Source: Dyella jiangningensis
Lineage (GTDB): Bacteria; Pseudomonadota; Gammaproteobacteria; Xanthomonadales; Rhodanobacteraceae
Direction: 5' to 3'
Length of the DNA stretch: 64,000 nt
Assembly (NCBI GenBank): GCA_000632805.1
Contig: CP007444.1
Coordinates: 3,336,772-3,400,771, forward strand
The notes beneath the pieces are model-generated. The model had not been told where the DNA came from and searched no databases. It saw only the letters and a program-made list of their open reading frames with translations. The translations under genes and the position numbers were made by a program. Each line of letters begins with the position of its first letter. Position 1 is the first letter of the stretch. Below are positions 1-64,000 of the stretch, one piece after another.

Positions 1-192
1 GCCGGCGAGAAATGCGCGGCTTGAAAGCGAAAGGAATGCCCTGCGGTCCCCTGCACGACTCATCCGGCGTCTCCCTCAGGTCACGGCGCGAAGTGAATCG
101 TGGCCATCCGTGGCCGGCGGTCCCATCCGTGTTTCCCCTGGGACCCGGCAACCATAGCGGGACAGACGCCGGAGCGGCATCTCATACAAGTG

Positions 193-222
193 GTAGGAAA
201 ATTGTCGTAGGAAAATTCCTAC
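193..222 (-). promoter_or_regulatory. Inverted repeat resembling a LuxR/NarL-family operator
   Basis: Positions 207-222 read GTAGGAA-AA-TTCCTAC, a 7-bp perfect inverted repeat. The sequence GTAGGAAAATT also occurs at 193-203, 14 bp before its second copy at 207-217. The site lies 11 bp past the tsaB stop, so it may belong to the promoter of a minus-strand gene beyond the left edge. The symmetry resembles boxes bound by NarL/FixJ-type regulators (GacA or RcsB boxes). That assignment is inference. Confidence 0.4.
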
Positions 223-233
223 AAACCGCAGCG

Positions 234-923
234 TCAGGCTTTGCCCTGCTCCACCAAGGTGAGCGCCACCTTGTCGCGTAGGTACACCGGCAACGCATGT
301 TCGGGCGCCGTTGCGCGGCCTTCCGCGAACTCCCGTGCGGCCAATTCGGCGACGTGACGCGCCTGCGGATAGCGCGCGCCTTCGGCGGAGCGCAGTTCGC
401 CAGTGAGATGACGACGCAACTCGTCGGCGTAGGCGGTCCACCCGGTACCGACCACATGCCACCGTGCCTGCTCGGGCAACGACAGCGATTGCGGCAGGCA
501 CACGCGTTCCTCGTCGAGCGGGATCAGGCCGCCGTTGTCGTCGCGACGAAAACTGGCCGCGTAGATCTCGCCCATGCGTGCATCGATCACCGCGAGGATC
601 GCCGATTCGTCTTCCGGCGCTTCCAGTGCGAGTGCAGCCAGCGACGACACGGTGACCACCGGGACATCCAGCGCCAACGCCATGCCCTGCGCCAGCGAGA
701 TGCCGAGGCGTACGCCGGTGAATGCGCCGGGTCCGCGGCCCACGGCAATCGCATCGAGTGCGTGGCGCCCCAGGCCGGCTTCGGCCAGCAGGTTGTCCGC
801 CATCGGCAACACCAGCTCGGCGTGACGGCGAGGCGCGATTTCGCTGCGCGCGATGACTTCGTCGCCATGGATCAGGGCGACGGAGCAGGCTTCGGTGGAG
901 GTTTCGATGGCGAGCAGATTCAT
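234..923 (-). CDS. tsaB: tRNA threonylcarbamoyladenosine biosynthesis protein TsaB
   Basis: TsaB is the inactive ASKHA-fold partner of TsaD. The two act with TsaE to place the t6A modification on adenosine 37 of tRNAs reading ANN codons, in the cytoplasm. The 229-residue protein opens with the ASKHA phosphate-1 strand (MNLLAIETST) and carries the family motif GRGPGAFTGVRLG at residues 62-74. The ATG at 923 was chosen because the frame extends upstream only into sequence without homology. The gene stands alone: an operator-like repeat follows its stop, and a divergent SnoaL-type gene lies about 210 bp upstream. Length is normal for the family. Identification is confident. Confidence 0.95.
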   Translation of the reverse strand: MNLLAIETSTEACSVALIHGDEVIARSEIAPRRHAELVLPMADNLLAEAGLGRHALDAIAVGRGPGAFTGVRLGISLAQGMALALDVPVVTVSSLAALALEAPEDESAILAVIDARMGEIYAASFRRDDNGGLIPLDEERVCLPQSLSLPEQARWHVVGTGWTAYADELRRHLTGELRSAEGARYPQARHVAELAAREFAEGRATAPEHALPVYLRDKVALTLVEQGKA

Positions 924-1051
924 GAGGACTCCATGGTAATGGCAAGCGCCGCCCTGGACACGCCTGACAGGTTCACCGCCCCTGTCGCCATCGATCGGGC
1001 CTGCAGGCGGCAACTGCGGGCCCGACGGGGGCAAAAGCAGGGCAACGATCC

Positions 1052-1068
1052 ATTACCTGCCAGGTAAT
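1052..1068. promoter_or_regulatory. 17-bp perfect palindrome, likely operator
   Basis: ATTACCTG and CAGGTAAT flank a single central C. The site is 64 bp upstream of the SnoaL-like gene, inside the tsaB/SnoaL divergent region. Because the gene after the SnoaL gene encodes an XRE/MmyB regulator, this is a plausible binding site for it. The link is inferred from proximity and symmetry only. Confidence 0.5.
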
Positions 1069-1132
1069 CGCTTGTGCGCATGGGTGACCGCAAGCTGGGC
1101 TCACCCCAACGAACACGAAGAGGAGAACGACC

Positions 1133-1504
1133 ATGACCACCCACGCCTATGCCCTCGCTGAACGCTATATCGCCAGCTGGAACGAGACCGACGCACTGCG
1201 CCGCCGGAACCTCATCGAAGACGTCTACAACGAGCACGCGCGTTACACCGACCCGATGGTGGACGCCAAGGGCTGGGAGGCGATCGACGCCACCGTCGCC
1301 GCGGTGCAGAACATGTTTCCGGGCCATCGCTTCGCGCTGGCCGGTGATGTCGACGCGCACCACGACACACTGCGTTTCCAGTGGCACCTGGCCGCGCCGG
1401 GGGCGGACGAACCGCTGGTGATCGGCTTCGACGTAGCCGCCATGCAGGACGGCCGTATTCGCCAGGTGTTCGGCTTCCTGGACAAGGTTCCGCAGATGGC
1501 CTGA
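1133..1504 (+). CDS. SnoaL-like / NTF2-fold protein
   Basis: This small cytoplasmic protein of 123 residues has the NTF2-like cone fold shared by SnoaL polyketide cyclases, ketosteroid isomerase-like enzymes and binding proteins. The pattern is visible in the N-terminal helix (AERYIASWNETDA), the YTDP segment and the C-terminal strands ending in QVFGFLDKVP. The substrate is unknown. A good ribosome site (AGAGGAG) precedes the ATG. The next gene, 98 bp downstream on the same strand, encodes an MmyB-type regulator. SnoaL-like or dehydrogenase genes often sit beside such regulators and are controlled by them, probably through the palindrome at 1052-1068. A real enzymatic role cannot be read from the sequence. 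Confidence 0.8.
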   Translation: MTTHAYALAERYIASWNETDALRRRNLIEDVYNEHARYTDPMVDAKGWEAIDATVAAVQNMFPGHRFALAGDVDAHHDTLRFQWHLAAPGADEPLVIGFDVAAMQDGRIRQVFGFLDKVPQMA

Positions 1505-1602
1505 TCGCCATTGGGACGACGGTGCGACACGCCGTCGTCCCCGCCTCCGGTCGCGTTCGCATGGGAAGATCACGCGATCACCCGCCTGGATCGTCCACGC
1601 CG

Positions 1603-2409
1603 ATGAGCAACACTACCGCCCTGCCCGCCTCTTCTCCACGCCCGATCGGCGACCTACTGCGCGAGTGGCGACGGCATCGGCGCCTGAGCCAGCTCAACCT
1701 CGCCAGCGGTGCGGAGATTTCCACGCGCCACCTCAGCTTCATGGAGTCCGGCCGCGCGCAACCGAGTCGCGACATGATCGTGCGGCTCGCCGAGTACCTG
1801 GAGATTCCCTTGCGCGAGCGCAACCAATTGCTGATCGCCGCCGGCTTCGCACCCGCCTATCGCGAACGCACGCTGGCCGATCCTGCGCTCGCTTCCGTGC
1901 GCGACACCATGCGCCTGCTGCTGCAGGGCATGGAGCCCTATCCGGCCCTGGTGGTCGATCGTCACTGGCATCTGGTCGACTGCAACCAGGCCACGCAACG
2001 CTTGCTCGCAGGGCTTCCGTCGCAGTGGCTGCAGCCACCCATCAATGTGCTCAAACTGAGCCTGCATCCGACGGGACTCGCGCCGCGCATCCGCAACCTG
2101 CCCGTGTGGCGCGCGCACCTGCTCGAACGCCTGCGGCGACAGATCGACGCCACGCAGGACCCAGAGTTGATGACACTGCTCGCCGAACTGCGCAGCTATC
2201 CGGGTGAGGAGTCGGCGCCATCGCATATCAACGATGCGATCGCCGTGCCGATGGAGCTCGAACTTGGCGATGCCGTGCTGTCGATGCTGAGCACCACGAC
2301 GGTGTTCGGCACGCCGATGGACATCACGCTCGCCGAGCTGGCGCTGGAAGCCTTCGTGCCTGCCGATGCGGCAACAGCGGCGTGTCTTCGGCAACTCGCC
2401 GCTGGTTAG
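1603..2409 (+). CDS. XRE-family transcriptional regulator with MmyB-type ligand-binding domain
   Basis: Residues about 12-70 form a Cro/CI helix-turn-helix (LLREWRRHRRLSQLNLA...ISTRHLSFMESGRAQPSR). Residues about 95-265 match the MmyB-like (MLTR) ligand-binding domain, a PAS-like fold, with the typical start PYPALVVDRHWHLVDCN. Family members are cytoplasmic DNA-binding proteins, some of which bind fatty acids, and they commonly control a neighbouring oxidoreductase or SnoaL-like gene. The ATG at 1603 was chosen because the domain begins right after it; the open frame runs further upstream through unrelated sequence. The stop is only 3 bp from that of the convergent VOC gene, with no terminator between them. 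Confidence 0.9.
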   Translation: MSNTTALPASSPRPIGDLLREWRRHRRLSQLNLASGAEISTRHLSFMESGRAQPSRDMIVRLAEYLEIPLRERNQLLIAAGFAPAYRERTLADPALASVRDTMRLLLQGMEPYPALVVDRHWHLVDCNQATQRLLAGLPSQWLQPPINVLKLSLHPTGLAPRIRNLPVWRAHLLERLRRQIDATQDPELMTLLAELRSYPGEESAPSHINDAIAVPMELELGDAVLSMLSTTTVFGTPMDITLAELALEAFVPADAATAACLRQLAAG

Positions 2410-2412
2410 TAC

Positions 2413-2781
2413 TTAAGCCGGCGGCTGCCACAGTTCGATGCGCGTCCCTTCCGGGTCCATGATCCAACCGAAACGCCCGAACTCGCTTTCCTCGACGCGA
2501 TCATCGACCGTCACGCCGGCTTCCCTAAGCCGGGCGAGCATGCCGTCCAGATCGTCCACGCGGAAATTGATCATGTACGGCTGCGCGCTGGGCGCGAAGT
2601 AGTCGGTATCCGCGGCGAACGGGCACCAGACGGTATAGCCGCTGCGCGAGGGATCGTCATCGAAACGCACGCCGCCCCATCCTTCGATCGATAGGCCCAG
2701 ATGCTGGGCATACCACTCGCCCAATGCCTTGGGGTCGCGCGACTTGAAGAAGAAGCCGCCCATGCCGGTGACCTTGGCCAT
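2413..2781 (-). CDS. VOC-family protein (glyoxalase/bleomycin-resistance fold)
   Basis: A 122-residue protein with the paired beta-alpha-beta-beta-beta modules of the vicinal oxygen chelate superfamily. The C-terminal module ends in the characteristic stretch GWIMDPEGTRIELWQPP, where the glutamate is the usual metal-ligand position. Members are dioxygenases, isomerases or resistance proteins, and the substrate here is not evident. The ATG at 2781 starts at the first strand (MAKVTGMGGFFFKSRD). It lies 79 bp after the yoaA stop on the same strand and may be co-transcribed with it. Confidence 0.85.
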   Translation of the reverse strand: MAKVTGMGGFFFKSRDPKALGEWYAQHLGLSIEGWGGVRFDDDPSRSGYTVWCPFAADTDYFAPSAQPYMINFRVDDLDGMLARLREAGVTVDDRVEESEFGRFGWIMDPEGTRIELWQPPA

Positions 2782-2860
2782 GCCGTCGCCCTCTATGCGG
2801 TGGATTGTCGGGACATCGTCCGGCGGCCGGGTGCGGAAATCCAGTGCCGGCGTGCCCCGA

Positions 2861-4795
2861 TCACTCGACAGACGACGGGTCCCCGGCAAAGAACGCCTGC
2901 ACGTCGGCCAGTACTCGCGTGCGCGGCATGGGCGGCAGGCTGCCCAGGAACAGACGTCCATAGCCCTTGGTGGTGAGGCGCGGATCGCACAGCACGAGCA
3001 CGCCGCGATCGTGTACATCGCGGATCAGGCGCCCCGCGCCCTGCTTGAGCGCGATCACCGCGCTGGGCACCTGCCACCCCATGAAGGGATTGATGCCCGA
3101 GTGTTCCAGCGCTTCCAGTCGCGCCTGCAATACCGGATCGTCGGGCGCGGCGAACGGCAGCTTGTCGATCACCACGACGCTCAACGCTTCACCCGCCACG
3201 TCCACGCCTTCCCAGAAGCTCGCGGCGCCCAGCAGCACGCCATGGCCGCTGGCACGAAACTCTTCCAGCAGGCGATGACGCGGCGCGGTGCCTTGCACGA
3301 ACAGCGGCCACGGCACGCGCTCGCGCAAAAGATCGGCGGCGCGACGCAAGGCGCGATGCGAAGTGAACAACAGGAAGGCGCGGCCGTTCGATGCATGCAG
3401 GACCGGCAATACAGCCTCGATCACGCGATCGGTGTAGTCGCGAACGGAAGGATCGGGCAGGTTCTCGGGCAGGTAGCACAGCGCCTGCTTCGCATAGTCG
3501 AACGGGCTTTCGACATGCAGCGTCTGCGGATCTTCCAACCCGAGCTGCCGCGCGAAATGATCGAAGCTGCCCGCCACTGAAAGCGTGGCGGACGTATGTA
3601 CCCAGGCCGCCTGCGTCTGCTCGCGCATCGCGCGCAATGGCGCAGCGAGATCGAGCGGCGTCGCATGCAGCGCAAACCCGCGCGGGAACAGTTCGAACCA
3701 GCGCACGTCCCGCTCGCTCTCGCGTTCGGCGATGCGATCGAGTCGTTCACTCAGATGCGCCGCACGTTCGTGCGCGTTGGCAAAGCCGCGCGAACGCTCT
3801 GCCTGCGAAGCCAGCACGTCGGTCAGGGCCGCCAACACCTCGCGGGTGTCGTGCAATGCCGCGTTGATGGCGTCGCTGGCTTCCAGCAAGTGGAACGGGC
3901 CGCGCTCGGGCAGCACATCCATCGCCAGGCGCAGTTTGCGCACGGCTTCCTGCAAGGCCTCCACCGGTTCGAGCAGCAGCCCGATGGCGCCGGTGACACC
4001 GTTGCATTCGTTGAGGCTGTCCTGCGCCAGTTCGGTGAGTTGCCGCGCGCTGATGCTCTGCGAGAAGAATTGCCCTGCCAGCTCGGGAATCTGGTGCGCC
4101 TCGTCGAGAATGAAGGCCTGCGCACCCGGCAGGATCTCGCCGAAACCTTCCTGCTTCAGCGCGAGGTCGGCAAACAACAGGTGATGGTTCACCACCACGA
4201 GATCGGCTTCCTGTGCCTCGCGCCGCGCCTTCACCACGTGGCAGTCGTCGTAGAACTGGCATTCCACGCCGAGGCAATTTTCCGGCGTGGAAGTGACTCG
4301 CGGCCACAACGGCGATTCTTCCGGCACCTCGGCGAGCTCCATGCGATCGCCGCGACGCGTGCGCGCCGACCACGCGCGTACGGCAGCAAGCTGCGACGCC
4401 TGCGTGCGATCGAACGTGGCGCCTTCGCGCACGGTCTGGTCCAGGCGATACAGGCACAGGTAGTTGGAACGTCCTTTCAGCAGCGCCATCTTCAGGCGTG
4501 CATCCAGCACGGAACGCACGCGGGGGAGATCGCGGAAATACAACTGATCCTGCAGCGCCTTGGTACCGGTAGAGACGATCACTCGCTGGCCCGACAACAG
4601 CGCAGGCACAAGGTACGCGAAGGTCTTGCCGGTGCCGGTGCCGGCTTCGGCAATCAAAGTCTCGCGCTCGGCGATGGCGTGCTGTACCGCACGCGCCATC
4701 GCCTGCTGGGCGGCGCGCGGGGCGAAATTGGGTAGCTCGCGGGCGAAGGGGCCTTCCGTGCCCAGCAGCGCGGCAACGTCCTCGTTATCGATCAT
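2861..4795 (-). CDS. yoaA: ATP-dependent DNA helicase YoaA (DinG/XPD-like)
   Basis: A superfamily 2 Fe-S helicase of 644 residues, related to DinG and eukaryotic XPD. In E. coli YoaA works with the polymerase III chi subunit in tolerance of replication damage. Visible motifs are Walker A (AGTGTGKT, residues 51-58), an Fe-S cysteine cluster around NCLGVECQFYDDCHVVK, the DEAH box in FILDEAHQIPE, and the late helicase motifs (LLGAASFWEGVDVAGE and GAGRLIRDVHDRGVL). The ATG is at 4795, and the divergent VOC gene starts 75 bp away. Length matches the family. Confidence 0.93.
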   Translation of the reverse strand: MIDNEDVAALLGTEGPFARELPNFAPRAAQQAMARAVQHAIAERETLIAEAGTGTGKTFAYLVPALLSGQRVIVSTGTKALQDQLYFRDLPRVRSVLDARLKMALLKGRSNYLCLYRLDQTVREGATFDRTQASQLAAVRAWSARTRRGDRMELAEVPEESPLWPRVTSTPENCLGVECQFYDDCHVVKARREAQEADLVVVNHHLLFADLALKQEGFGEILPGAQAFILDEAHQIPELAGQFFSQSISARQLTELAQDSLNECNGVTGAIGLLLEPVEALQEAVRKLRLAMDVLPERGPFHLLEASDAINAALHDTREVLAALTDVLASQAERSRGFANAHERAAHLSERLDRIAERESERDVRWFELFPRGFALHATPLDLAAPLRAMREQTQAAWVHTSATLSVAGSFDHFARQLGLEDPQTLHVESPFDYAKQALCYLPENLPDPSVRDYTDRVIEAVLPVLHASNGRAFLLFTSHRALRRAADLLRERVPWPLFVQGTAPRHRLLEEFRASGHGVLLGAASFWEGVDVAGEALSVVVIDKLPFAAPDDPVLQARLEALEHSGINPFMGWQVPSAVIALKQGAGRLIRDVHDRGVLVLCDPRLTTKGYGRLFLGSLPPMPRTRVLADVQAFFAGDPSSVE

Positions 4796-4869
4796 CCGGC
4801 AAGTATGGCCGACCTTCCGCCGGGCTGCGAATGCCCTAGACTGGGAATGGCCTCCCGCGGAGCATCGCC

Positions 4870-5247
4870 ATGTCCACGCCCATCACCGGCATTGGTCAGA
4901 TTGCGATCACGGTCAGCGACGTCGATACGGCGCTGGCGTTCTATCGCGACATCCTCGGGCTGCCCTTCCTGTTTCGACCGGCGCCCAACCTCGCTTTTCT
5001 CGACAGCGGAGGCGTACGCCTGATGTTGTCGACGCCACAAGGCGCGGGGTCCGTGGGCGGCAATTCGATCCTCTATTTCAAGGTCGCCGACATCGAACAC
5101 GCCTTCGTTTCGCTGCTCGATCGTGGCGCGGTGGGCGAGCGCGAACCGCATGCCACCGCCGAGCTGTCCGACCACACGCTCTGGCTGGCGTTTTTGCGTG
5201 ATCCGGATGGGAATCTGGTGGGGTTGATGGAAGAGCGCAGGCGTTAG
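4870..5247 (+). CDS. VOC-family protein, glyoxalase-like
   Basis: A 125-residue VOC protein. It starts with ITGIGQIAITVSDVDTALAFYRDILGLPF, the classic opening of a glyoxalase I-like module, and ends with FLRDPDGNLVGLMEER, which carries the usual glutamate metal ligand. It is not closely similar to the VOC protein at 2413-2781. Function could be a lyase, an epimerase or a binding protein; the sequence does not decide. The ATG follows a weak purine-rich site. A REP pair starts 14 bp after the stop. Confidence 0.85.
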   Translation: MSTPITGIGQIAITVSDVDTALAFYRDILGLPFLFRPAPNLAFLDSGGVRLMLSTPQGAGSVGGNSILYFKVADIEHAFVSLLDRGAVGEREPHATAELSDHTLWLAFLRDPDGNLVGLMEERRR

Positions 5248-5260
5248 AGCGATGCTCACC

Positions 5261-5390
5261 TGTAGGAGCGCACCCAGTGCGCGATAGCCTACGGAGCGGT
5301 GAAGCGGCGTCACTTCCATGCTGCTGGCGAGAACCGACTACTACCGTTGAAACGCAACTCTGCGGTCGCGTACTGGGTGCGCTCCTACAG
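5261..5390. repeat. Inverted pair of GTAG-headed REP repeats
   Basis: The forward copy at 5261-5286 reads TGTAGGAGCGCACCCAGTGC followed by GCGA. An inverted copy lies at about 5366-5389. The pair occupies the gap between the convergent VOC gene and the TPR lipoprotein gene, where it could form a long stem-loop. The same unit recurs near 8.4, 27.6, 33.9 and 45.5 kb. Confidence 0.85.
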
Positions 5391-5410
5391 GGTAGGCGTG
5401 ACTCTCGCGC

Positions 5411-5941
5411 TCAATAACGCTGCAACCCTTCCACATGGCACTGCGCCACCCACTTGCTGGCGCTCGCGGCACCCGCCTGGTCATCGGCATGCTGGCGCAG
5501 TTCGACGATGGTCTGCCAGTTGCGGGCACACAGCGGACCCAGGCGCGGCCCCAGTTCCCACGAGCGGTGCGCGAGCTTCTCGGCGTTGCCGTAGTCCTTC
5601 AGGCGAATGGCCAGTTCGGCGCGGTCCTGCAGCAGATCCGGCGAATCGGGGCTGATCTTCAGCGCCTGGTCGAGCTTGGTCGCCGCATCCTGGTACTTGC
5701 CGGTGCGCAGGTCGCCTTCGGCGGCGTCCTGCAGCGCGGCCACGCCCGGATCGCGCAGCGGGTTCACGTCAATGACCGACTTCTCCTTGTCACCCGCCGC
5801 ACGAATCGACGTCAGCATCTGCTCATCCGAAATGGTCGGACGCGTGGCCTGCGCCGGAACGCTCGGCTGGGTGCACGCGGCAAGCAGCAGGGCCGCCAGC
5901 GTGGCTGGGACGGCGCAGTGGCGAAGAAGACGGCTCGACAT
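5411..5941 (-). CDS. TPR-containing lipoprotein
   Basis: A 176-residue predicted lipoprotein. An N-terminal signal with the lipobox LLAAC places the acylated cysteine at about residue 21. Residues about 75-145 look like two tetratricopeptide units (GDLRTGKYQDAATKLDQALKISPDSPDLL and RAELAIRLKDYGNAEKLA). It sits directly after mrcB: a TTG at 5947 would overlap the mrcB stop, while the ATG at 5941 follows it closely, so the two are likely co-transcribed. It may be an outer-membrane partner of PBP1b, but that is inference from position. No known gene name could be assigned. Confidence 0.75.
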   Translation of the reverse strand: MSSRLLRHCAVPATLAALLLAACTQPSVPAQATRPTISDEQMLTSIRAAGDKEKSVIDVNPLRDPGVAALQDAAEGDLRTGKYQDAATKLDQALKISPDSPDLLQDRAELAIRLKDYGNAEKLAHRSWELGPRLGPLCARNWQTIVELRQHADDQAGAASASKWVAQCHVEGLQRY

Positions 5942-5943
5942 GG

Positions 5944-8298
5944 TCAATCTCGTGCGGGTTCGGTGGGAGCGGCGGGCGCGGGGGACGTATCGGCGCTGCC
6001 GAAAAGATTGCCGACGTGCTGCCAGAAACAGCCCTCGGCGTCCTGCCCAAGTGTACCGGCGACCACCGGCAATTGGCGCGCACCTTCACATCCTTCTTCC
6101 GAACGGTGGCCATTGGCGATCCAGGCCATTTCGAGCCCGTCACCGGGCGCCGCCGACAACGGGCGCGTAGGCAGCTTGCGGAACAGTTCCTGCCATGCGC
6201 GCAGGCTGCCGGTTGCACCGTAGAGGCCGCTGGGCTTGTTGTCGTCACGGCCCATCCAGAACAGCGCGAGATGATCGCCGGTGAAGCCCGCGAACCAGCT
6301 GTCACGCATGTCGTTGCTGGTGCCGGTCTTGCCCGCGGCGTTGAGGTAGGCAAGCCCCGAACTGCCGATGGAGGCCGCCGTACCTGTACGCGCCACCTGC
6401 TGCATGGCCCACGTCACCAGGCGCACGGCCGGCTGGTATTCGCCGGGGCCGGTCTTCACTTCGTAGCGCTTGATGGTCTGGCCCTTGTTGTCGACCACGC
6501 CACGCACCGCCAGCAGCGGCAACGCGTGGCCGTCGGCGGCGATGTACTGGTAGAGCTGCGCGGCCTGCAGCGGCGACATGTCTTCGGCGCCGATCAGCAG
6601 CGACGGGCTCGGATTGACGTCGGTGAGCCCGAACGATTCGAGGAACGCCTTGATGCGAGCGATGCCCACGCTCATGCCGAGGTTGATCGTCGCCAGGTTC
6701 CACGAGTGCACCAAGCCATCGATCATCGGCACGGAACCGTGCACATCGCCTTCGTCGTTCTTCGGCGTCCAGAAGCTGCCATCGGGCTGGCGCATGCTGA
6801 TCGGCGAATCCTCCACCGGGCTGCCGAGGTTCCAGCGCTCGGGGTTAGCCAGCGCCACGAGATACACCAGCGGCTTCATCAGCGAACCGATCGGGCGGCG
6901 CGCATCCATCGCACGATTGAAGCCCTGCTCGCCCGGCGATTTGCTGCCCACCATGGCGAGCACGTTGCCGGTCTTCGCCTCAGTGACGACGGCGGCAGCC
7001 TGCGCGGCCTCGCCTCGCTTGCCGAGACTGTTAGCCGTCGAAGTGATCGCCTGCTCGGCGTACAGCTGCGCGGCCGGATCGAGCGTGGTGAAAATGCTCA
7101 GGTTGCCGTTGGAAAGCGTGTCGTCGTCAAAGTCGCTGGTGATCTGTGCGCGCACCAGCTGCATGAAGGCCGGGAAGCGGTTGTGCGGCAACTGGCCGTT
7201 GGTGACGATGCCCAGCGGCGTGCTCTTGAAGGCGGCGGCCTGGTCGGGGGCGATCAGGCCCGTCTCGGCGAACTGGTCGAGCACGAGGTTACGGCGAACC
7301 AGCGCGCGGTCCGGATAGCGACGCGGGTCGTAGTAGCTCGGTCCCTTCACCAGGCCGATCAGCAGCGCCATTTCCTGCGGCTTGAGGTCTTCCATGCGGC
7401 GGCCGAAGTAGAACTCCGACGCGGCGGCAAAACCGTGCACGGCCTGGTTGCCCTGCTGGCCGAGGAACACTTCGTTGACGTAGGCCTCGAGGATGCGGCT
7501 CTTGTCGTAGTGCGTTTCGATGAGGATCGACATCAGCGCTTCGTTGAACTTGCGCGTGAGGTTCTGCGAGCGATCCAGGAACAGGTTGCGCACCAGCTGC
7601 TGCGTGAGCGTGGAGCCGCCCTGCACGGTATGGCCCGCGCGCAGGTTGGCGAACGACGCGCGCAGGATGGCGGTGAAGTCGATGCCGATGTGATGCTTGA
7701 AGTCGCGGTCTTCCACCGCCTGCAGGCCGCCAATCAGCAGCGGCGGCACGTCGGCCAGTCGCACGATGCGGCGCTCTTCCTGCTGCGATCCGTACACGGT
7801 GGCGATGCGCGCCGGGTCGAGATGGGTCGCATCGAGCGGCCGGCCGCTGCCCAGGTCCTTCACGCTGGTCACCTGCCCCTTGCCCAGCACGACGCGGATG
7901 CGCTTGGGCAGCTCACCGCCGTCAGGGCCCGCATAGCCGCGAGAGGCGATGCTGTAGGTGCTGCCGTCCTTCGCCCAGGTGCCGGCCACCTGCCCGCGAC
8001 CATCGTTGCTGTAGCCGGCAAATGTGAGCTCGAGTTCCAGCGCTGCCGGATTCATCGGCGTACCGGCCGACAGCGGCAGCGGTCGCGCATAAATGCGCGT
8101 GGGCACCGCGAACACCAGATCGTTGAAGCGATCCTGCACGCGCTTGTTGAGCACCAGTGTGTAAGGCAACACGAAGCCGAACAGCAGACCCATGCAGATC
8201 CAGAACGGAATGCGCACCCAGGGCCAGACGGCGCTGGCGAACGAACGGAGGCGGGTCAAGAAGGCCAAAGAGGAAGAATCCTGAACGGAAGAGGCCAC
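5944..8298 (-). CDS. mrcB: Penicillin-binding protein 1B (bifunctional transglycosylase/transpeptidase)
   Basis: A class A PBP of 784 residues that polymerises and cross-links peptidoglycan at the outer face of the inner membrane. It has a cytoplasmic tail, one membrane anchor at about residues 28-52, a UB2H-like region, then a GT51 transglycosylase (VEDRDFKHH with the catalytic glutamate, and GGSTLTQQLVRNLFL). The transpeptidase motifs are SLMK (catalytic serine near residue 471), SWN and KTGTS. The start is a GTG, which puts the basic and membrane segments at the expected distance; no ATG lies in frame just upstream. It is first in a pair with the TPR lipoprotein gene. Confidence 0.95.
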   Translation of the reverse strand: MASSVQDSSSLAFLTRLRSFASAVWPWVRIPFWICMGLLFGFVLPYTLVLNKRVQDRFNDLVFAVPTRIYARPLPLSAGTPMNPAALELELTFAGYSNDGRGQVAGTWAKDGSTYSIASRGYAGPDGGELPKRIRVVLGKGQVTSVKDLGSGRPLDATHLDPARIATVYGSQQEERRIVRLADVPPLLIGGLQAVEDRDFKHHIGIDFTAILRASFANLRAGHTVQGGSTLTQQLVRNLFLDRSQNLTRKFNEALMSILIETHYDKSRILEAYVNEVFLGQQGNQAVHGFAAASEFYFGRRMEDLKPQEMALLIGLVKGPSYYDPRRYPDRALVRRNLVLDQFAETGLIAPDQAAAFKSTPLGIVTNGQLPHNRFPAFMQLVRAQITSDFDDDTLSNGNLSIFTTLDPAAQLYAEQAITSTANSLGKRGEAAQAAAVVTEAKTGNVLAMVGSKSPGEQGFNRAMDARRPIGSLMKPLVYLVALANPERWNLGSPVEDSPISMRQPDGSFWTPKNDEGDVHGSVPMIDGLVHSWNLATINLGMSVGIARIKAFLESFGLTDVNPSPSLLIGAEDMSPLQAAQLYQYIAADGHALPLLAVRGVVDNKGQTIKRYEVKTGPGEYQPAVRLVTWAMQQVARTGTAASIGSSGLAYLNAAGKTGTSNDMRDSWFAGFTGDHLALFWMGRDDNKPSGLYGATGSLRAWQELFRKLPTRPLSAAPGDGLEMAWIANGHRSEEGCEGARQLPVVAGTLGQDAEGCFWQHVGNLFGSADTSPAPAAPTEPARD

Positions 8299-8406
8299 CG
8301 GATCATAGGACCCGCTGCCCGGCGGGTATCTGAACGCCAGCGGCCGGTTGTGGCGCGGATGAGGCTGGAAGGAGGCGCCGGCAGGTTCCCTGGCCCCACC
8401 CGCCCG

Positions 8407-8523
8407 CTGTAGGCGCGCACCCGGTACGCGATGGGTCTGGCAGGAACGCCGGAGCCAGAGACGAAAACCACTGACTGATATGCGCCGCGTCCCCGCGGTC
8501 GCGCACTGGGTGCGCTCCTACAG
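8407..8523. repeat. Inverted REP pair overlapping a stop codon
   Basis: A diverged forward copy at 8407-8432 (TGTAGGCGCGCACCCGGTACGCGA) faces a well-conserved inverted copy at 8499-8523. The TAG inside the head of the inverted copy (8518-8520) is the stop codon of the NAD-binding protein gene, so the repeat overlaps coding sequence. The rest of the gap to mrcB holds nothing else recognisable. Confidence 0.8.
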
Positions 8524-9357
8524 CTGAGGTTCCCAGCAGGTCGCATCTGGCTGGAAGGGGCGCGGTGACACGCCCAGCAACCGCTGCAGCTCGCTGTTAT
8601 CGGCGATGAGATTGGCTTCCAGCCGCGTCAACGGACCGCGCAGCCTGGGCACGGCATGGCGACCCAGGCGCAGCAGCGGCGCCGGCACGGGAACGGGCAA
8701 GGTGCCGATCGGCAGGCTGCGACGCACCCGCGCGAACATCTCGCCGGCCGTGAGCCGCTCGCCGCCGCCCAATGGCAGGATGCGGCCCGCCGCTTCGGGA
8801 TGATCCAGCGCCGCCACCACGGCCGCAGCGATGTCGTCGGCATGGACGGGCTGGCGCAGGCCACGTCCCGCCGGCAACGGAAACACCCGCAGCCGCATGG
8901 CACGACGGGCGATTGGCGTAAGGCTCTTGTCGAGTCCCGCTCCGTAGATCAGCGTGGGGCGAAAAATCGTCCACAGCGCCCCCTGCTTTTCGCAAGCAGA
9001 GGCCAACGCGAGTTCGCCATCTCGCAGCGACTGCGATATCGCGCGCTCGGCAGGCACGTCGGAATCCTGCTTGGATTCGGCGCTCATCGAGCTGGTCGCG
9101 ATCACGCGCGTGCCCGGCGCCAGCACCAGCGACGACAGCCACTGCGCGAACGGCAGCAGCGGACCGAAGCTGATGATCACCAGCGGGCGCCCGACGTCCG
9201 GCACGCGATCGGGCAATTTGCCATGCACCCAGGTGAGGCCCGGTTCGCTGGCACGCTCCGAGCGGCTGAGCGCCTTGACGGTTTCACCGCGCGCCAGCAG
9301 GCGCGGCAGCAGGAAGCGGCCGATCTGACTGCTGGCCCCGAACACCATCACCGTCAT
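8518..9357 (-). CDS. NAD(P)-binding Rossmann-fold protein (atypical SDR/epimerase-like)
   Basis: A 279-residue extended or atypical short-chain dehydrogenase. The dinucleotide motif is GASSQIGRFLLPRLL at residues 7-21, and a C-terminal epimerase-like region contains RPTLIYGAGLD and the QPVHADDIAAAVVAAL strand-helix. Such proteins act on nucleotide sugars, flavonoids or quinones, and no substrate can be named here. The stop codon TAG lies within a REP element, so the last residues (EPQL) may have been set by the repeat insertion. It starts 11 bp after the TPR protein's stop codon and is probably in one transcript with it. Confidence 0.8.
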   Translation of the reverse strand: MTVMVFGASSQIGRFLLPRLLARGETVKALSRSERASEPGLTWVHGKLPDRVPDVGRPLVIISFGPLLPFAQWLSSLVLAPGTRVIATSSMSAESKQDSDVPAERAISQSLRDGELALASACEKQGALWTIFRPTLIYGAGLDKSLTPIARRAMRLRVFPLPAGRGLRQPVHADDIAAAVVAALDHPEAAGRILPLGGGERLTAGEMFARVRRSLPIGTLPVPVPAPLLRLGRHAVPRLRGPLTRLEANLIADNSELQRLLGVSPRPFQPDATCWEPQL

Positions 9358-9367
9358 GGGCGATTCC

Positions 9368-11191
9368 TCAGGAACCGGACTGCAGGCGTGCCATCAAGGT
9401 GGCCAGGCGCGGATTGCCCGGCATGAGTTTGCGTGCGCTGTCCAGCGACTGGGCAGCACCGGCGCGATCGCCACTTTGCAACTGTTGCTCGGCCTGGTCC
9501 ATCCACGCACTGGCCAGACGTTGGCGCAGCACCCCTTGGTTGGTGTTGCCCGGCGACAGGTCGGCCAGGTCGGCCAGGCGGCTGTTTGCCGCCGACAGAT
9601 TGCCGTTCATCAGCGCCTGGTTGAACTGGCCGATGGCGATGTTGGGCAGGTTTTCGAGACCGTTGCGTGCGGTCACGTTGTTGCCGTCGATGGCGAGCGC
9701 CTGACGGTAAAGGTCATATGCGCTCTCGCCCGGCGGCAGCATCAGATTGCCCTGCCGTGCCGCATTGTCCGCGCGCAGCAATGTGCGCGAGAGTTCCGCA
9801 CTCTGCTGCGGGGTGAGCGGCGGATGTTCCAACGGCGCTTCGCTGGTGTCCTCGTCTTCGCCAGCCACCTGCGCGCTGGCGGCAGCTTTGCGCCGATCAG
9901 CCTTGGCGTTCGCCTGCGGTTCCGCGGCGGCCTTGTGCTTTTCGCTCGCGGCCTGCGCGACCGCGACGGATTTCTGTTCGTCGGTCAGGCGCGCGCGCGC
10001 CGATGCCAGGTCCGCAGAATGCGGCGCGAGCGCTTCGGCCTGATCCAGCAAACCGCTGGCATGCGCAGTGTCGCCGCTGTCGAGCGCAGCGTTGGCCTGC
10101 ACGATCAGTGCCTGGGCCACCTGGCCCATGCCGGTCTTGGCGTCCGCGTTATTCGGGTCGATCGCCAACGCGGCCTTGAAGTGCGCGAGCGCGGTGTCGT
10201 CGCCTTCGCCGGTGATGCGTCCGGCGCGCAGCGCATCCTGGCCCTGCTTGATCGCGTCGGTAACCTGGCTGTTGTTCTGCTGGTCGGCCTGCACCAGGGC
10301 GGCACGCAAGGCCGGCAATTCACCGTAATTGGGCAGCATCGCGGCAATGCGGTCGACGATCGCGGACGCCGTTGTGCGATCGCCCGCATCCAGCGCCTTG
10401 TGCGCCTGCGCGGCGAGCGCGTCGGCGACCTTGTCCAGTCCATGCAGGGCAACGGCGTTGTTGGGATCGGCGGCAAGCACGCGTCGATATAGCGCTGCCG
10501 CGCCGTTATCGCCATCGAGCTTGCCTGCCTCGAGCGCCTGCTGCGCCTGGTCGACCAGGTTGTCTGTCTTTACCGAACCGTTGCGTGCGCTGGCAATTGC
10601 CTGGCTCAGGCGGTCCACGTCGGTGCCGCCGCCCAGCAATTCGCGCGCCGTTGCGAGCGCCTGGTCGGCTTCGTCGAGCTTGTGAGCTTGCAGCGCCGCG
10701 TCGGCGCGGGCGATCTCGGCCTGACCGACCTTGCGCAGGCCGTCGCGGGCGCGATCGTTGTCCGGCTGCAGGGCGCGTGCCGCTTCGAACAATTCACGGG
10801 CGCTGGAACCGTCGGTGCCGTCCAGGCGACCTTCCTGCAGCGCGGTCTCGGCACGTCCCAACACGCCATCGAGCTCGGTGCTGGGCACCAGTCCGCGCAG
10901 CTTGTCCTGCCCCATCCACACGCTGGTGCCAATGCCGATGACCACCAGCAACGCCACCGGCACCAGCCAACCGCGCTTGCGCGGGCGATCGCGAGGGCGA
11001 GGCGTCGGTTCGCGCGGCGGCACCGGACGACGCATGTCCGGGTCGAGGTTGAACTTGGGCAGTCCGTCGTCGTCCCGGGGCGCGTCTTTCAGGGGGCTTG
11101 AGCTGGGCGCATCCAGGTTGTCGAGGCTACCCAGGGTCGGCTCGGTGCGGCCTGGCGACCCTTGGTCGTACTGGTCTTTGCGTCCGTTCAT
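9368..11191 (-). CDS. Membrane-anchored protein with four TPR-like repeat units
   Basis: A 607-residue protein. It has a charged, proline-rich cytoplasmic N-terminus (about 1-73), one membrane helix at about 75-93 (WLVPVALLVVIGIGTSVW), then a long repeat region. About four units of roughly 100 residues recur near 115, 220, 325 and 485. Each has a helix pair built on G(K/R)(L/I)xG...AL..DP(D/N)N..A..GL, followed by a second pair (AxxALxxGD..A...L..A..L.P). A lysine/alanine-rich linker separates the last two. This is a solenoid scaffold, probably periplasmic or outer-face. No enzymatic motif is visible, and the function is unknown. It lies between relA and the SDR gene. Confidence 0.75.
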   Translation of the reverse strand: MNGRKDQYDQGSPGRTEPTLGSLDNLDAPSSSPLKDAPRDDDGLPKFNLDPDMRRPVPPREPTPRPRDRPRKRGWLVPVALLVVIGIGTSVWMGQDKLRGLVPSTELDGVLGRAETALQEGRLDGTDGSSARELFEAARALQPDNDRARDGLRKVGQAEIARADAALQAHKLDEADQALATARELLGGGTDVDRLSQAIASARNGSVKTDNLVDQAQQALEAGKLDGDNGAAALYRRVLAADPNNAVALHGLDKVADALAAQAHKALDAGDRTTASAIVDRIAAMLPNYGELPALRAALVQADQQNNSQVTDAIKQGQDALRAGRITGEGDDTALAHFKAALAIDPNNADAKTGMGQVAQALIVQANAALDSGDTAHASGLLDQAEALAPHSADLASARARLTDEQKSVAVAQAASEKHKAAAEPQANAKADRRKAAASAQVAGEDEDTSEAPLEHPPLTPQQSAELSRTLLRADNAARQGNLMLPPGESAYDLYRQALAIDGNNVTARNGLENLPNIAIGQFNQALMNGNLSAANSRLADLADLSPGNTNQGVLRQRLASAWMDQAEQQLQSGDRAGAAQSLDSARKLMPGNPRLATLMARLQSGS

Positions 11192-11269
11192 GGGCCTTGG
11201 GGAAGTGGAGACTCTCGGCCGCAGCTTAGCATCGCGGCGGGCCCGGGCCGGGTTGTTAAGACCAGCCGT

Positions 11270-13405
11270 TCAGCCAACGCTGACGCGGCGCGCGTCGACC
11301 ACGTTGGGCAAGGCCACCAGGCGATCCAGCAGCGTAGACAGCTGTTCGAAGTCCCGGACACGCAGGGTGAAGCGCATTTCCACTTCGCCCGTGCGCGTGA
11401 ACACGCGACTGGACGACGCGATGATGTGCACGCTGGCATTGCTGATGACGCTGGTGACGTCTTTCTGCAGACCCTTGCGGTCGTAGCCGCGCAGTTCGAT
11501 GTCCACTTCGTAGGCGCGAGCGGCGGCCTTGCCCCACTCCACGTCGATCACGCGGTCGGGATCGCGCCGCGCCAGACGCGCCAGGCTGGGGCAATCCGCG
11601 CGATGAACGGACACGCCTCGCCCCCTGGTGACGAAGCCACGCACCGGATCGCCCGGCAAGGGTTGGCAGCAGCGCGCCAGCGTGGTGAGCAGATTGCCTA
11701 CGCCCTCGATGCTGAGCGCACTGTGACCGGGCGTCGCCGGCCTCGGCGGTGTCATGGTCGCCGACTGCGTCATGGCCGGTGGCGGCGCCGCGGCCTCCTG
11801 CAGCACGCGCGCGATCTGGCCCGGCGCGACTTCGCCCAACGCCAGCGCGACGAGCAGCTCCTCGTGCGACTTCACATGGAAATGCGCCGGCAGCTTGCTG
11901 ATGTCGGCCGACGGCAAGGCCAGGCGCTTGATCTCCTTTTCGAAGATCGCGCGGCCGGCAGCGACGTTGGCGTCGTGCGCAATGCGGCGGAACCAGGCGC
12001 GCACCTTGTCCTTCGCACGCGAGGTATGCAGGTAGCCGTGATGCGGCGACAACCAGTCACGGCTGGGCTCGGCAGCCTTGGCGGTGAGCACTTCCACGCG
12101 ATCGCCGCTGGACGGCTGGAAGGTGAGCGGCACGATGCGGCCGTTGACCTTGGCGCCGCGGCAGCGATGACCCACTTCCGTATGCACGTGGTAGGCGAAG
12201 TCGAGCACGGTGGCGCCGTGCGGCAGGTCCACCACTTCGCCCTTGGGTGTAAGCACGTAGACGCGGTCTTCCAGCAGCTCGGTGTGCAGGTCGGCGGCGA
12301 GATCGCCGTCGCTGTCGGGCCGCGGTTCCAGCAGCTGGCGCATCCAGGCGATCTTCGCTTCGAACTCGCTGTCGCCCGCGCCGCCTTCCTTGTAGCGCCA
12401 GTGCGCAGCCACGCCGAGTTCGTTGATGCGATGCATCTCGTGCGTACGGATCTGCACTTCCAGCGTCTTGCCGCGCGGGCCGATCACGGCCGTGTGCAAC
12501 GAGCGGTAATCGTTGCCCTTGGGCCGCGCGATGTAGTCATCGAATTCGCCGGGAAGGTGCGGCCACAGCGTGTGCACGACGCCGAGCGCGCCGTAGCAGT
12601 CGGCCACGCTGTCGACCAGCACGCGCACCGCGCGGATGTCGTAGAGATCGGAGAACTCCAGCGACTTGCGCTGCATCTTCTTCCAGATCGAATAGATGTG
12701 CTTTGGCCGGCCCGCCAGTTCCGCGCGAATGCCTGCCGCGTCGAGCGCGCGATGCAACGCGTCGAGCGATTCGCGAATGAATTCCTCGCGATCGACGCGG
12801 CGTTCGTCCAGCAGCTTGGCGATGCGCCTGTAGGTTTCCGGCTGCAGGTAGCGGAAGCTGAGGTCTTCCAGCTCCCACTTCAGCTGCCAGATGCCGAGGC
12901 GGTTGGCGAGCGGCGCATGGATGTCCCGCGTGAGCCGGGCCAACGACTGGCGCTCGGCCTCCGGCCAGGTGCTGGCCATGCGCATGCGCGCGAGCTGCCG
13001 GGCCAGCAGGATGAACACAACGCGCACGTCGCGGATGATCGCCAGCAGCAGGCGGCGCAGGCCTTCCGCACCGTGATCGGCACCGTGCTGTGCGTGCAGC
13101 GCCCATACCCGCTCGGCCGCAAACTGGCCGGCGACCAGCCGCTGCAAGTCGGCCGGCAGCGTGGTTTCGCGCTGGGACCACAGCGCGGGATCGGCGCGCG
13201 ACACTTCGAACCACACGGCCGCGGCCTGCGTTTGCGCGTCCGAGCCGAGCATGGCGAGCAGGTCCAGCGCATCCGCCAGCTCGGCCTGGCTCACCGGCAA
13301 GGGCGTGCATGCGTCCAGCGCCTCGCCGAGCACGGGCGGCACGCGACCGACGCGTTCGCGCCACTGGGCGAGACCCGGGCTTGCGTTGAGGGCGGCTTGG
13401 ACCAT
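11270..13405 (-). CDS. relA: (p)ppGpp synthetase RelA
   Basis: A 711-residue long RSH protein that makes (p)ppGpp on starved ribosomes. The N-terminal pseudo-hydrolase domain lacks the HD pair: the expected region reads GADHGAEG and VVFILLARQLARMR. The synthetase domain (about 235-370) has RPKHIYSIWKKM, the EFDD form of the EXDD motif typical of synthetase-only RelA, and YRSLHTAV. TGS (about 405-465), a conserved-cysteine region (RCCQPLPGD) and a C-terminal ACT domain (about 640-711) follow. Normal length. A separate SpoT should exist elsewhere in the genome; that is inference. Confidence 0.95.
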   Translation of the reverse strand: MVQAALNASPGLAQWRERVGRVPPVLGEALDACTPLPVSQAELADALDLLAMLGSDAQTQAAAVWFEVSRADPALWSQRETTLPADLQRLVAGQFAAERVWALHAQHGADHGAEGLRRLLLAIIRDVRVVFILLARQLARMRMASTWPEAERQSLARLTRDIHAPLANRLGIWQLKWELEDLSFRYLQPETYRRIAKLLDERRVDREEFIRESLDALHRALDAAGIRAELAGRPKHIYSIWKKMQRKSLEFSDLYDIRAVRVLVDSVADCYGALGVVHTLWPHLPGEFDDYIARPKGNDYRSLHTAVIGPRGKTLEVQIRTHEMHRINELGVAAHWRYKEGGAGDSEFEAKIAWMRQLLEPRPDSDGDLAADLHTELLEDRVYVLTPKGEVVDLPHGATVLDFAYHVHTEVGHRCRGAKVNGRIVPLTFQPSSGDRVEVLTAKAAEPSRDWLSPHHGYLHTSRAKDKVRAWFRRIAHDANVAAGRAIFEKEIKRLALPSADISKLPAHFHVKSHEELLVALALGEVAPGQIARVLQEAAAPPPAMTQSATMTPPRPATPGHSALSIEGVGNLLTTLARCCQPLPGDPVRGFVTRGRGVSVHRADCPSLARLARRDPDRVIDVEWGKAAARAYEVDIELRGYDRKGLQKDVTSVISNASVHIIASSSRVFTRTGEVEMRFTLRVRDFEQLSTLLDRLVALPNVVDARRVSVG

Positions 13406-13447
13406 GCCGTCATTCTAGTGCAGGCCGCTCCCACGCCCCCCCCTTCC

Positions 13448-13468
13448 GCATGAACCGGCGGTTCATGC
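13448..13468. promoter_or_regulatory. 10-bp-arm palindrome upstream of a secreted-protein gene
   Basis: The arm GCATGAACCG and its exact complement flank one central G. The site lies between divergent relA and the gene at 13519, about 50 bp before that ATG, and is followed by a possible extended -10 (TGTATGCT at 13470-13477). The core TGAACCG/CGGTTCA resembles TetR-type operators. The regulator is unknown. Confidence 0.45.
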
Positions 13469-13518
13469 CGTGTATGCTGCGGCGGCGACGTTGCTCCCTT
13501 GCCCTTGAGGACATTTCC

Positions 13519-13995
13519 ATGCGTCTGGCCCGCCTGCTGCCGTTGTTCGTGAGTGCCGCCCTGATCGTTCCTGCTCTTGCCCTGGCCGCCGACCAGTACG
13601 TGCCGCTGCAGCAGCGCATGTCGCCGGCGGAGTTCAAGGCGGCCGGTTTGGACAAGTTGTCCACGGACGAACTGAAGAATCTCGACGATTGGCTCAGCGG
13701 CCACGGCAAGGTGATCACCAAGGTGGTCGATTCGTCGGGCAAGCCGGTGTTCTATCCCGAAAGCGGCAAGCGAACGGCAGTCACGGCGCGGCTCAAGGGA
13801 TCGTTCGACGGTTTCGGCGAGAACATGCAGTACACGCTCGACAACGGCCAAGTATGGAAGCAGGCCGGATCAGGCAGCTACAGCTGCCCGCATGCGGAAA
13901 ATCCAGGCGTGACCATCAAGCCCATGATCATGGGCAACTGGCTGATGTACGTCGAAGGTTGCCCCAACAGCATTAGCGTGAAGCGCGTTCGCTGA
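13519..13995 (+). CDS. Small secreted protein of unknown function
   Basis: A 158-residue protein with a clear Sec signal peptide (RLARLLPLFVSAALIVPALALAA, cleavage near residue 23), so probably periplasmic. The mature part has a short helical region (MSPAEFKAAGLDKLSTDELKNLDDWL) and a beta-rich half (FDGFGENMQYTLDNGQVWKQ) with two cysteines that could pair. I recall similar unnamed secreted proteins in Xanthomonadales but recognise no family. The ATG at 13519 was chosen because the signal peptide starts there and a GAGG site lies 8 bp upstream; the frame also opens at 13450 inside the palindrome. It converges on hrpA, 10 bp away. Confidence 0.75.
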   Translation: MRLARLLPLFVSAALIVPALALAADQYVPLQQRMSPAEFKAAGLDKLSTDELKNLDDWLSGHGKVITKVVDSSGKPVFYPESGKRTAVTARLKGSFDGFGENMQYTLDNGQVWKQAGSGSYSCPHAENPGVTIKPMIMGNWLMYVEGCPNSISVKRVR

Positions 13996-14005
13996 CGCGC
14001 GTGGC

Positions 14006-17000
14006 TCACGCGAGTGCTTCGAGCGCCCGCGTGAGCCGCTTGGCCGAAACCGGCTCGACGGTCTTCAATTCCTGCGCGAACAGCGACACGCGCCATTCCT
14101 CGATCAGCCAGCGCAATTCGTCCAGTCCGTCCGTGCCTGCCGCGCGGTGCTTGAGGTAATCGCGCCAGAACGGCAGCACCTGCAGCATGCGCTGCTGATC
14201 CTTGGCCGGATCCTGCCGCAGGCGCTCCGCGCGCAGTCGCATCGCCTTCAGATAGCGTGGATAGTGCGCCAGCCGTGAGGTGGGCAGTTCACGCAGAAAA
14301 CCGGCGGTGAGCAAGGACTCGAGTTGTTCGCGCAGGTCGTCGTAGCTGGCGCGGGCAAAACCCATCAACGGCGGCTGCAGCCACGGCTTGAGATCCGCCT
14401 GCGCTTCGATGATGGGCTCGGCCAGCTTGAGGCGCTCGACCGCCGCGCCGAACAGTTCGCGCGCCATCTGCGTATGCAATGCCTGGAACGTACCGGCCGT
14501 ACGCACGTTGAGATCGTGACGGTCCAGCAGGTCGGTGAATCCGCCTTCCACCAGGTCTTCGCGCAAGCCGTCGACACCGCCGAGCGGCGCATATTTCAGG
14601 GCGAGCGGATTGGCGATCGGCAGGCGTCGACGTGCCTGCTTCATGTCGCTGGCGAGCGCATTGCGCAGCAGGCGAATCACGCCCAGCACGTGCGCTTCGC
14701 GCGCTTCATCGCTACGCTCGAATACGCGCAGGGCCACGGCGTCGCCCAGGTCCACCAATGCGGGAAACGCCAGCAGGCCGCCAGCCGAACGCACCTGCGC
14801 CGGAATCTCTTCGAAATCCCAGCTGGCGATGTCTTCGCGCGTAAGCTCGATATCGGTCTTGCGCGAGAACGCTTCGCGTGCCTGCCCTTCCCATTGCGCG
14901 CGCATCGCCGCGAGATCGCGCCCCGTGGCGAGCGTCTTGCCGCTTTCGTCGTGCAGTCGATAGCGCATGCGGAAATGCGCAGGCAGTTCCACGGCATCGA
15001 AATCCGTCGCGGCGACATCCACGCCGGTGGCCCGCTTGAGGAATGCCGCGAGCGCCTTGTGCAGGGATTCGTCGCGCGGCGCCTCGGCCTCGGCGAACGC
15101 GCGCGCGAAGTCCGGTGCGGGCACGAAATTGCGGCGCAGCGCCTTGGGCAGGCCACGGATCAACTCGGCGACCTTCTCCGAAAGCAGACCCGGCACCAGC
15201 CATTCGCAGCGCGCGGCGGGCAAGGCGTTCAACATCGCCAGCGGCAGGTGCAGGGTCACGCCATCGGCGTCATCGCCGGGGACGAAGCGGTATTCGAGAC
15301 GGTACTTCTGCGGCGACACATCCAGCGATGCCGGGAACGCCTTGGGATCGAGCCCGGCGCCGCCGCTCATCACGTCATCCAGCGACCAGCGCAACGCCGC
15401 CTGCTCCGCGGGTCGTGCCTTGCGGTACCACGCGTCGAGCGCACGGCTGTCCGAGATGTCATCAGGCAGCTTGCCTTCGAAGAAACCGACCAGCTCGTCC
15501 TCGGAACGCAGCAGGCCTTCGCGGCGCTGCTTGGCCTCGATACCTCGGGCATCCTCCAGCACGCGCTGGTTGGCACGCACGAAGTCCGCGCGTGCATCGA
15601 TATCGCCGCGGGTCAGTGCTTCGCGCAGGAAGATCTCATGCGCCAGCACCGGATCCTGCTTCTGGAAGGTGCCTGGGCGACGTTCGACCAGTGTGAGTCC
15701 AAACAGGCTCACCTGCTCATAGGCCACGACGTGGCCACGCTTCCGCGACCAATGAGGATCGCGCCACGCCGAACGCAGCAAATGCGCTGCCTGCTGCTCG
15801 ATCCACAGCGGTTCGATGCGCGCACACATCATGCCCCATACGCGGCCACCGACATCGAGGATCTGCGCGGCGAAGATCCAGTTCGGCGGCACCTTGGACA
15901 ACGACGAGCCGGGGAAGACCTGAAAGCGGCGCTCGCGTGTGCTGCGGTAGATGCCCTTTTCGTCTTTGTGGCCGACTTGGGTAGGCAGGCCGGCGAGGAG
16001 GCTGCGGTGGATGGATTCGTATTGGCGCGCGGCCTCATCCTCTTTACTCCCTCTCCCCTCCGGGGAGAGGGTTGGGGTGAGGGGCGGGTGCTCGCTGGAG
16101 CCTTGCCTATCTCGCTTATCCGAAAGGGCAACAGCTCGTTCCTTTGAGGCGCGAGGCGAGATTGCCACCTCACCCCGCCCCTCTCCCCGGAGGGGAGAGG
16201 GAGAAGGAGCGTCCAGCTTCCATCCCAGCTCCTGCACTACCAGCAACAACTGCCGGTGAAGCTCACGCCATTCGCGCATGCGCATGAAGCTGAGGAAGTG
16301 GCGCGAGCACCATTCGCGCAGCTTCGACTGCGTGAGGTCCTCGTGCGCCTTGCCGTAGTCACGCCACAGGTTCAGCACGCCGACGAAATCGGATTTCGGA
16401 TCGGCGAACGCGGCATGCGCCGCATCGGCCTGCTGGCGTGCGTCGGCGGGACGCTCGCGCGGGTCCTGGATGCTGAGGAAGGAGACCACCACCAGCAGCT
16501 CGCGCAGGCTTTGCAGCTTCTCCGCCTCCACCAGCATGCGCGCCAGCTGCACGTCGATCGGCAACTTCGCCATCACGCGCCCAATCGGGGTAAGGCGACG
16601 CGCGTCGTCGATGGCCGAGATCTCGGCCAGGCGGCGATAGCCGTCGGCGACTACGCGTGGATCGGGCGCTTCGAGGAACGGGAATTCGTCCACCTCGCCC
16701 AGCTGCAGCGACAGCATGCGCAGGATCACGTTGGCCAGCGAGGAGCGCAGCAGTTCCGGATCGGTGTAGGCCGCACGACTGTCGTAATCGGCCTCGTCGT
16801 AGAGGCGATAGCAGGTACCCGGGCCCACGCGACCGCAACGACCCTTGCGCTGGTCAGCGGCCGCCTTGGAGATGGGTTCGACATGCAGGCGCTCGAGCTG
16901 GCTGCGCTGGCTGTAGCGCTTGACGCGCGCCTGGCCCGAATCGATCACATAGCGGATGCGCGGCACGGTGAGCGAGGTTTCGGCCACGTTGGTGGCGAGC

Positions 17001-18064
17001 ACCACGCGACGCTTCGGTCCCGGCTTGAACACGCGGTCCTGGTCGCCGGCGGAAAGGCGCGCGTACAGCGGCAGCACTTCCGTCTCGCGGTACTGGCGGC
17101 GCGACAGCAGCAGATGCGCGTCGCGGATCTCGCGCTCGCCCGGCAGGAAGATCAGCACGTCGCCGCGCGGATCGTCGTGGGTGATTTCATCCAGCACGGC
17201 GGCCACATGATCCGCACTGCCCTGCTGCAGGTCACCGGCGCGCTGGCCGCGACGCGACGCGACGTCGTCCACCGAGCGCCAGCGCACTTCCACCGGATAC
17301 GTGCGCCCTTCCACCGACACGATGGGTGCGTTGCCGAAATGCTCGGCGAAGCGCTCGGTATCGATGGTGGCCGAGGTGACGATGATCTTCAGCGTGGGCC
17401 GCTTCACCGCCAGCCGCTTGAGATAGCCCAGCAGGAAGTCGATGTTGAGGCTGCGCTCGTGCGCCTCGTCGATGATGATGGTGTCGTAGGCGCTCAGCCA
17501 GGGATCGCCCTGCGTTTCCGCCAGCAGGATGCCGTCGGTCATGAACTTGACCAGGGTGCGGTCGGACACCTGGTCGGTGAAGCGCACCTGGAAGCCCACC
17601 TGGTCGCCCAGGCCGGTGCCCAGCTCCTCGGCCACGCGGCGCGCCACCGAACGGGCCGCCAGGCGACGCGGCTGGGTACAGCCGATCATGCCCGCTTCAC
17701 CGCGCCCGGCGGCGAGACACAGCTTGGGCAGCTGGGTGGTCTTGCCCGAGCCGGTCTCGCCGGCGATCACCACGACCTGGTGCTTGCGGATCAGCTCGAC
17801 GATCTCATCGGCACGCGCGGTGATGGGCAGCGATTCGTCCAGCGTGATCGCGGGCTTGGCTTCGGCTCGCGCGCGGCGCCTGGTCGCGGAGGCCTCGATA
17901 TCGGAGGCGAGCGCCGTCAGCTTCTTCTCGTCGAAGCGGCGCGACAGTTCGCGCCAGCGGCCCTGCAAACGGCCGTAGTCGCGGCTGGTTACCGACTCGA
18001 GCGCCTTGCGCAGCTCGCGCAGGCGCAGGTCGGTGGCGGAGGAAGGTGTGGTTGCCTGGGTCAT
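14006..18064 (-). CDS. hrpA: ATP-dependent RNA helicase HrpA
   Basis: A DEAH-box helicase of about 1352 residues, implicated in RNA processing and, in E. coli, in rescue of stalled ribosomes. Motifs are Walker A (GETGSGKTTQ), DEAH (IIIDEAHERSLN), SAT, and QRKGRCGRVGPG (motif VI), followed by HA2, OB-fold and the long HrpA-specific C-terminus (DUF3418). Residues of roughly 620-670 are an extra segment encoded by an in-frame repeat insertion (16046-16205), between the parts matching QELGWKLD and ARQYESIHRSLL. The start is either the ATG at 18064 or one at 18076, and neither has a clear ribosome site. Divergent from dps. Confidence 0.93.
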   Translation of the reverse strand: MTQATTPSSATDLRLRELRKALESVTSRDYGRLQGRWRELSRRFDEKKLTALASDIEASATRRRARAEAKPAITLDESLPITARADEIVELIRKHQVVVIAGETGSGKTTQLPKLCLAAGRGEAGMIGCTQPRRLAARSVARRVAEELGTGLGDQVGFQVRFTDQVSDRTLVKFMTDGILLAETQGDPWLSAYDTIIIDEAHERSLNIDFLLGYLKRLAVKRPTLKIIVTSATIDTERFAEHFGNAPIVSVEGRTYPVEVRWRSVDDVASRRGQRAGDLQQGSADHVAAVLDEITHDDPRGDVLIFLPGEREIRDAHLLLSRRQYRETEVLPLYARLSAGDQDRVFKPGPKRRVVLATNVAETSLTVPRIRYVIDSGQARVKRYSQRSQLERLHVEPISKAAADQRKGRCGRVGPGTCYRLYDEADYDSRAAYTDPELLRSSLANVILRMLSLQLGEVDEFPFLEAPDPRVVADGYRRLAEISAIDDARRLTPIGRVMAKLPIDVQLARMLVEAEKLQSLRELLVVVSFLSIQDPRERPADARQQADAAHAAFADPKSDFVGVLNLWRDYGKAHEDLTQSKLREWCSRHFLSFMRMREWRELHRQLLLVVQELGWKLDAPSPSPLRGEGRGEVAISPRASKERAVALSDKRDRQGSSEHPPLTPTLSPEGRGSKEDEAARQYESIHRSLLAGLPTQVGHKDEKGIYRSTRERRFQVFPGSSLSKVPPNWIFAAQILDVGGRVWGMMCARIEPLWIEQQAAHLLRSAWRDPHWSRKRGHVVAYEQVSLFGLTLVERRPGTFQKQDPVLAHEIFLREALTRGDIDARADFVRANQRVLEDARGIEAKQRREGLLRSEDELVGFFEGKLPDDISDSRALDAWYRKARPAEQAALRWSLDDVMSGGAGLDPKAFPASLDVSPQKYRLEYRFVPGDDADGVTLHLPLAMLNALPAARCEWLVPGLLSEKVAELIRGLPKALRRNFVPAPDFARAFAEAEAPRDESLHKALAAFLKRATGVDVAATDFDAVELPAHFRMRYRLHDESGKTLATGRDLAAMRAQWEGQAREAFSRKTDIELTREDIASWDFEEIPAQVRSAGGLLAFPALVDLGDAVALRVFERSDEAREAHVLGVIRLLRNALASDMKQARRRLPIANPLALKYAPLGGVDGLREDLVEGGFTDLLDRHDLNVRTAGTFQALHTQMARELFGAAVERLKLAEPIIEAQADLKPWLQPPLMGFARASYDDLREQLESLLTAGFLRELPTSRLAHYPRYLKAMRLRAERLRQDPAKDQQRMLQVLPFWRDYLKHRAAGTDGLDELRWLIEEWRVSLFAQELKTVEPVSAKRLTRALEALA
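16046..16205. repeat. Inverted repeat element inserted in frame in hrpA
   Basis: Two copies of a roughly 40-bp unit in opposite orientation, at 16049-16090 and 16165-16205, bracket about 75 bp. Each holds the palindrome CTCTCCCCTCCGGGGAGAG followed by a GGGGTGAGGGG-like tail. Translated, the arms give PSPLRGEGRGE and PLTPTLSPEGRG, peptides I recall as hallmarks of this repeat family when it sits inside genes. The insertion keeps the hrpA frame open. Confidence 0.85.
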
Positions 18065-18114
18065 CGGACCGCACATGATAGCCGGTGACTATCGAAAGCA
18101 TCGGCAGGATTCAT

Positions 18115-18143
18115 TTCACCGCCAACGGACGCCTCGCTAAGCT
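18115..18143 (+). promoter_or_regulatory. Possible dps promoter
   Basis: TTCACC (18115-18120) and TAAGCT (18138-18143) are separated by 17 bp, about 40 bp before the dps ATG. Neither hexamer is close to consensus. A TAAGCT box also occurs before the ndvB-like gene and before tamA. Confidence 0.3.
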
Positions 18144-18183
18144 GCACCCAGGTTTCATCCCCACCCTCGAAAAGGAGCACTCC

Positions 18184-18651
18184 ATGGCCATTTCCATCGG
18201 TATCGCCAAGAAGGACCGGGAACAGGTCGGCGAGCAGCTGTCCAAACTGCTTGCGGACACCTATTCGCTCTACCTGAAGACGCACAGCTTCCACTGGAAC
18301 ATCACCGGGCCGCATTTCAACAGCCTGCACACGATGTTCGAGACCCAGTACAACGCACTTTGGCTGGCCGCCGACGAGGTCGCAGAGCGCATCCGCACCC
18401 TGGACGTGTTCGCCCCGGGCTCCTACAGCCAGTTCGGCAAGCTCACTTCCATCAAGGAAGAAGCGGGCGTACCGGACTGGAAGGACATGGTCGGCCAGCT
18501 GGTGGAAGGCCATGAAATCGCCGCCCACACCGCCCGTGAGGCCATCAAGGTGGCCGACAGCGCTGGCGACGAAGGTACGGTCGACATGGTGACAGGCCGT
18601 CTGAAGGAACACGAGAAGACCGCCTGGATGCTGCGCTCGCTGCTCAAATAA
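18184..18651 (+). CDS. dps: Dps-family DNA-binding ferritin-like protein
   Basis: A 155-residue Dps protein. Family members assemble into 12-subunit cages, oxidise iron with hydrogen peroxide and protect DNA in stress. The ferroxidase site is visible in [12 protein letters not shown] (residues 37-48, with the two histidines) and the acidic [11 protein letters not shown] segment on the next helix. The ATG at 18184 was chosen over the upstream open frame because it has a strong AAAGGAG site 7 bp before it and the helix begins there. It is monocistronic, followed by a hairpin at 18661-18684, and divergent from hrpA. Confidence 0.95.
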
Positions 18652-18660
18652 GCGCCACAC

Positions 18661-18684
18661 GGCCCTCCTCCAAGGAGGATGGCC
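18661..18684 (+). terminator. Hairpin after dps
   Basis: Arms of 11 bp (GGCCCTCCTCC and its complement with one mismatch) flank a 2-nt loop, 10 bp after the dps stop. No U-tract follows directly, so termination strength is uncertain. Confidence 0.5.
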
Positions 18685-19051
18685 GGCTCATCGTTCCATG
18701 CGCGGCGGCCTTTGTCGCCTTTTTATGGCGTCGAACGTCGTGCCCGCATTACTCGGTCAAGTGGCCGGTTTCGCTTCGTCACGACAACTGAACATTTGCC
18801 GCGGGCGCCGTTTTGCAGATCTGGCGGCATCCGGCCTGATAAGCCACGCGGCTCATTCGCCATATGCCGGACAAAGCGGAAGGCCGGAACAGCGGCAGAA
18901 GGCGGCCGGTTGGCACCTGTCAACGAGACCGCCCGCCATAGGCCTGACCTTGCGCTGACCACCTCTTCTCACGATTGATTGAGCCCAATGCGCTCCGTGG
19001 TTAAGCTTTCAGGGCTTTTCGGCCTCGTGTGAGGCAGCCACGGGGACCGTT
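18685..19051. other. Gene-free stretch between dps and the glucan synthase gene
   Basis: About 370 bp with no credible open frame: the short frames crossing it have no ribosome site or family signal. The 3' end holds the possible promoter at 18979-19007 and a leader of about 45 nt to the TTG start. Otherwise nothing recognisable was seen. Confidence 0.5.
18979..19007 (+). promoter_or_regulatory. Possible promoter of the ndvB-like gene
   Basis: TTGAGC at 18979-18984 and TAAGCT at 19002-19007 are separated by 17 bp, 45 bp before the start codon. The spacing is ideal and the -35 box fair, but the -10 box is poor. Confidence 0.4.
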
Positions 19052-21649
19052 TTGAGCGCGACATCGACCACCCACGACAGCCGACATCCGCTGCTTGCAG
19101 CCATCCTGCTTGCCCTGATCGTGGCGGCCATGAACATCGGCCTGTGGTGGTGGAGCAACCTGCCCCATGGCCCCGAGGACTGGAAAGGTCCCATCGGCGG
19201 CTTCGCGCTGTCCGCCTTCCAGCGCTACCAGAATCCGCTAAAGAACGATTTCCCGTCCGACGAGGAAATCAACAACGACCTGAAGCTGCTCAAGCAGTAC
19301 ACGCCGCGCATCCGCACCTATTCCACGCTGCAGAACCCACAGGTGTATCGCCTGGCCGACAAGCAGGGCCTGCAGGTGATGGCAGGCGCGTGGATCGATC
19401 GCCGCCTCGACAACAACGAGAAGGAAATCGAGACGCTGATCGCGCAGGCGCGGCGCTATCCCAACTCGATCAACCGGGTCATCGTCGGCAACGAGGTGCT
19501 GTTCCGCAACGACATTCCGCCCGAGCAGTTGATGGCGTATGTGGACCGCGTGCGCGCGGCGCTGCACCAGCCGGTGTCGGTGGCCGAGCCGTGGCATATC
19601 TGGGCGAAGTATCCGGAATTGGCCGAGCACGTCGACTTCATCACCGTGCATCTGTTCCCGTACTGGAACGGCATCGACCGCAAGGACGCCATCCAGGACG
19701 CGCTGGGCAGCTATCGCACGCTCAAGCAAATGTTTCCGAACAAGCTCATCGTCATCGGCGAGATCGGCTGGCCGTCCAACGGCGACCGCTACAAGTACGC
19801 CGACCCGTCGGTGTCGAACGAGGCGATCTTCCTGCGCCAGTGGTTCAACGTCGCCAAGCAGAACAACATCGACTACTACGTCATGGAGGCGTTCGATCAG
19901 CCCTGGAAGGAAAAGCTTTCGGGTCGCACCGAAGCCTATTGGGGCATGTTCAACGCCGACCGCCAGCCGAAGTTCCCCTTCACCGGCCCGGTGACCGAAG
20001 ACACCGCGTGGCCGTGGAAGGCGCTGGCCGCCAGCTTGCTGGCGCTGATGCCGATGATCTGGTTCGCCCGCCACTACAGTCGCTTCAAGCTGATGGGTCG
20101 CCTCTTCTTCTGCGCGCTGATCCAGCTGGCCTGTGGACTGATCACCTGGTCGGCGACGCTACCCTTCAACTTCTACCTGAGCTGGATCGACTGGACGATG
20201 CTGGTGCTGCTGTTCCCGGCCCAGATCGCGATCCTCGCCATCCTGCTGATCAACGGCTTCGAGTTCACCGAGGTGCTTTGGCGCCGCGGCTGGGTGCGTC
20301 ATGCCGGCCTGCTGACGCCCGATCCGGTGGAGAAGCAGCCGTTCGTGTCGATCCACCTGGCCTGCTACAACGAACCGCCGGAGATGGTGATCATCACCCT
20401 CGATTCGCTGGCCGCGCTGCAGTATGAGAACTACGAAGTCCTGGTGATCGACAACAACACCAAGGACCCGGCGATCTGGAAACCGGTGCAGGAATACTGC
20501 GAGAAGCTGGGCACGAAGTTCCGCTTCTTCCACCTGGAACCGTGGCCGGGCTTCAAGGCAGGCGCGCTCAACTTCGGCCTGAAGGAAACCGACCCGCGCG
20601 CCGACGTGGTGGCCGTGATCGATGCCGATTACGTGGTGCGCGAAGACTGGCTGGCCACGCTGACCGGCTACTTCCACGATCCGAAGGTGGCCGTGGTGCA
20701 GTGCCCGCAGGCGCATCGCGACTTCGAGCACAACCGCTTCCGCCGCATGACCGCGTGGGAATACGACGGCTTCTTCCGCATCGGCATGCACCACCGCAAC
20801 GAACGCAACGCCATCATCCAGCACGGCACCATGACCATGGTGCGTCGCTCGGCGTTGGAAGGTACCGGCGGCTGGTCCGAGTGGACCATCTGCGAAGACG
20901 CCGAGCTCGGCCTGCGCCTGATGCACGCCGGTTATGAGCTCGTGTACGTCGACGAACTGATGGGCAAGGGCCTCACCCCGGCCGACTTCAAGGCATACAA
21001 GAGCCAGCGCTACCGCTGGGCGTTCGGCGCCATGCAGATCCTCAAGGGTCGCTGGAACTGGATGACCAAGAAGGGCCCGCTCTCCAGCGGCCAGCGCTTC
21101 CACTTCCTCACCGGCTGGTTCAGCTGGTTCGCCGATGCGCTGCACCTCATCTTCACCATGATGGCGATCTTCTGGACCGCGGGCATGGTGGCGTTCCCGA
21201 CCCTCTTCAGCCTGCCGATGCAGCTGTTCCTGATCCCGGTGATCGGCTTCTTCTTCGCCAAGGCGATCTTCGGCATCGTGCTGTACCGCGCGCGCGTTCC
21301 ATGCAGCTGGTACGACACGCTGATGGCGTCGCTGGCCAGCATGGGCCTCTCGCACGCCATCGCGCGCGGCATCCTGCATGGCCTCACGCGCGAGAAGACA
21401 TCGTTCGTGGTGACCGCCAAGAGCCGTCGCCTCGGCGGCAGCAACTTCGCCGCCTTTGCACCGGTACGCGAGGAACTGCTGATGGCGATCGCGCTGACGG
21501 CTTGCGTGATCGGCATGGCGCTGAGCTTCGGCACGCAGTACGTCGAAGGCCAGTTGTGGATGTTCATCCTCGCGGCGCAGTCGATTCCGTATGTGTCCGC
21601 CGTGGTGGGCGCATGGATTGCGCACAAGGCAGGCGACAAGGCCGGCTGA
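19052..21649 (+). CDS. ndvB: NdvB-like beta-glucan synthase (GH17-like domain fused to GT2)
   Basis: An 865-residue inner-membrane protein. After a first membrane helix (about 14-33), residues about 45-310 form a periplasmic GH17-like domain (NRVIVGNEVLFR and IGEIGWPSNGDRY carry the two glutamates). Several membrane helices follow, then a GT2 processive synthase domain with DADYVV, CEDAELG and QRYRW, and more helices at the C-terminus. The same architecture occurs in rhizobial and Pseudomonas NdvB, which make cyclic beta-1,3/1,6-glucans used in osmoadaptation and biofilm antibiotic tolerance. The start is TTG, because no ATG precedes the first helix. The product here is inferred from architecture. 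Confidence 0.85.
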   Translation: MSATSTTHDSRHPLLAAILLALIVAAMNIGLWWWSNLPHGPEDWKGPIGGFALSAFQRYQNPLKNDFPSDEEINNDLKLLKQYTPRIRTYSTLQNPQVYRLADKQGLQVMAGAWIDRRLDNNEKEIETLIAQARRYPNSINRVIVGNEVLFRNDIPPEQLMAYVDRVRAALHQPVSVAEPWHIWAKYPELAEHVDFITVHLFPYWNGIDRKDAIQDALGSYRTLKQMFPNKLIVIGEIGWPSNGDRYKYADPSVSNEAIFLRQWFNVAKQNNIDYYVMEAFDQPWKEKLSGRTEAYWGMFNADRQPKFPFTGPVTEDTAWPWKALAASLLALMPMIWFARHYSRFKLMGRLFFCALIQLACGLITWSATLPFNFYLSWIDWTMLVLLFPAQIAILAILLINGFEFTEVLWRRGWVRHAGLLTPDPVEKQPFVSIHLACYNEPPEMVIITLDSLAALQYENYEVLVIDNNTKDPAIWKPVQEYCEKLGTKFRFFHLEPWPGFKAGALNFGLKETDPRADVVAVIDADYVVREDWLATLTGYFHDPKVAVVQCPQAHRDFEHNRFRRMTAWEYDGFFRIGMHHRNERNAIIQHGTMTMVRRSALEGTGGWSEWTICEDAELGLRLMHAGYELVYVDELMGKGLTPADFKAYKSQRYRWAFGAMQILKGRWNWMTKKGPLSSGQRFHFLTGWFSWFADALHLIFTMMAIFWTAGMVAFPTLFSLPMQLFLIPVIGFFFAKAIFGIVLYRARVPCSWYDTLMASLASMGLSHAIARGILHGLTREKTSFVVTAKSRRLGGSNFAAFAPVREELLMAIALTACVIGMALSFGTQYVEGQLWMFILAAQSIPYVSAVVGAWIAHKAGDKAG

Positions 21650-21764
21650 GTTCTTTTGCTGACGCCTCATTCACCAGTGCGCGTGAGGTGATGGGCTAAG
21701 CTTGGGCTGCACGTGTCTGCCGACGCGTGCACGCCTCTACTTCCAGGATGGAAAGCACGACTGC

Positions 21765-23525
21765 ATGCGCCGATACAGCCGCCTGACGCTGCTGCCGCTC
21801 CTGCTGGCCCCGTGGCTGGCGCACGCGGGTGTGCAGCTCTCGGTGGATGGCGTGGACGATCCGCTGAAGCTCGCCGTCACCTCGGGCGTGGATATTTCGC
21901 AGTACGCCAATCGTGATGTGACCGAGGCGCAGGTGAAGCGCCTGTACAACCAGGCGCTCGACCAGGCAAAAAGCGCACTGGAGCCGTACGGCTACTACGA
22001 GGCGACGGTACAGGGCCAGCTCGAGCCCGTCGGCACCGACTGGCGCGTCACGCTGCATGTGAAACCGGGATCACCGGTCACCGTTACGGCCGTGAACCTC
22101 AAGCTCGACGAGACGGCCACGGCCATCCCCGCGATCCGGCGCGCCAAGCGCAACATCGATAACCTCAAGGGGCAGACGCTCAACCACGGCGAGTACGACT
22201 CCGCGCGCGATGCATTGAGCGGCGCGCTGACCGCCAACGGGTTCCTCGATGCACGCCTGGTCACGCATCGCGTCGAGGTGAATCGCGCCGAACGTACGGC
22301 CGTGATCCAGCTCGCCTGGGAGGCAGGCCCGCGCTATCGCTTCGGCGACGTGCATTTCGAAGGCTCGCAGTTCAAGCCGGGATTCCTGCAGCGCTATGTG
22401 CCTTTCAAGTCGGGCGACTATTTCGCGCAGGACAAGCTGCTGCAACTGCAGCAGGCGTTGAATGGCGCCGACTACTTCTCCGTCGTCAACGTGCTGCCCG
22501 ATGTCGACGACAAGAACAACGGCGTTGTCGCGGTAAAGGTGGAGCTGGTGCCGGCCAAGCGCACGATCTATACCGGCGGACCGTTCATCGGCACGGATAC
22601 CGGCGTGGGCGTGCGCGTGGGCAGCGAGCGCCGCTGGGTCAACCGCAGCGGCCACAAGTGGAAGAACGAGCTCGTCCTGGCGCAGAACCTCAAGACGCTT
22701 TCCACGCTCTATTCCGTGCCGCTGCCGGGGCCGAACCAGCGCAGCTTCAACTACGGCGCCACCTATCGCGATTCCGATACCGACACCTCGCACTCCAAGA
22801 CGCTGGAGCTGGTCGCCAATGAAACACGCCAGTGGCATGGCTGGGTACGCACCATCGGCGTGCATGCGCTGGACGGCACGTTTACGGTCGGCCAGAAGAA
22901 CGGCGAACCCGACAATGCGCCAGGCATCGAGCATGGCCGCAGCAACCTGTTCTATCCCGAGGTGTCGCTGTCGCGCAAATCCGGCGACAACCCCATCTTC
23001 GTGCGCAGCGGCTGGTCGCTGACCTTCGCGGCGCGCAGCACCGTGGGTGGACTGCTGTCGGATGCGAGCTTCAGCCAGGTCACCGCCGACGCGAAGTGGA
23101 TCACCTCGTTCTGGGGCCGCAATCGATTGATCCTGCGCGGTACCGCGGGCGCGACATGGACCAACGACTTCAGCGACCTGCCGCCGCAGCTTCGCTTCTT
23201 CGCCGGCGGCGATCGCTCCGTGCGCGGCTACAGCTACCAGAGCATCGGCCCCAAGAATTCCTACGATCGTGTGGTCGGTGGCAAGAACCTGCTCGTGGGC
23301 AGCACCGAGGTCGAGCACTACTTCACCAAGAACTGGGGCATGGCGGCCTTCGTCGATGCGGGCAATGCGTTCGACGGCACCGACTACCGGCCGAAGATAG
23401 GCGCCGGCCTTGGCGTACGCTGGCTATCGCCGGTGGGCATGATCCGCGTGGACCTGGGCACGCCGGTACATAACCCGGATGAGCACGGCGTGGAACTGCA
23501 CGTCGTGATCGGCCCGGATCTATGA
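21765..23525 (+). CDS. tamA: Translocation and assembly module outer-membrane protein TamA
   Basis: An Omp85-family protein of 586 residues with a signal peptide (RLTLLPLLLAPWLAHA), three POTRA domains in about residues 22-260 and a 16-strand beta-barrel at the C-terminus. Visible barrel features are FFAGGDRSVRGYSYQSIGP, the conserved RGY loop, and the final strand ending in GVELHVVIGPDL. With TamB it helps insert outer-membrane proteins or move phospholipids. The ATG at 21765 directly precedes the signal peptide, while the frame extends upstream without homology. tamB follows after 276 bp rather than the usual tight spacing, because an inverted-repeat element lies between them. Confidence 0.95.
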   Translation: MRRYSRLTLLPLLLAPWLAHAGVQLSVDGVDDPLKLAVTSGVDISQYANRDVTEAQVKRLYNQALDQAKSALEPYGYYEATVQGQLEPVGTDWRVTLHVKPGSPVTVTAVNLKLDETATAIPAIRRAKRNIDNLKGQTLNHGEYDSARDALSGALTANGFLDARLVTHRVEVNRAERTAVIQLAWEAGPRYRFGDVHFEGSQFKPGFLQRYVPFKSGDYFAQDKLLQLQQALNGADYFSVVNVLPDVDDKNNGVVAVKVELVPAKRTIYTGGPFIGTDTGVGVRVGSERRWVNRSGHKWKNELVLAQNLKTLSTLYSVPLPGPNQRSFNYGATYRDSDTDTSHSKTLELVANETRQWHGWVRTIGVHALDGTFTVGQKNGEPDNAPGIEHGRSNLFYPEVSLSRKSGDNPIFVRSGWSLTFAARSTVGGLLSDASFSQVTADAKWITSFWGRNRLILRGTAGATWTNDFSDLPPQLRFFAGGDRSVRGYSYQSIGPKNSYDRVVGGKNLLVGSTEVEHYFTKNWGMAAFVDAGNAFDGTDYRPKIGAGLGVRWLSPVGMIRVDLGTPVHNPDEHGVELHVVIGPDL

Positions 23526-23792
23526 GAGCCTGTTCCATGTCTGCACGTAGCCCGCGTTGTTCGCCCCAAGCCCACCGCGAGCCGTCCGCAGCGCCGCGCC
23601 TGGCTGGCTGTCAGGTCAAGCTGTGGGCGGCTCGCGGCGGGCTTGGGGTGAACAACCCACTGGGCCGGGTCTGTTTGCCCGCAGTCCGGCGTCATCACTC
23701 AGTCGTGTACCGACGTACACTCCTTCGTTCTTCCTTGGTCTGCGCGCAAACAGCTCCCGGCGCGGGCCACGCGCAGACATGGAACAGGCTCT
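23525..23792. mobile_element. MITE-like element with inverted ends between tamA and tamB
   Basis: The first 32 bp (starting AGAGCCTGTTCCATG) recur as an inverted copy at the right end with two mismatches (first 20 bp exact). Inside are a nested inverted repeat with 28-bp arms (23557-23584 and 23628-23655), a third arm pair around GTTTGCCCGCAG (from about 23673) and a small hairpin GTGTAC-CGAC-GTACAC. There is no coding capacity. The left end overlaps the last base of the tamA stop and the right end stops 9 bp before the tamB ATG. No target-site duplication is evident. Confidence 0.7.
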
Positions 23793-23801
23793 AACGCCGC
23801 G

Positions 23802-26800
23802 ATGAACAGCGCCACGCCCGCCACCGCACCCAAGCCCCGCCGTCACTGGCTGCGCTGGATCGCGCTGTCGTTCGCGCTACTGCTGGTGTTGCTGCTGCTC
23901 GCCGTGGCATGGCTCGTCGGCACGGCATCCGGTCTGCGTTTCGCGCTGGCACGTGCCGAAGGATTCACCCAGGGCGCACTCACCGTGCAATCAGCACAGG
24001 GGCGCCTGATCGGGCCGCTGGATCTTGCCGGCGTGCGCTACGCCGACGGCAAGGGACTCGACGTAAAGGTGGCGAAGGCGCATCTCGATTTCAGCGTCGC
24101 GATGCTGTTGCGCAAGCGCGCGCACGTGCTCGATCTCAACGTGGACGGCGTGGATGTCGCCTTGCCCAAGAACGAAGAAACACCGGACAACCAAAGCAGC
24201 TTTTCGCTGCAACCGCCGCTCGACATCCTGCTCGACCGCGTGCACGTGGGTTCGGCGAGAATCACCCAGGACGGCAAGCCGCTGTTCGCTTCGAACACGC
24301 TTGACCTCGCCGGCAGCTGGACCAATCGCGGCATCGAGCTGCGCCAACTCGCCTTGCGCGCGCCCGACGGCCATGCCGATCTCACCGGCACCATGGGCAT
24401 CAGCAACTCCTATCGCGGTGACAGCAAGGCGGCCTTCGCATGGACAGTCAGTGGCACGGAATACGCCGGCGAGCTGGCCGTACGCGGCGACGGCCAGCAG
24501 GCGCATCTGGAGCTGCAGCTCGCCCAGCCCATTGCGGCACGCCTGCAGGTGCAGTGGACACAGGGCAGCGATTACGCCTGGACGGCACGGCTCGATGCGC
24601 CCCGTTTCAACCCCAAGCCATTGCTGGGCGAAAGCTCGCTGACACAACTGGCCGTGGCGCTCGATGGCAAGGGCGATCGACGCAGCGGCAGCCTGCAGGG
24701 CCGGCTCGACCTCAACGACTATCAGCTGCAGCTGCGTCCCCTCACCGCGCGCTTCAGCGACGACTTCAAGACGCTGACGATCGAGCGGCTCGCGCTTGCC
24801 TCGCCACAGTTCAAGGGTGACGTTGGTGCGCATGGTGTGGTGGCATGGGGCTCGCAGCCGCTGTCGGCGGATCTCACACTCGACTGGAAAGATGTCGAGT
24901 TGCCCGAGAACCTTGTTGGCCAGGTATTGCAGAGCCATGGCAGCCTCAAGGCCAAGGGCAGCGCCGACCAGTTCCATGCCAGTGGTGACCTCGCCCTTGG
25001 CGCACCGGGCAAGCTCGCCGACGTGACACTGGATCTGGATGGCACGCAGAAGCAGATTGACCTGCACGCGCTCACCATCAAGCAGCCGCAGGGGCAGATG
25101 CAGGCCAAAGGCACACTGGTACTGCAACCGGCGCTCGGCTGGCAGATGGAAGCCATCGCGAAGCGCTTCGATCCAGGGCACGTGCTGGCGAAGTGGAACG
25201 GCTCGCTCGATTTCGACATCGCCTCGCAAGGCACGCTGCCGCAAGGCCACCCCGATGTCACGCTGGAGATCCGCAAGTTCGAGGGACGCCTGCGCGAGCG
25301 CACCGTGCATGGCGACGGCAGGCTCCATCTCCCGCCGGAAGGCGTGGTCGACGGCAAACTGCATCTCGTCTCCGGCGGCAGCGACGTGCAGATCGATGCC
25401 AAGCCTGGCACCAGCAACGATGCGACTATCAAGCTTGCGGTCGCCACACTGGGCGACTGGCTGCCTGATTCCGCCGGCCGCCTGCAGGGCACGATCCGCG
25501 TGCAAGGCAGGTATCCGAAGCTGGTGGTGGATACCAACCTGCAGGGCAGCGCGCTGAGTTACGCCGGCCAGCATATCGACAGCCTGCGCCTGCTCGCCAA
25601 CGTGCCCGACATCAGCCGGCCTGGCGGCAAACTCGACCTGCAGACCACCGGCGTCAACGCCGGCGGCCTCGCCTTCACCCAGGTGAACGTGCGCGGCGAC
25701 GGTACGGCGGAGCGACACAACCTCACGCTCGATGCGCGCGGTTCGCCGCTGTCGACCGATCTCGCGCTGAGCGGCAGCCTCAAGGGTTCGACGTGGAACG
25801 GCACGCTTTCCACGCTCAACATCGATCTCGCCGGCCTGCCCCGCTGGCGGCTGCAGCATTCCACCGCCCTGTCGTACAACGACGGCGCCATGAGCCTCTC
25901 GGAGTTGTGTCTGACCGCGGGCGATCCGCTGTTGTGCGCAGCCGCCAAGCAGGACAAGGCCGGCAATCTCGACGCCAGCTATCGCCTGCGCAATCTCCCG
26001 ATCGCCTTGTTGATGAGCGCCGCCAGCACGGCCAAGGTGCCGATGCGGGTGGAAGGCTCCCTGGAGGGCGATGGCCACATTCGTCGCAATGCGGCCGGCG
26101 CGCTCAGCGGCAACGCGTCCATTACCTCGTCGCACGGCTCCATCGCCTATGCCGATCGGCCCGACGAACCGCTGATCACCTACAACAATCTCGCCGCCAA
26201 CGCGCAGCTCAGTCCGTCCAACCAGCGCATCGATCTGCACGCGGGTTTGACCAACAACGGACGTCTGGATGGCCAGGTGAACATCAGCGGCGCGCAACAG
26301 GCGCTGGCTGGCCAGGTGTCGGTGCATGTGAGCAACCTCGCCCTCCTCGAGATCTTCACTACCGAGGTGGTGAATCCAAAGGGTGCCCTCAACGCCAACT
26401 TCGGACTCGGCGGCACGGTGTCACAGCCGGCCGTGAATGGTCATGCCACGATCAGCGATTTCGCCGCCGAGATTCCCGCGATGGGCCTGAAGCTGAGCCA
26501 GGGTCGCGTGGCGGTGAACACCACCGACGCACGGCATTTCCACCTCGACGGTACGGTGCATTCGGGCGATGGCAATCTGCTGCTTGCCGGCAATGCGGCG
26601 TTGGGCGATGACGCACAAAGCGTGCTCTCGGTGAAGGGCAGCAACTTCAAGGCCATCGACATTCCCGCCGCCAAGGTGGCGATCTCGCCCGATCTCGCCG
26701 TGCGTCACGACGCCAACGGCCTGAACATCACCGGCAGCGTCGCGTTGGACAGCGCCGACGTGAACCTCGACAAGCTTCCCGGCGCAGGTGCGACCAAGGC

Positions 26801-27587
26801 CTCGCCGGACGTCGTGGTAATCGACGACAAGCAGCAGGAGGAACAAGCGGCCCGCATGCCGATCACGGCCTCGGTCACGGTGAAGCTAGGCGACAAGGCG
26901 CATCTTGTGGGCATGGGCCTGGACGGACGGTTGCATGGCCAGCTCGTGGTCAGCGAGCGCCCTGGCCGCGCCACCACCGGCCAAGGCCAGATCGAAGTCG
27001 ATGGCACCTACAAAGCCTACGGCCAGAACCTGCAGATCGAACGCGGCCAGCTGCTCTTCGCCACCACGCCTATCGACAATCCGGGCCTCAACATTCGCGC
27101 CGTCCGCAAGCTCAATCCCAACGCGACCATCGATGACGGACAGAAAGTTGGCTTGTACGTCGCCGGTACTGCCCAGCGCCCAACGCTCACGGTGTTCTCC
27201 CAGCCCGTCATGGAGCAGTCCGATGCGCTGTCCTATCTCGTCACCGGCAAGCCGCTGTCGCAGGTGAAGGGCGGCGAAGGCAACATGGTGGGCGCCGCGG
27301 CCCAGGCGCTGGGTTCGGCCACCGGCAACCTGCTGGCCAAGAGCATCGGCTCACGACTCGGCTTCGACGATGTGGGCGTCAGCAGCAGCGATGCGCTCAA
27401 CGGCAGTTCCGCCTTCACCGTGGGCAAGTACCTCTCGCCACGGCTCTACCTCAGCTACGGCGTGGGCCTGTTCGATCCGGGCCAGGTGATCACCCTGCGC
27501 TATCACTTCAGCCAGCACTGGAACTTCGAGGCGCAGAACGCCACCGACTTCAATCGCGCGAGTCTCAACTACCGCTACGAGCGATGA
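23802..27587 (+). CDS. tamB: Translocation and assembly module inner-membrane protein TamB
   Basis: A 1261-residue AsmA-like protein. It has a single N-terminal membrane anchor (about 18-42, LSFALLLVLLLLAVAWLVG), then a very long beta-rich repeat region that in TamB forms a lipid-lined bridge across the periplasm. The C-terminal TamB (DUF490) domain includes TAQRPTLTVFSQPVMEQSDALSYLVTGKPL and ends in a barrel-like segment (FTVGKYLSPRLYLSYGVGLFDPG). It pairs with TamA upstream. The ATG is 9 bp past the end of the inserted element, so its leader is formed by that element and may be highly structured. Length is typical. Confidence 0.95.
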   Translation: MNSATPATAPKPRRHWLRWIALSFALLLVLLLLAVAWLVGTASGLRFALARAEGFTQGALTVQSAQGRLIGPLDLAGVRYADGKGLDVKVAKAHLDFSVAMLLRKRAHVLDLNVDGVDVALPKNEETPDNQSSFSLQPPLDILLDRVHVGSARITQDGKPLFASNTLDLAGSWTNRGIELRQLALRAPDGHADLTGTMGISNSYRGDSKAAFAWTVSGTEYAGELAVRGDGQQAHLELQLAQPIAARLQVQWTQGSDYAWTARLDAPRFNPKPLLGESSLTQLAVALDGKGDRRSGSLQGRLDLNDYQLQLRPLTARFSDDFKTLTIERLALASPQFKGDVGAHGVVAWGSQPLSADLTLDWKDVELPENLVGQVLQSHGSLKAKGSADQFHASGDLALGAPGKLADVTLDLDGTQKQIDLHALTIKQPQGQMQAKGTLVLQPALGWQMEAIAKRFDPGHVLAKWNGSLDFDIASQGTLPQGHPDVTLEIRKFEGRLRERTVHGDGRLHLPPEGVVDGKLHLVSGGSDVQIDAKPGTSNDATIKLAVATLGDWLPDSAGRLQGTIRVQGRYPKLVVDTNLQGSALSYAGQHIDSLRLLANVPDISRPGGKLDLQTTGVNAGGLAFTQVNVRGDGTAERHNLTLDARGSPLSTDLALSGSLKGSTWNGTLSTLNIDLAGLPRWRLQHSTALSYNDGAMSLSELCLTAGDPLLCAAAKQDKAGNLDASYRLRNLPIALLMSAASTAKVPMRVEGSLEGDGHIRRNAAGALSGNASITSSHGSIAYADRPDEPLITYNNLAANAQLSPSNQRIDLHAGLTNNGRLDGQVNISGAQQALAGQVSVHVSNLALLEIFTTEVVNPKGALNANFGLGGTVSQPAVNGHATISDFAAEIPAMGLKLSQGRVAVNTTDARHFHLDGTVHSGDGNLLLAGNAALGDDAQSVLSVKGSNFKAIDIPAAKVAISPDLAVRHDANGLNITGSVALDSADVNLDKLPGAGATKASPDVVVIDDKQQEEQAARMPITASVTVKLGDKAHLVGMGLDGRLHGQLVVSERPGRATTGQGQIEVDGTYKAYGQNLQIERGQLLFATTPIDNPGLNIRAVRKLNPNATIDDGQKVGLYVAGTAQRPTLTVFSQPVMEQSDALSYLVTGKPLSQVKGGEGNMVGAAAQALGSATGNLLAKSIGSRLGFDDVGVSSSDALNGSSAFTVGKYLSPRLYLSYGVGLFDPGQVITLRYHFSQHWNFEAQNATDFNRASLNYRYER

Positions 27588-27598
27588 CGCCGGCTTTC

Positions 27599-27743
27599 CG
27601 TAGGAGCGCACCCAGTGCGCGACCGCGACACGGCAGAGAATCGGTTGCATAGAACCGCGTCGCCCAATCGGATTGAACGGGGTTTCGCCCGCACCGCGAA
27701 TGTCATTGCGAAGAGCCATTGCGCACTGGGCGCGCTCCTGCAG
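27599..27743. repeat. Inverted REP pair after tamB
   Basis: The forward copy at 27599-27623 and the inverted copy at 27721-27743 fill most of the 170-bp gap between the convergent tamB and rimI genes. No other terminator is visible, so the pair may serve as one. Confidence 0.85.
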
Positions 27744-27757
27744 AAAACCTGCGGGGG

Positions 27758-28231
27758 TTACTGCCCTTCGCCCAGATCGCGCGCCATCACGATGGCATCC
27801 TCGCGCCCGTCCTTGGCAGGGTAATACTTCGGGCGGCGACCGATCTCTTCGAAGCCCATCGCCCGATACAGGTTTTGCGCCACGGGGTTGGAGGGACGCA
27901 CTTCGAGGAACACGCGCCCCGCGCCGTTCCAGCGCGCGATGTCCATCAGGCGGCGCAGCAGGAAACGTCCGAGACCGAGACCACGATAATCCGGGCCCAC
28001 GCAGACATTGAGCACGTGCGCTTCACCGGCGGCCACGGACAGGACGCCATAGCCCGCGATCACGCCTTCCACCCACATCGTCCAACTGGGATGACCGGCC
28101 TTCAGGCAATCGGTGAAGATGCCCGGCGTCCACGGAAAGTCGTACGAAGCTGCCTCCATCGCCGCGACGATGGGAACGTCGTCGCGCCGCATCGCGCGGA
28201 TCTCAGCATGGGGACGGGCCACCGCGACCAT
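27758..28231 (-). CDS. rimI: Ribosomal protein S18-alanine N-acetyltransferase
   Basis: A 157-residue GNAT acetyltransferase. The acetyl-CoA binding motif is VGPDYRGLGLGRFLLRRL, and the RimI-specific stretch FLEVRPSNPVAQNLYRAMGFEEIGRRPKYY ends at the conserved tyrosines. It acetylates the N-terminus of ribosomal protein S18 in the cytoplasm. The gene starts 6 bp after the stop of a probable holD, the same order as holD-rimI in E. coli. The family assignment is firm; other GNAT specificities cannot be fully excluded. Confidence 0.88.
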   Translation of the reverse strand: MVAVARPHAEIRAMRRDDVPIVAAMEAASYDFPWTPGIFTDCLKAGHPSWTMWVEGVIAGYGVLSVAAGEAHVLNVCVGPDYRGLGLGRFLLRRLMDIARWNGAGRVFLEVRPSNPVAQNLYRAMGFEEIGRRPKYYPAKDGREDAIVMARDLGEGQ

Positions 28232-28237
28232 GGGCGA

Positions 28238-28717
28238 TCACTCCGACGGTTTTGACAAGGCGCGCCGCAGGCTGCGCAATGCGTTCCACAGGCGGCGCTT
28301 GCCCGCGCCCGACGACAATACGCCACTTGGCTCGTCGGCGAGCACGATATGTGCGCGACTCAGCACGGCGGCCGGCAACTCACGCCCGAGCGCGTGCGCC
28401 TGCGCCTCGCCGAACACCAGGTAGGCGCGGGCCTCCGGCGCTTTCGAAAGGTGGCCGTTGCTCACCTCGATCCGAGGCGCACGCGCCAGCGCGGGGCCGC
28501 AGCTCATCAACGCCCGGCCCACCAGATCCAGCTCGCGCGGCGAGCAGCCTGCGGGCAGCAGCACTACGCATTCGCCGGTGCCGACTGCCATGGTCGGCGT
28601 CTCCTCGACGGCGACGCCAGCCGGCGATGGCACCTGCCGCCGCGTCCAGGGCGTGATGCCGAGCGCGCGCAGGACACGCCCGCGATGGTTCGATGCGGCT
28701 TGTGCCGACGGGGGCAT
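28238..28717 (-). CDS. holD: Probable DNA polymerase III psi subunit (HolD-like)
   Basis: A 159-residue protein I do not recognise by overall similarity, but two things point to HolD. The N-terminus (RVLRALGITPWTRRQ) matches the L..LGI..W..R pattern near the start of E. coli HolD, and the C-terminus (GKRRLWNALRSLRRAL) resembles its closing ALW helix. The next gene is rimI, as in E. coli. Psi links the clamp loader to chi and SSB. The ATG at 28717 was chosen because it sits just after the pssA stop (TGACATG); a GTG at 28753 would add 12 residues overlapping pssA. The call depends on weak similarity plus synteny. Confidence 0.55.
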   Translation of the reverse strand: MPPSAQAASNHRGRVLRALGITPWTRRQVPSPAGVAVEETPTMAVGTGECVVLLPAGCSPRELDLVGRALMSCGPALARAPRIEVSNGHLSKAPEARAYLVFGEAQAHALGRELPAAVLSRAHIVLADEPSGVLSSGAGKRRLWNALRSLRRALSKPSE

Positions 28718-28718
28718 G

Positions 28719-29495
28719 TCAGGCCACTCCACGGCGACGCCGGCGCATGGCACGTCCCCACAGGGTCATCACCGGGCCGGACAGCAGGTATAGCGTGAAC
28801 ACCACGAACAGCACGCGCGGCGGATCGATGAAGAACGGCACCAGCACCAGCACGCCCACGATGATCCACAGGAAAGGCACGCGCCCGTCGCCGCCCATCG
28901 GCAACGACTTGAAGCTGTAGTAGCGGAAACGGCTCACCATCAGCAGGCCTACCACCACGGCGATCACGGGCGTTATGAAGCAGACTTCCTCACCAAGGAT
29001 GCCGAACTTGTCCATGCTCCACACGAAGGACATGCACACCGCGGCTGCCGCGGGGCTAGCCAGTCCCTGGAAATAGCGCTTGTCGATGACCCCGACCTGA
29101 GTGTTGAAACGCGCCAGCCGCAACGCTGCGCAGGCCGCGTAAATGAAGGCCGCGGCCCAGCCGATCTTGCCCCAGGTGGGGCCGTATTCCTTCAGGGTGG
29201 ACAGCGACCAGGTGTACATCACCAGCGACGGCGCCAGGCCGAAGCTGATCAGGTCCGACAGCGAGTCGTACTGCACGCCGAATTCGGTCTGTGTGCCGGT
29301 GAGGCGGGCCACCCGGCCGTCCATGCCATCGAGCAGCGCCGCCACGAACACCGCGATGGCCGCCGAGCTGAAATCCCCGCCAATGCTTGCCACGATCGCG
29401 TAAAAACCGGCGAACATGGCGCCGGTCGTGAACAGGTTCGGCAGCAGGTAAATGCCCCGGTGACGCGGGGGGCGGACGGGTACGCTCTCGCTCAT
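28719..29495 (-). CDS. pssA: CDP-diacylglycerol-serine O-phosphatidyltransferase
   Basis: A 258-residue integral membrane enzyme of the CDP-alcohol phosphatidyltransferase family. It makes phosphatidylserine, the precursor of phosphatidylethanolamine. The catalytic motif DG..AR........G...D...D is seen in DGRVARLTGTQTEFGVQYDSLSD, spanning helices 2-3, and about eight hydrophobic helices follow. Unlike E. coli Pss (a phospholipase-D-type enzyme), this is the membrane-bound type II form. It is the first gene of a pssA-holD-rimI minus-strand cluster and is divergent from the DUF4124 gene. Confidence 0.93.
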   Translation of the reverse strand: MSESVPVRPPRHRGIYLLPNLFTTGAMFAGFYAIVASIGGDFSSAAIAVFVAALLDGMDGRVARLTGTQTEFGVQYDSLSDLISFGLAPSLVMYTWSLSTLKEYGPTWGKIGWAAAFIYAACAALRLARFNTQVGVIDKRYFQGLASPAAAAVCMSFVWSMDKFGILGEEVCFITPVIAVVVGLLMVSRFRYYSFKSLPMGGDGRVPFLWIIVGVLVLVPFFIDPPRVLFVVFTLYLLSGPVMTLWGRAMRRRRRGVA

Positions 29496-29603
29496 GAATC
29501 AATCCGTGACGGAATGCGCGCAGTGTAAACCATCCTCCGCTTGAGTCCGGCCGTGGGGGGTGTTAACAAATGCGCACCCTGTCTGATGCCTCCGGAGTAC
29601 CCG

Positions 29604-30035
29604 ATGCGCCGCCTGCTGATCGCCACCGCACTGATGCTTGCCGCGCCCCTGGTCGCCGCCCAGGCATACAAATGGACCGATGCCAACGGCACCGTGCACT
29701 ACTCCGATGCGCCGCCCGCGCAAGGAACGAAATACAGCAAGGTCACGACCACAGGCACCGTCGAGCCACTGGCTGAGCCGGCGCCGGCCAAGTCCAGTGA
29801 AACCTCTACCCAGGCCAAACCGTCAACGCCACAGCAGTCGCTTCCGGTGGCGGATACTCCGGAAAACCGGACCAAGCTTTGTGCCAACCTCAAAACCAAC
29901 CTCGATGCGCTCAAAGGTGGCGGCCCGGTCGTGATGGAGCAGAACGGCCAGCAGAAGCTGCTGGATGCCGATCAGCGCCAGCAGCAGCAGGCCACTTCGC
30001 AAGCCCAATATCAGCAGTACTGCTCGGGCAACTGA
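29604..30035 (+). CDS. DUF4124 domain-containing secreted protein
   Basis: A 143-residue protein with a signal peptide (RLLIATALMLAAPLVAAQ) followed at once by the DUF4124 motif AYKWTDANGTVHYSDAPP, common in Xanthomonadales and other gammaproteobacteria. A flexible Pro/Ser/Thr stretch, a cysteine-containing helix (NRTKLCANLKTNLDALKGG) and a glutamine-rich tail (DADQRQQQQATSQAQYQQY) follow. It is probably periplasmic, and its function is unknown. The ATG at 29604 has a GGAG site and begins the signal peptide; the frame extends upstream without meaning. It is transcribed alone towards proS. Confidence 0.85.
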   Translation: MRRLLIATALMLAAPLVAAQAYKWTDANGTVHYSDAPPAQGTKYSKVTTTGTVEPLAEPAPAKSSETSTQAKPSTPQQSLPVADTPENRTKLCANLKTNLDALKGGGPVVMEQNGQQKLLDADQRQQQQATSQAQYQQYCSGN

Positions 30036-30047
30036 GCCGTTGATCCG

Positions 30048-30070
30048 CCGGGCCCGTCCACGGGGCCCGG
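30048..30070 (+). terminator. GC-rich hairpin after the DUF4124 gene
   Basis: CCGGGCCC and GGGCCCGG form an 8-bp perfect stem with a 7-nt loop, 12 bp past the stop codon. No U-run follows, so it may only be a transcript-stabilising stem. Confidence 0.35.
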
Positions 30071-30090
30071 CCTGCCGCGTCGCGGATCGC

Positions 30091-30096
30091 TATAAT
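30091..30096 (+). promoter_or_regulatory. Consensus -10 box of proS
   Basis: A perfect TATAAT lies 30 bp before the proS ATG. The region 17 bp upstream does not resemble TTGACA, so only the -10 is convincing. Confidence 0.5.
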
Positions 30097-30125
30097 CGGC
30101 CTCTTTCACCCGCCGGATCCGCCAC

Positions 30126-31823
30126 ATGCGCCTCAGCCAATTCCACTTGGCCACCGTCAAGGAAGTCCCCGCCGACGCCGAAATCGCCAGCCATCAGCTG
30201 ATGCTGCGCGCCGGCATGATCCGCAAGCTCGCTGCCGGCCTGTACACCTGGTCGCCGCTGGGCCTGCGCGTGCTGCGCAAGGTGGAGAACGTGGTGCGCG
30301 AGGAAATGGATCGCGCTGGCGCGGTCGAGTTGCTGATGCCGACCATCCAGCCGCAGGAACTGTGGGAGGAAAGCGGCCGCTGGGCGAAGTTCGGCCCGCA
30401 GCTCCTGAAGATCAAGGATCGCAAAGAGCAGGAGTTCTGCTACGCGCCCACGGCCGAGGAAGTCATCACCGATTTCGCGCGCAACGAGCTCAAGAGCTAC
30501 AAGCAGCTGCCGGTGAACTTCTACCAGATCCAGACGAAGTTCCGTGACGAGATCCGTCCGCGCTTCGGCGTGATGCGCGCGCGCGAGTTCCTGATGAAGG
30601 ACGCCTACTCCTTCCATCTTTCGCAGGACTCGCTGCAGCAGACCTACGACACGATGTACCGCGCGTACTCCAACATCTTCACCCGATTGGGCCTGAAGTT
30701 CCGAGCGGTGCAGGCCGACACCGGCGCCATCGGCGGCAACGCCAGCCATGAGTTCCAGGTACTGGCGGACTCGGGCGAAGACGCGCTGATCTTCTCCGAT
30801 GGTTCCGACTACGCAGCCAACATCGAAAAGGCCGAAGCGCTGGCGCCCACCATGGAGCGCCCTGCTCCGTCCGGCGAGCTCACGCGCGTCGACACGCCTA
30901 CGCAGAAGACCATCGATGAAGTGGCCGCCTTCCTCAAGGTCAGCCCCAAGCAGTGCGTCAAGACCATCCTGGTTCGCGGCAGCAAGGGGCTGGTGGCCCT
31001 GTGCGTGCGCGGCGACCACGAAGTCAACGAGGTGAAAGCCGGCAAGCTGGCCGAGATGCCTGGTGATTCGGTGCTGGCTACTGAAGAAGAAATCCTCGCG
31101 CTCACCGGTACACGGCCCGGCTTCATCGGCCCGGTGGGGCTGCCCGCCGAAATCCCGGTGATCGTGGACCGCGACGCGGCCGTGCTCGCCGACTTCGTCT
31201 GCGGCGGCAACCAGGACGGCACGCACTACACCGGCGCCAACTGGGAGCGCGACGCGCGCGTCAGCCGCGTCGAGGACATCCGCAAGGTCGTCGCCGGCGA
31301 CCCTTCGCCCGATGGCAAGGGCACCCTGCAGATCGCGCGTGGCATCGAGGTCGGCCACGTGTTCCAGCTCGGCAACAAGTACGCTGAAGCGCTCAAGGCC
31401 ACCGTGCTGGACGAGAGCGGCAAGGCCCAGGTGATGCTGATGGGCTGCTACGGCGTCGGCGTCAGCCGCATCGTGGCCGCCGCCATCGAGCAGCGCCACG
31501 ACGACGCCGGCATCATCTGGCCCGAACCGATGGCGCCCTGGCGAGTCGCGGTATGCGTGATCAATCCGAAGAACTCGCCGGACGTCGCCCAGGCGGCCGA
31601 GGCGCTGTACCGCGAGCTGCAGCAGCGCGGCGTCGACGTGGCACTGGACGATCGCGGCCTGCGCCCGGGCGCGATGTTCGCCGACATGGAGCTGATCGGC
31701 ATCCCGCATCGCGTGGTCGTCAGCGAACGCGGCCTGGCGGCCGGCACGCTGGAATACCGGGCCCGCCATGAAGCGGAAGCCCGCGCCATCACTCAGGACG
31801 AGCTGTTCGCACTGCTGGCCTGA
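30126..31823 (+). CDS. proS: Prolyl-tRNA synthetase (bacterial type, with editing domain)
   Basis: A 565-residue class II synthetase that charges tRNA-Pro. Motif 2 ([19 protein letters not shown]) and motif 3 ([13 protein letters not shown]) bracket an inserted editing domain of about 180 residues (roughly 225-405), which removes mischarged alanine. The N-terminus ([19 protein letters not shown]) and the C-terminal anticodon-binding domain are standard. The start is set by the conserved N-terminus. A strong terminator follows the stop by 20 bp. Confidence 0.96.
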
Positions 31824-31842
31824 GCCATCCGGAGCCTCCGCC

Positions 31843-31875
31843 TAAAAAACGGCCGCGAAAGCGGCCGTTTTTTTG
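31843..31875. terminator. Strong terminator after proS
   Basis: ACGGCCGC-GAAA-GCGGCCGT is an 8-bp perfect stem with a GAAA tetraloop. It is followed by seven Ts and preceded by six As, so it may work in both directions. Confidence 0.92.
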
Positions 31876-31928
31876 TTCCCCGCCAACGCCTTGAGCTCCG
31901 CCGTATTAATCCACGAAGGATGCCGGGC

Positions 31929-31984
31929 TTAATTAATGCCCCGATTATTCCACGCTATTGGCCCGCATTATTGGCCCGATAATG
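31929..31984. promoter_or_regulatory. AT-rich upstream region with symmetric sites before the H-NS gene
   Basis: In a GC-rich genome this block is notably AT-rich. It contains TTAATTAA (31929-31936) between GGGC and TGCCC, two direct copies of TATTGGCCCG (31956-31965 and 31969-31978), and the inverted repeat CATTAT-N7-ATAATG (31966-31984), just upstream of the promoter. Autoregulation by the H-NS-like product or another factor is likely but inferred. Confidence 0.45.
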
Positions 31985-31992
31985 TGGGGTCT

Positions 31993-32021
31993 TTGCAAAA
32001 CCGCGCGATTATCGGTAAGAA
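31993..32021 (+). promoter_or_regulatory. Promoter of the H-NS-family gene
   Basis: TTGCAA at 31993-31998 and TAAGAA at 32016-32021 are separated by 17 bp. The predicted start is near 32028, which gives a leader of about 70 nt. Confidence 0.5.
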
Positions 32022-32099
32022 TCGAAGGACTCTTATGGATGCGTCGCCTTATGTCGCGACGCCATGCATTAGCCCATTACCCACCCCCGGGAGTGACTT

Positions 32100-32426
32100 A
32101 TGGCGGTTGACATCAAGAACCTCAATCACAATCAGCTCAATGACCTGATCACCAAGGCTCAATCGCGCCAGCAAGAGCTGCGCAAGGAAAAGGTGGCCAA
32201 GCTTCGCGACAAAATCCACGCGCTGATCAAGGCCGAAGGTTTTTCCTTCGAAGATGTCTTTGGCCAGGGTCGCGGCGGCAAGGGCCGTCGTACGGGCGGA
32301 ACCGTCGCCCCCAAATATCGCAATCCCGCCGATCCCGAACAGACCTGGTCGGGCCGCGGCAAGCGCCCGCGCTGGTTCAATGATGCGCTGAAGGCAGGCA
32401 AGAAAGAAAAGGATTTGGCGATCTGA
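32100..32426 (+). CDS. H-NS-family nucleoid-associated protein
   Basis: A 108-residue H-NS histone-family protein. Residues about 8-50 form the charged coiled-coil oligomerisation region (LNDLITKAQSRQQELRKEKVAKLRDKI). Residues about 68-100 are the DNA-binding domain (APKYRNPADPEQTWSGRGKRPRW), whose GRG loop inserts into the AT-rich minor groove. It is the Xanthomonas/Burkholderia type (XrvA or BpH3-like). It silences AT-rich and horizontally acquired DNA and probably its own AT-rich promoter. A terminator follows. Confidence 0.92.
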   Translation: MAVDIKNLNHNQLNDLITKAQSRQQELRKEKVAKLRDKIHALIKAEGFSFEDVFGQGRGGKGRRTGGTVAPKYRNPADPEQTWSGRGKRPRWFNDALKAGKKEKDLAI

Positions 32427-32454
32427 TCGTCATTCCTCTCGTTTCTTCAGAAGA

Positions 32455-32487
32455 AAACGCCGGCGCATCGCCGGCGTTTCTGTTTCG
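32455..32487. terminator. Terminator between the H-NS gene and the ThrE-type gene
   Basis: AAACGCCGGCG and its exact complement flank a CAT loop (32455-32479), followed by CTGTTTCG. It lies between convergent genes and can serve both. Confidence 0.8.
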
Positions 32488-32495
32488 ATACACCG

Positions 32496-33770
32496 TTATA
32501 GCGAACGGCGCGGCGCGATCAGCAAATCGCCGAAAAGCAATCCCGCGACCAATGCAATAAGCAACGTAATCAGCAGCATGCCGCTATCCATGCCCAGCGT
32601 GGTATCGCGTTCCAGCAAATAGGAAACACTACGGAAGCCGACGCTTCCCGGGACCAACAGGATTATTCCGGGCTCGCGGATGATGGCTCCCGGGCGATGC
32701 ACGAAACGCGCATACAAATTGGCCAGGCTGCTGAGGGCCAGGCCACCGAGAAAAACGCCGAACGGAGCCGCAGGCAGTTTGCCCGCCAGTGCGCCACCCC
32801 AACGTGTGGCGAGATAACCCATCACGACCGCGGCCATCACCACCAGCCAGTCGCGCCGTGCGGCCCGGAAGGAAACAGCAAAAGCAAACGCGCCCACCAG
32901 CAAGGCCGGGTAATCGGTCCACGACGGCAGCGGGGTCAGCGCGTAATCACGCCCTTCGATGCCGAAGGCATTGCACAGCTGCGTCGCGGCGACCGTGCCG
33001 AAGGTGAGCTTGATCAGCGTGGCGATGGCGCCACCCATGCGCGCCACCCCCGCCACGAGATGCTGGCTGGATATTTCGCGCACCGCCGTAGTGAGCGACA
33101 TGCCAGGCATCAGCACGATGAGACCAGCGAGAATCACCGACTTGATCGCCAGCGGCACCAGAAACTGGCTCACCACGATGGCGATGACGGTGGCGACCAG
33201 GGCGCTGATCGCCTCGCTGGCCACGGCCAGGCGCGGACGCGTGGCCGAAAGTACCGTGATGCTGCCGATGATGAGCCCGATCAGCGCTGCCGTGAGCAGA
33301 TCGGCCCACGAGCTGTGCAGCAGCAGCGCCACCACGCTGGCCGCCGCGAGGCCATAACTGGCAATCACGCCGGCCTGTTCGCGACGGGTGTCCGGCCGGC
33401 CAAGCTCACGCAGGCGCCGGAAACCTTCACGCAGCTCGATGTCACCGGCAATGACCTTGTCCGCAATGGCGTCCGCTTCGCTGAGGCGCGCCAGGTTCAC
33501 ATCGCCCGGCGCCAGCCGCATCACCTGGGTGACCTGGGCGACTTCGTCCTCGCCCTGATCCAGGTCGGTGAAGGAAATGATGATCGCAGTGGGGCTGGAC
33601 CAGACATCCGCCAACAGGCCCAGCCGCTGGGCCGCCCCGCCGATGGCCCCTTCCAGGCGCGGCGCGGCCGTGCCGTACTGGTGCAGGCGGCGCGCCAGCT
33701 CCAGCAAAAAGGCGATACGGGTGTTCAGCGGCGCGGTTGCCAGGGGCGTCACGACCAACGGATGGTTCAT
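32496..33770 (-). CDS. Threonine/serine exporter family protein (ThrE-like)
   Basis: A 424-residue inner-membrane protein with the two ThrE domains fused. The N-terminal half has a cytoplasmic region (RIAFLLELARRLHQYGTAAPRLEGAI...) and five hydrophobic helices. The C-terminal half (about 285-420) has another five. In Corynebacterium ThrE exports threonine and serine. Substrate specificity cannot be derived here. The ATG at 33770 begins just before the conserved cytoplasmic region. It converges on the H-NS gene. A REP pair lies upstream, towards glnS. Confidence 0.85.
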   Translation of the reverse strand: MNHPLVVTPLATAPLNTRIAFLLELARRLHQYGTAAPRLEGAIGGAAQRLGLLADVWSSPTAIIISFTDLDQGEDEVAQVTQVMRLAPGDVNLARLSEADAIADKVIAGDIELREGFRRLRELGRPDTRREQAGVIASYGLAAASVVALLLHSSWADLLTAALIGLIIGSITVLSATRPRLAVASEAISALVATVIAIVVSQFLVPLAIKSVILAGLIVLMPGMSLTTAVREISSQHLVAGVARMGGAIATLIKLTFGTVAATQLCNAFGIEGRDYALTPLPSWTDYPALLVGAFAFAVSFRAARRDWLVVMAAVVMGYLATRWGGALAGKLPAAPFGVFLGGLALSSLANLYARFVHRPGAIIREPGIILLVPGSVGFRSVSYLLERDTTLGMDSGMLLITLLIALVAGLLFGDLLIAPRRSL

Positions 33771-33902
33771 CGTGCGCGGACCCGCTTCGGGCAGGCCGCG
33801 GGCAGCGAAAAGGCGATAGGGAAGGAATCCGTGGGCATGCCGCTAGTAGACCTGATTTGGATGGCCATTGTCAGCGATGCCTCTCTCGCCTGGCGTCCTT
33901 TC

Positions 33903-34025
33903 GCAGGAGCGCACCCAGTGCGCGAAAAGCCTTTATGCGTGCGACGTGGAGCGCTGGATTTGGCGACAACCCACCTCTTCGGCAACGCCTACCTCTGCGG
34001 TCGGGCACTGGGTGCGCTCCTACAG
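33903..34025. repeat. Inverted REP pair in the ThrE/glnS intergenic region
   Basis: The forward copy at 33903-33925 (GCAGGAGCGCACCCAGTGCG) and an inverted copy at about 34001-34025 lie in the 347-bp gap between divergent genes. The remainder (33771-33902 and 34026-34117) must hold both promoters, but no clear boxes were found. Confidence 0.85.
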
Positions 34026-34117
34026 GGGGGGCATGCTGAATCCGGGGGGGAAACACCCCCATCTAGGACAAGGTAAACTTGGCGGTTCCGCCACCTCGTA
34101 CGGGTTTCGAGTTTCCG

Positions 34118-35887
<1,770 letters not shown>

Positions 35888-35911
35888 CGCAGGCATCACA
35901 GGGAACGTCGC

Positions 35912-36469
35912 ATGCTCAGTCTTCAGATTCACCTGACCCTGCCGCCGTGGATCGGCGATGTGGTCGACGAGCGGAAGCGCTACGTCACCGACGAGGAGCG
36001 CGTGGGTTTGGCGATCGAACTGTCACGACGCAACATCGAGCATGGACAGGGCGGCCCGTTCGGCGCTGCCGTGTTCAATGCCGATGGCCGCGTCGTGTCC
36101 GTGGGCGTCAATCGCGTGGTGCCGCAGACCTGCTCGGTCGCGCACGCCGAGATGATGGCGTACATGACCGCGCAGCAGCGCCTCGCCGCCTTCCGCCTCA
36201 ACCAGGACGGCGGCAGCTACACGCTGGCCACCAGTGCGCAGCCGTGTTGCCAGTGCTACGGCGCCACCGTGTGGGCCGGCGTGGACGAATTGCTGATCGG
36301 CGCGCGCGCCGCGGACGTCGAGGAACTCACCGAGTTCGACGAAGGTCCGCTGCCTGCGGACTGGGTGGGCGAGCTGGAGCAGCGTGGCATTGCCGTACGC
36401 CGGGACATCCTGCGCGACGAAGCGCGCACTGTGCTTGCCGCCTATGGCCAGACCGGGCAGCACTATTGA
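35912..36469 (+). CDS. Zinc-dependent nucleoside deaminase
   Basis: A 185-residue member of the cytidine/deoxycytidylate deaminase fold. The zinc site is intact: HAEMMA (histidine ligand and proton-shuttling glutamate) and AQPCCQCYGA (the two cysteine ligands of PCxxC). The GGPFGAAVF opening resembles guanine and nucleoside deaminases more than tRNA adenosine deaminase, and the length exceeds TadA. The exact base is unknown. Its stop TGA overlaps the TTG start of the next gene (TTGA), a sign of translational coupling. Confidence 0.85.
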   Translation: MLSLQIHLTLPPWIGDVVDERKRYVTDEERVGLAIELSRRNIEHGQGGPFGAAVFNADGRVVSVGVNRVVPQTCSVAHAEMMAYMTAQQRLAAFRLNQDGGSYTLATSAQPCCQCYGATVWAGVDELLIGARAADVEELTEFDEGPLPADWVGELEQRGIAVRRDILRDEARTVLAAYGQTGQHY

Positions 36470-37203
36470 GCCGCCTGCGCGCAGCCTTGCCGCTGATCCT
36501 GCTGGTCGTGGCCGGCATCGTGTTGTTCAGCTCGGGCGCGCTCGATCGCCTGCATCCCGAACAACTGGTGACGCACCAGGCGCAGTTGCGCGCCGACATC
36601 GACAATTCGCCGTGGCTCAGCCGCGTCGCCTTCATCGGACTGCTTACGCTCGCCATGTCCACCGGCATCCCGGGCACCGTCGTCATCATCATGGCGGGTG
36701 GTTTTGCCTTTGGCGCCCTGGAAGGCAGCATCTACGGTTCCATCGGGCTAACGCTGGGCACGCTGATCCTGTTTCTGGCCAGTCGCTACGCCTTCGGCAC
36801 CGGCAGCAAGCATCCGCCGGCCATCGTCGACAAACTGCACCACGGGTTCGAGCGACACCCGGTCGCCTACACGCTATTCCTGCGCTTCATACCGGTGGCG
36901 CCATTCGGATTGATCACGGTGGGGCTTGCCTGGCTGCGCTGTCCGCTGTGGTTGTTTCTCGGCGCGAGCTGGCTGGGTGGCACCGTCTCCCTGATTTTCG
37001 AGACATCCATCGGTGCAGGACTCGGCCAGGCGCTGGCTGAAAGCAACGGCCATTTCGGTCTAGGCCTTCTGATGCAGCGATCGATCTGGATGCCGCTGAG
37101 CGCCATCGGTCTGCTCGCCCTGCTGCCCTTGCTGGTCGAGCGCTTCAGCCGTCGCCGACGCCGGGCCGCATTGGCCGCCTCGGCGAATTCCCACGAACAC
37201 TGA
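36466..37203 (+). CDS. TVP38/TMEM64 (VTT-domain) membrane protein
   Basis: A 245-residue inner-membrane protein of the DedA-related VTT superfamily. The core signature is GIPGTVVIIMAGGFAFGALEGSIYG, followed by LFLRFIPVAPFGLITVGLAWL, the paired re-entrant motifs with a conserved arginine. Relatives act in lipid scrambling or membrane homeostasis. The start is a TTG that overlaps the stop of the deaminase gene; no ATG precedes the first helix (LPLILLVVAGIVLF). A strongly basic cytoplasmic tail (RFSRRRRRAAL) closes the protein. Confidence 0.85.
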   Translation: MSRLRAALPLILLVVAGIVLFSSGALDRLHPEQLVTHQAQLRADIDNSPWLSRVAFIGLLTLAMSTGIPGTVVIIMAGGFAFGALEGSIYGSIGLTLGTLILFLASRYAFGTGSKHPPAIVDKLHHGFERHPVAYTLFLRFIPVAPFGLITVGLAWLRCPLWLFLGASWLGGTVSLIFETSIGAGLGQALAESNGHFGLGLLMQRSIWMPLSAIGLLALLPLLVERFSRRRRRAALAASANSHEH

Positions 37204-37303
37204 AACGATAGACCTCGGCCAATGGGCTAGCTGCCCAACCTCATGAATCGCGCTAGGCTGGCGGCGCCTGGTGGATGGGCGCCGGGAAAGGGGTCAATGG
37301 CCG

Positions 37304-39208
37304 ATGGGTGCAGGGGCGAACTCCCGAGCGGGACGGTGGTGGCGGCGTACATCGCTGATGCAGCGATTGGCCCTGGTCGCGCTCGTGCCCACGCTGGTGA
37401 CCGCCACGCTGCTGGTGGTCATCCTTACCCAGCACCAGCTCAACAGCCTGCGCGGGATGGCGCAGATCACCGCGGACGCGATTGCCACGCAGGCCGCTTC
37501 GGTTTCCACCACCGCACTGCGTGACATGCAGCGTCGCGAACTGGTGCGCATCGCAGAGTCGATCGGCGACCTGCCCCACGTCGCGCGTGTGCAGATCCGG
37601 GCGGCAGATGGCGAGATCCTGGCGGACAACCTCGGCCGCAGCGGCGGTGGCAATGCAGAGACGCTCACGGTAGTTCGCGATGTCGTCGATGCCGAACAAC
37701 CCGGCCGGCCCGTACTGGGTTCGGTCATGGTGGATGTCAGCCTCAGCGACGCCATTGCCGCGCAGCAGGCGAGCCTGCGCAATGCACTCTTCGCGCTTGC
37801 GCTGAGCGTACTGGTCGCCGCGGTGATCGGCTGGCAGGCGGCGCGCTGGATGAGCGCGCCGCTGCGGCGCCTCGTGGCCGCCGTGCATCAACTGGGGCGG
37901 GGTGATCGCCACGTCGAGGTGGAAGTCACCGACCAGACCGAAATCGGCGAACTTCAGCGTGGTTTCAACAGCGCCGCGCTGGCGTTGTTCGATGTCCAGC
38001 GCAGCATGGAAAAAGAGATCGAGCACGCCACGGTGGAACTGGCACGCAAGAACGCCGCGCTGGAGGCGGCCAGCGTGGCCAAGGCACGCTTTCTCGCAGC
38101 GGCCTCGCACGACCTGCGCCAGCCGCTCTACGCGTTGACCCTGTTCTCCTCGTCACTGGCCGAAGACGAGCGTGACCCGATCCGGCTCGATCGCATCGCG
38201 CACATCCAGGAATGCGTGGAGGCGCTCGACCATCTCTTCAGCGAACTGCTCGACCTCTCGCGCCTGGAAACCGGCGCCATGCAGATCGAGATCACCGAAT
38301 TCCCGCTCGACCAGGTGCTGGAGGAAGTGAGCCGCAACTTCCGCATGATCGCCGAGCAGCACGGACTGCGCCTGATCATGCGCACGACGGATGTCTGGGT
38401 CCGCAGCGACCGCACGATGCTCGCACGCATCCTCAACAACCTGGTGAGCAATGCCCTGCGCTACACGCACGAGGGCGGTGTGCTGGTGGTCGCGCGTCGC
38501 CGCAGCGACGGCACCGTGCGACTGGACGTGTGGGATACCGGCACCGGCATCGCGCCCGAACATCAGGCTCGGGTTTTCGACGAGTTCTACCGCGTGGAAT
38601 GCCACGGCAACCACGAGCACGACACCGGCCCGAGACGCGGCCTTGGCCTTGGCCTCGCCACCGTGCAGCGCCTGGCAGAACTGCTCGATACGCAGGTGCA
38701 ACTGAAGTCAGCGCCCGGCCGCGGCAGCGTCTTCAGCTTCCACCTTCCCCAGGTACCCGCCCAGCAAGTGCCGCACGCTGCGGACGACGAGACCCCGCTG
38801 GACGTGTCGGGCATGCGCGTGCTGGTGATCGACGACGAGCCGGCGATTCTCTCAGGCATCCGCTATCTGCTGCGTAGCTGGGGTTGCGAGGTGGCCGTCG
38901 CGGAGGACCGCACGCAGGCCATGCTTGCCGCCGAGGAGTGGCCTATGCCGCCGGACATCGTGATATCCGACCTGCGCCTGCGCGACGGCGAGAGCGGACT
39001 GGACGTGCTCGCCGCGCTTGACCAGCACTACCAGCGCGACGGCAACGCGCCGTTTTCGCGCCTGTTGATCACCGGCGAAACGCGCAGCGACCGTCTACGC
39101 GAAATCATGGCCGCTCGCATTCCCGTGCTCTACAAGCCGGTATCGCCCGAGCAGCTGCGCGAGGCCATGGTGGCGGCCTGGACCACCAACAAGGCCACGG
39201 TGGCCTGA
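37304..39208 (+). CDS. Hybrid sensor histidine kinase with C-terminal receiver
   Basis: A protein of about 634 residues. A first membrane helix (about 20-42) and a second (about 160-178) bracket a periplasmic sensor of about 115 residues. HAMP, a dimerisation/phosphoacceptor domain with SHDLRQPLYAL, a HATPase domain (NNLVSNALRYT, DTGTGIAPE, GLGLGLATV) and a receiver (VIDDEPA, phospho-Asp in SDLRL, LITGET, YKPV) follow. The RQPL type of phosphoacceptor recalls NahK/ErcS-like kinases that work with NarL-type regulators, and one such regulator lies 2 kb downstream. The ATG at 37304 has AAGGGG 10 bp upstream; a GTG at 37271 is also possible. Signal unknown. Confidence 0.88.
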   Translation: MGAGANSRAGRWWRRTSLMQRLALVALVPTLVTATLLVVILTQHQLNSLRGMAQITADAIATQAASVSTTALRDMQRRELVRIAESIGDLPHVARVQIRAADGEILADNLGRSGGGNAETLTVVRDVVDAEQPGRPVLGSVMVDVSLSDAIAAQQASLRNALFALALSVLVAAVIGWQAARWMSAPLRRLVAAVHQLGRGDRHVEVEVTDQTEIGELQRGFNSAALALFDVQRSMEKEIEHATVELARKNAALEAASVAKARFLAAASHDLRQPLYALTLFSSSLAEDERDPIRLDRIAHIQECVEALDHLFSELLDLSRLETGAMQIEITEFPLDQVLEEVSRNFRMIAEQHGLRLIMRTTDVWVRSDRTMLARILNNLVSNALRYTHEGGVLVVARRRSDGTVRLDVWDTGTGIAPEHQARVFDEFYRVECHGNHEHDTGPRRGLGLGLATVQRLAELLDTQVQLKSAPGRGSVFSFHLPQVPAQQVPHAADDETPLDVSGMRVLVIDDEPAILSGIRYLLRSWGCEVAVAEDRTQAMLAAEEWPMPPDIVISDLRLRDGESGLDVLAALDQHYQRDGNAPFSRLLITGETRSDRLREIMAARIPVLYKPVSPEQLREAMVAAWTTNKATVA

Positions 39209-39224
39209 GCCGGCAAGCGCAATC

Positions 39225-41027
39225 TCAGCTTTCCGCTGCGATGCGCCGTGCCAGCAGGCGATCGGCCGACAGGAAGCGACCGAACAGGTCATCGACGAAA
39301 TCGCCGCTCGGGGCGCTTGGACGCGCGCCACCGGTGAGATAGAGACCGCACCAGAGCAACCGACGCCCGGTGCTGCCCTCGCCGGCCATCAGCCGGTCGA
39401 GGAAAACCTGCAGGCCACGCTGCAATGTTGGCAGCGATTGCAGGAACGCGAACACTTCACGGCGCCCATGGGCATGCCGCTGTACAGCCAAGGCAGCCAT
39501 GGCCGCCCCTCGGAGGCGATGCCCCACCTCTTCGCCGCGGACGTCCATACGTCCATGAAACGTCATCGTTCCGGGCGAGATGGCGACGCGCCAGCCCAGC
39601 ACGCGCCTGAACACCGCCGAAGGCAGGGTCGACCTGACGGCGGCATGGCCCGGCAACGCTTCCAGGCCGGTCACCACGACGTACAACGGCAGCTGCAGCT
39701 GCAGGTGCCGCGTCGCCTCGCTGGCCATTTCCTGCAGCCGCGCCGCGCGGGCGCTGATCTGCGTCGGTGAATCCAGCAGGCTTTGCGCCGAGACGCAGAC
39801 GACCATGCCATCCAGCGGAAGCTTGCGGCGTTCGCGCGCCAACAAGGCGAGCGCCTGCGACCAGGACGAAGGCTGCCCGTGAGGCTCGGCGGCTGTTTGC
39901 AGCAGGTATCCGCCCGGCTCGATCGCCACCACCGAGCGGAAGATCCACCAATACCATGGCCTGGCCTCGTTGTTCGCGGCGGCGTTGCGCGCATGCGGCG
40001 CGTGCGCGGCAGCCTGCAACAGGCTGCGCACTTCCGCCGAGCTGTCGCCGAGAAACATCAGCCAGGGGTGCCGGGACAACTTTCGCCATTCGCCACGACG
40101 ACGAAAGGGATGCAACACGGCGCCACGCACGTGTCGCGCGGCATCGAGCAAGGCCGACCAGACGTCACCGACCCCATAACTGGCCTCCGGATGCGAAGCG
40201 ACGCGCGTATGCGTACGCATCACTACCAGCCGGTGCCAGGCGAGTGCACCAGCCCAGGCCAGCGCGCTCACGGCCACCACGGCAAGTCCCAGCAGCGACC
40301 AGGTTTCCGCGGAGATCCCGTGACTGAAAACCGGCGCCACGAAGGTCACCAGCACCGGCAACACCACCGCCGTGGCAACGAACGGCACCGAGCGTCGCCC
40401 CATCCATGAGGCAGGCAGCCGGAGCGGCGGCGATCCCGGCGCAAGATACGGTTGCGGGGTAATCGGCTCACGCTGCAACGACTGCAACACGCCGGTCGCC
40501 GTGACGCTGGAACGGCAGTACAAGGCCTTGATCCTGCCTAGCTCGCCGCTGTCGTCCTGCTCGTAGTAATACTGGCCGGCATAGCCGAGCATCAGCGCCA
40601 TGCCGAATACCTCGCGAACCTCTTCCGCCGTGGGCGGCAGGCGGGCGAGATGGTCGAAGAATTCGCTGGCGGCGCCGGACGTGCCGAACAGATCCAATTG
40701 CAGCGGGCTGGCCAGATGTTTCCACTCGTCCTGGCGCATGACGATCTCGTCGAACCAGGCGACCGCGGCGAAGCCCGCCATCTCGACGTCGGCGAGGGCC
40801 TTGCCCGCCGCAAGCGCCTTGCCACGTGCTTCGTCCATGATGGCGCGGGCACGCGCCTGCACTGTTGCCAGCTCGCCCGGGCCGTCAGCCGTCGAAGCCT
40901 GCTCTTCGATGAGCAAGCCGTACGCGAACAAAGGTGCGTAACACTCCAGCAGCCGCATGACACCCATGGCTCCGAAGTCAAGGCAAGCGCCACGCGCGTC
41001 GCCCGACCCGTTCGCACCGTCTCCCAT
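39225..41027 (-). CDS. TssL(DotU)-TssM(IcmF) fusion protein, orphan
   Basis: A 600-residue protein. Residues about 24-170 match the cytoplasmic DotU/TssL domain (LLECYAPLFAYGLLI, WFDEIVM, FGMALMLGYAGQYY). Two membrane helices follow (about 213-233 and 243-266). Residues about 318-600 follow the IcmF/TssM N-terminal NTPase and linker region: PWYWWIFRSVVAIEPGGYLL, LPLYVVVTGLEALPG, LWCGLYLTGGARP and a FVDDLFGRFLSADRLL end. The Walker A is degenerate (PWLMFLGDSSAEVRSLL, without GKT) and the TKxD-like motif reads TGLE, so NTP hydrolysis is unlikely. The TssM periplasmic part is absent. No other secretion gene is nearby. Starts at 41027 or 40967 are possible. Confidence 0.75.
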   Translation of the reverse strand: MGDGANGSGDARGACLDFGAMGVMRLLECYAPLFAYGLLIEEQASTADGPGELATVQARARAIMDEARGKALAAGKALADVEMAGFAAVAWFDEIVMRQDEWKHLASPLQLDLFGTSGAASEFFDHLARLPPTAEEVREVFGMALMLGYAGQYYYEQDDSGELGRIKALYCRSSVTATGVLQSLQREPITPQPYLAPGSPPLRLPASWMGRRSVPFVATAVVLPVLVTFVAPVFSHGISAETWSLLGLAVVAVSALAWAGALAWHRLVVMRTHTRVASHPEASYGVGDVWSALLDAARHVRGAVLHPFRRRGEWRKLSRHPWLMFLGDSSAEVRSLLQAAAHAPHARNAAANNEARPWYWWIFRSVVAIEPGGYLLQTAAEPHGQPSSWSQALALLARERRKLPLDGMVVCVSAQSLLDSPTQISARAARLQEMASEATRHLQLQLPLYVVVTGLEALPGHAAVRSTLPSAVFRRVLGWRVAISPGTMTFHGRMDVRGEEVGHRLRGAAMAALAVQRHAHGRREVFAFLQSLPTLQRGLQVFLDRLMAGEGSTGRRLLWCGLYLTGGARPSAPSGDFVDDLFGRFLSADRLLARRIAAES

Positions 41028-41259
41028 CAAGACAAAACTCACGCAGCGCCATGCCGCCGGCGCCGCCCCTGTCGCTGCGCGATGGACCACTTCCATTCGC
41101 ACGCGCTGATTCTCTCGGCCGCTCACACGGTGGGCCATATGACCTTATGACTAGACCGTTCGTAAGCGCCGCCAGGTTGCCGTATCAGCGGGCTGGGGCT
41201 ATGTTGCGTTCGCGAATGCACGGCGATGGGAGAGCCGTGCGCGCGTCTTGGGGAACAAC

Positions 41260-41949
41260 ATGCGCATACTGATTGCGGACGACCATCGACTGATTGTCGA
41301 AGGGGTCAAGCTCAAGCTGGCCGAGCTTGGGCCAGACACCGATTTTGTCACCGCCATGGACATGGCCGAGCTGCGCGATGCGATACATGCACCCGACGCA
41401 GCATCCTTGTCACTCGCGCTGGTGGATCTGGCCATGCCCGGGGTGCGCGGGAACGAGCATCTGACGGAGGTGATCGAGCAGCTGCCCAAACTTCCCGTCA
41501 TCGTGTTGTCGGGGGTGGAAGATCCGAACCTGATGAAGAACCTGCTCGCGATGGGCGTGCAAGGTTTCATCCCCAAGGCTTATTCGCCTGACGTCATGCT
41601 GTCCGCGGTACGGCTGGTTCTGTCTGGCGGCATGTACGTGCCGCCGCTGATGCTGCAGGAACGCAGCGATGGAGCTTCCAACGGCGCGGCCACCACGGCG
41701 GCACAACCGCCCGCGCCGGCAGCCGCCTCGCCCGATTCACTCGAAGAACGCCTGCGCAAGTTGCTTACCGAACGCCAGATCGACGTGCTGCGGCTGCTCT
41801 CGCAGGGCAAGCCGAACAAGCTGATCGCGCGCGACCTGGGCATCAGCGAGGGCACGGTGAAGATCCATCTGGCCGCCATTTTCCGTGCACTCAATGTGCG
41901 CAATCGCGTGGAGGCGGTGGTCGCCTCGCGGCGTATCAGCGGCCTGTAG
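41260..41949 (+). CDS. NarL/FixJ-family response regulator
   Basis: A 229-residue two-component regulator. The N-terminal receiver (about 1-120) has ILIADDH, the phospho-Asp in ALVDLAMPG, VLSGVE and the lysine of FIPKAYS. An alanine/proline linker leads to a LuxR-type helix-turn-helix (about 165-225: LTERQIDVLRLLSQGKPNKLIARDLGISEGTVKIHL). The ATG at 41260 was chosen over an upstream TTG because GGGGA lies just before it. It is divergent from the TssL-TssM fusion gene across 232 bp, and is followed by the PhnD-like gene. A plausible partner of the two histidine kinases flanking it. Confidence 0.92.
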   Translation: MRILIADDHRLIVEGVKLKLAELGPDTDFVTAMDMAELRDAIHAPDAASLSLALVDLAMPGVRGNEHLTEVIEQLPKLPVIVLSGVEDPNLMKNLLAMGVQGFIPKAYSPDVMLSAVRLVLSGGMYVPPLMLQERSDGASNGAATTAAQPPAPAAASPDSLEERLRKLLTERQIDVLRLLSQGKPNKLIARDLGISEGTVKIHLAAIFRALNVRNRVEAVVASRRISGL

Positions 41950-42053
41950 CATTCACCCGGCCGTGACCGACGCCGCGTATGCTGCCCGCACGCCGCAGGC
42001 GCCGGTTGCTGCCGGAGTCGCCTGATGCTCACTGGGGGAATGCCGTCTTGCCG

Positions 42054-43103
42054 ATGGGATGGGTGACAAACCTCAGGCGCCGTTCCACCTGGTGGTCCGC
42101 CATCGGCCTTCTGCTGGTCTGCGTGTTCTGCATGCCGGTGCATGCGGCGCAACCGGCCAGCCCGCCGCACGACGCCAAGCACATCAGCGCCCTCACCTTC
42201 GGCATCCTGCCGATTGGCGGCCCGTCGGAGTCACTGGCCGCCTGGCGACCCATGCTGGACGACCTCAGTCATAACCTGGGGCTGCCCATCCACAGCATCT
42301 CGGTCAGCACGTACGAAGGCCTTGGCCAGGCGCTCGCCGAGGAACGTGTCGACTTCGCTTTCGTGTCCGGCCGCCTGGCGCTCGATGCGGTGACCCACGA
42401 TCGCATGCAGGTCATCGCGCAACTGACGCGCACCAATGGCTCGCGCGGCTATTACTCGGTACTGCTGGTCGCCAAGGATTCGCCGCTCCGCAGCGTGGAC
42501 GACATGTTCAAGCAGCCTGGCCGCCTGCGCTATGCGCGAGGCGAGGTGCTTTCGGTATCAGGCTACCTGGTGCCGGAAACCCAGCTGTTCGCCAATCGCC
42601 GACTGGACTCGGATACCTTCTTCGCCAATGTCACCGTCGACAACCACCAGAACAACGCGCTGGCGGTCGCCAACAATGAGGTCGACGTCGCCACCAACAA
42701 CACGGCAGACATGGAGCGCTTCGCCAAGCGCTTTCCCGACCAGTTCGCGCGGCTGCGGGTGTTGTGGACATCCAGCCTGATTCCGCACGCTGTGGTGGTG
42801 ATGCGCGAAGACCTGCCCGTCGAGCTTCGGCAACGCGTGACCGCCGCACTCACCTCCTACGGCAGCGGCAAGAACGCCCAGGCCGAACTGGCCAAGCTGC
42901 AGCTGATCCATGACATCAGCGGTTTTGCGCCCGCCGGCAACGAGACGCTGGTGCCGTTCGCGGACATCGAGTTCAACCTTGACCGGCGGCGCGCCTATAG
43001 CGCGCAATGGGTCAGCGACACCGCCATGCAGGCGCGCCTGCACAAGATCGACACCGAGCACCAGGCCCTGGTGCATGAGTTGATGGCGCCGACGAAACCG
43101 TAA
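42054..43103 (+). CDS. PhnD-like periplasmic substrate-binding protein without transporter
   Basis: A 349-residue protein of the PhnD/SsuA/transferrin fold. After a basic N-terminus and signal segment (AIGLLLVCVFCMPVHAA), the binding-protein pattern is seen in LTFGILPIGGPSESLAAWRPML, VDFAFVSGRLALDA, SVLLVAKDSPLRSVDDM and the duplicated lobe (NNEVDVATNNTADME). Relatives bind phosphonates, sulfonates or other anions. No permease or ATPase gene is nearby. Instead a response regulator precedes it and a histidine kinase follows, so a sensory role is likely. Start: ATG 42054, or TTG 42048, which has a better-placed GGGGGA site. Confidence 0.82.
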   Translation: MGWVTNLRRRSTWWSAIGLLLVCVFCMPVHAAQPASPPHDAKHISALTFGILPIGGPSESLAAWRPMLDDLSHNLGLPIHSISVSTYEGLGQALAEERVDFAFVSGRLALDAVTHDRMQVIAQLTRTNGSRGYYSVLLVAKDSPLRSVDDMFKQPGRLRYARGEVLSVSGYLVPETQLFANRRLDSDTFFANVTVDNHQNNALAVANNEVDVATNNTADMERFAKRFPDQFARLRVLWTSSLIPHAVVVMREDLPVELRQRVTAALTSYGSGKNAQAELAKLQLIHDISGFAPAGNETLVPFADIEFNLDRRRAYSAQWVSDTAMQARLHKIDTEHQALVHELMAPTKP

Positions 43104-43128
43104 ACGCGGCGCCAGCCCAGGCGCCGCC

Positions 43129-43161
43129 GCGCGAGCGTCCACCGGGAGCGGACGCTCGCGC
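43129..43161. terminator. Long hairpin between convergent genes
   Basis: GCGCGAGCGTCC and its exact complement form a 12-bp stem with a 9-nt loop, 26 bp after the PhnD-like stop and 11 bp from the DUF3617 stop. There is no U-tract on either side; a bidirectional terminator or a repeat is possible. Confidence 0.5.
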
Positions 43162-43171
43162 CAGGCAACAC

Positions 43172-43693
43172 TCAGTGGTGCTGCATATCCTTGATGTTCA
43201 TGGTGCTGCCATTGGGCATGACCATGTCGCCGGGCTTCTGGCCCGCCGGGCACTCGCCGACCCAACGGCCCGAGCTGGTCATCGTCATTTCGCTCTGGCC
43301 CATCACGGCAGGCTCGTACTTCATGTGGCCTTCGGTGCGATAGGCCGTGTCGCCATCGAACTTGGTTTCGCTGTGGCTGGTCATGTTGACCGCGCCATTG
43401 GGCGTGTTGAGCTTGCAGACGGCATCGGACACGACCGTAGCGCCCTGCACGTTGACGTTGAACTTGCTGCACATCTGGCCGCTCATCTGCGAACCCATCT
43501 TGTACATCGCCTGGTCGGTATCCGCGTCCAGGCAGAGCTTCATCGTCTGCGCATGGCCGCCCATGCCGGACGTTTGCGTTTCCCACAGGCCGGGCTTGCG
43601 CTTGGGCATGTTGGCCGGAAGATCCTGCGCCAGGCACGCGGAAGCGAACCCAAGCAGGGCGATGGCGAGCAGCAGGCTGCGTGATGCGGACAT
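43172..43693 (-). CDS. DUF3617 domain-containing secreted protein
   Basis: A 173-residue protein with a signal peptide (RSLLLAIALLGFASACLA) and the DUF3617 pattern: RKPGLWETQTSGMGG near the N-terminus, repeated methionines, and cysteines at conserved spacing (LCLD, MCSKFNV, VCKLN, ECPAG). The signal peptide has a cysteine (ASAC) that could be a lipobox, so lipidation is possible. Function is unknown; such proteins are widespread periplasmic proteins in proteobacteria. The ATG at 43693 has a GGAG site 9 bp upstream. Its terminal helix ends in a histidine pair (QHH). Confidence 0.82.
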   Translation of the reverse strand: MSASRSLLLAIALLGFASACLAQDLPANMPKRKPGLWETQTSGMGGHAQTMKLCLDADTDQAMYKMGSQMSGQMCSKFNVNVQGATVVSDAVCKLNTPNGAVNMTSHSETKFDGDTAYRTEGHMKYEPAVMGQSEMTMTSSGRWVGECPAGQKPGDMVMPNGSTMNIKDMQHH

Positions 43694-44068
43694 GAGTATC
43701 TCCAGAAGACCCGGTGGGCCGTGCGGTTGTGCAAGGTAGCGCCAAACGACTTCGGCGTCATGCGACAGGCATCTCGCCCGGACCGTCGTGCGTCTTGCGC
43801 CGCAACATGGGGTTGCGGGCAGCACATAGGCCATTCGAACTATGGCGCCTCGCGCTAGAACGAAGTGGCTATCGTTGCTTTCCGGCGAATTCTTTAGAGT
43901 GCCTCTCAGGGCATTTCACCACGATGACGTGCCGCCACGGACCGTTTTATCGCCGACCATAGCGAGTCCCACATCATGCAGCCGACGCCAGCCATGCCGT
44001 TCCCGAGGACGTCCAGGCGATGTGCGGAACGGCTTTCCCTGTTGTCGCCGGCCATGGAGGCCTGACGC
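43694..44068. other. Gene-free divergent region between the DUF3617 gene and a histidine kinase
   Basis: About 375 bp with no credible open frame. It must hold the promoters of both flanking genes. I found no good -35/-10 pair; the stretch near 43870-43900 is slightly AT-richer (GAATTCTTTAGAGTG). GGAGG at 44054-44058 is the ribosome site of the kinase. Confidence 0.4.
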
Positions 44069-45505
44069 ATGGAATCGCGCCAGCGACTGCTCCCGCGCCT
44101 GTTCATCGACGTCGTCCTGCCCAGCACGATCGCCGCACTGGCACTGGTGCTCGCGCTGTGCGTGCAGCAGACGCACACCATGAGCGAACGTGCTGAGACG
44201 GCCATCGCCTTGCGCCTGGAGCGCCTCGCTGGCGAACTGGGCAACGGCATCACCAATTCGCCGCAGGCGGTGCTCGATCGCGCCTTGCACGATGGCGAAG
44301 CCGACCAGTTGCGTCGCGTCGAGCTGCACCGTCCCGACGGGAGCCTCTTCGGCAGCGGCGCCGCCATGTCACAGGGCGGCACGATCTATCGCAGCGAAAT
44401 GCACGGAAGCGGCGATCCGCCGTCGTGGCTGAGCATGCAGGTGGATACGCGTCCGCTACGCATGGCACAGAGCCTCGTGTGGTTGCTGGGCTGCCTGTGC
44501 GCTGGCGGCATTCTCGTGCTGGCCTGGCTAGCGCGCGTTACCTTGCGCCATCACGTGGTTGACCCGTTGGCACGCGTGCAGGACGCGCTGCATGAAATGG
44601 TCAATGCGCGCCCACCCGCCATCGATGCCGAACCCACCGGGCCAGAGTTCAACGATATCCGCCTGACCCTGCAACGCCTGTCCGAACTGCTGGAAGAACA
44701 GCGCCGCGACTGGAGCACGATGCAGCACGACAACGCCGTGGAGGCGCTTGATCGACTGCGCCAGAGCCAGGCCGCCACGCGCAGCAAATCCCAATTCATC
44801 GCCCTGGTCAGCCACCACTTCCGCCAGCCGCTCCAGGCCCTCGAGCTGTTCGCCGCCGGGGTAGACAGCGGGAGCGAAGAAGAGCGCCAGTCGCTGTTCC
44901 AGCAGATGCGCACCAGCATCGCCGCCATGACGCGGCTGCTCGGTGCCTTGCTGGAGATTTCGCGGCTCGATGCCGGTGTCATCGCCGTCAAGCCGACGGG
45001 TTTCTCGGCCGCCGAGCTCTTCATGCGTGATCGCACCTCGCTCAACGACCAGGCCGCCGAGCATCACGTCACGCTGGTCTGGCGCGGCAGCCACCATCAG
45101 CTGCATGGCGATGCGGACGTGGCGGCCAGCCTGCTCTACCAGTTGGCCAGCAACGCCATCGCCAATGCGCCCGAAGGCCGTGTACTGATCGCCGCACGCC
45201 GGCGAGGCCAGGCCGTGCGCATCGAAGTACGCGACAACGGCCCGGGCATCGCCGTCATCCATCAGCAACGCATCTTCGAAGAGTTCGTGCAGCTGCAGGC
45301 CGGCGAAATCGAGCGCCGCGGCGGCTACGGCCTTGGCCTTGCCATTGCCGAGCGCCTCGCCCGCCTGCTCGGCACGCGTATCGGCCTTCGTTCCGAGCCT
45401 GGCCGCGGCAGCACCTTCTGGTTCGAGCTGCCGCGCATGCCGGTGATGGAACGCAACTCCACGCCCCGCAAACAGACCTCGCCCGCCTGGCGGCAGGCCG
45501 GCTGA
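44069..45505 (+). CDS. Sensor histidine kinase
   Basis: A 478-residue kinase. Membrane helices at about 12-33 and 133-155 enclose a short periplasmic domain of about 100 residues. A HAMP-like linker and coiled coil follow, then a phosphoacceptor with SHHFRQPLQALEL (the histidine after serine) and a HATPase domain (YQLASNAIANA, DNGPGIAV, GGYGLGLAIAERL, GRGSTFWFELP). The RQPL signature is the same as in the hybrid kinase upstream, so the two may be paralogues. It has no receiver of its own. The start is fixed by an in-frame stop just upstream and GGAGG 10 bp before the ATG. Confidence 0.9.
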   Translation: MESRQRLLPRLFIDVVLPSTIAALALVLALCVQQTHTMSERAETAIALRLERLAGELGNGITNSPQAVLDRALHDGEADQLRRVELHRPDGSLFGSGAAMSQGGTIYRSEMHGSGDPPSWLSMQVDTRPLRMAQSLVWLLGCLCAGGILVLAWLARVTLRHHVVDPLARVQDALHEMVNARPPAIDAEPTGPEFNDIRLTLQRLSELLEEQRRDWSTMQHDNAVEALDRLRQSQAATRSKSQFIALVSHHFRQPLQALELFAAGVDSGSEEERQSLFQQMRTSIAAMTRLLGALLEISRLDAGVIAVKPTGFSAAELFMRDRTSLNDQAAEHHVTLVWRGSHHQLHGDADVAASLLYQLASNAIANAPEGRVLIAARRRGQAVRIEVRDNGPGIAVIHQQRIFEEFVQLQAGEIERRGGYGLGLAIAERLARLLGTRIGLRSEPGRGSTFWFELPRMPVMERNSTPRKQTSPAWRQAG

Positions 45506-45533
45506 CCCTGACCCACTCTGCCCCACCAACTTT

Positions 45534-45560
45534 TGTAGGAGCGCACCCAGTGTGCGACCG
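45534..45560 (+). repeat. Single GTAG-headed REP unit
   Basis: TGTAGGAGCGCACCCAGTGT followed by GCGACCG matches the REP family seen in pairs elsewhere in the window. No inverted partner was found in the next 150 bp. Confidence 0.8.
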
Positions 45561-45669
45561 CAGCGTCGGGACTAGCCACGCATGGGGTTGCCGCCACGCC
45601 ACTCCAGCGTGACGGGAGGGCCCTTCACACCGCCCCCTATTGCGCCTGACAGTCGTCGTCCACCAAGGC

Positions 45670-45700
45670 AAAAAAAAGGACTTGCGCTGACGCAAGTCCT
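45670..45700 (-). terminator. Terminator downstream of tRNA-Lys
   Basis: AGGACTTGCG and its exact complement form a 10-bp stem with a CTGA loop. On the minus strand a run of eight Ts follows. It lies 9 bp beyond the tRNA 3' end. Confidence 0.9.
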
Positions 45701-45708
45701 CGATGCTT

Positions 45709-45784
45709 TGGTGGGTCGTCCGAGATTCGAACTCGGGACCAATAGATTAAAAGTCTACTGCTCTACCGACTGAGCTAACGACCC
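45709..45784 (-). tRNA. tRNA-Lys (TTT)
   Basis: A 76-nt cloverleaf on the minus strand, starting GGGTCGTTAGCTCAG and ending in an encoded CCA. The acceptor stem GGGTCGT pairs with ACGACCC, the T arm contains GTTCGAATC, and the anticodon loop CTTTTAA gives anticodon TTT. A terminator follows. Confidence 0.97.
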
Positions 45785-45845
45785 ATCGCCAAAGGCAAGC
45801 CCGTAATTTTATGGGCTAGAGGCCGATGGCACAAGCAAAACCCGT

Positions 45846-46532
45846 TCAGGCATAGCGCGTCGGGTCGGGCAACCCGGCCATCTTGAAGCCCTGCGCGCGC
45901 AGGTGGCAGGCATCGCAATGGCCACATGCGCGACCCTCGGCATCGGCCTGGTAGCAGCTCACCGTCTCGGAGAAATCCACGCCCAGGCGCTGGCCCTCGC
46001 GTGCAATGTCGGCCTTGCTCATGCGCATCAACGGTGCATGGATGCGGATACCCGCCCCTTCCACGCCAGCTTTGGTCGCCACATTCGCCAGCTGCTCGAA
46101 CGATTCGATGAAGGCGGGGCGGCAGTCGGGATAACCGGAGTAATCCACCGCGTTCACGCCGCACCAGATGTCCGCGGAGCCCAGCACCTCGGCCCAACCC
46201 AGCGCGATCGACAACATGATGGTGTTGCGCGCCGGCACGTAGGTCACCGGGATGCCGGAATCACCGGTCTGGTCGAGCGGCACGTCGATATCGGCGGTGA
46301 GCGCCGAGCCGCCGATGGAGCGCAGGTCCACCTGCACGGTCTTGTGCTCCACCGCGCCGAGCATGCGCGAGACGCGCTCGGAGGCAGCCAGCTCGGCGCT
46401 GTGGCGCTGACCGTAGGCGACGCTCAGCGCGTGCACCTGGTAGCCCTGCTCACGGGCGATGGCGATGGTGACCGCCGAATCCATGCCGCCGGAGACGAGC
46501 ACGACGGCCTTGCGGGGGGACGATTGAGACAT
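45846..46532 (-). CDS. queC: 7-cyano-7-deazaguanine synthase
   Basis: A 228-residue enzyme that converts 7-carboxy-7-deazaguanine to preQ0, using ATP and ammonia, in queuosine biosynthesis. The PP-loop ([13 protein letters not shown]), the conserved [13 protein letters not shown] and [14 protein letters not shown] segments, and the zinc site ([20 protein letters not shown]) are all intact. The ATG at 46532 starts before the PP-loop strand; the upstream frame has no homology. queE lies 184 bp upstream on the same strand. The gap shows no recognisable riboswitch. Confidence 0.95.
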
Positions 46533-46716
46533 GGGCAGATCCACTCCTGGGTTCAGGCCGGTGATCCGGCCGAAGTGCGCCACCGGCAACACAGGCCGAC
46601 GCGCGGAAAACTATTGTCGCGGCAAGGGCGGCACCGGGAAAGTCCCGCGCCGAATACCCGCGATGCCCATTACCGGACAAGATCCGCTGGAGGCGAACGC
46701 GCGCGCCCAGGGAAAC

Positions 46717-47403
46717 TCAGTGGCCGGGTTCGTCATTCCACAGCAGCTTGTGCAGCTGCAGCTGGAACCGCACGTCGAGCTTGTCGTCGATGATCCACTC
46801 GGCCAGCTGGCGCGGCTGGACCGCACCGTGGACTGGCGAGAACAGCACCATGCAGCGCTCGCTGAGCTTGTGCTCGGCAACCACGGCGCGCGCCCATTCG
46901 TAATCGGCGAGACTGGCGATGACGATCTTCACCTGGTCATGCGGCAGCAGATGGTCGATGTTCGACCACAGGTTGCGCTTGGCTTCGCCGGAATCTGGCG
47001 CCTTCAGGTCCATTACCTTGCGTACGCGCGGATCGACCGTGGAAACGTCTAGCGCACCCGAAGTCTCCAGCGACACGTCGTGTCCGGCGTCGCACAGGCG
47101 CGTCAGCAGGATCAGGCAGCGCTTCTGCGCCAGCGGCTCGCCACCGGTCACGCACACATGCCTGGCGCCATGCGAGGCCACCTCGGCCACGATGTCGTCG
47201 ATCGACCGCCAGTTGCCGCCGTAGAACGAGTACTCGGTATCGCACCACACGCAGCGCAGCGGACAACCCGTCAGGCGCACGAACACCGTACGCCAACCGA
47301 TCGCGTCGGCCTCACCCTGTATCGAGTGGAAGATCTCGGTGATGCGCAGTCGCTCGGTCTGCGCTGGCGTGGTGGATGCCACGCTCGTACTGCTACTGCT
47401 CAC
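46717..47403 (-). CDS. queE: 7-carboxy-7-deazaguanine synthase
   Basis: A 228-residue radical SAM enzyme that rearranges 6-carboxy-tetrahydropterin to 7-carboxy-7-deazaguanine. The 4Fe-4S site is CPLRCVWC (CxxxCxxC). FHSIQGEADAIG near the start and CVTGGEPLAQ are the family substrate/SAM motifs. The start is a GTG 10 bp downstream of the cpoB stop, so the gene is probably read from the tol-pal transcript; the order tolB-pal-cpoB-queE is common in Xanthomonadales and Pseudomonas. Confidence 0.93.
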   Translation of the reverse strand: MSSSSTSVASTTPAQTERLRITEIFHSIQGEADAIGWRTVFVRLTGCPLRCVWCDTEYSFYGGNWRSIDDIVAEVASHGARHVCVTGGEPLAQKRCLILLTRLCDAGHDVSLETSGALDVSTVDPRVRKVMDLKAPDSGEAKRNLWSNIDHLLPHDQVKIVIASLADYEWARAVVAEHKLSERCMVLFSPVHGAVQPRQLAEWIIDDKLDVRFQLQLHKLLWNDEPGH

Positions 47404-47413
47404 ACCGTCAACC

Positions 47414-48331
47414 TCAGTTGGCCGACGACTGCACCTGCAGGCGACGCAGGCGCTCCTGGGCCAGGCCGGCGGCCTTGGAACCCGGGAACTTGGCGGAAAC
47501 GTTCTTCAGCGTGGCTTTGCCTGCGTCGACTTGCTTGAGCTCGATCTGGCTGTAGCCGACCTTGAGCATGGCGTCGGGCGCCTTTTCGCTCTGCGGGAAC
47601 TGGCTCAGCAGCCGCTGGAAAGCCTCCAGCGCCACCGAGTAGTTCATGGTGACGTAGTAGGACTCGCCCAGCCAGTAATACGCATTGGGCAACAGCGGAC
47701 TGTCGGGATACTGCTGGATGAAGCCGCGGAAGCCACGCGACGCTGCTACATAGTCGCCGCCACGCAGCGCCTTGAAAGCCTCGTCATACGATGCCTGCGC
47801 ACCGCCCGCATTGGCCGGCGCCGCAGCGCCCTTGCTGTTGTTGGCAGCGGCCGCGCCTGCCGCAGCACCTGCGGCCGCAGCCGCGGGCTTGCCGCCCTTG
47901 CCCGCATCCGCTGCGGGGGCGGTGGCTGGCGCCTGGGGCGCCGGGGCCGCAGCCGGTGGCGGATTCGTGTTGGCTGCATTACCCGGATTGTTCGTCGCTG
48001 CACCGGCACCGCCTTCGAGGCGGCCCAGGCGCGAATCGATATCCACGTACTGCGCCTTGTTCTTGTCGTTCGCTTCCTGCAGCTGGTGCTGCAGTTCTTC
48101 GATCTGGCCCTGCATCTGCTGCAACTGCGACTGCAGTGCCTGCACCTGGTTCACCAGGCTCGTGCCGCCCTGGTTCTGGTTCTGCGCCTGCTGCTCGAGC
48201 CGCGATACGCGGTCGGCGAGGCTCAGGCGGGAATCCTGCGCGAATGCCGGGACAGCAAAAAGCATGGCGGACGCGATCGCGCCCGCCATGCCCATCCTGG
48301 CCGTAAAACTGTTAGCCAGTGTCTTCTTCAT
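47414..48331 (-). CDS. cpoB: Tol-Pal system protein CpoB (YbgF)
   Basis: A 305-residue periplasmic protein that coordinates PBP1b with Tol-Pal constriction. A signal peptide (to about residue 32) is followed by a trimerising coiled coil (about 36-100, LADRVSRLEQQAQ... and QLQQMQGQIEELQHQL). A very Ala/Pro-rich linker (about 105-180) and three TPRs (about 182-300: YDEAFKALRGGDYVAASRGFRGFIQQYPDSPLLPNAYYWLGESYY) follow. The linker is longer than in E. coli. Its ATG overlaps the pal stop (TAATG). The window also encodes PBP1b at 5944-8298, its expected partner. Confidence 0.93.
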   Translation of the reverse strand: MKKTLANSFTARMGMAGAIASAMLFAVPAFAQDSRLSLADRVSRLEQQAQNQNQGGTSLVNQVQALQSQLQQMQGQIEELQHQLQEANDKNKAQYVDIDSRLGRLEGGAGAATNNPGNAANTNPPPAAAPAPQAPATAPAADAGKGGKPAAAAAGAAAGAAAANNSKGAAAPANAGGAQASYDEAFKALRGGDYVAASRGFRGFIQQYPDSPLLPNAYYWLGESYYVTMNYSVALEAFQRLLSQFPQSEKAPDAMLKVGYSQIELKQVDAGKATLKNVSAKFPGSKAAGLAQERLRRLQVQSSAN

Positions 48332-48837
48332 TACTTCGCCGTGTAGACGATCTCGACGCGACGGTTCTTGCTCCAGCAGTCTTCGTTGTGCTCACGGCAC
48401 ACCGGCTTTTCCTTGCCGTACGAGATCACGTTGATCTGGCTGGCCGAGCCGCCGTTCGACTGCAGGGCGCTGGACACGGCGTTGCCGCGGCGCTCGCCGA
48501 GGCCGAGGTTGTACTCGCGGGTGCCGCGCTCGTCAGCATTGCCTTCCAGACGGATCTGCGCCATCGGGCGATCCTGCAGGTACTTGGCGTGGCACGCCAT
48601 GATCTGCTGGAACTCCGGCTTGATTTCGTCCTTGTCGAAATCGAAGTACACGACGCGCTGACGCAGGCAAGCGTCGGTGTCGAGGTCAGCCGGGGTGTAC
48701 TTGGTCGGGCCGGAAGCCGGGGCGGTCACCGGAGCCTGTTCCGGCTGCGGCTGCGGCTTGACTTCCTGCTTCTTCGAGCATGCGGCCGCGCCAACGCAGA
48801 GCAGGGCGACCAGGGCGACGCGAACGGTCTTATTCAT
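48331..48837 (-). CDS. pal: Peptidoglycan-associated lipoprotein Pal
   Basis: A 168-residue outer-membrane lipoprotein. The lipobox is VGAAAC (cysteine at residue 20), followed by a Pro/Gln-rich tether. The OmpA-like peptidoglycan-binding domain (about 55-168) has VYFDFDKDEI, LEGNADERGTREYNLGLGERR and KNRRVEIVY, which bind meso-DAP. Pal is pulled by TolB/TolA during division. A GAAGGAACG ribosome site precedes the ATG. The 254-bp gap to tolB is AT-richer than its surroundings and may hold a separate pal promoter. Confidence 0.96.
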   Translation of the reverse strand: MNKTVRVALVALLCVGAAACSKKQEVKPQPQPEQAPVTAPASGPTKYTPADLDTDACLRQRVVYFDFDKDEIKPEFQQIMACHAKYLQDRPMAQIRLEGNADERGTREYNLGLGERRGNAVSSALQSNGGSASQINVISYGKEKPVCREHNEDCWSKNRRVEIVYTAK

Positions 48838-49091
48838 GGTGGACGTTCCTTCAAACGGGTTTGAGTTCCGACAGTCAGTAATGATTGCGGTTTCGGGACA
48901 GTTATCGCCGGTGAACCGGCTGTTATTTTGACATTTTTGCTGCCGGCGGTGCGCTGTCTCGCAACCACCTGACCCGCCAGCCGCGACGGATTGCCACGGC
49001 CAGCAAGCTGTTTTGACCCGGATTGTGTCGTTTTATGGCTTCACGCCCGGATCACATGACCCCAACGCTCTCGCGCCAAGGCATGAACTGG

Positions 49092-50417
49092 TCAACGTTG
49101 ACGATAGGGACCCCAAGCCGGCTCGCGAACATCGCCATCGGCCAGCACGAGTCGCTGCCGCACCAAGCCATCGGCCGATACGGCGTAGAGGACACCACGT
49201 CGACCTTCGGAGGCGGCATACAACAGCATGCTGGCGTTAGGCGCGAAACTCGGGGTTTCGTCGATCGGACCCGGCGAGATGAAGCGCACCTGCCCACCCA
49301 GACTGCGATCCATAATGGCGATACGATACACGTTCCCGTTGCCCTGCACCATGGCGATCTGCTTGCCGTCATAGCTGATCGAGGCATTGGCGTTGAACTG
49401 GCCCTGGAAGGTGATGCGGTCTGCCCCACCACCGCCCGCAGGCATCTGGTAGAGCTGCGGACGACCCGAGCGGTCCGAGGTGAAGATGATGCTCTGGCCG
49501 TCCGGCGTCCAGCGGGGCTCGGTGTCGATGGCCAGGTTATTGGTGAGGCGGGTCTCGGCGCGCGAGCCCACGTCCATCACATAGATCTCCGGATTGCCCT
49601 GGTACGACAACGCCAGCGCCAGCTTGCTGCCATCCGGCGACCAGTTCGGCGCACCGTTGATGCCCTTGGCACGCGCAGAGATCAGCTGGCGCGAACCCGT
49701 CGTAATATCCTGCACGTAGATGGCCGAATTGCCGCTTTCGAACGACACATAGGCGATCTTGCGGCCATCCGGCGACCACGACGGCGACAGCAGCGATTCG
49801 CGCGAACGCGCCACTACCTGCGGGTTGTAGCCGTCCGAATCGGCCACGATCAGCGAGTAGGTGGTGTTGTTGCCCAGGCCCACGGCGGTGATGTATGCGA
49901 TGCGGGTCCAGAACGCGCCGCGCACGCCGGTGATCTTCTCGTAGATCGCATCGGCGATCTGGTGGGCCACGCCGCGCAGGTCGCCGGCCGGCGCGGTATA
50001 CGCCTGGGCCAGCAGGCTCTGCTGCTTGTTGACGTCCCACAGTTCGTATTCCACCCGCAGCATGCCGCCGCCGGCATCGCTGATGCGACCGATGGTGAGG
50101 TAGTCCTGCTTGAGCAGGCGCCAAGTCGCGAAATTGACGTCCGAGCCCTTGGACGGGGTCTCGACGATTTCGCTCTTGGCCAGCGAACGGAATTTGCCGG
50201 AACGATTGAAGTCGTTGCGGATGACGTCGGCCACGTCGGTCGGCAGCGGAGCGCCACCGGCCTGAGCGAACGGGACCACCGCGATCGGCGTGGCGGTCTT
50301 GAGGCCACCGACGATGTCGACGTTGAGCGACTGGGCTGCTGCGGGACCCGCGATCAACGCGGACACGACGAGCAGAACGAGAGCAAGGCTTGAGCTCAGT
50401 TTACGCATGGGCTTCAT
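49092..50417 (-). CDS. tolB: Tol-Pal system translocation protein TolB
   Basis: A 441-residue periplasmic protein with a signal peptide (SSSLALVLLVVSALIAGPAAAQ), an N-terminal alpha/beta domain (about 30-160) and a six-bladed beta-propeller of WD40-like repeats (SPSWSPDGRKIAYVSFESG, PNWSPDGSKLAL, PRWTPDGQSIIFTSDR). It binds Pal and is released by TolA. The ATG at 50417 overlaps the tolA stop (TGATG). Other starts (GTG 50420, ATG 50408) are possible. Confidence 0.96.
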   Translation of the reverse strand: MKPMRKLSSSLALVLLVVSALIAGPAAAQSLNVDIVGGLKTATPIAVVPFAQAGGAPLPTDVADVIRNDFNRSGKFRSLAKSEIVETPSKGSDVNFATWRLLKQDYLTIGRISDAGGGMLRVEYELWDVNKQQSLLAQAYTAPAGDLRGVAHQIADAIYEKITGVRGAFWTRIAYITAVGLGNNTTYSLIVADSDGYNPQVVARSRESLLSPSWSPDGRKIAYVSFESGNSAIYVQDITTGSRQLISARAKGINGAPNWSPDGSKLALALSYQGNPEIYVMDVGSRAETRLTNNLAIDTEPRWTPDGQSIIFTSDRSGRPQLYQMPAGGGGADRITFQGQFNANASISYDGKQIAMVQGNGNVYRIAIMDRSLGGQVRFISPGPIDETPSFAPNASMLLYAASEGRRGVLYAVSADGLVRQRLVLADGDVREPAWGPYRQR

Positions 50418-51361
50418 CACTGCGGCCTGAAAGTGAAATCGATTTGACGCTGGAATACGCTTTCGAAACCCTTGTAGGGCAAGGGCTGCGCGCGCAGGAC
50501 GGCATTTTCGATGGAGCGTTTGCCGACTTCGTCATAGGGACAGCTCGAGTCGACCTTGGCGCTCATCACGTCGCCGCCCGGCAGCTGCACGATGTGCACG
50601 ATGCACGGCGTGTTCGGCATGTTATCCGGGCGTAACCAATTCTGCGTGACCGCGTTCTGAATCGCGGCCAAATATTGCGCCAGCAGGCCGGCATCGGGAC
50701 CGTTATTGCCGGTCTGCCGCTGCGCGGCATTGGGCACATTGGCCAGGCCATTGTCCTGGGCGTTCTTCAGGTCTTCCATTTGCTGCTTGGCCTGCTTGGC
50801 CTTGTTGTCCGCACGCTTGGTCTGCTGGTCGGCCGCGTCCATCTTGGCGAACAGCTCATCGAGCTGCTTCTGCTTTTCCTGCTTCTGCTTGGCTGCCTGG
50901 GCGTCCAGTTCAGCGGCGCGCTGGCGCTGCTTTTCTTCCTGTTCCTTCTTGGCGTCCTCGGCCTTCTGCAAGGCATCGGCCACGACCTTCTCCTGGTCCT
51001 TGGTGTCCGGATGCTCGGGCGGCGGCGGCAAGGTCTTCACCTTGGGCGCCTCGGGAACGGGCGGCGGCGGCACGGTCGGGGGCGGCGGCACGGTGTCGGG
51101 CACCGGCTTCACCTTGACGGCCTTCGGCGGCGGGGCGCCGGTCGGGCCGACCAGGGTCGCCTCGATGATCTCGCCCGGGAGCTCGATCGGCTTGGCGCAG
51201 GCGATCGGGTTCCAGCTGGCCGGCAGATGCAGGGCCTCGAACACTTCCTCGTAGAACGAGCACGGAACCACCGCGAGGGCGAGAAAGCCCACGATGCCCA
51301 GATGCAGGATGGCGGAAAGAACGACCGCCTTGGATGTGCCCTTAGGGGAGTCGGCCCTCAT
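50417..51361 (-). CDS. tolA: Tol-Pal system protein TolA
   Basis: A 314-residue bitopic protein that spans the periplasm and links the TolQR motor to TolB/Pal. Domain order: membrane helix (about 14-33), a proline-rich stretch (about 85-118), a long charged helix (about 120-200, rich in Lys/Gln/Ala) and a C-terminal domain with CIVHIVQLPGGDVMSAKVDSSCPYDEVGKRSIENAV. It is shorter than E. coli TolA because the helical domain is reduced. Its start overlaps the tolR stop and its stop overlaps the tolB ATG. Confidence 0.95.
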   Translation of the reverse strand: MRADSPKGTSKAVVLSAILHLGIVGFLALAVVPCSFYEEVFEALHLPASWNPIACAKPIELPGEIIEATLVGPTGAPPPKAVKVKPVPDTVPPPPTVPPPPVPEAPKVKTLPPPPEHPDTKDQEKVVADALQKAEDAKKEQEEKQRQRAAELDAQAAKQKQEKQKQLDELFAKMDAADQQTKRADNKAKQAKQQMEDLKNAQDNGLANVPNAAQRQTGNNGPDAGLLAQYLAAIQNAVTQNWLRPDNMPNTPCIVHIVQLPGGDVMSAKVDSSCPYDEVGKRSIENAVLRAQPLPYKGFESVFQRQIDFTFRPQ

Positions 51362-51795
51362 TTCTTGCTGCCCGACTCCGGCTGGCTCATCAGACCCACC
51401 TTGGCGACGCCGGCCTGTTGCAGCTGGGCCAGCACCTGGTACACGCCGTCGTACTTGCCATCACGGTCACCGGCCACGAGCACGCTGACCTCTGGGTTCG
51501 CCTTCACGAAGGCGCCCACCTTGGCCTGCATGGTCTGGGCATCGATCGGCTGCTTCTTCTCGGTGCCGAGCGTGAGATACAGCTGGCCGTTGTGGTCGAC
51601 CGAGACGATCACCGGTTCCTTCTTGTCCTGCAGCGACTTGGCGTTGGCCTGCGGCAGGTTCACGTCGACGTTGGCGTTGAGCATGGGCGTGGCGACCATG
51701 AAGATGATCAGCAGCACCAGCATCACGTCGATGTAGGGAACGACGTTGATCTCTGATTTCAGCTTGAGGCGCTTGTGGCGCGCAGAGCTACGCAT
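51358..51795 (-). CDS. tolR: Tol-Pal system motor protein TolR
   Basis: A 145-residue ExbD/TolR protein. A short cytoplasmic basic N-terminus (RHKRLKLKSEINVVPYIDVMLVLLIIFM) contains the membrane helix with the proton-carrying aspartate (YIDVMLVLL). A periplasmic domain follows (VIVSVDHNGQLYL... and VLVAGDRDGKYDGVYQVL). With TolQ it converts the proton gradient into movement. The ATG at 51795 was preferred to the GTG codon before it. It overlaps tolA by 4 bp. Confidence 0.95.
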   Translation of the reverse strand: MRSSARHKRLKLKSEINVVPYIDVMLVLLIIFMVATPMLNANVDVNLPQANAKSLQDKKEPVIVSVDHNGQLYLTLGTEKKQPIDAQTMQAKVGAFVKANPEVSVLVAGDRDGKYDGVYQVLAQLQQAGVAKVGLMSQPESGSKK

Positions 51796-51806
51796 CACTC
51801 AGCTCC

Positions 51807-52496
51807 TTAAGCCGTCGGGTCGTCGGTCTGGATCTGACGCTGCAGCACCGAGGAGAACTCTTCCTGGAACACTTCGTAGCGGGAAGCAACGCGTTCCACT
51901 TTGTTGGCGAAACGGTTGTAGGCCCACACGGCCGGGATCGCGGCGAACAGGCCCATCGCGGTGGCGATCAGCGCTTCGGAAATGTGCGGTGCCACCACGG
52001 CGATGGTGACGTCCTTCATCTCGCCCAGGCCCTGGAACGCGCCCATGATGCCGATGACGGTGCCGAACAGGCCGACGTACGGGCTGATCGAACCCACGTT
52101 GGCGAGAAACTCCAGGTTGCGTTCGAGGCGACCGATCTCGCGAGTGCCGGCCACGCGCATGGCGCGCTCGGAGCCCTCGATGACGATGCGCATGTCATGC
52201 GTCTTGCGCTGGCGCTGGCGCACGAATTCGCGAAAGCCCGACTCGAACACCGTCTCCATGCCGCCGTTGCCGGCACCGCGGTTGCTCACCTCGCGGAACA
52301 GCTGGGCGAGGTCGGCACCGGACCAGAAGCGCTCCTCGAAGCCCTCGGCCTCTTCCATCGCGGACTTCAGCTGCTGGTGCTTGCGGATGATGATCACCCA
52401 CGAGAGGAACGAGAACACGAGCAGCACCAGCATGACCGCCTGCACCAGCACGCTCGCCTCGGCGATCAGCTTGAAAATGTTGACTCCACTGTTCAT
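51807..52496 (-). CDS. tolQ: Tol-Pal system motor protein TolQ
   Basis: A 229-residue MotA/TolQ/ExbB-family protein with three membrane helices (about 17-37, 132-156 and 167-189). The signatures are LEFLANVGSISPYVGLFGTVIGIMGAF and EALIATAMGLFAAIPAVWAYNRF. It forms a pentamer around TolR. It is the first gene of the tolQRAB-pal-cpoB run, 27 bp after ybgC. Confidence 0.96.
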   Translation of the reverse strand: MNSGVNIFKLIAEASVLVQAVMLVLLVFSFLSWVIIIRKHQQLKSAMEEAEGFEERFWSGADLAQLFREVSNRGAGNGGMETVFESGFREFVRQRQRKTHDMRIVIEGSERAMRVAGTREIGRLERNLEFLANVGSISPYVGLFGTVIGIMGAFQGLGEMKDVTIAVVAPHISEALIATAMGLFAAIPAVWAYNRFANKVERVASRYEVFQEEFSSVLQRQIQTDDPTA

Positions 52497-52523
52497 TGCT
52501 CGAAGGTTCTCCAGCGCACGTGC

Positions 52524-52955
52524 TTATTGAGGGGGAAGGCCGGGGATGAGGTCGGCCGGGATCTGCACCGGACGCATGCGGTTGACGTCGACGCACGCCA
52601 CACGCACCGTCGCGCGGATCAGCTCCACGCCGTCCGCCCGGCGGATCGTTTGGGCGAAAAGGATACTGGCTGCGCGTCGCTCTTTGACTTCAACGCTTAC
52701 CGACAGTTCATCATCCAGCAGGGCCGCCCTGAGGAAGTCGATCTGCATCTCGCGGACCAGGAAGGCCAGACCGGTGGCTTCCTTCACGGAAGACTGGCTG
52801 ATGCCCATGCCCCGCAACCATTCGGTGCGGGCACGTTCCATGAAGCGGAGGTAGCTGGCGTGGTAGACCACCCCGCCCGCGTCGGTATCTTCCCAATAGA
52901 CGCGCACCGACCACTGGAATGGGTCGGTGGCGATGGCAGGCGAGTTGTCAGACAT
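52524..52955 (-). CDS. ybgC: Acyl-CoA thioesterase YbgC
   Basis: A 143-residue hotdog-fold thioesterase of the Tol-Pal cluster, acting on acyl-CoA or acyl-ACP at the membrane. The active-site segment is [30 protein letters not shown], with the usual aspartate. Its start overlaps the ruvB stop by 8 bp, so ruvB, ybgC and tolQ are likely transcribed together. Confidence 0.94.
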
Positions 52956-53997
52956 CGGCGTTGCCGGCAGTGAAGAGATCGGCGGAACTGGGCTGGCGCG
53001 GTGGCGGGGTCAGGCCCAGATGGCGCCAGGCCTTGGCGCTCGCCATGCGGCCGCGCGCCGTGCGGATCAGGAAACCCTGCTGGATCAGATAAGGCTCGAC
53101 CACGTCTTCAAGCGTGCCGCGATCTTCGCTGAGCGCGGCAGCCAGCGACTCCACGCCCACCGGGCCGCCATCGAAGCTCTCGATGATGGTAGAGAGCAAG
53201 CGGCGATCGAGTTCGTCGAAACCCTCCGCATCCACCTTGAGCATGTCCATCGCCGCGCGGGCCGCGTCGCGCGTGATCTGTCCGTTGGCGCGTACCTCGG
53301 CGTAATCGCGTACGCGTCGCAGCAGGCGGTTGGCGATACGCGGCGTGCCGCGCGAACGACGCGCGATCTCCTGCGCGCCTTCCGGCTCGCAGGTAATGCC
53401 CAGGATGCGCGCCGAGCGCCGCACGATGGCGGTGAGCTCGTCGGGCGTATAGAACTCCAAACGCTGCACGATGCCGAAGCGGTCGCGCAGCGGCGCAGTG
53501 AGCAAGCCGGCGCGGGTGGTGGCGCCGATCAGCGTGAAGGGTGGCAGATCGAGCTTGATCGAGCGGGCCGCGGGGCCCTCGCCGATCATGATGTCGATCT
53601 GGAAATCCTCCATCGCCGGATAGAGCACTTCTTCGACCACGGGCGAGAGACGATGTATCTCGTCCACGAACAGCACGTCGTGCGGCTCGAGATTGGTCAG
53701 CAGGGCTGCCAGATCCCCTGCCCGCTCCAGCACCGGACCGGACGTCGAACGCACATGGACGCCCAGCTCATTGGCGATGACGTGACTGAGCGTCGTCTTG
53801 CCCAGGCCCGGCGGGCCGAAAATAAGGACGTGGTCGAGTGCGCCGCCACGCTTCTTGGCCGCTTCGATGTAGATCGACAGCTGTTCGCGTACCGCCTGCT
53901 GGCCCAGATACTCGGCCAGCCGTTTCGGACGGATGGACGCCTCCAGGGCTTCGTCGTCCAGCTGGGACGCGGCGGTAACGATGCGGTGTTCGGTCAT
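52948..53997 (-). CDS. ruvB: Holliday junction branch migration ATPase RuvB
   Basis: A 349-residue AAA+ motor that drives branch migration with RuvA. Visible are [18 protein letters not shown], Walker A ([11 protein letters not shown]), Walker B ([10 protein letters not shown]), the RuvB-specific [26 protein letters not shown] and the C-terminal winged-helix. It is separated from ruvA by kup and a terminator, so it probably has its own promoter in the roughly 70 bp before the ATG, or is reached by readthrough. Confidence 0.97.
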
Positions 53998-54068
53998 GGG
54001 GAGAAATTATGGCAGACCGGGATGACGCAGGCATTGAAAAATGCCCGCCCTGCCAAGCCCCGCAAAGA

Positions 54069-54092
54069 AAAAAGCGCCCGCGGGCGCTTTTT
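54069..54092. terminator. Palindromic terminator between kup and ruvB
   Basis: A 12-bp arm (AAAAAGCGCCCG) is followed directly by its exact complement, giving a hairpin with an A/U-rich base in both directions. It begins just past the kup stop on the minus strand. Confidence 0.88.
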
Positions 54093-54094
54093 CT

Positions 54095-55996
54095 TCAGAT
54101 CTCGACCTGCGCGCCCAGCTCAATCAGGCGATTGCCCGGAATCTGGAAAAACGCCGTCGCCGGCAGGGCGTTGCGCGCCATGAAGGCAAACAGCTTGTCG
54201 CGCCACAGCGCCATGCCCGGACGGCGGGCGTCCGCGATGATGGTTTCGCGCGACAGGAAGAAGGTCGTATCCATCATGTCGAACGGCAGACCCACCTTGG
54301 AGCACTTGGACAGCGCCAGCGGGATGTTCGGATCCTCGGCGAAGCCGAAGCGCAGCTCCAGGCCGTAGAAATCGCCGCCCAGCTCGCTTACCTCGATGCG
54401 TTCGCCCGGATCGGCGGCCGGGATCTCCAGCATTTCGACCGTCAACAGCACGTTGCGCTCATGCAGCACCTTGTTGTGCTTGAGGTTGTGCAGCAATGCG
54501 TGCGGCACGGCGTGCTGGTTGGCGGTGAGGAACACCGCCGTGCCCGGCACGCGCAGCGGCGGGTGTTCGGCGATGTTCTCGATGAAGGGCTGCAGCGCGA
54601 GGCCGGACTGCTTGATCTCGCGCACCACCAGTTCGCGACCGCGCCGCCAGGTGGTCATCACGATGAAGACGCCGACGCCGAGCACCAGCGGGAACCAGCC
54701 GCCGTATTCGATCTTGATGAGGTTCGCGCCCAGGAACGACAGGTCGATCGTGAGCAGCAGCACACCGGCGAGGATGACCGTCAGCAGGCTCCAGTTCCAC
54801 TGGCGACGCGCGACGATCAGGGCGAGGATGGTGGTGATGGTCATGGTGCCGGTCACGGCGATGCCGTAGGCCGCGCTCAGGTTCTCCGAGCTGCGGAAAC
54901 CGAGCACCGCCGCCAGCACCATCACCAGCAGGAAATTATTGACCCACGGCACGAAGATCTGGCCGGACATCTCGCGCGAGGTGTGCACGACCGGCATGCG
55001 CATCGAATAACCGAGCGACATGGCCTCGCGCGTCATCGAGAACGCACCGGAAATCACCGCCTGCGAAGCAATCACCGTCGCCACCGTGGCGAGGCCGATC
55101 ATGGGATACAGCAGCGTCACGGGGACGAGCTTGTAGAACGGATTGTCGATGGCTTCGGGATGTTCAAGCAGCAACGCGCCCTGCCCGAAATAGTTGAGCA
55201 CCAACGCGGGCAGCACGAAGCTGAACCAGGCGATGCGGATCGGACGCTTGCCGAAATGGCCCATGTCTGCATACAGCGCCTCGGCACCCGTCAGCGCCAG
55301 CACCACGCCGCCCAGCGCGATGAAGGCCTGGAGCCCATGACTGACGAAGAACTTCACGCCATACATCGGATTGAGTGCCCACAGCACGTGTGGGTTGCGC
55401 GCGATCATTTGCACGCCGAGCAGCGCGATCACGATGAACCACACCACCATCACCGGACCGAACAGCCTGCCGACCCGTTCGGTGCCATGGCGCTGAAGCG
55501 CGAACAGGAAGAACAGGATCACGGCGGTGATCGGCACCACCCAATGCCCGAGGTTGGGTGCTGCCACCTTGACGCCTTCGACGGCGGAAAGCAGCGAAAT
55601 GGCGGGCGTGATCACGCCATCGCCGTAGAACAGCGCCGCACCGAAAATACCGATGATGGCCAGCAGCCAGCGCTGCCTCGGCTGGCTGCCCACGCTGCGC
55701 AACGCCAACGCGAGCAGCGCCATGATGCCGCCCTCGCCCTTGTTGTCGGCGCGCATGATGAAAACGACGTACTTCAACGACACCACGATGATCTGCGCCC
55801 AGAAGATGAGCGACAGCACGCCGTAGATGCTCTCCGGCGTCGGCTTCATGCCGTCATGGCTGAGCGTGGTCTGCAGCGTATACAGCGGGCTGGTACCGAT
55901 GTCGCCGTAGACCACGCCGATGGCGCCCAGCGCCAGCGCAGCGAGGCGTCGCTTGGCGTCGGCGTCCGACAGGCCGTGGGTGGAATCCGGGGTCAC
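54095..55996 (-). CDS. kup: KUP-family potassium uptake protein
   Basis: A 633-residue potassium/proton symporter of the KUP/HAK/KT family. About twelve membrane helices occupy residues 18-460. The signatures are ALGAIGVVYGDIGTSPLYTL, LYGDGVITPAISLLSAVEG and TGAEALYADMGHFGKRPIRIAW, followed by a soluble C-terminal domain. The start is GTG, 3 bp downstream of the ruvA stop, so it is co-transcribed with ruvCA, and a strong terminator ends it. Its position splits ruvA from ruvB. Confidence 0.95.
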   Translation of the reverse strand: MTPDSTHGLSDADAKRRLAALALGAIGVVYGDIGTSPLYTLQTTLSHDGMKPTPESIYGVLSLIFWAQIIVVSLKYVVFIMRADNKGEGGIMALLALALRSVGSQPRQRWLLAIIGIFGAALFYGDGVITPAISLLSAVEGVKVAAPNLGHWVVPITAVILFFLFALQRHGTERVGRLFGPVMVVWFIVIALLGVQMIARNPHVLWALNPMYGVKFFVSHGLQAFIALGGVVLALTGAEALYADMGHFGKRPIRIAWFSFVLPALVLNYFGQGALLLEHPEAIDNPFYKLVPVTLLYPMIGLATVATVIASQAVISGAFSMTREAMSLGYSMRMPVVHTSREMSGQIFVPWVNNFLLVMVLAAVLGFRSSENLSAAYGIAVTGTMTITTILALIVARRQWNWSLLTVILAGVLLLTIDLSFLGANLIKIEYGGWFPLVLGVGVFIVMTTWRRGRELVVREIKQSGLALQPFIENIAEHPPLRVPGTAVFLTANQHAVPHALLHNLKHNKVLHERNVLLTVEMLEIPAADPGERIEVSELGGDFYGLELRFGFAEDPNIPLALSKCSKVGLPFDMMDTTFFLSRETIIADARRPGMALWRDKLFAFMARNALPATAFFQIPGNRLIELGAQVEI

Positions 55997-55999
55997 GTG

Positions 56000-56599
56000 T
56001 CAGTTTCCTAGTGCGGCGCGCAGCGCCTTGCGGATGATCGATTCGGCGGTATCGCCCTCGGCGGCCACCTTCTGCACCAGGCGGGTGACTTCCGCCGGCT
56101 TGTAACCCAGTTGCTGCAGGGCAACCGTCGCCTCGCCAGCGGGGTCAAGCGGCGCACCGTTGGTGACGGCGCTCGTGCCCGGCAGTGTGACGGCCAGGCC
56201 ATCCACGCGATCGCGCAGCTCCACCACCATGCGTTCGGCCGTCTTTTTGCCGATGCCGGGAATCTTGGTGAGGGCGACCACATCGCCAGCCTGCACGAGG
56301 CGGGCGAAATCGTTGGTGGATACGCCCGACAACACGGCCAGCGCGATCTTCGCGCCAATGCCGCTGACCTTCTGCAGGTTGCGGAACAGCGCGCGCTCGG
56401 CCTCGTGCATGAAGCCGTACAGCGCGACGCTGTCTTCCTTCACGGCGTAATGCGTGAGCAGCGTGACTTCCTTGCCGGTGGGCGGCAGGTCGTAGATGGT
56501 GGACATCGGGGCTTCGAGCTCGTAGCCGACGCCACCCACCTCCACCAGCAGCCACGGCGGCTGCTTGGATACCAGAATGCCGCGAAGACGACCAATCAT
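56000..56599 (-). CDS. ruvA: Holliday junction DNA helicase subunit RuvA
   Basis: A 199-residue junction-binding protein that works as a tetramer with RuvB. The N-terminal OB fold starts [10 protein letters not shown]. Two helix-hairpin-helix motifs follow ([18 protein letters not shown] and [22 protein letters not shown]), and the flexible C-terminal domain III ([23 protein letters not shown]) contacts RuvB. The ATG at 56599 overlaps the ruvC stop (ATGA), which sets the start. Confidence 0.96.
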
Positions 56600-57114
56600 C
56601 GACGCCTCCACGCGGTACGCGGAATGCCGACACGCTGCAGGCTGGCGCGCGTATGGGCATGGGTCACGGCGATCGCGAGCGCGTCGGCTGCGTCGGCTTG
56701 CAACGGCCCCTTGAGTCCGAGCAGGACACCGATCATGTGCTGTACCTGGGTCTTGTCGCCTCGGCCACTGCCGACCACGGCTTGTTTGACTTCTGTCGCT
56801 GCGTACTCGTGCACCGCGATTCCCTGGCTGACCACCGCACAGATCGCGGCTCCCCTCGCCTGCCCCAGTTTCAGTGCCGAATCGGCATTGCGCGCCATGA
56901 ATACTCGTTCCACGCCGCACTCATCCGGTCGATGGGCGGCGATGATGGCACACAGCTCGTCAAAGATGCGTTTCAGGCGCAGGGGAAAGGTGGCCTCGCC
57001 GGCTACCGCCAGCGCGCCATGGAAAACGTGGGACAGCTTGCCGCTGGCGTCGACATCGATGATGCCGACACCGGTGCGTTGGCTGCCCGGATCGATGCCG
57101 ATGATGCGTGTCAT
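56596..57114 (-). CDS. ruvC: Crossover junction endodeoxyribonuclease RuvC
   Basis: A 172-residue Holliday junction resolvase. The catalytic acidic residues lie in [12 protein letters not shown], in CGVERVF and in [15 protein letters not shown], the last with two aspartates. The ATG at 57114 begins at the first strand ([10 protein letters not shown]); an upstream in-frame codon would add seven residues without homology. It is the first gene of ruvC-ruvA-kup, 39 bp after yebC. Confidence 0.96.
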
Positions 57115-57153
57115 AGGTATGGCGTCGCCGGGCATGGCGAACGGCAGGACGAG

Positions 57154-57888
57154 TTAGCTCGCCGCCTCGGCGGGCAGCAGCGCGTTGTGCGAAACATCGC
57201 TGACGTCGTCGAGGCCGTCGAGTTTCTCGAGCAGGTCGAGCAGCGGTTCCAGCGCCTCCTCGGGCACGGGCACGCGGTTGTTCGGGCGCATGCCGACGCC
57301 GGCGTGCTCGGCATTGAGGCCGGCCGCGGCGAGTGCCTGCTGCACGGCTTCGAAATTCTCCGGCGCGCACAGCACAATGCTTTCGCCGTTTTCGTTGACG
57401 ACGTCATCGGCGCCGGCTTCGAGCGCAGCTTCCAGCACCTTTTCCTCAGCAGCTTCATCGCCACCGGTGGCGAACGCGAGCTCGCCCAGGCGGGAGAACT
57501 GGAATGCCACCGAGCCGGAGGTGCCGAGGTTGCCGCCGTGCTTGGTCAGCGCGTGGCGCACGTCGGCCACGGTGCGGGTCGGGTTGTCGGTGAAGCACTC
57601 GATGATGAGCGCGACGCCGCCGGGGCCGTAGCCTTCGTAGCGCAGCTCTTCCATCGACGCGCCGCCATCGGCACCGGAGCCGCGCTTGATCGCGCGCTCG
57701 ATGGTGTCCTTGGGCATGTTGGCCGACAAGGCCTTGTCTACCGCCGAACGCAGGCGCGGGTTGAGCGAAGGGTCGGGCACACCGGCACGCGTGGCGACGG
57801 TGATTTCGCGGATCAGCTTGGTGAACACCTTGGCGCGCTTGGCGTCTTCGGCGTTCTTGCGACCTTCGATGGACGGGCCTCTACCCAT
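57154..57888 (-). CDS. yebC: YebC/PmpR-family protein
   Basis: A 244-residue protein of the YebC/TACO1 family. Members were described as DNA-binding regulators, and more recently as translation factors that relieve ribosome stalling at proline stretches. The start [29 protein letters not shown] is conserved, and [23 protein letters not shown] is the family signature. The beginning resembles the variant [16 protein letters not shown] more than the typical MAGHSKWANIKHRK of E. coli YebC, so it may be a paralogue subtype. The order yebC-ruvC-ruvA is common in gammaproteobacteria. Confidence 0.93.
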
Positions 57889-57966
57889 GGCACTTCCTGC
57901 AGTCTGGCTTAACGGACAAGACGCGAATTGTATCGCTTTGGGGCGGGAGGCTAGCAAGCCGCCGGA

Positions 57967-58623
57967 TCAAGCGCCGGCGCCGGCCCGTGTGCCGGGGCGG
58001 TCGAAATGGCCGGTTTGCAGGAATTGCGTGACCTGCCGCGCCACCTCGGGCACGAACAGCAGCCCGGTGTGGTTGGATTCCACCACGCAATGATCCGTGA
58101 TGCCCGGCAGGCGCGTCTCATCCACGGTTACGCAGCCATCGTTGTCCCCGTCGAACTGGCCGATCATCGCGCCCAGGCCGAGCGAGACCCTGCCTGCGAC
58201 CACGCCGACGTCGCGCGGCCCCGTCCAGCGCTCGAAACCGTGTTCGAGCAGTTCGCGGTTGTGGCCCAGCAGCACTTCGCCGCCCTTGCCCATGCCGGCG
58301 AAACGGCGGGCCGCCGCACTGCCCTTCAGCGGCGAGCCCAGGCAGACGATCCGGCCCGGCGGCAGTTGTGCGCCTTCGGAACACGTGCGCAGCGCCAGCA
58401 ATCCGCCCAGGCTATGGCCGACCAGATGCACGGTGTGACCATCCTCGGCCAGCTCGCGCATGCGGGCCTGCAACCGACCAAGGATGCGCTCCTGGGTGGT
58501 CGCCACGCTCATGTAGTCGAAGCGATGCACGCGAAAGCCCGCCTCCATCATCCGACGGTGCAGCATGAGGAGCGCGAAACCGCGCATCCACAGGCCGTGC
58601 AGCAGGATTACTTGGTCGGACAT
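57967..58623 (-). CDS. Alpha/beta hydrolase (PGAP1-like lipase family)
   Basis: A 218-residue alpha/beta hydrolase without signal peptide. The opening VILLHGLWMRGFAL and the nucleophile elbow VGHSLGGLLAL (serine about residue 93) are typical. The likely acid and base are in the FDGDNDGCVTVDETRL and VVESNHTGLLF segments; the histidine is the HTG one. Related to small esterases/lipases. The substrate is unknown. It lies between aspS and yebC, probably in the same transcript. Confidence 0.85.
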   Translation of the reverse strand: MSDQVILLHGLWMRGFALLMLHRRMMEAGFRVHRFDYMSVATTQERILGRLQARMRELAEDGHTVHLVGHSLGGLLALRTCSEGAQLPPGRIVCLGSPLKGSAAARRFAGMGKGGEVLLGHNRELLEHGFERWTGPRDVGVVAGRVSLGLGAMIGQFDGDNDGCVTVDETRLPGITDHCVVESNHTGLLFVPEVARQVTQFLQTGHFDRPGTRAGAGA

Positions 58624-58767
58624 GGGAAAACCGGACTTCCATCGGCGTGAAAACGAACGTCCGGGCGGCGGCGCCTGCCCGGACGTCTAGGGAGTCCATT
58701 CTGCACGGAAAGTTGCGCAGGAACAGCGACGAGGCGCGCTGAACACCCTGCGTCACGCTCGACGCCT

Positions 58768-58793
58768 GTCACTCCGGCCTGCGCCGGAATGAC
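58768..58793. repeat. Short palindromic repeat of the GTCATTCCGGC type
   Basis: The 26-bp inverted repeat starting GTCACTCCGGCC, with one imperfect pair, lies 11 bp beyond the aspS stop. This motif is a familiar interspersed repeat in many proteobacterial genomes (recollection), and here it could act as a terminator of aspS. Confidence 0.6.
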
Positions 58794-58804
58794 AAGTCGA
58801 AACC

Positions 58805-60574
58805 TCAGGCCGGCTTGGCTTCGGTCGCGACCTTGACGTGCAGTTCCTTCAACTGCGCATCGGCCACTGGCGACGGCGCGTCGGTCATCAGGTCTTGTGC
58901 GCTGGTGGTCTTGGGGAAGGCGATCACGTCGCGGATCGATTCCGTGCCTGCCATCAGCGCGGCGATGCGGTCGATGCCGAAGGCCAGGCCGCCGTGCGGC
59001 GGCGCGCCGAACTTCAGCGCCTTCAGCAGGAAGCCGAACTTCGCCTCGGCCTCTTCCGCACCGATGCCGAGCAGGTCGAACACCGTGCTCTGCATCTCGG
59101 GGCGATGGATACGGATGGAGCCGCCGCCGATCTCGTTGCCGTTGAGCACCATGTCGTAGCCACGGCTCACCGCGATGGCCGCATTGGCGCGCAGATCGGC
59201 GACGTCGTCGACCTTGGGCGCGGTGAACGGGTGATGCAGCGCGACGAAGCGCTTTTCTTCCTCGTCGTACTCGAACATCGGGAAGTCGGTGACCCACAGC
59301 GGTTTCCAGCTGTTTTCCACCATGCCGCGATCCTTGCCGACCTTCAGGCGCAGCGCGCCCATGAAGTCGGTGACGGCCTTCCAGCTGCCGGCGCCGAAGA
59401 ACACCATGTCGCCGCTCTGCGCGCCGGTGCGCTTGAGCACGCCTTCCAGCGCCGCGTCGTCGAGGAACTTCGCCACCGGCGAGTTGATGCCCTCGCGGCC
59501 CTTGGCGAGATCATCCACGCGCAGCCAGGCCAGGCCCTTGGCGCCGTACTTGGCGACGTATTCGGTGAGCTGGTCGATTTCCTTGCGGGTGAAGGTGGCG
59601 CCGCCCGGCACGCGCAGCGCGGCGACGCGGCCGTTCGCATCGTTCGCGGGCTCGGCGAACACCTTGAACTCCACGTGCTTCACCGCGTCGGCGATGTCCA
59701 CCAGTTCCAGCGCGATGCGCAGGTCCGGCTTGTCCGAACCGAAGCGACGCATCGCCTCGGCCCAGGTCATGCGCGGGAACGTGGCGTCGAGCTCGACGTT
59801 CTGCACTTCCTTGAACACGTGGCGGATCAGTTCCTCCACGAAATCCTGCACGTCCTTTTCTTCGACGAAGGCGAACTCGAGGTCGAGCTGGGTGAATTCC
59901 GGCTGGCGATCGGCGCGCAGGTCTTCGTCGCGGAAGCAGCGGGCGATCTGATAGTAACGGTCGAAACCGGCCATCATCAGGATCTGCTTGAACAGCTGCG
60001 GCGACTGCGGCAGCGCGTAGAACTGGCCCGGATGCACGCGGCTGGGCACCAGGTAGTCGCGCGCGCCTTCCGGCGTGGCCTTGGTGAGAATCGGCGTTTC
60101 GATGTCCTGGAAACCGCGCGCATCGAGATAACGGCGCAGCGCCTGCACCAGCTTGATGCGCGTGCGCATCATTTTCTGCATTTCCGGGCGGCGCAGGTCG
60201 AGGTAGCGGTAGGTCATCCGCATGTCCTCGTTTGGATTCTCGTGCAGCGCGAACGGCAGGTCCTTCGCGGCGTTGAGGATCTCCACGTTGTCGGCCAGCA
60301 GTTCCACCGTGCCAGTGCGCAGCTTGTCGTTCACCGACAGCCGCTTGCGGATGGTGCCGGTGACGCGCAGGCAGTATTCGTTGCCGATCTCGCCGGCCAC
60401 GGCGAAGGCAGCGGCGTTCTCGCGCTCGATCACCACCTGGGCGATGCCCTCGTGGTCGCGCAGGTCGACGAAAGCCACGTGGCTCTGCAGGCGCAGGGTG
60501 TTGACCCAGCCACAAAGGGTGACGGTCTGGCCGACCAGTGCCTCATCGATGAGGCCGCAGTAATGCGTGCGCAT
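58805..60574 (-). CDS. aspS: Aspartyl-tRNA synthetase
   Basis: A 589-residue class IIb synthetase. An N-terminal OB-fold (about 1-105, with [26 protein letters not shown]) binds the anticodon. Motif 1 ([25 protein letters not shown]), motif 2 ([18 protein letters not shown]) and motif 3 ([13 protein letters not shown]) flank the bacterial GAD insertion (about 290-410). The ATG at 60574 has GGAG 10 bp upstream and the conserved start MRTHYCG; the long upstream extension is not coding. Confidence 0.96.
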
Positions 60575-60706
60575 GCGCTTGGAACTCCGGGCCGCAGGGC
60601 GGCGTGATGCGTGGACAAGAGGACCCGGAATGTTAACACCGGTGCACCCGGTGGCGGGCGTTTGGGCGCGGCTGCATGGCCACGCCCAACGCCCCGGAAA
60701 GCCCAT

Positions 60707-61297
60707 TTACCAGCGGCGATCGACCGAGAAGAGTCCGCGGCACCCCCGGTTCACCCACACGCCGGCGCGGTTCCAGCCCCAGCTGTAGCCCTCCTCGCAC
60801 GGCGAGCCGGACAGCTGGCGCAGCAGTCGCACCCGGCCCCGGCCGCCAACGTCCACCTGGCAGAACTGGTAGCGCTTGTCCCCGCTTTCGCAGGAGAAAC
60901 GGATCTCCCGATCCCAATCCGGGCCCGGGCGCCAACCGCCGTCGTCATCATCATCATCACGGGGCGGACGATATCCCGGCGGCGGATAGTAGCCCCCATC
61001 GGGCGGACGGTAACCGCCGCGTCCCATCTCCACGAACTGGCCACGGCAGCCGCGATCGACCCACAAGCCGCCGCGGTCCACGCCCCAGGTCTGGCCCCGG
61101 GTGCACGGACTATTGGATTCCTGCCGGATCAGTTCCGCGTCGCGCCACGGCACCTGGCACCGGGTGAATCGACCGTCGTCGCTGCCGCAACGAACGGCGT
61201 CGCGTCCCTGCGCGTGCGCGGCCGGCGCGGCCATTCCCAAAAGACCGATGGCGAGGCCGGCGGCGACGCGCATCAAGCCCGTACGTATGCGAAACAT
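60707..61297 (-). CDS. DUF3011 domain secreted protein (two copies of the domain)
   Basis: A 196-residue protein with a signal peptide (to about residue 30). It carries two DUF3011 units, each with RC/SC...R..RC or RYQFC, a SPC..G..WG segment and VDRGCRG or VNRGCRG, so six or more cysteines can pair. A Gly/Pro/Tyr-rich linker with a run of acidic residues (DDDDDD) separates them. DUF3011 is common in Xanthomonadales. Function is unknown; it is probably periplasmic or cell-surface. It occupies the place between fmdB and aspS. Confidence 0.85.
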   Translation of the reverse strand: MFRIRTGLMRVAAGLAIGLLGMAAPAAHAQGRDAVRCGSDDGRFTRCQVPWRDAELIRQESNSPCTRGQTWGVDRGGLWVDRGCRGQFVEMGRGGYRPPDGGYYPPPGYRPPRDDDDDDGGWRPGPDWDREIRFSCESGDKRYQFCQVDVGGRGRVRLLRQLSGSPCEEGYSWGWNRAGVWVNRGCRGLFSVDRRW

Positions 61298-61420
61298 GGA
61301 TTCCCACTCCTGCGGTGACGTGGCGTCACGCTAGCGGGCGCATCATCAACCAAGATTGAACATCTTGCGATGCCCTCGCAGGAATCTGCACGCCGGCAAC
61401 GCGGCGTTCAGGCAAGCGCC

Positions 61421-61696
61421 TCAGCTGTCGCTGGACGAACTGGGCGCCGGCGCGGGAGCCGGTGCAGCGGCGGGCGCCCCGCTGTCGCCGGCGAGGTTGC
61501 GTTTCTTGTCCCCATCCTTCTTGAAGTCGGTTTCGTACCAGCCGCTGCCGGCGAGGCGGAAGCCGGGCGCGCTGACACGGCGCTTCACTTCGGCGACATC
61601 ACAGGCCGGGCAAACCGCCGGATCAGGGTCGGACATCTTCTGCAGGCGGTCAAAGCGATGGCCGCAGCTGCTGCATTCGAATTCGTAGATAGGCAT
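61421..61696 (-). CDS. FmdB-family zinc-ribbon protein
   Basis: A 91-residue protein. Residues 1-42 form a zinc ribbon: MPIYEFECSSCGHRFDRLQKMSDPDPAVCPACD, with two CxxC pairs, the FmdB/CxxC-SSSS signature. The tail is rich in Ala/Pro and ends SSSSDS. Function is not established. In many proteobacteria fmdB lies just upstream of aspS, as here with one gene between. A weak GC-rich sequence precedes the ATG. Confidence 0.9.
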   Translation of the reverse strand: MPIYEFECSSCGHRFDRLQKMSDPDPAVCPACDVAEVKRRVSAPGFRLAGSGWYETDFKKDGDKKRNLAGDSGAPAAAPAPAPAPSSSSDS

Positions 61697-61798
61697 GAAA
61701 AACTCCGCAATCCAGCCAGCGCATCTGTCGTGCCGTCGGGGCGCGCGCTGTCAGTGCTGCATTATCGAGGCGCAGGGCCCAAATTCAATGCGGCGTGC

Positions 61799-62509
61799 TC
61801 AGCAGAGCAATGCAAGCACTACCAGCACGGCAGCCTCGGTCAGCTCCGTCAGCGCCCCACAGGTGTCGCCGGTCATGCCACCCAGCCGGCGCAGGCAGGC
61901 CAAACGCCAGAATGCGAATACGAGCGTCGCGGCCAACAGCGCCCAAAGGCCCGGCCGTCCGCCGATCAGGCAAAGCACCAGTGCCAACGCCAGACCGGCA
62001 AGGCTGGCAGAGCGGGGCGCCGCCACCAGAGCGCTGCCCAAGCCACCGCTGCGCACATAGGGCGTGGACACGAACGCGGCGGTCAGTACGGCGCGACCCA
62101 GCAACGGCGTGAGCCACAGCGCGACGCCCGGATGCGGCAGGCTCGCGAGCGCGGCGAACTTCAGCAGCAACACGAGCACGACCGCCGCCACGCCCATCGG
62201 GCCGCTGCGCGGCTCTTTCATGATGGCCAACGTGCGTTCGCGATCGCCCAGACCGCCCACCCAGGCGTCCGCGCTGTCGGCAAGACCATCCAGGTGAAGC
62301 GCGCCGGTGAGCGCGACCCACGCCAGCAACAGCAGCGCCGAAGCCAGCAAAGGCGGCGCGGCAGCGAGCACCCAGCCGAACGCCCACAACAGCGCGCCGA
62401 TCAGCCATCCCACGACGGGATACCAGGCGAGCTGCGTCCGCGTGCTCATGCCATCAAACACGCCTGCCGGTACCGGCAGGCGGGTAAGAAAGCCGATGGC
62501 GGCAAGCAA
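61799..62509 (-). CDS. cobS: Adenosylcobinamide-GDP ribazoletransferase
   Basis: A 236-residue membrane protein that joins alpha-ribazole to adenosylcobinamide-GDP in the last steps of cobalamin synthesis. It shows about six hydrophobic helices, FLTRLPVP near the start and ALHLDGLADSADAWVGG, the family signature. No ATG lies in frame near the N-terminus: the TTG at 62509 fits the family start, and an ATT at 62518 has an AGGCGG 6 bp upstream. An ATG at 62611 would overlap cobC by 83 bp. The start is uncertain. Confidence 0.88.
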   Translation of the reverse strand: MLAAIGFLTRLPVPAGVFDGMSTRTQLAWYPVVGWLIGALLWAFGWVLAAAPPLLASALLLLAWVALTGALHLDGLADSADAWVGGLGDRERTLAIMKEPRSGPMGVAAVVLVLLLKFAALASLPHPGVALWLTPLLGRAVLTAAFVSTPYVRSGGLGSALVAAPRSASLAGLALALVLCLIGGRPGLWALLAATLVFAFWRLACLRRLGGMTGDTCGALTELTEAAVLVVLALLC

Positions 62510-62528
62510 GGCGCGAATAGGGGACCGC

Positions 62529-63095
62529 CTATGCGACTGACGAGGACGCCCATTCGAGCGTATGCAGCGAAGCGTGTGGCACCTCGATGCCGGCCATGTC
62601 GGCGAAGTCACGGCCTTCCGCTTCGCATCGCAACAGGCGGATCGCGCCGCCGTGAGTCATCACGAGCACGCGCTGCGATGTCGCCTGCACCGCAATATCG
62701 TCCAATGCCGCGCACAGGCGCTGGCGGAATGCGGCAAACGTTTCGGCTCGCGGCGGAGGATGGGACACGGGGTCGGCCCAGAAGCGCGCCAGGGCATCGC
62801 CCTGCTCCTTTGCCAGAGTCTCGATGGGTACACCCTGCCAATCGCCGAAGTGGTACTCAGCAAGCCGCGGGTCCACGCGCAACGGCACGCGACGGGCTGC
62901 CGCCAGCTCGCTGGCAAACTCCGAACATCGGCGCAACGGCGAGGTGACGATGGCATCCCACACACGCCCGAAGATCGCCGCGCGCAGCTGGGTCCAGCCC
63001 AGCGGACTCAGCGCGTCATCCAGTTGCCCGCGATAGCTGCGCTCTCCGGTGTCCCCGTGGCGCAACAAGTCGATACCCGCGTGCTTGCCGATCAT
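62529..63095 (-). CDS. cobC: Alpha-ribazole phosphatase (histidine phosphatase family)
   Basis: A 188-residue phosphoglycerate-mutase-like phosphatase that removes phosphate from alpha-ribazole 5'-phosphate. The catalytic histidine is in LLRHGDT (residues 10-16), followed by [20 protein letters not shown] and [11 protein letters not shown] (second histidine). Its ATG overlaps the cobT stop by 4 bp. Placement between cobT and cobS supports CobC over other family members. Confidence 0.88.
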
Positions 63096-64000
63096 GCGCC
63101 GCTCACTCCCGCTTGCGCGAAGGTCGCCATGCGCGAATGGAGTTCGCAGGCCAGGCGCATCAGCGGCACCGCGGCGGCCGCTCCACTGGCTTCACCCAAG
63201 CGAAGGCCGAGATCGAGCAGAGGGTCCGCTTCGAGCGCAGCGAGGAGCCGCGCGTGTCCGCGTTCGCGCGAACGGTGCGCAAAGAACATCCACTCGCGGC
63301 AGCCAGGGTTGATGCGCACGGCCGCGAGGGCCGCCGCCGTGGTGATGAAGCCATCAACCAGCACGGGCAGGCCTTGCTGCGCGGCGGCAATGTAGGCGCC
63401 GCAGAGGGCCGCGATCTCGAAGCCACCCACGCGCGACAGCCATGCCAGCGCATCGTTATCGACCGGATACTGCGCCAGCGCGCGCTCGATCACCGCCGCC
63501 TTGTGCTGCACACCCGCCGCATCCAGGCCGGTACCTGCGCCGGCAAGCAATACAGGCGACTCATCGAGCAGAGCACACGCCAGTGCCGCCGCGGACGTGG
63601 TGTTGGCAATACCCATTTCGCCGCCGATGAAAAGCTTGGCGCCCGCCGCCTGCGCAGACGCCACGCTTTCGGCACCGGTGAGCAGCGCGCGTTCGAGCTG
63701 CACGGCGCTCATGGCCGGCCGCTCGCAGAAATTGTGGGTTTGCGGCGCGATGATCGCCCGTCGCACTTGGGGCCATTCACCAGGATCGTTCACCGTCCCC
63801 AGGTTTACCACTTCGAGCATCGCGCCCAGTGCACGCGCGAGCACGCTGATGGCGGCGCCGCCATTGGCGAAGTTGCGCACCATCTCGCCGGTCACGACCT
63901 GCGGAAAGGCCGACACGCCCTCGGCCGCGACGCCATGATCGGCCGCGAAAACCGTGATCCACACCTGTTGCATCGATGGCAAGGTTGCATGTTGCAAACC
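63092..64000 (-). CDS. cobT: Nicotinate-nucleotide-dimethylbenzimidazole phosphoribosyltransferase, N-terminus off the window
   Basis: A partial gene that runs off the right edge. The visible 300 residues cover most of Cob[41 protein letters not shown] and the catalytic glutamate in [14 protein letters not shown] full CobT is about 345-355 residues, so roughly 45 N-terminal residues lie beyond. An internal ATG at 63997 is not a credible start. The product forms alpha-ribazole 5'-phosphate, the substrate of CobC, and the order is cobT-cobC-cobS. Confidence 0.93.

Follow-up and report, generated by a model that had tools for sequence, protein, structure and literature searches.

Secretion machines are usually pictured as being either kept whole or lost whole. 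The locus considered here, in a window of 64,000 nucleotides from the Dyella jiangningensis contig CP007444.1, raises the question of how parts of two membrane proteins of the type VI secretion system (T6SS), TssL and TssM, came to be joined in a single chain, and what such a chain may do in a genome in which other core components of the machine were not found.

Domain composition of the TssL-TssM fusion

The fusion gene lies on the minus strand at 39225..40958 and encodes 577 amino acids followed by a stop codon. Its start, the ATG of MRLLEC, has a GGAG 11 bases upstream, and the start methionine is conserved in all 20 orthologues. The gene had earlier been read as 39225-41027, from an upstream ATG which is not conserved. 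Residues 1-185 (40404..40958, minus strand) correspond to the cytoplasmic domain of TssL/DotU, the membrane helix and tail of TssL being missing. Next come two membrane helices, which derive from helices 1 and 2 of TssM (residues 186-251; 40206..40403, minus strand), and then the cytoplasmic pseudo-GTPase domain of TssM (residues 252-577; 39228..40205, minus strand), which has Pfam IcmF-related_N and GTPase-fold matches. The preliminary description of this DNA had proposed a TssL/DotU domain, two helices and a TssM N-terminal domain in one chain, and this composition is confirmed, with 577 residues when counted from the conserved start. Matches to both families that it had named were obtained: the TssL/DotU part is placed by a DotU profile match and by its fold, and the TssM/IcmF part by the IcmF-related N-terminal domain (PF14331, E 8.9e-29).

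The NCBIfam TssM profile scores the fusion at 105 against a cut-off of 388, and neither TssM helix 3 nor the large periplasmic domain is present in the fusion according to the profile and the alignment to the parental proteins. Local alignments to the separate TssL and TssM of two parental loci, L051 and L054, place the joint at approximately residue 184-188. The TssL match weakens beyond about residue 185, where the protein's own C-terminal anchor is replaced by the TssM helices, while the TssM match covers the parental protein, of about 1170 residues, from residue 7-9 to residue 391-396, just short of helix 3. The earlier claim that the periplasmic part is missing is thereby borne out.

In the AlphaFold2 (AF2) model, which was built on an 82-row alignment since a model from the 20 fusions only was poor (pLDDT 62), the helices span residues 186-206 and 217-251, and the model is weak at residues 165-188 and 246-292. 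The latter segment includes a basic stretch, HPFRRRGxWR, located after the second helix at residues 283-292 and conserved in most fusions. The top Foldseek rows for the model are mostly G-alpha chains aligned at an rmsd of 11-15, which may be taken as a sign of a GTPase-like fold only, and no solved TssM is among the rows listed. No TssL-TssM fusion protein appears in the titles and abstract openings of the open-licence PMC papers listed by literature searches.

The T6SS island at the same site in related genomes

A hybrid histidine kinase with HAMP, HisKA, HATPase and receiver domains (37271..39208, plus strand) is the convergent neighbour of the fusion. On its other side, a LuxR-type response regulator (41248..41949, plus strand) is divergent from it, and a phosphonate-type periplasmic binding protein (41979..43103, plus strand) is encoded 3' of the regulator. 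All three were identified by Pfam, and the kinase and regulator by synteny as well. A second binding-protein paralogue, with 48% identity, is found at G000:C1:2590197-2591180. The sole tRNA found in the window is a tRNA-Lys (anticodon TTT) at 45709-45784 on the minus strand.

The nearest homologues outside the genus are adjacent but separate tssL and tssM genes in six genomes, encoding proteins of about 450 amino acids (with a DUF4384 tail in L051) and about 1170 amino acids, respectively. In all six relatives, the two genes sit in the same orientation between homologues of the same kinase, which forms the left border of a T6SS island, and homologues of the same regulator and binding protein, the latter being located inside the island. 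With genes named by their similarity to genes identified by Pfam, the island reads tssE, hcp, tssC, tssB, tssA, tssM, tssL, tssK and a gumN-like gene on one strand, and continues with the regulator and the binding protein on the other strand and then with tssF, tssG and a ClpV-type ATPase. All genes from tssE to tssK in this order are present in 6/6 islands. TssF is present in the six relatives: five have it 2-6 kb past the binding protein, and G083 has it on another contig. TssG and the ClpV-type ATPase are present in four (G188, G171, G084 and, on a separate contig, G083), while the sequence stops short in G164 and G170. VgrG is present in G188, the only island genome checked for it, and TssJ was not identified in the parental islands. 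Between the tssE-like and hcp-like matches in G083, there is a match to the papain-like C70 peptidase family (L060 7543-8082), a candidate T6SS cargo. No complete T6SS cluster with the fusion as a normal member was found; the relatives that have the island carry separate tssL and tssM genes.

The distance between the kinase and the binding protein could be measured in 60 of the 84 kinase-bearing genomes. It is 14.4-19.5 kb in the six T6SS genomes and 2.8-3.8 kb in the 20 fusion genomes. The set of kinase, regulator and binding protein is also retained by many members of the family without either the fusion or the T6SS, with a short gap of 0.77-1.2 kb in 33 of the 60 genomes, and in the three of these that were read gene by gene the three genes lie side by side. 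In G101 the kinase-regulator site contains two unrelated inserted genes (L078 9166-11829), and the distance is 3.5 kb. By eye, these resemble an antiporter-type membrane protein and a small lipoprotein, and the site seems to accept insertions.

A phylogeny of the TssM region was inferred under LG+C20 from 64 rows, including the 20 fusions and 8 parental TssMs but neither L074 and L075, which are duplicates of L056 and L055, nor L122-L124, which were found later. The 20 fusions group in one clade (100/99), and a branch supported at 100/99 connects this clade with the 8 parental TssMs; the program issued a warning about adjoining long branches in this tree. It is very probable, and well supported by these comparisons, that the gene is indeed a fusion and an in-place remnant of a T6SS island formerly located between the kinase and the regulator. 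This origin of the fusion from tssL and tssM in place appears to be new here. One deletion may have joined tssL, at about codon 185, to the start of the adjacent tssM, and so placed the cytoplasmic domain of TssL onto TssM helix 1. A second loss would have removed TssM helix 3 and the periplasmic part, the remaining tss genes would have been lost too, and the product would then have been retained by purifying selection through Dyella.

Retention in Dyella and the nucleotide site

The fusion is intact in 20/20 Dyella genomes examined, always between homologues of the histidine kinase and the response regulator. The neighbours are alike in the 19 other genus genomes, where a Glx-tRNA synthetase gene, a deaminase, a membrane protein and the hybrid kinase precede the fusion, which is in reverse, and the LuxR regulator, the phosphonate-type binding protein, a DUF3617 gene and a second kinase follow it. 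An artefact or a frameshift was ruled out, since the frame is open from the conserved start to the stop in all 20 genus genomes; apparent internal stops in G045, G046 and G061 fall outside this span. A survey of 398 genomes from the order, with matches accepted at E up to 1e-25, found no fusion outside Dyella, although more distant fusions would escape at this limit. The 23 matches in this survey comprise 15 Dyella genomes with the fusion and 8 genomes with separate genes. A scan of contigs gave, among the matches listed, fusions at 9 of 13 loci, all from Dyella, and separate genes at the other four.

The rest of a T6SS was searched for across the genomes. In the single-contig genome of D. jiangningensis, the genome-wide search found no TssC, TssK, Hcp or TssF, so that the sheath, baseplate and tube genes expected of a functional T6SS are missing at this sensitivity, and the only DotU is that of the fusion. 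The orphan status given to the gene in the preliminary description is consequently upheld for the whole genome. In the genus, TssC is present in 6/20 genomes and absent from 14/20, TssK is present in 5/20 and Hcp in 7/20. TrbI, a type IV secretion protein of the VirB10/DotG type, is present in six of the 20 genomes, including that of D. jiangningensis, and 11/20 genomes have neither TssC nor TrbI. Two of the 20 genomes, one of which is that of D. jiangningensis (listed contamination 8.39), do not reach the quality threshold (90% completeness, 5% contamination), and single absences are therefore less sure in these two. An Hcp-family gene (G052:C12:28379-28765) in one Dyella genome, for which neither TssC nor TssK gave a match, is another possible leftover of a T6SS.

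The dN/dS ratios (Nei-Gojobori) are 0.07-0.18 in the 12 closest pairs of fusion genes. The pooled ratios for eight close pairs are 0.11 for the TssL domain, 0.15 for the helices and 0.10 for the TssM domain. Between the window gene and 16 more distant genus members the ratios are 0.19-0.33, at dS values of 0.9-1.6 that are near saturation. The fusion evolves faster than its neighbours, with 56-66% identity as compared to 84-89% for the kinase in the 16 more distant genomes. These data indicate that the fusion is kept by purifying selection throughout the genus Dyella, and its earlier description as a repurposed rather than a decaying gene gains support from the intact frames and from the ratios in the closest pairs. 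As the fusion is intact and under selection though the other T6SS parts are gone, it probably has a new job.

The nucleotide site was suggested to be degenerate, and this is correct in that the Walker A motif is absent and TGLE replaces TKxD, but the loss did not occur in the fusion itself. None of the 20 fusions contains a G-x4-GK[ST] Walker A motif, and the motif is also absent in 11/11 intact TssMs of the parental clade, which are those of L051-L056, L076 from Lysobacter, L077 from a Pseudomonadales metagenome-assembled genome (MAG) and L122-L124. The fusion therefore inherited the loss, which is the older event and occurs alongside an otherwise well-stocked T6SS gene set. The motif is present in 36/36 other TssMs of the family examined, from a total of 67 other TssM matches. 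At the two motif positions, the window fusion has GDSSAEVRS and TGLE, and L051 has GDADANVHG and TGLE. TGLE is found in 14/20 fusions, the others having mostly TG followed by a hydrophobic residue and E or D, and the parental L055 reads TGLD. The locus thus also points to a T6SS lineage with a TssM that has no Walker A motif in every member seen (11/11), and in this lineage tssJ was not identified.

Several changes separate the fusions from their parents. The cytoplasmic parts contain 250 positions that do not vary among the 8 parents, of which 104 are retained in at least 19/20 fusions (51/100 in TssL and 53/150 in TssM), and 21 parent-invariant positions in the whole protein have another residue in at least 18/20 fusions. 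The TssM part has a net charge of +6 to +17 and a pI of 9.6-11.3 in the 20 fusions, as compared to +1 to +5 and 7.7-9.4 in the 8 parents. In other TssMs, the net charge is -5 to +13 (mean 4.7, n=35), so that most, but not all, of the fusion values fall outside what is usual. Fusions and parents alike have an acidic TssL part. The 21 altered positions and the basic TssM part count for a probable shift of function.

Possible functions and comparison with known systems

For the suggested tie between the fusion and the two-component genes, the support is at the level of linkage. All 20 Dyella genomes have the regulator divergent from the fusion, and in all 11 parental clusters, among them those of Lysobacter, the Pseudomonadales MAG and the three genomes from another family, it is divergent from tssK-tssL-tssM, though a gumN-like gene lies between the regulator and tssK in 10 of the 11. 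This arrangement implies that the regulatory link predates the fusion, and supports an old link of this kind. The binding protein is located beside the regulator in the six relatives and in Lysobacter; it was not found in the three loci from another family (L122-L124), and the MAG contig ends in the regulator. A conserved block 5' of the regulator (window ~41130-41248), with the elements GCCATAT, GGTTGCCG and GGGGCTATGTT, resembles a promoter with regulator sites. The alignment upstream of the regulator took in 22 of 31 sequences, 20 from Dyella and two from genomes without the fusion (L079 and L080) but none from T6SS loci. L079 and L080 share the block in part, and it reads as the regulator's own promoter, whereas conservation is poor on the side nearer the fusion. 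This pattern does not argue for the regulator controlling the fusion.

We infer that the fusion has been domesticated as a pseudo-GTPase platform in the inner membrane and is most probably connected with the linked signalling genes, an explanation to which we give about an even chance. The two helices would be inserted in the inner membrane and both domains would be cytoplasmic as in the parents, the side of the membrane being taken from the topology reported for TssL and TssM of enteroaggregative Escherichia coli (EAEC; PMC3426401, PMC3213119). Packing as in the T6SS membrane complex may persist between the TssL domain, which is acidic, and the basic pseudo-GTPase domain, and the two would then form a docking platform. 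Its likeliest use would be as a membrane anchor or adaptor in a circuit, concerned with signalling or expression, that the linked kinase, regulator and binding protein would form, the regulator having probably been head to head with the tss genes already before the machine was lost. The fusion alone is not expected to secrete anything. A more specific version can be put forward tentatively: all that is left of a T6SS membrane complex may be a single pseudo-GTPase scaffold in the inner membrane, facing the cytoplasm, and throughout the genus this scaffold may have been exapted into the circuit of hybrid kinase, LuxR regulator and periplasmic binding protein by which the secretion machine would once have been controlled. 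The kinase, regulator and binding protein do not need the fusion, since the set occurs without it in 33/60 genomes, and the unrelated genes at the same site in G101 mean that the neighbourhood of the fusion may partly be due to chance.

It is possible, if rather doubtful, that the repurposed platform has a job unrelated to the two-component genes, such as holding an enzyme or some other envelope assembly in place at the membrane or the pole. There is a precedent in the type IVB system of Legionella, where DotU and IcmF are described as localising to the pole, stabilising the machine and enhancing its polar assembly (PMC7029142). The fusion has retained only membrane and cytoplasmic parts, and the basic surface of its TssM part could suit the binding of lipids or proteins. 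However, a type IV system as a constant partner of the fusion was rejected because TrbI is restricted to the six genomes mentioned above. A role as an inhibitor or decoy, in which the truncated TssL-TssM would bind the baseplate proteins of other T6SSs and modulate or block them, seems unlikely. Some T6SS contacts may survive, given that 106 positions are invariant in 8 parents and unchanged in at least 19/20 fusions, and six of the 20 genus genomes do have other T6SSs. Yet TssC is missing in the other 14, the constraint is equal between two genomes without TssC (L002-L003, dN/dS 0.07), and the 21 altered parent-invariant positions also speak against this role.

The high rate of change of the fusion relative to its neighbours and the disappearance of the rest of the island could be the signs of a non-functional relic in slow decay, but this is disfavoured as very improbable by the 20 intact frames and the low dN/dS ratios in the 12 closest pairs. 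Finally, the domains are those of TssL and TssM, as they would be in an ordinary T6SS member whose partner genes lie elsewhere in the genome. This hardly credible option is refuted for the D. jiangningensis genome, at the sensitivity used, by the failure to find TssC, TssK, Hcp and TssF in its single contig, and the fusion also has no periplasmic part. If the tentative exaptation into the signalling circuit is true, a secretion apparatus has been turned into a signalling or anchoring part. In related genera, one locus shows an intact ancestor, an empty site and a trimmed remnant under selection, and what a cytoplasmic TssL-TssM platform can do without the machine becomes directly testable.

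The closest known counterparts are the TssL and TssM proteins of the Rhodanobacteraceae islands (L051-L056), with which the fusion shares both domains, TssM helices 1 and 2, the genomic site and orientation, the missing Walker A motif and the replacement of TKxD by TG, a hydrophobic residue and E or D. It differs from them in being one chain rather than two, in lacking the helix and tail of TssL as well as helix 3 and the periplasmic domain of TssM, in the more basic TssM part, and in that the sheath, tube and baseplate genes of those loci are gone. DotU and IcmF of Legionella, described as an inner-membrane stabiliser and positioning factor outside the T6SS (PMC7029142, PMC3426401), likewise represent a module of the TssL/TssM type that is used outside a T6SS. 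However, they are two proteins that serve a secretion system, whereas the Dyella protein is a single fused chain accompanied by no constant secretion system. Evolved TssL proteins, such as ImpK of Agrobacterium, are reported as fusions of TssL to a peptidoglycan-binding domain (PMC3426401) and are thus also TssL fusions, but they add a periplasmic domain and remain parts of a T6SS, whereas the Dyella fusion lacks such a domain and has TssL joined to TssM.
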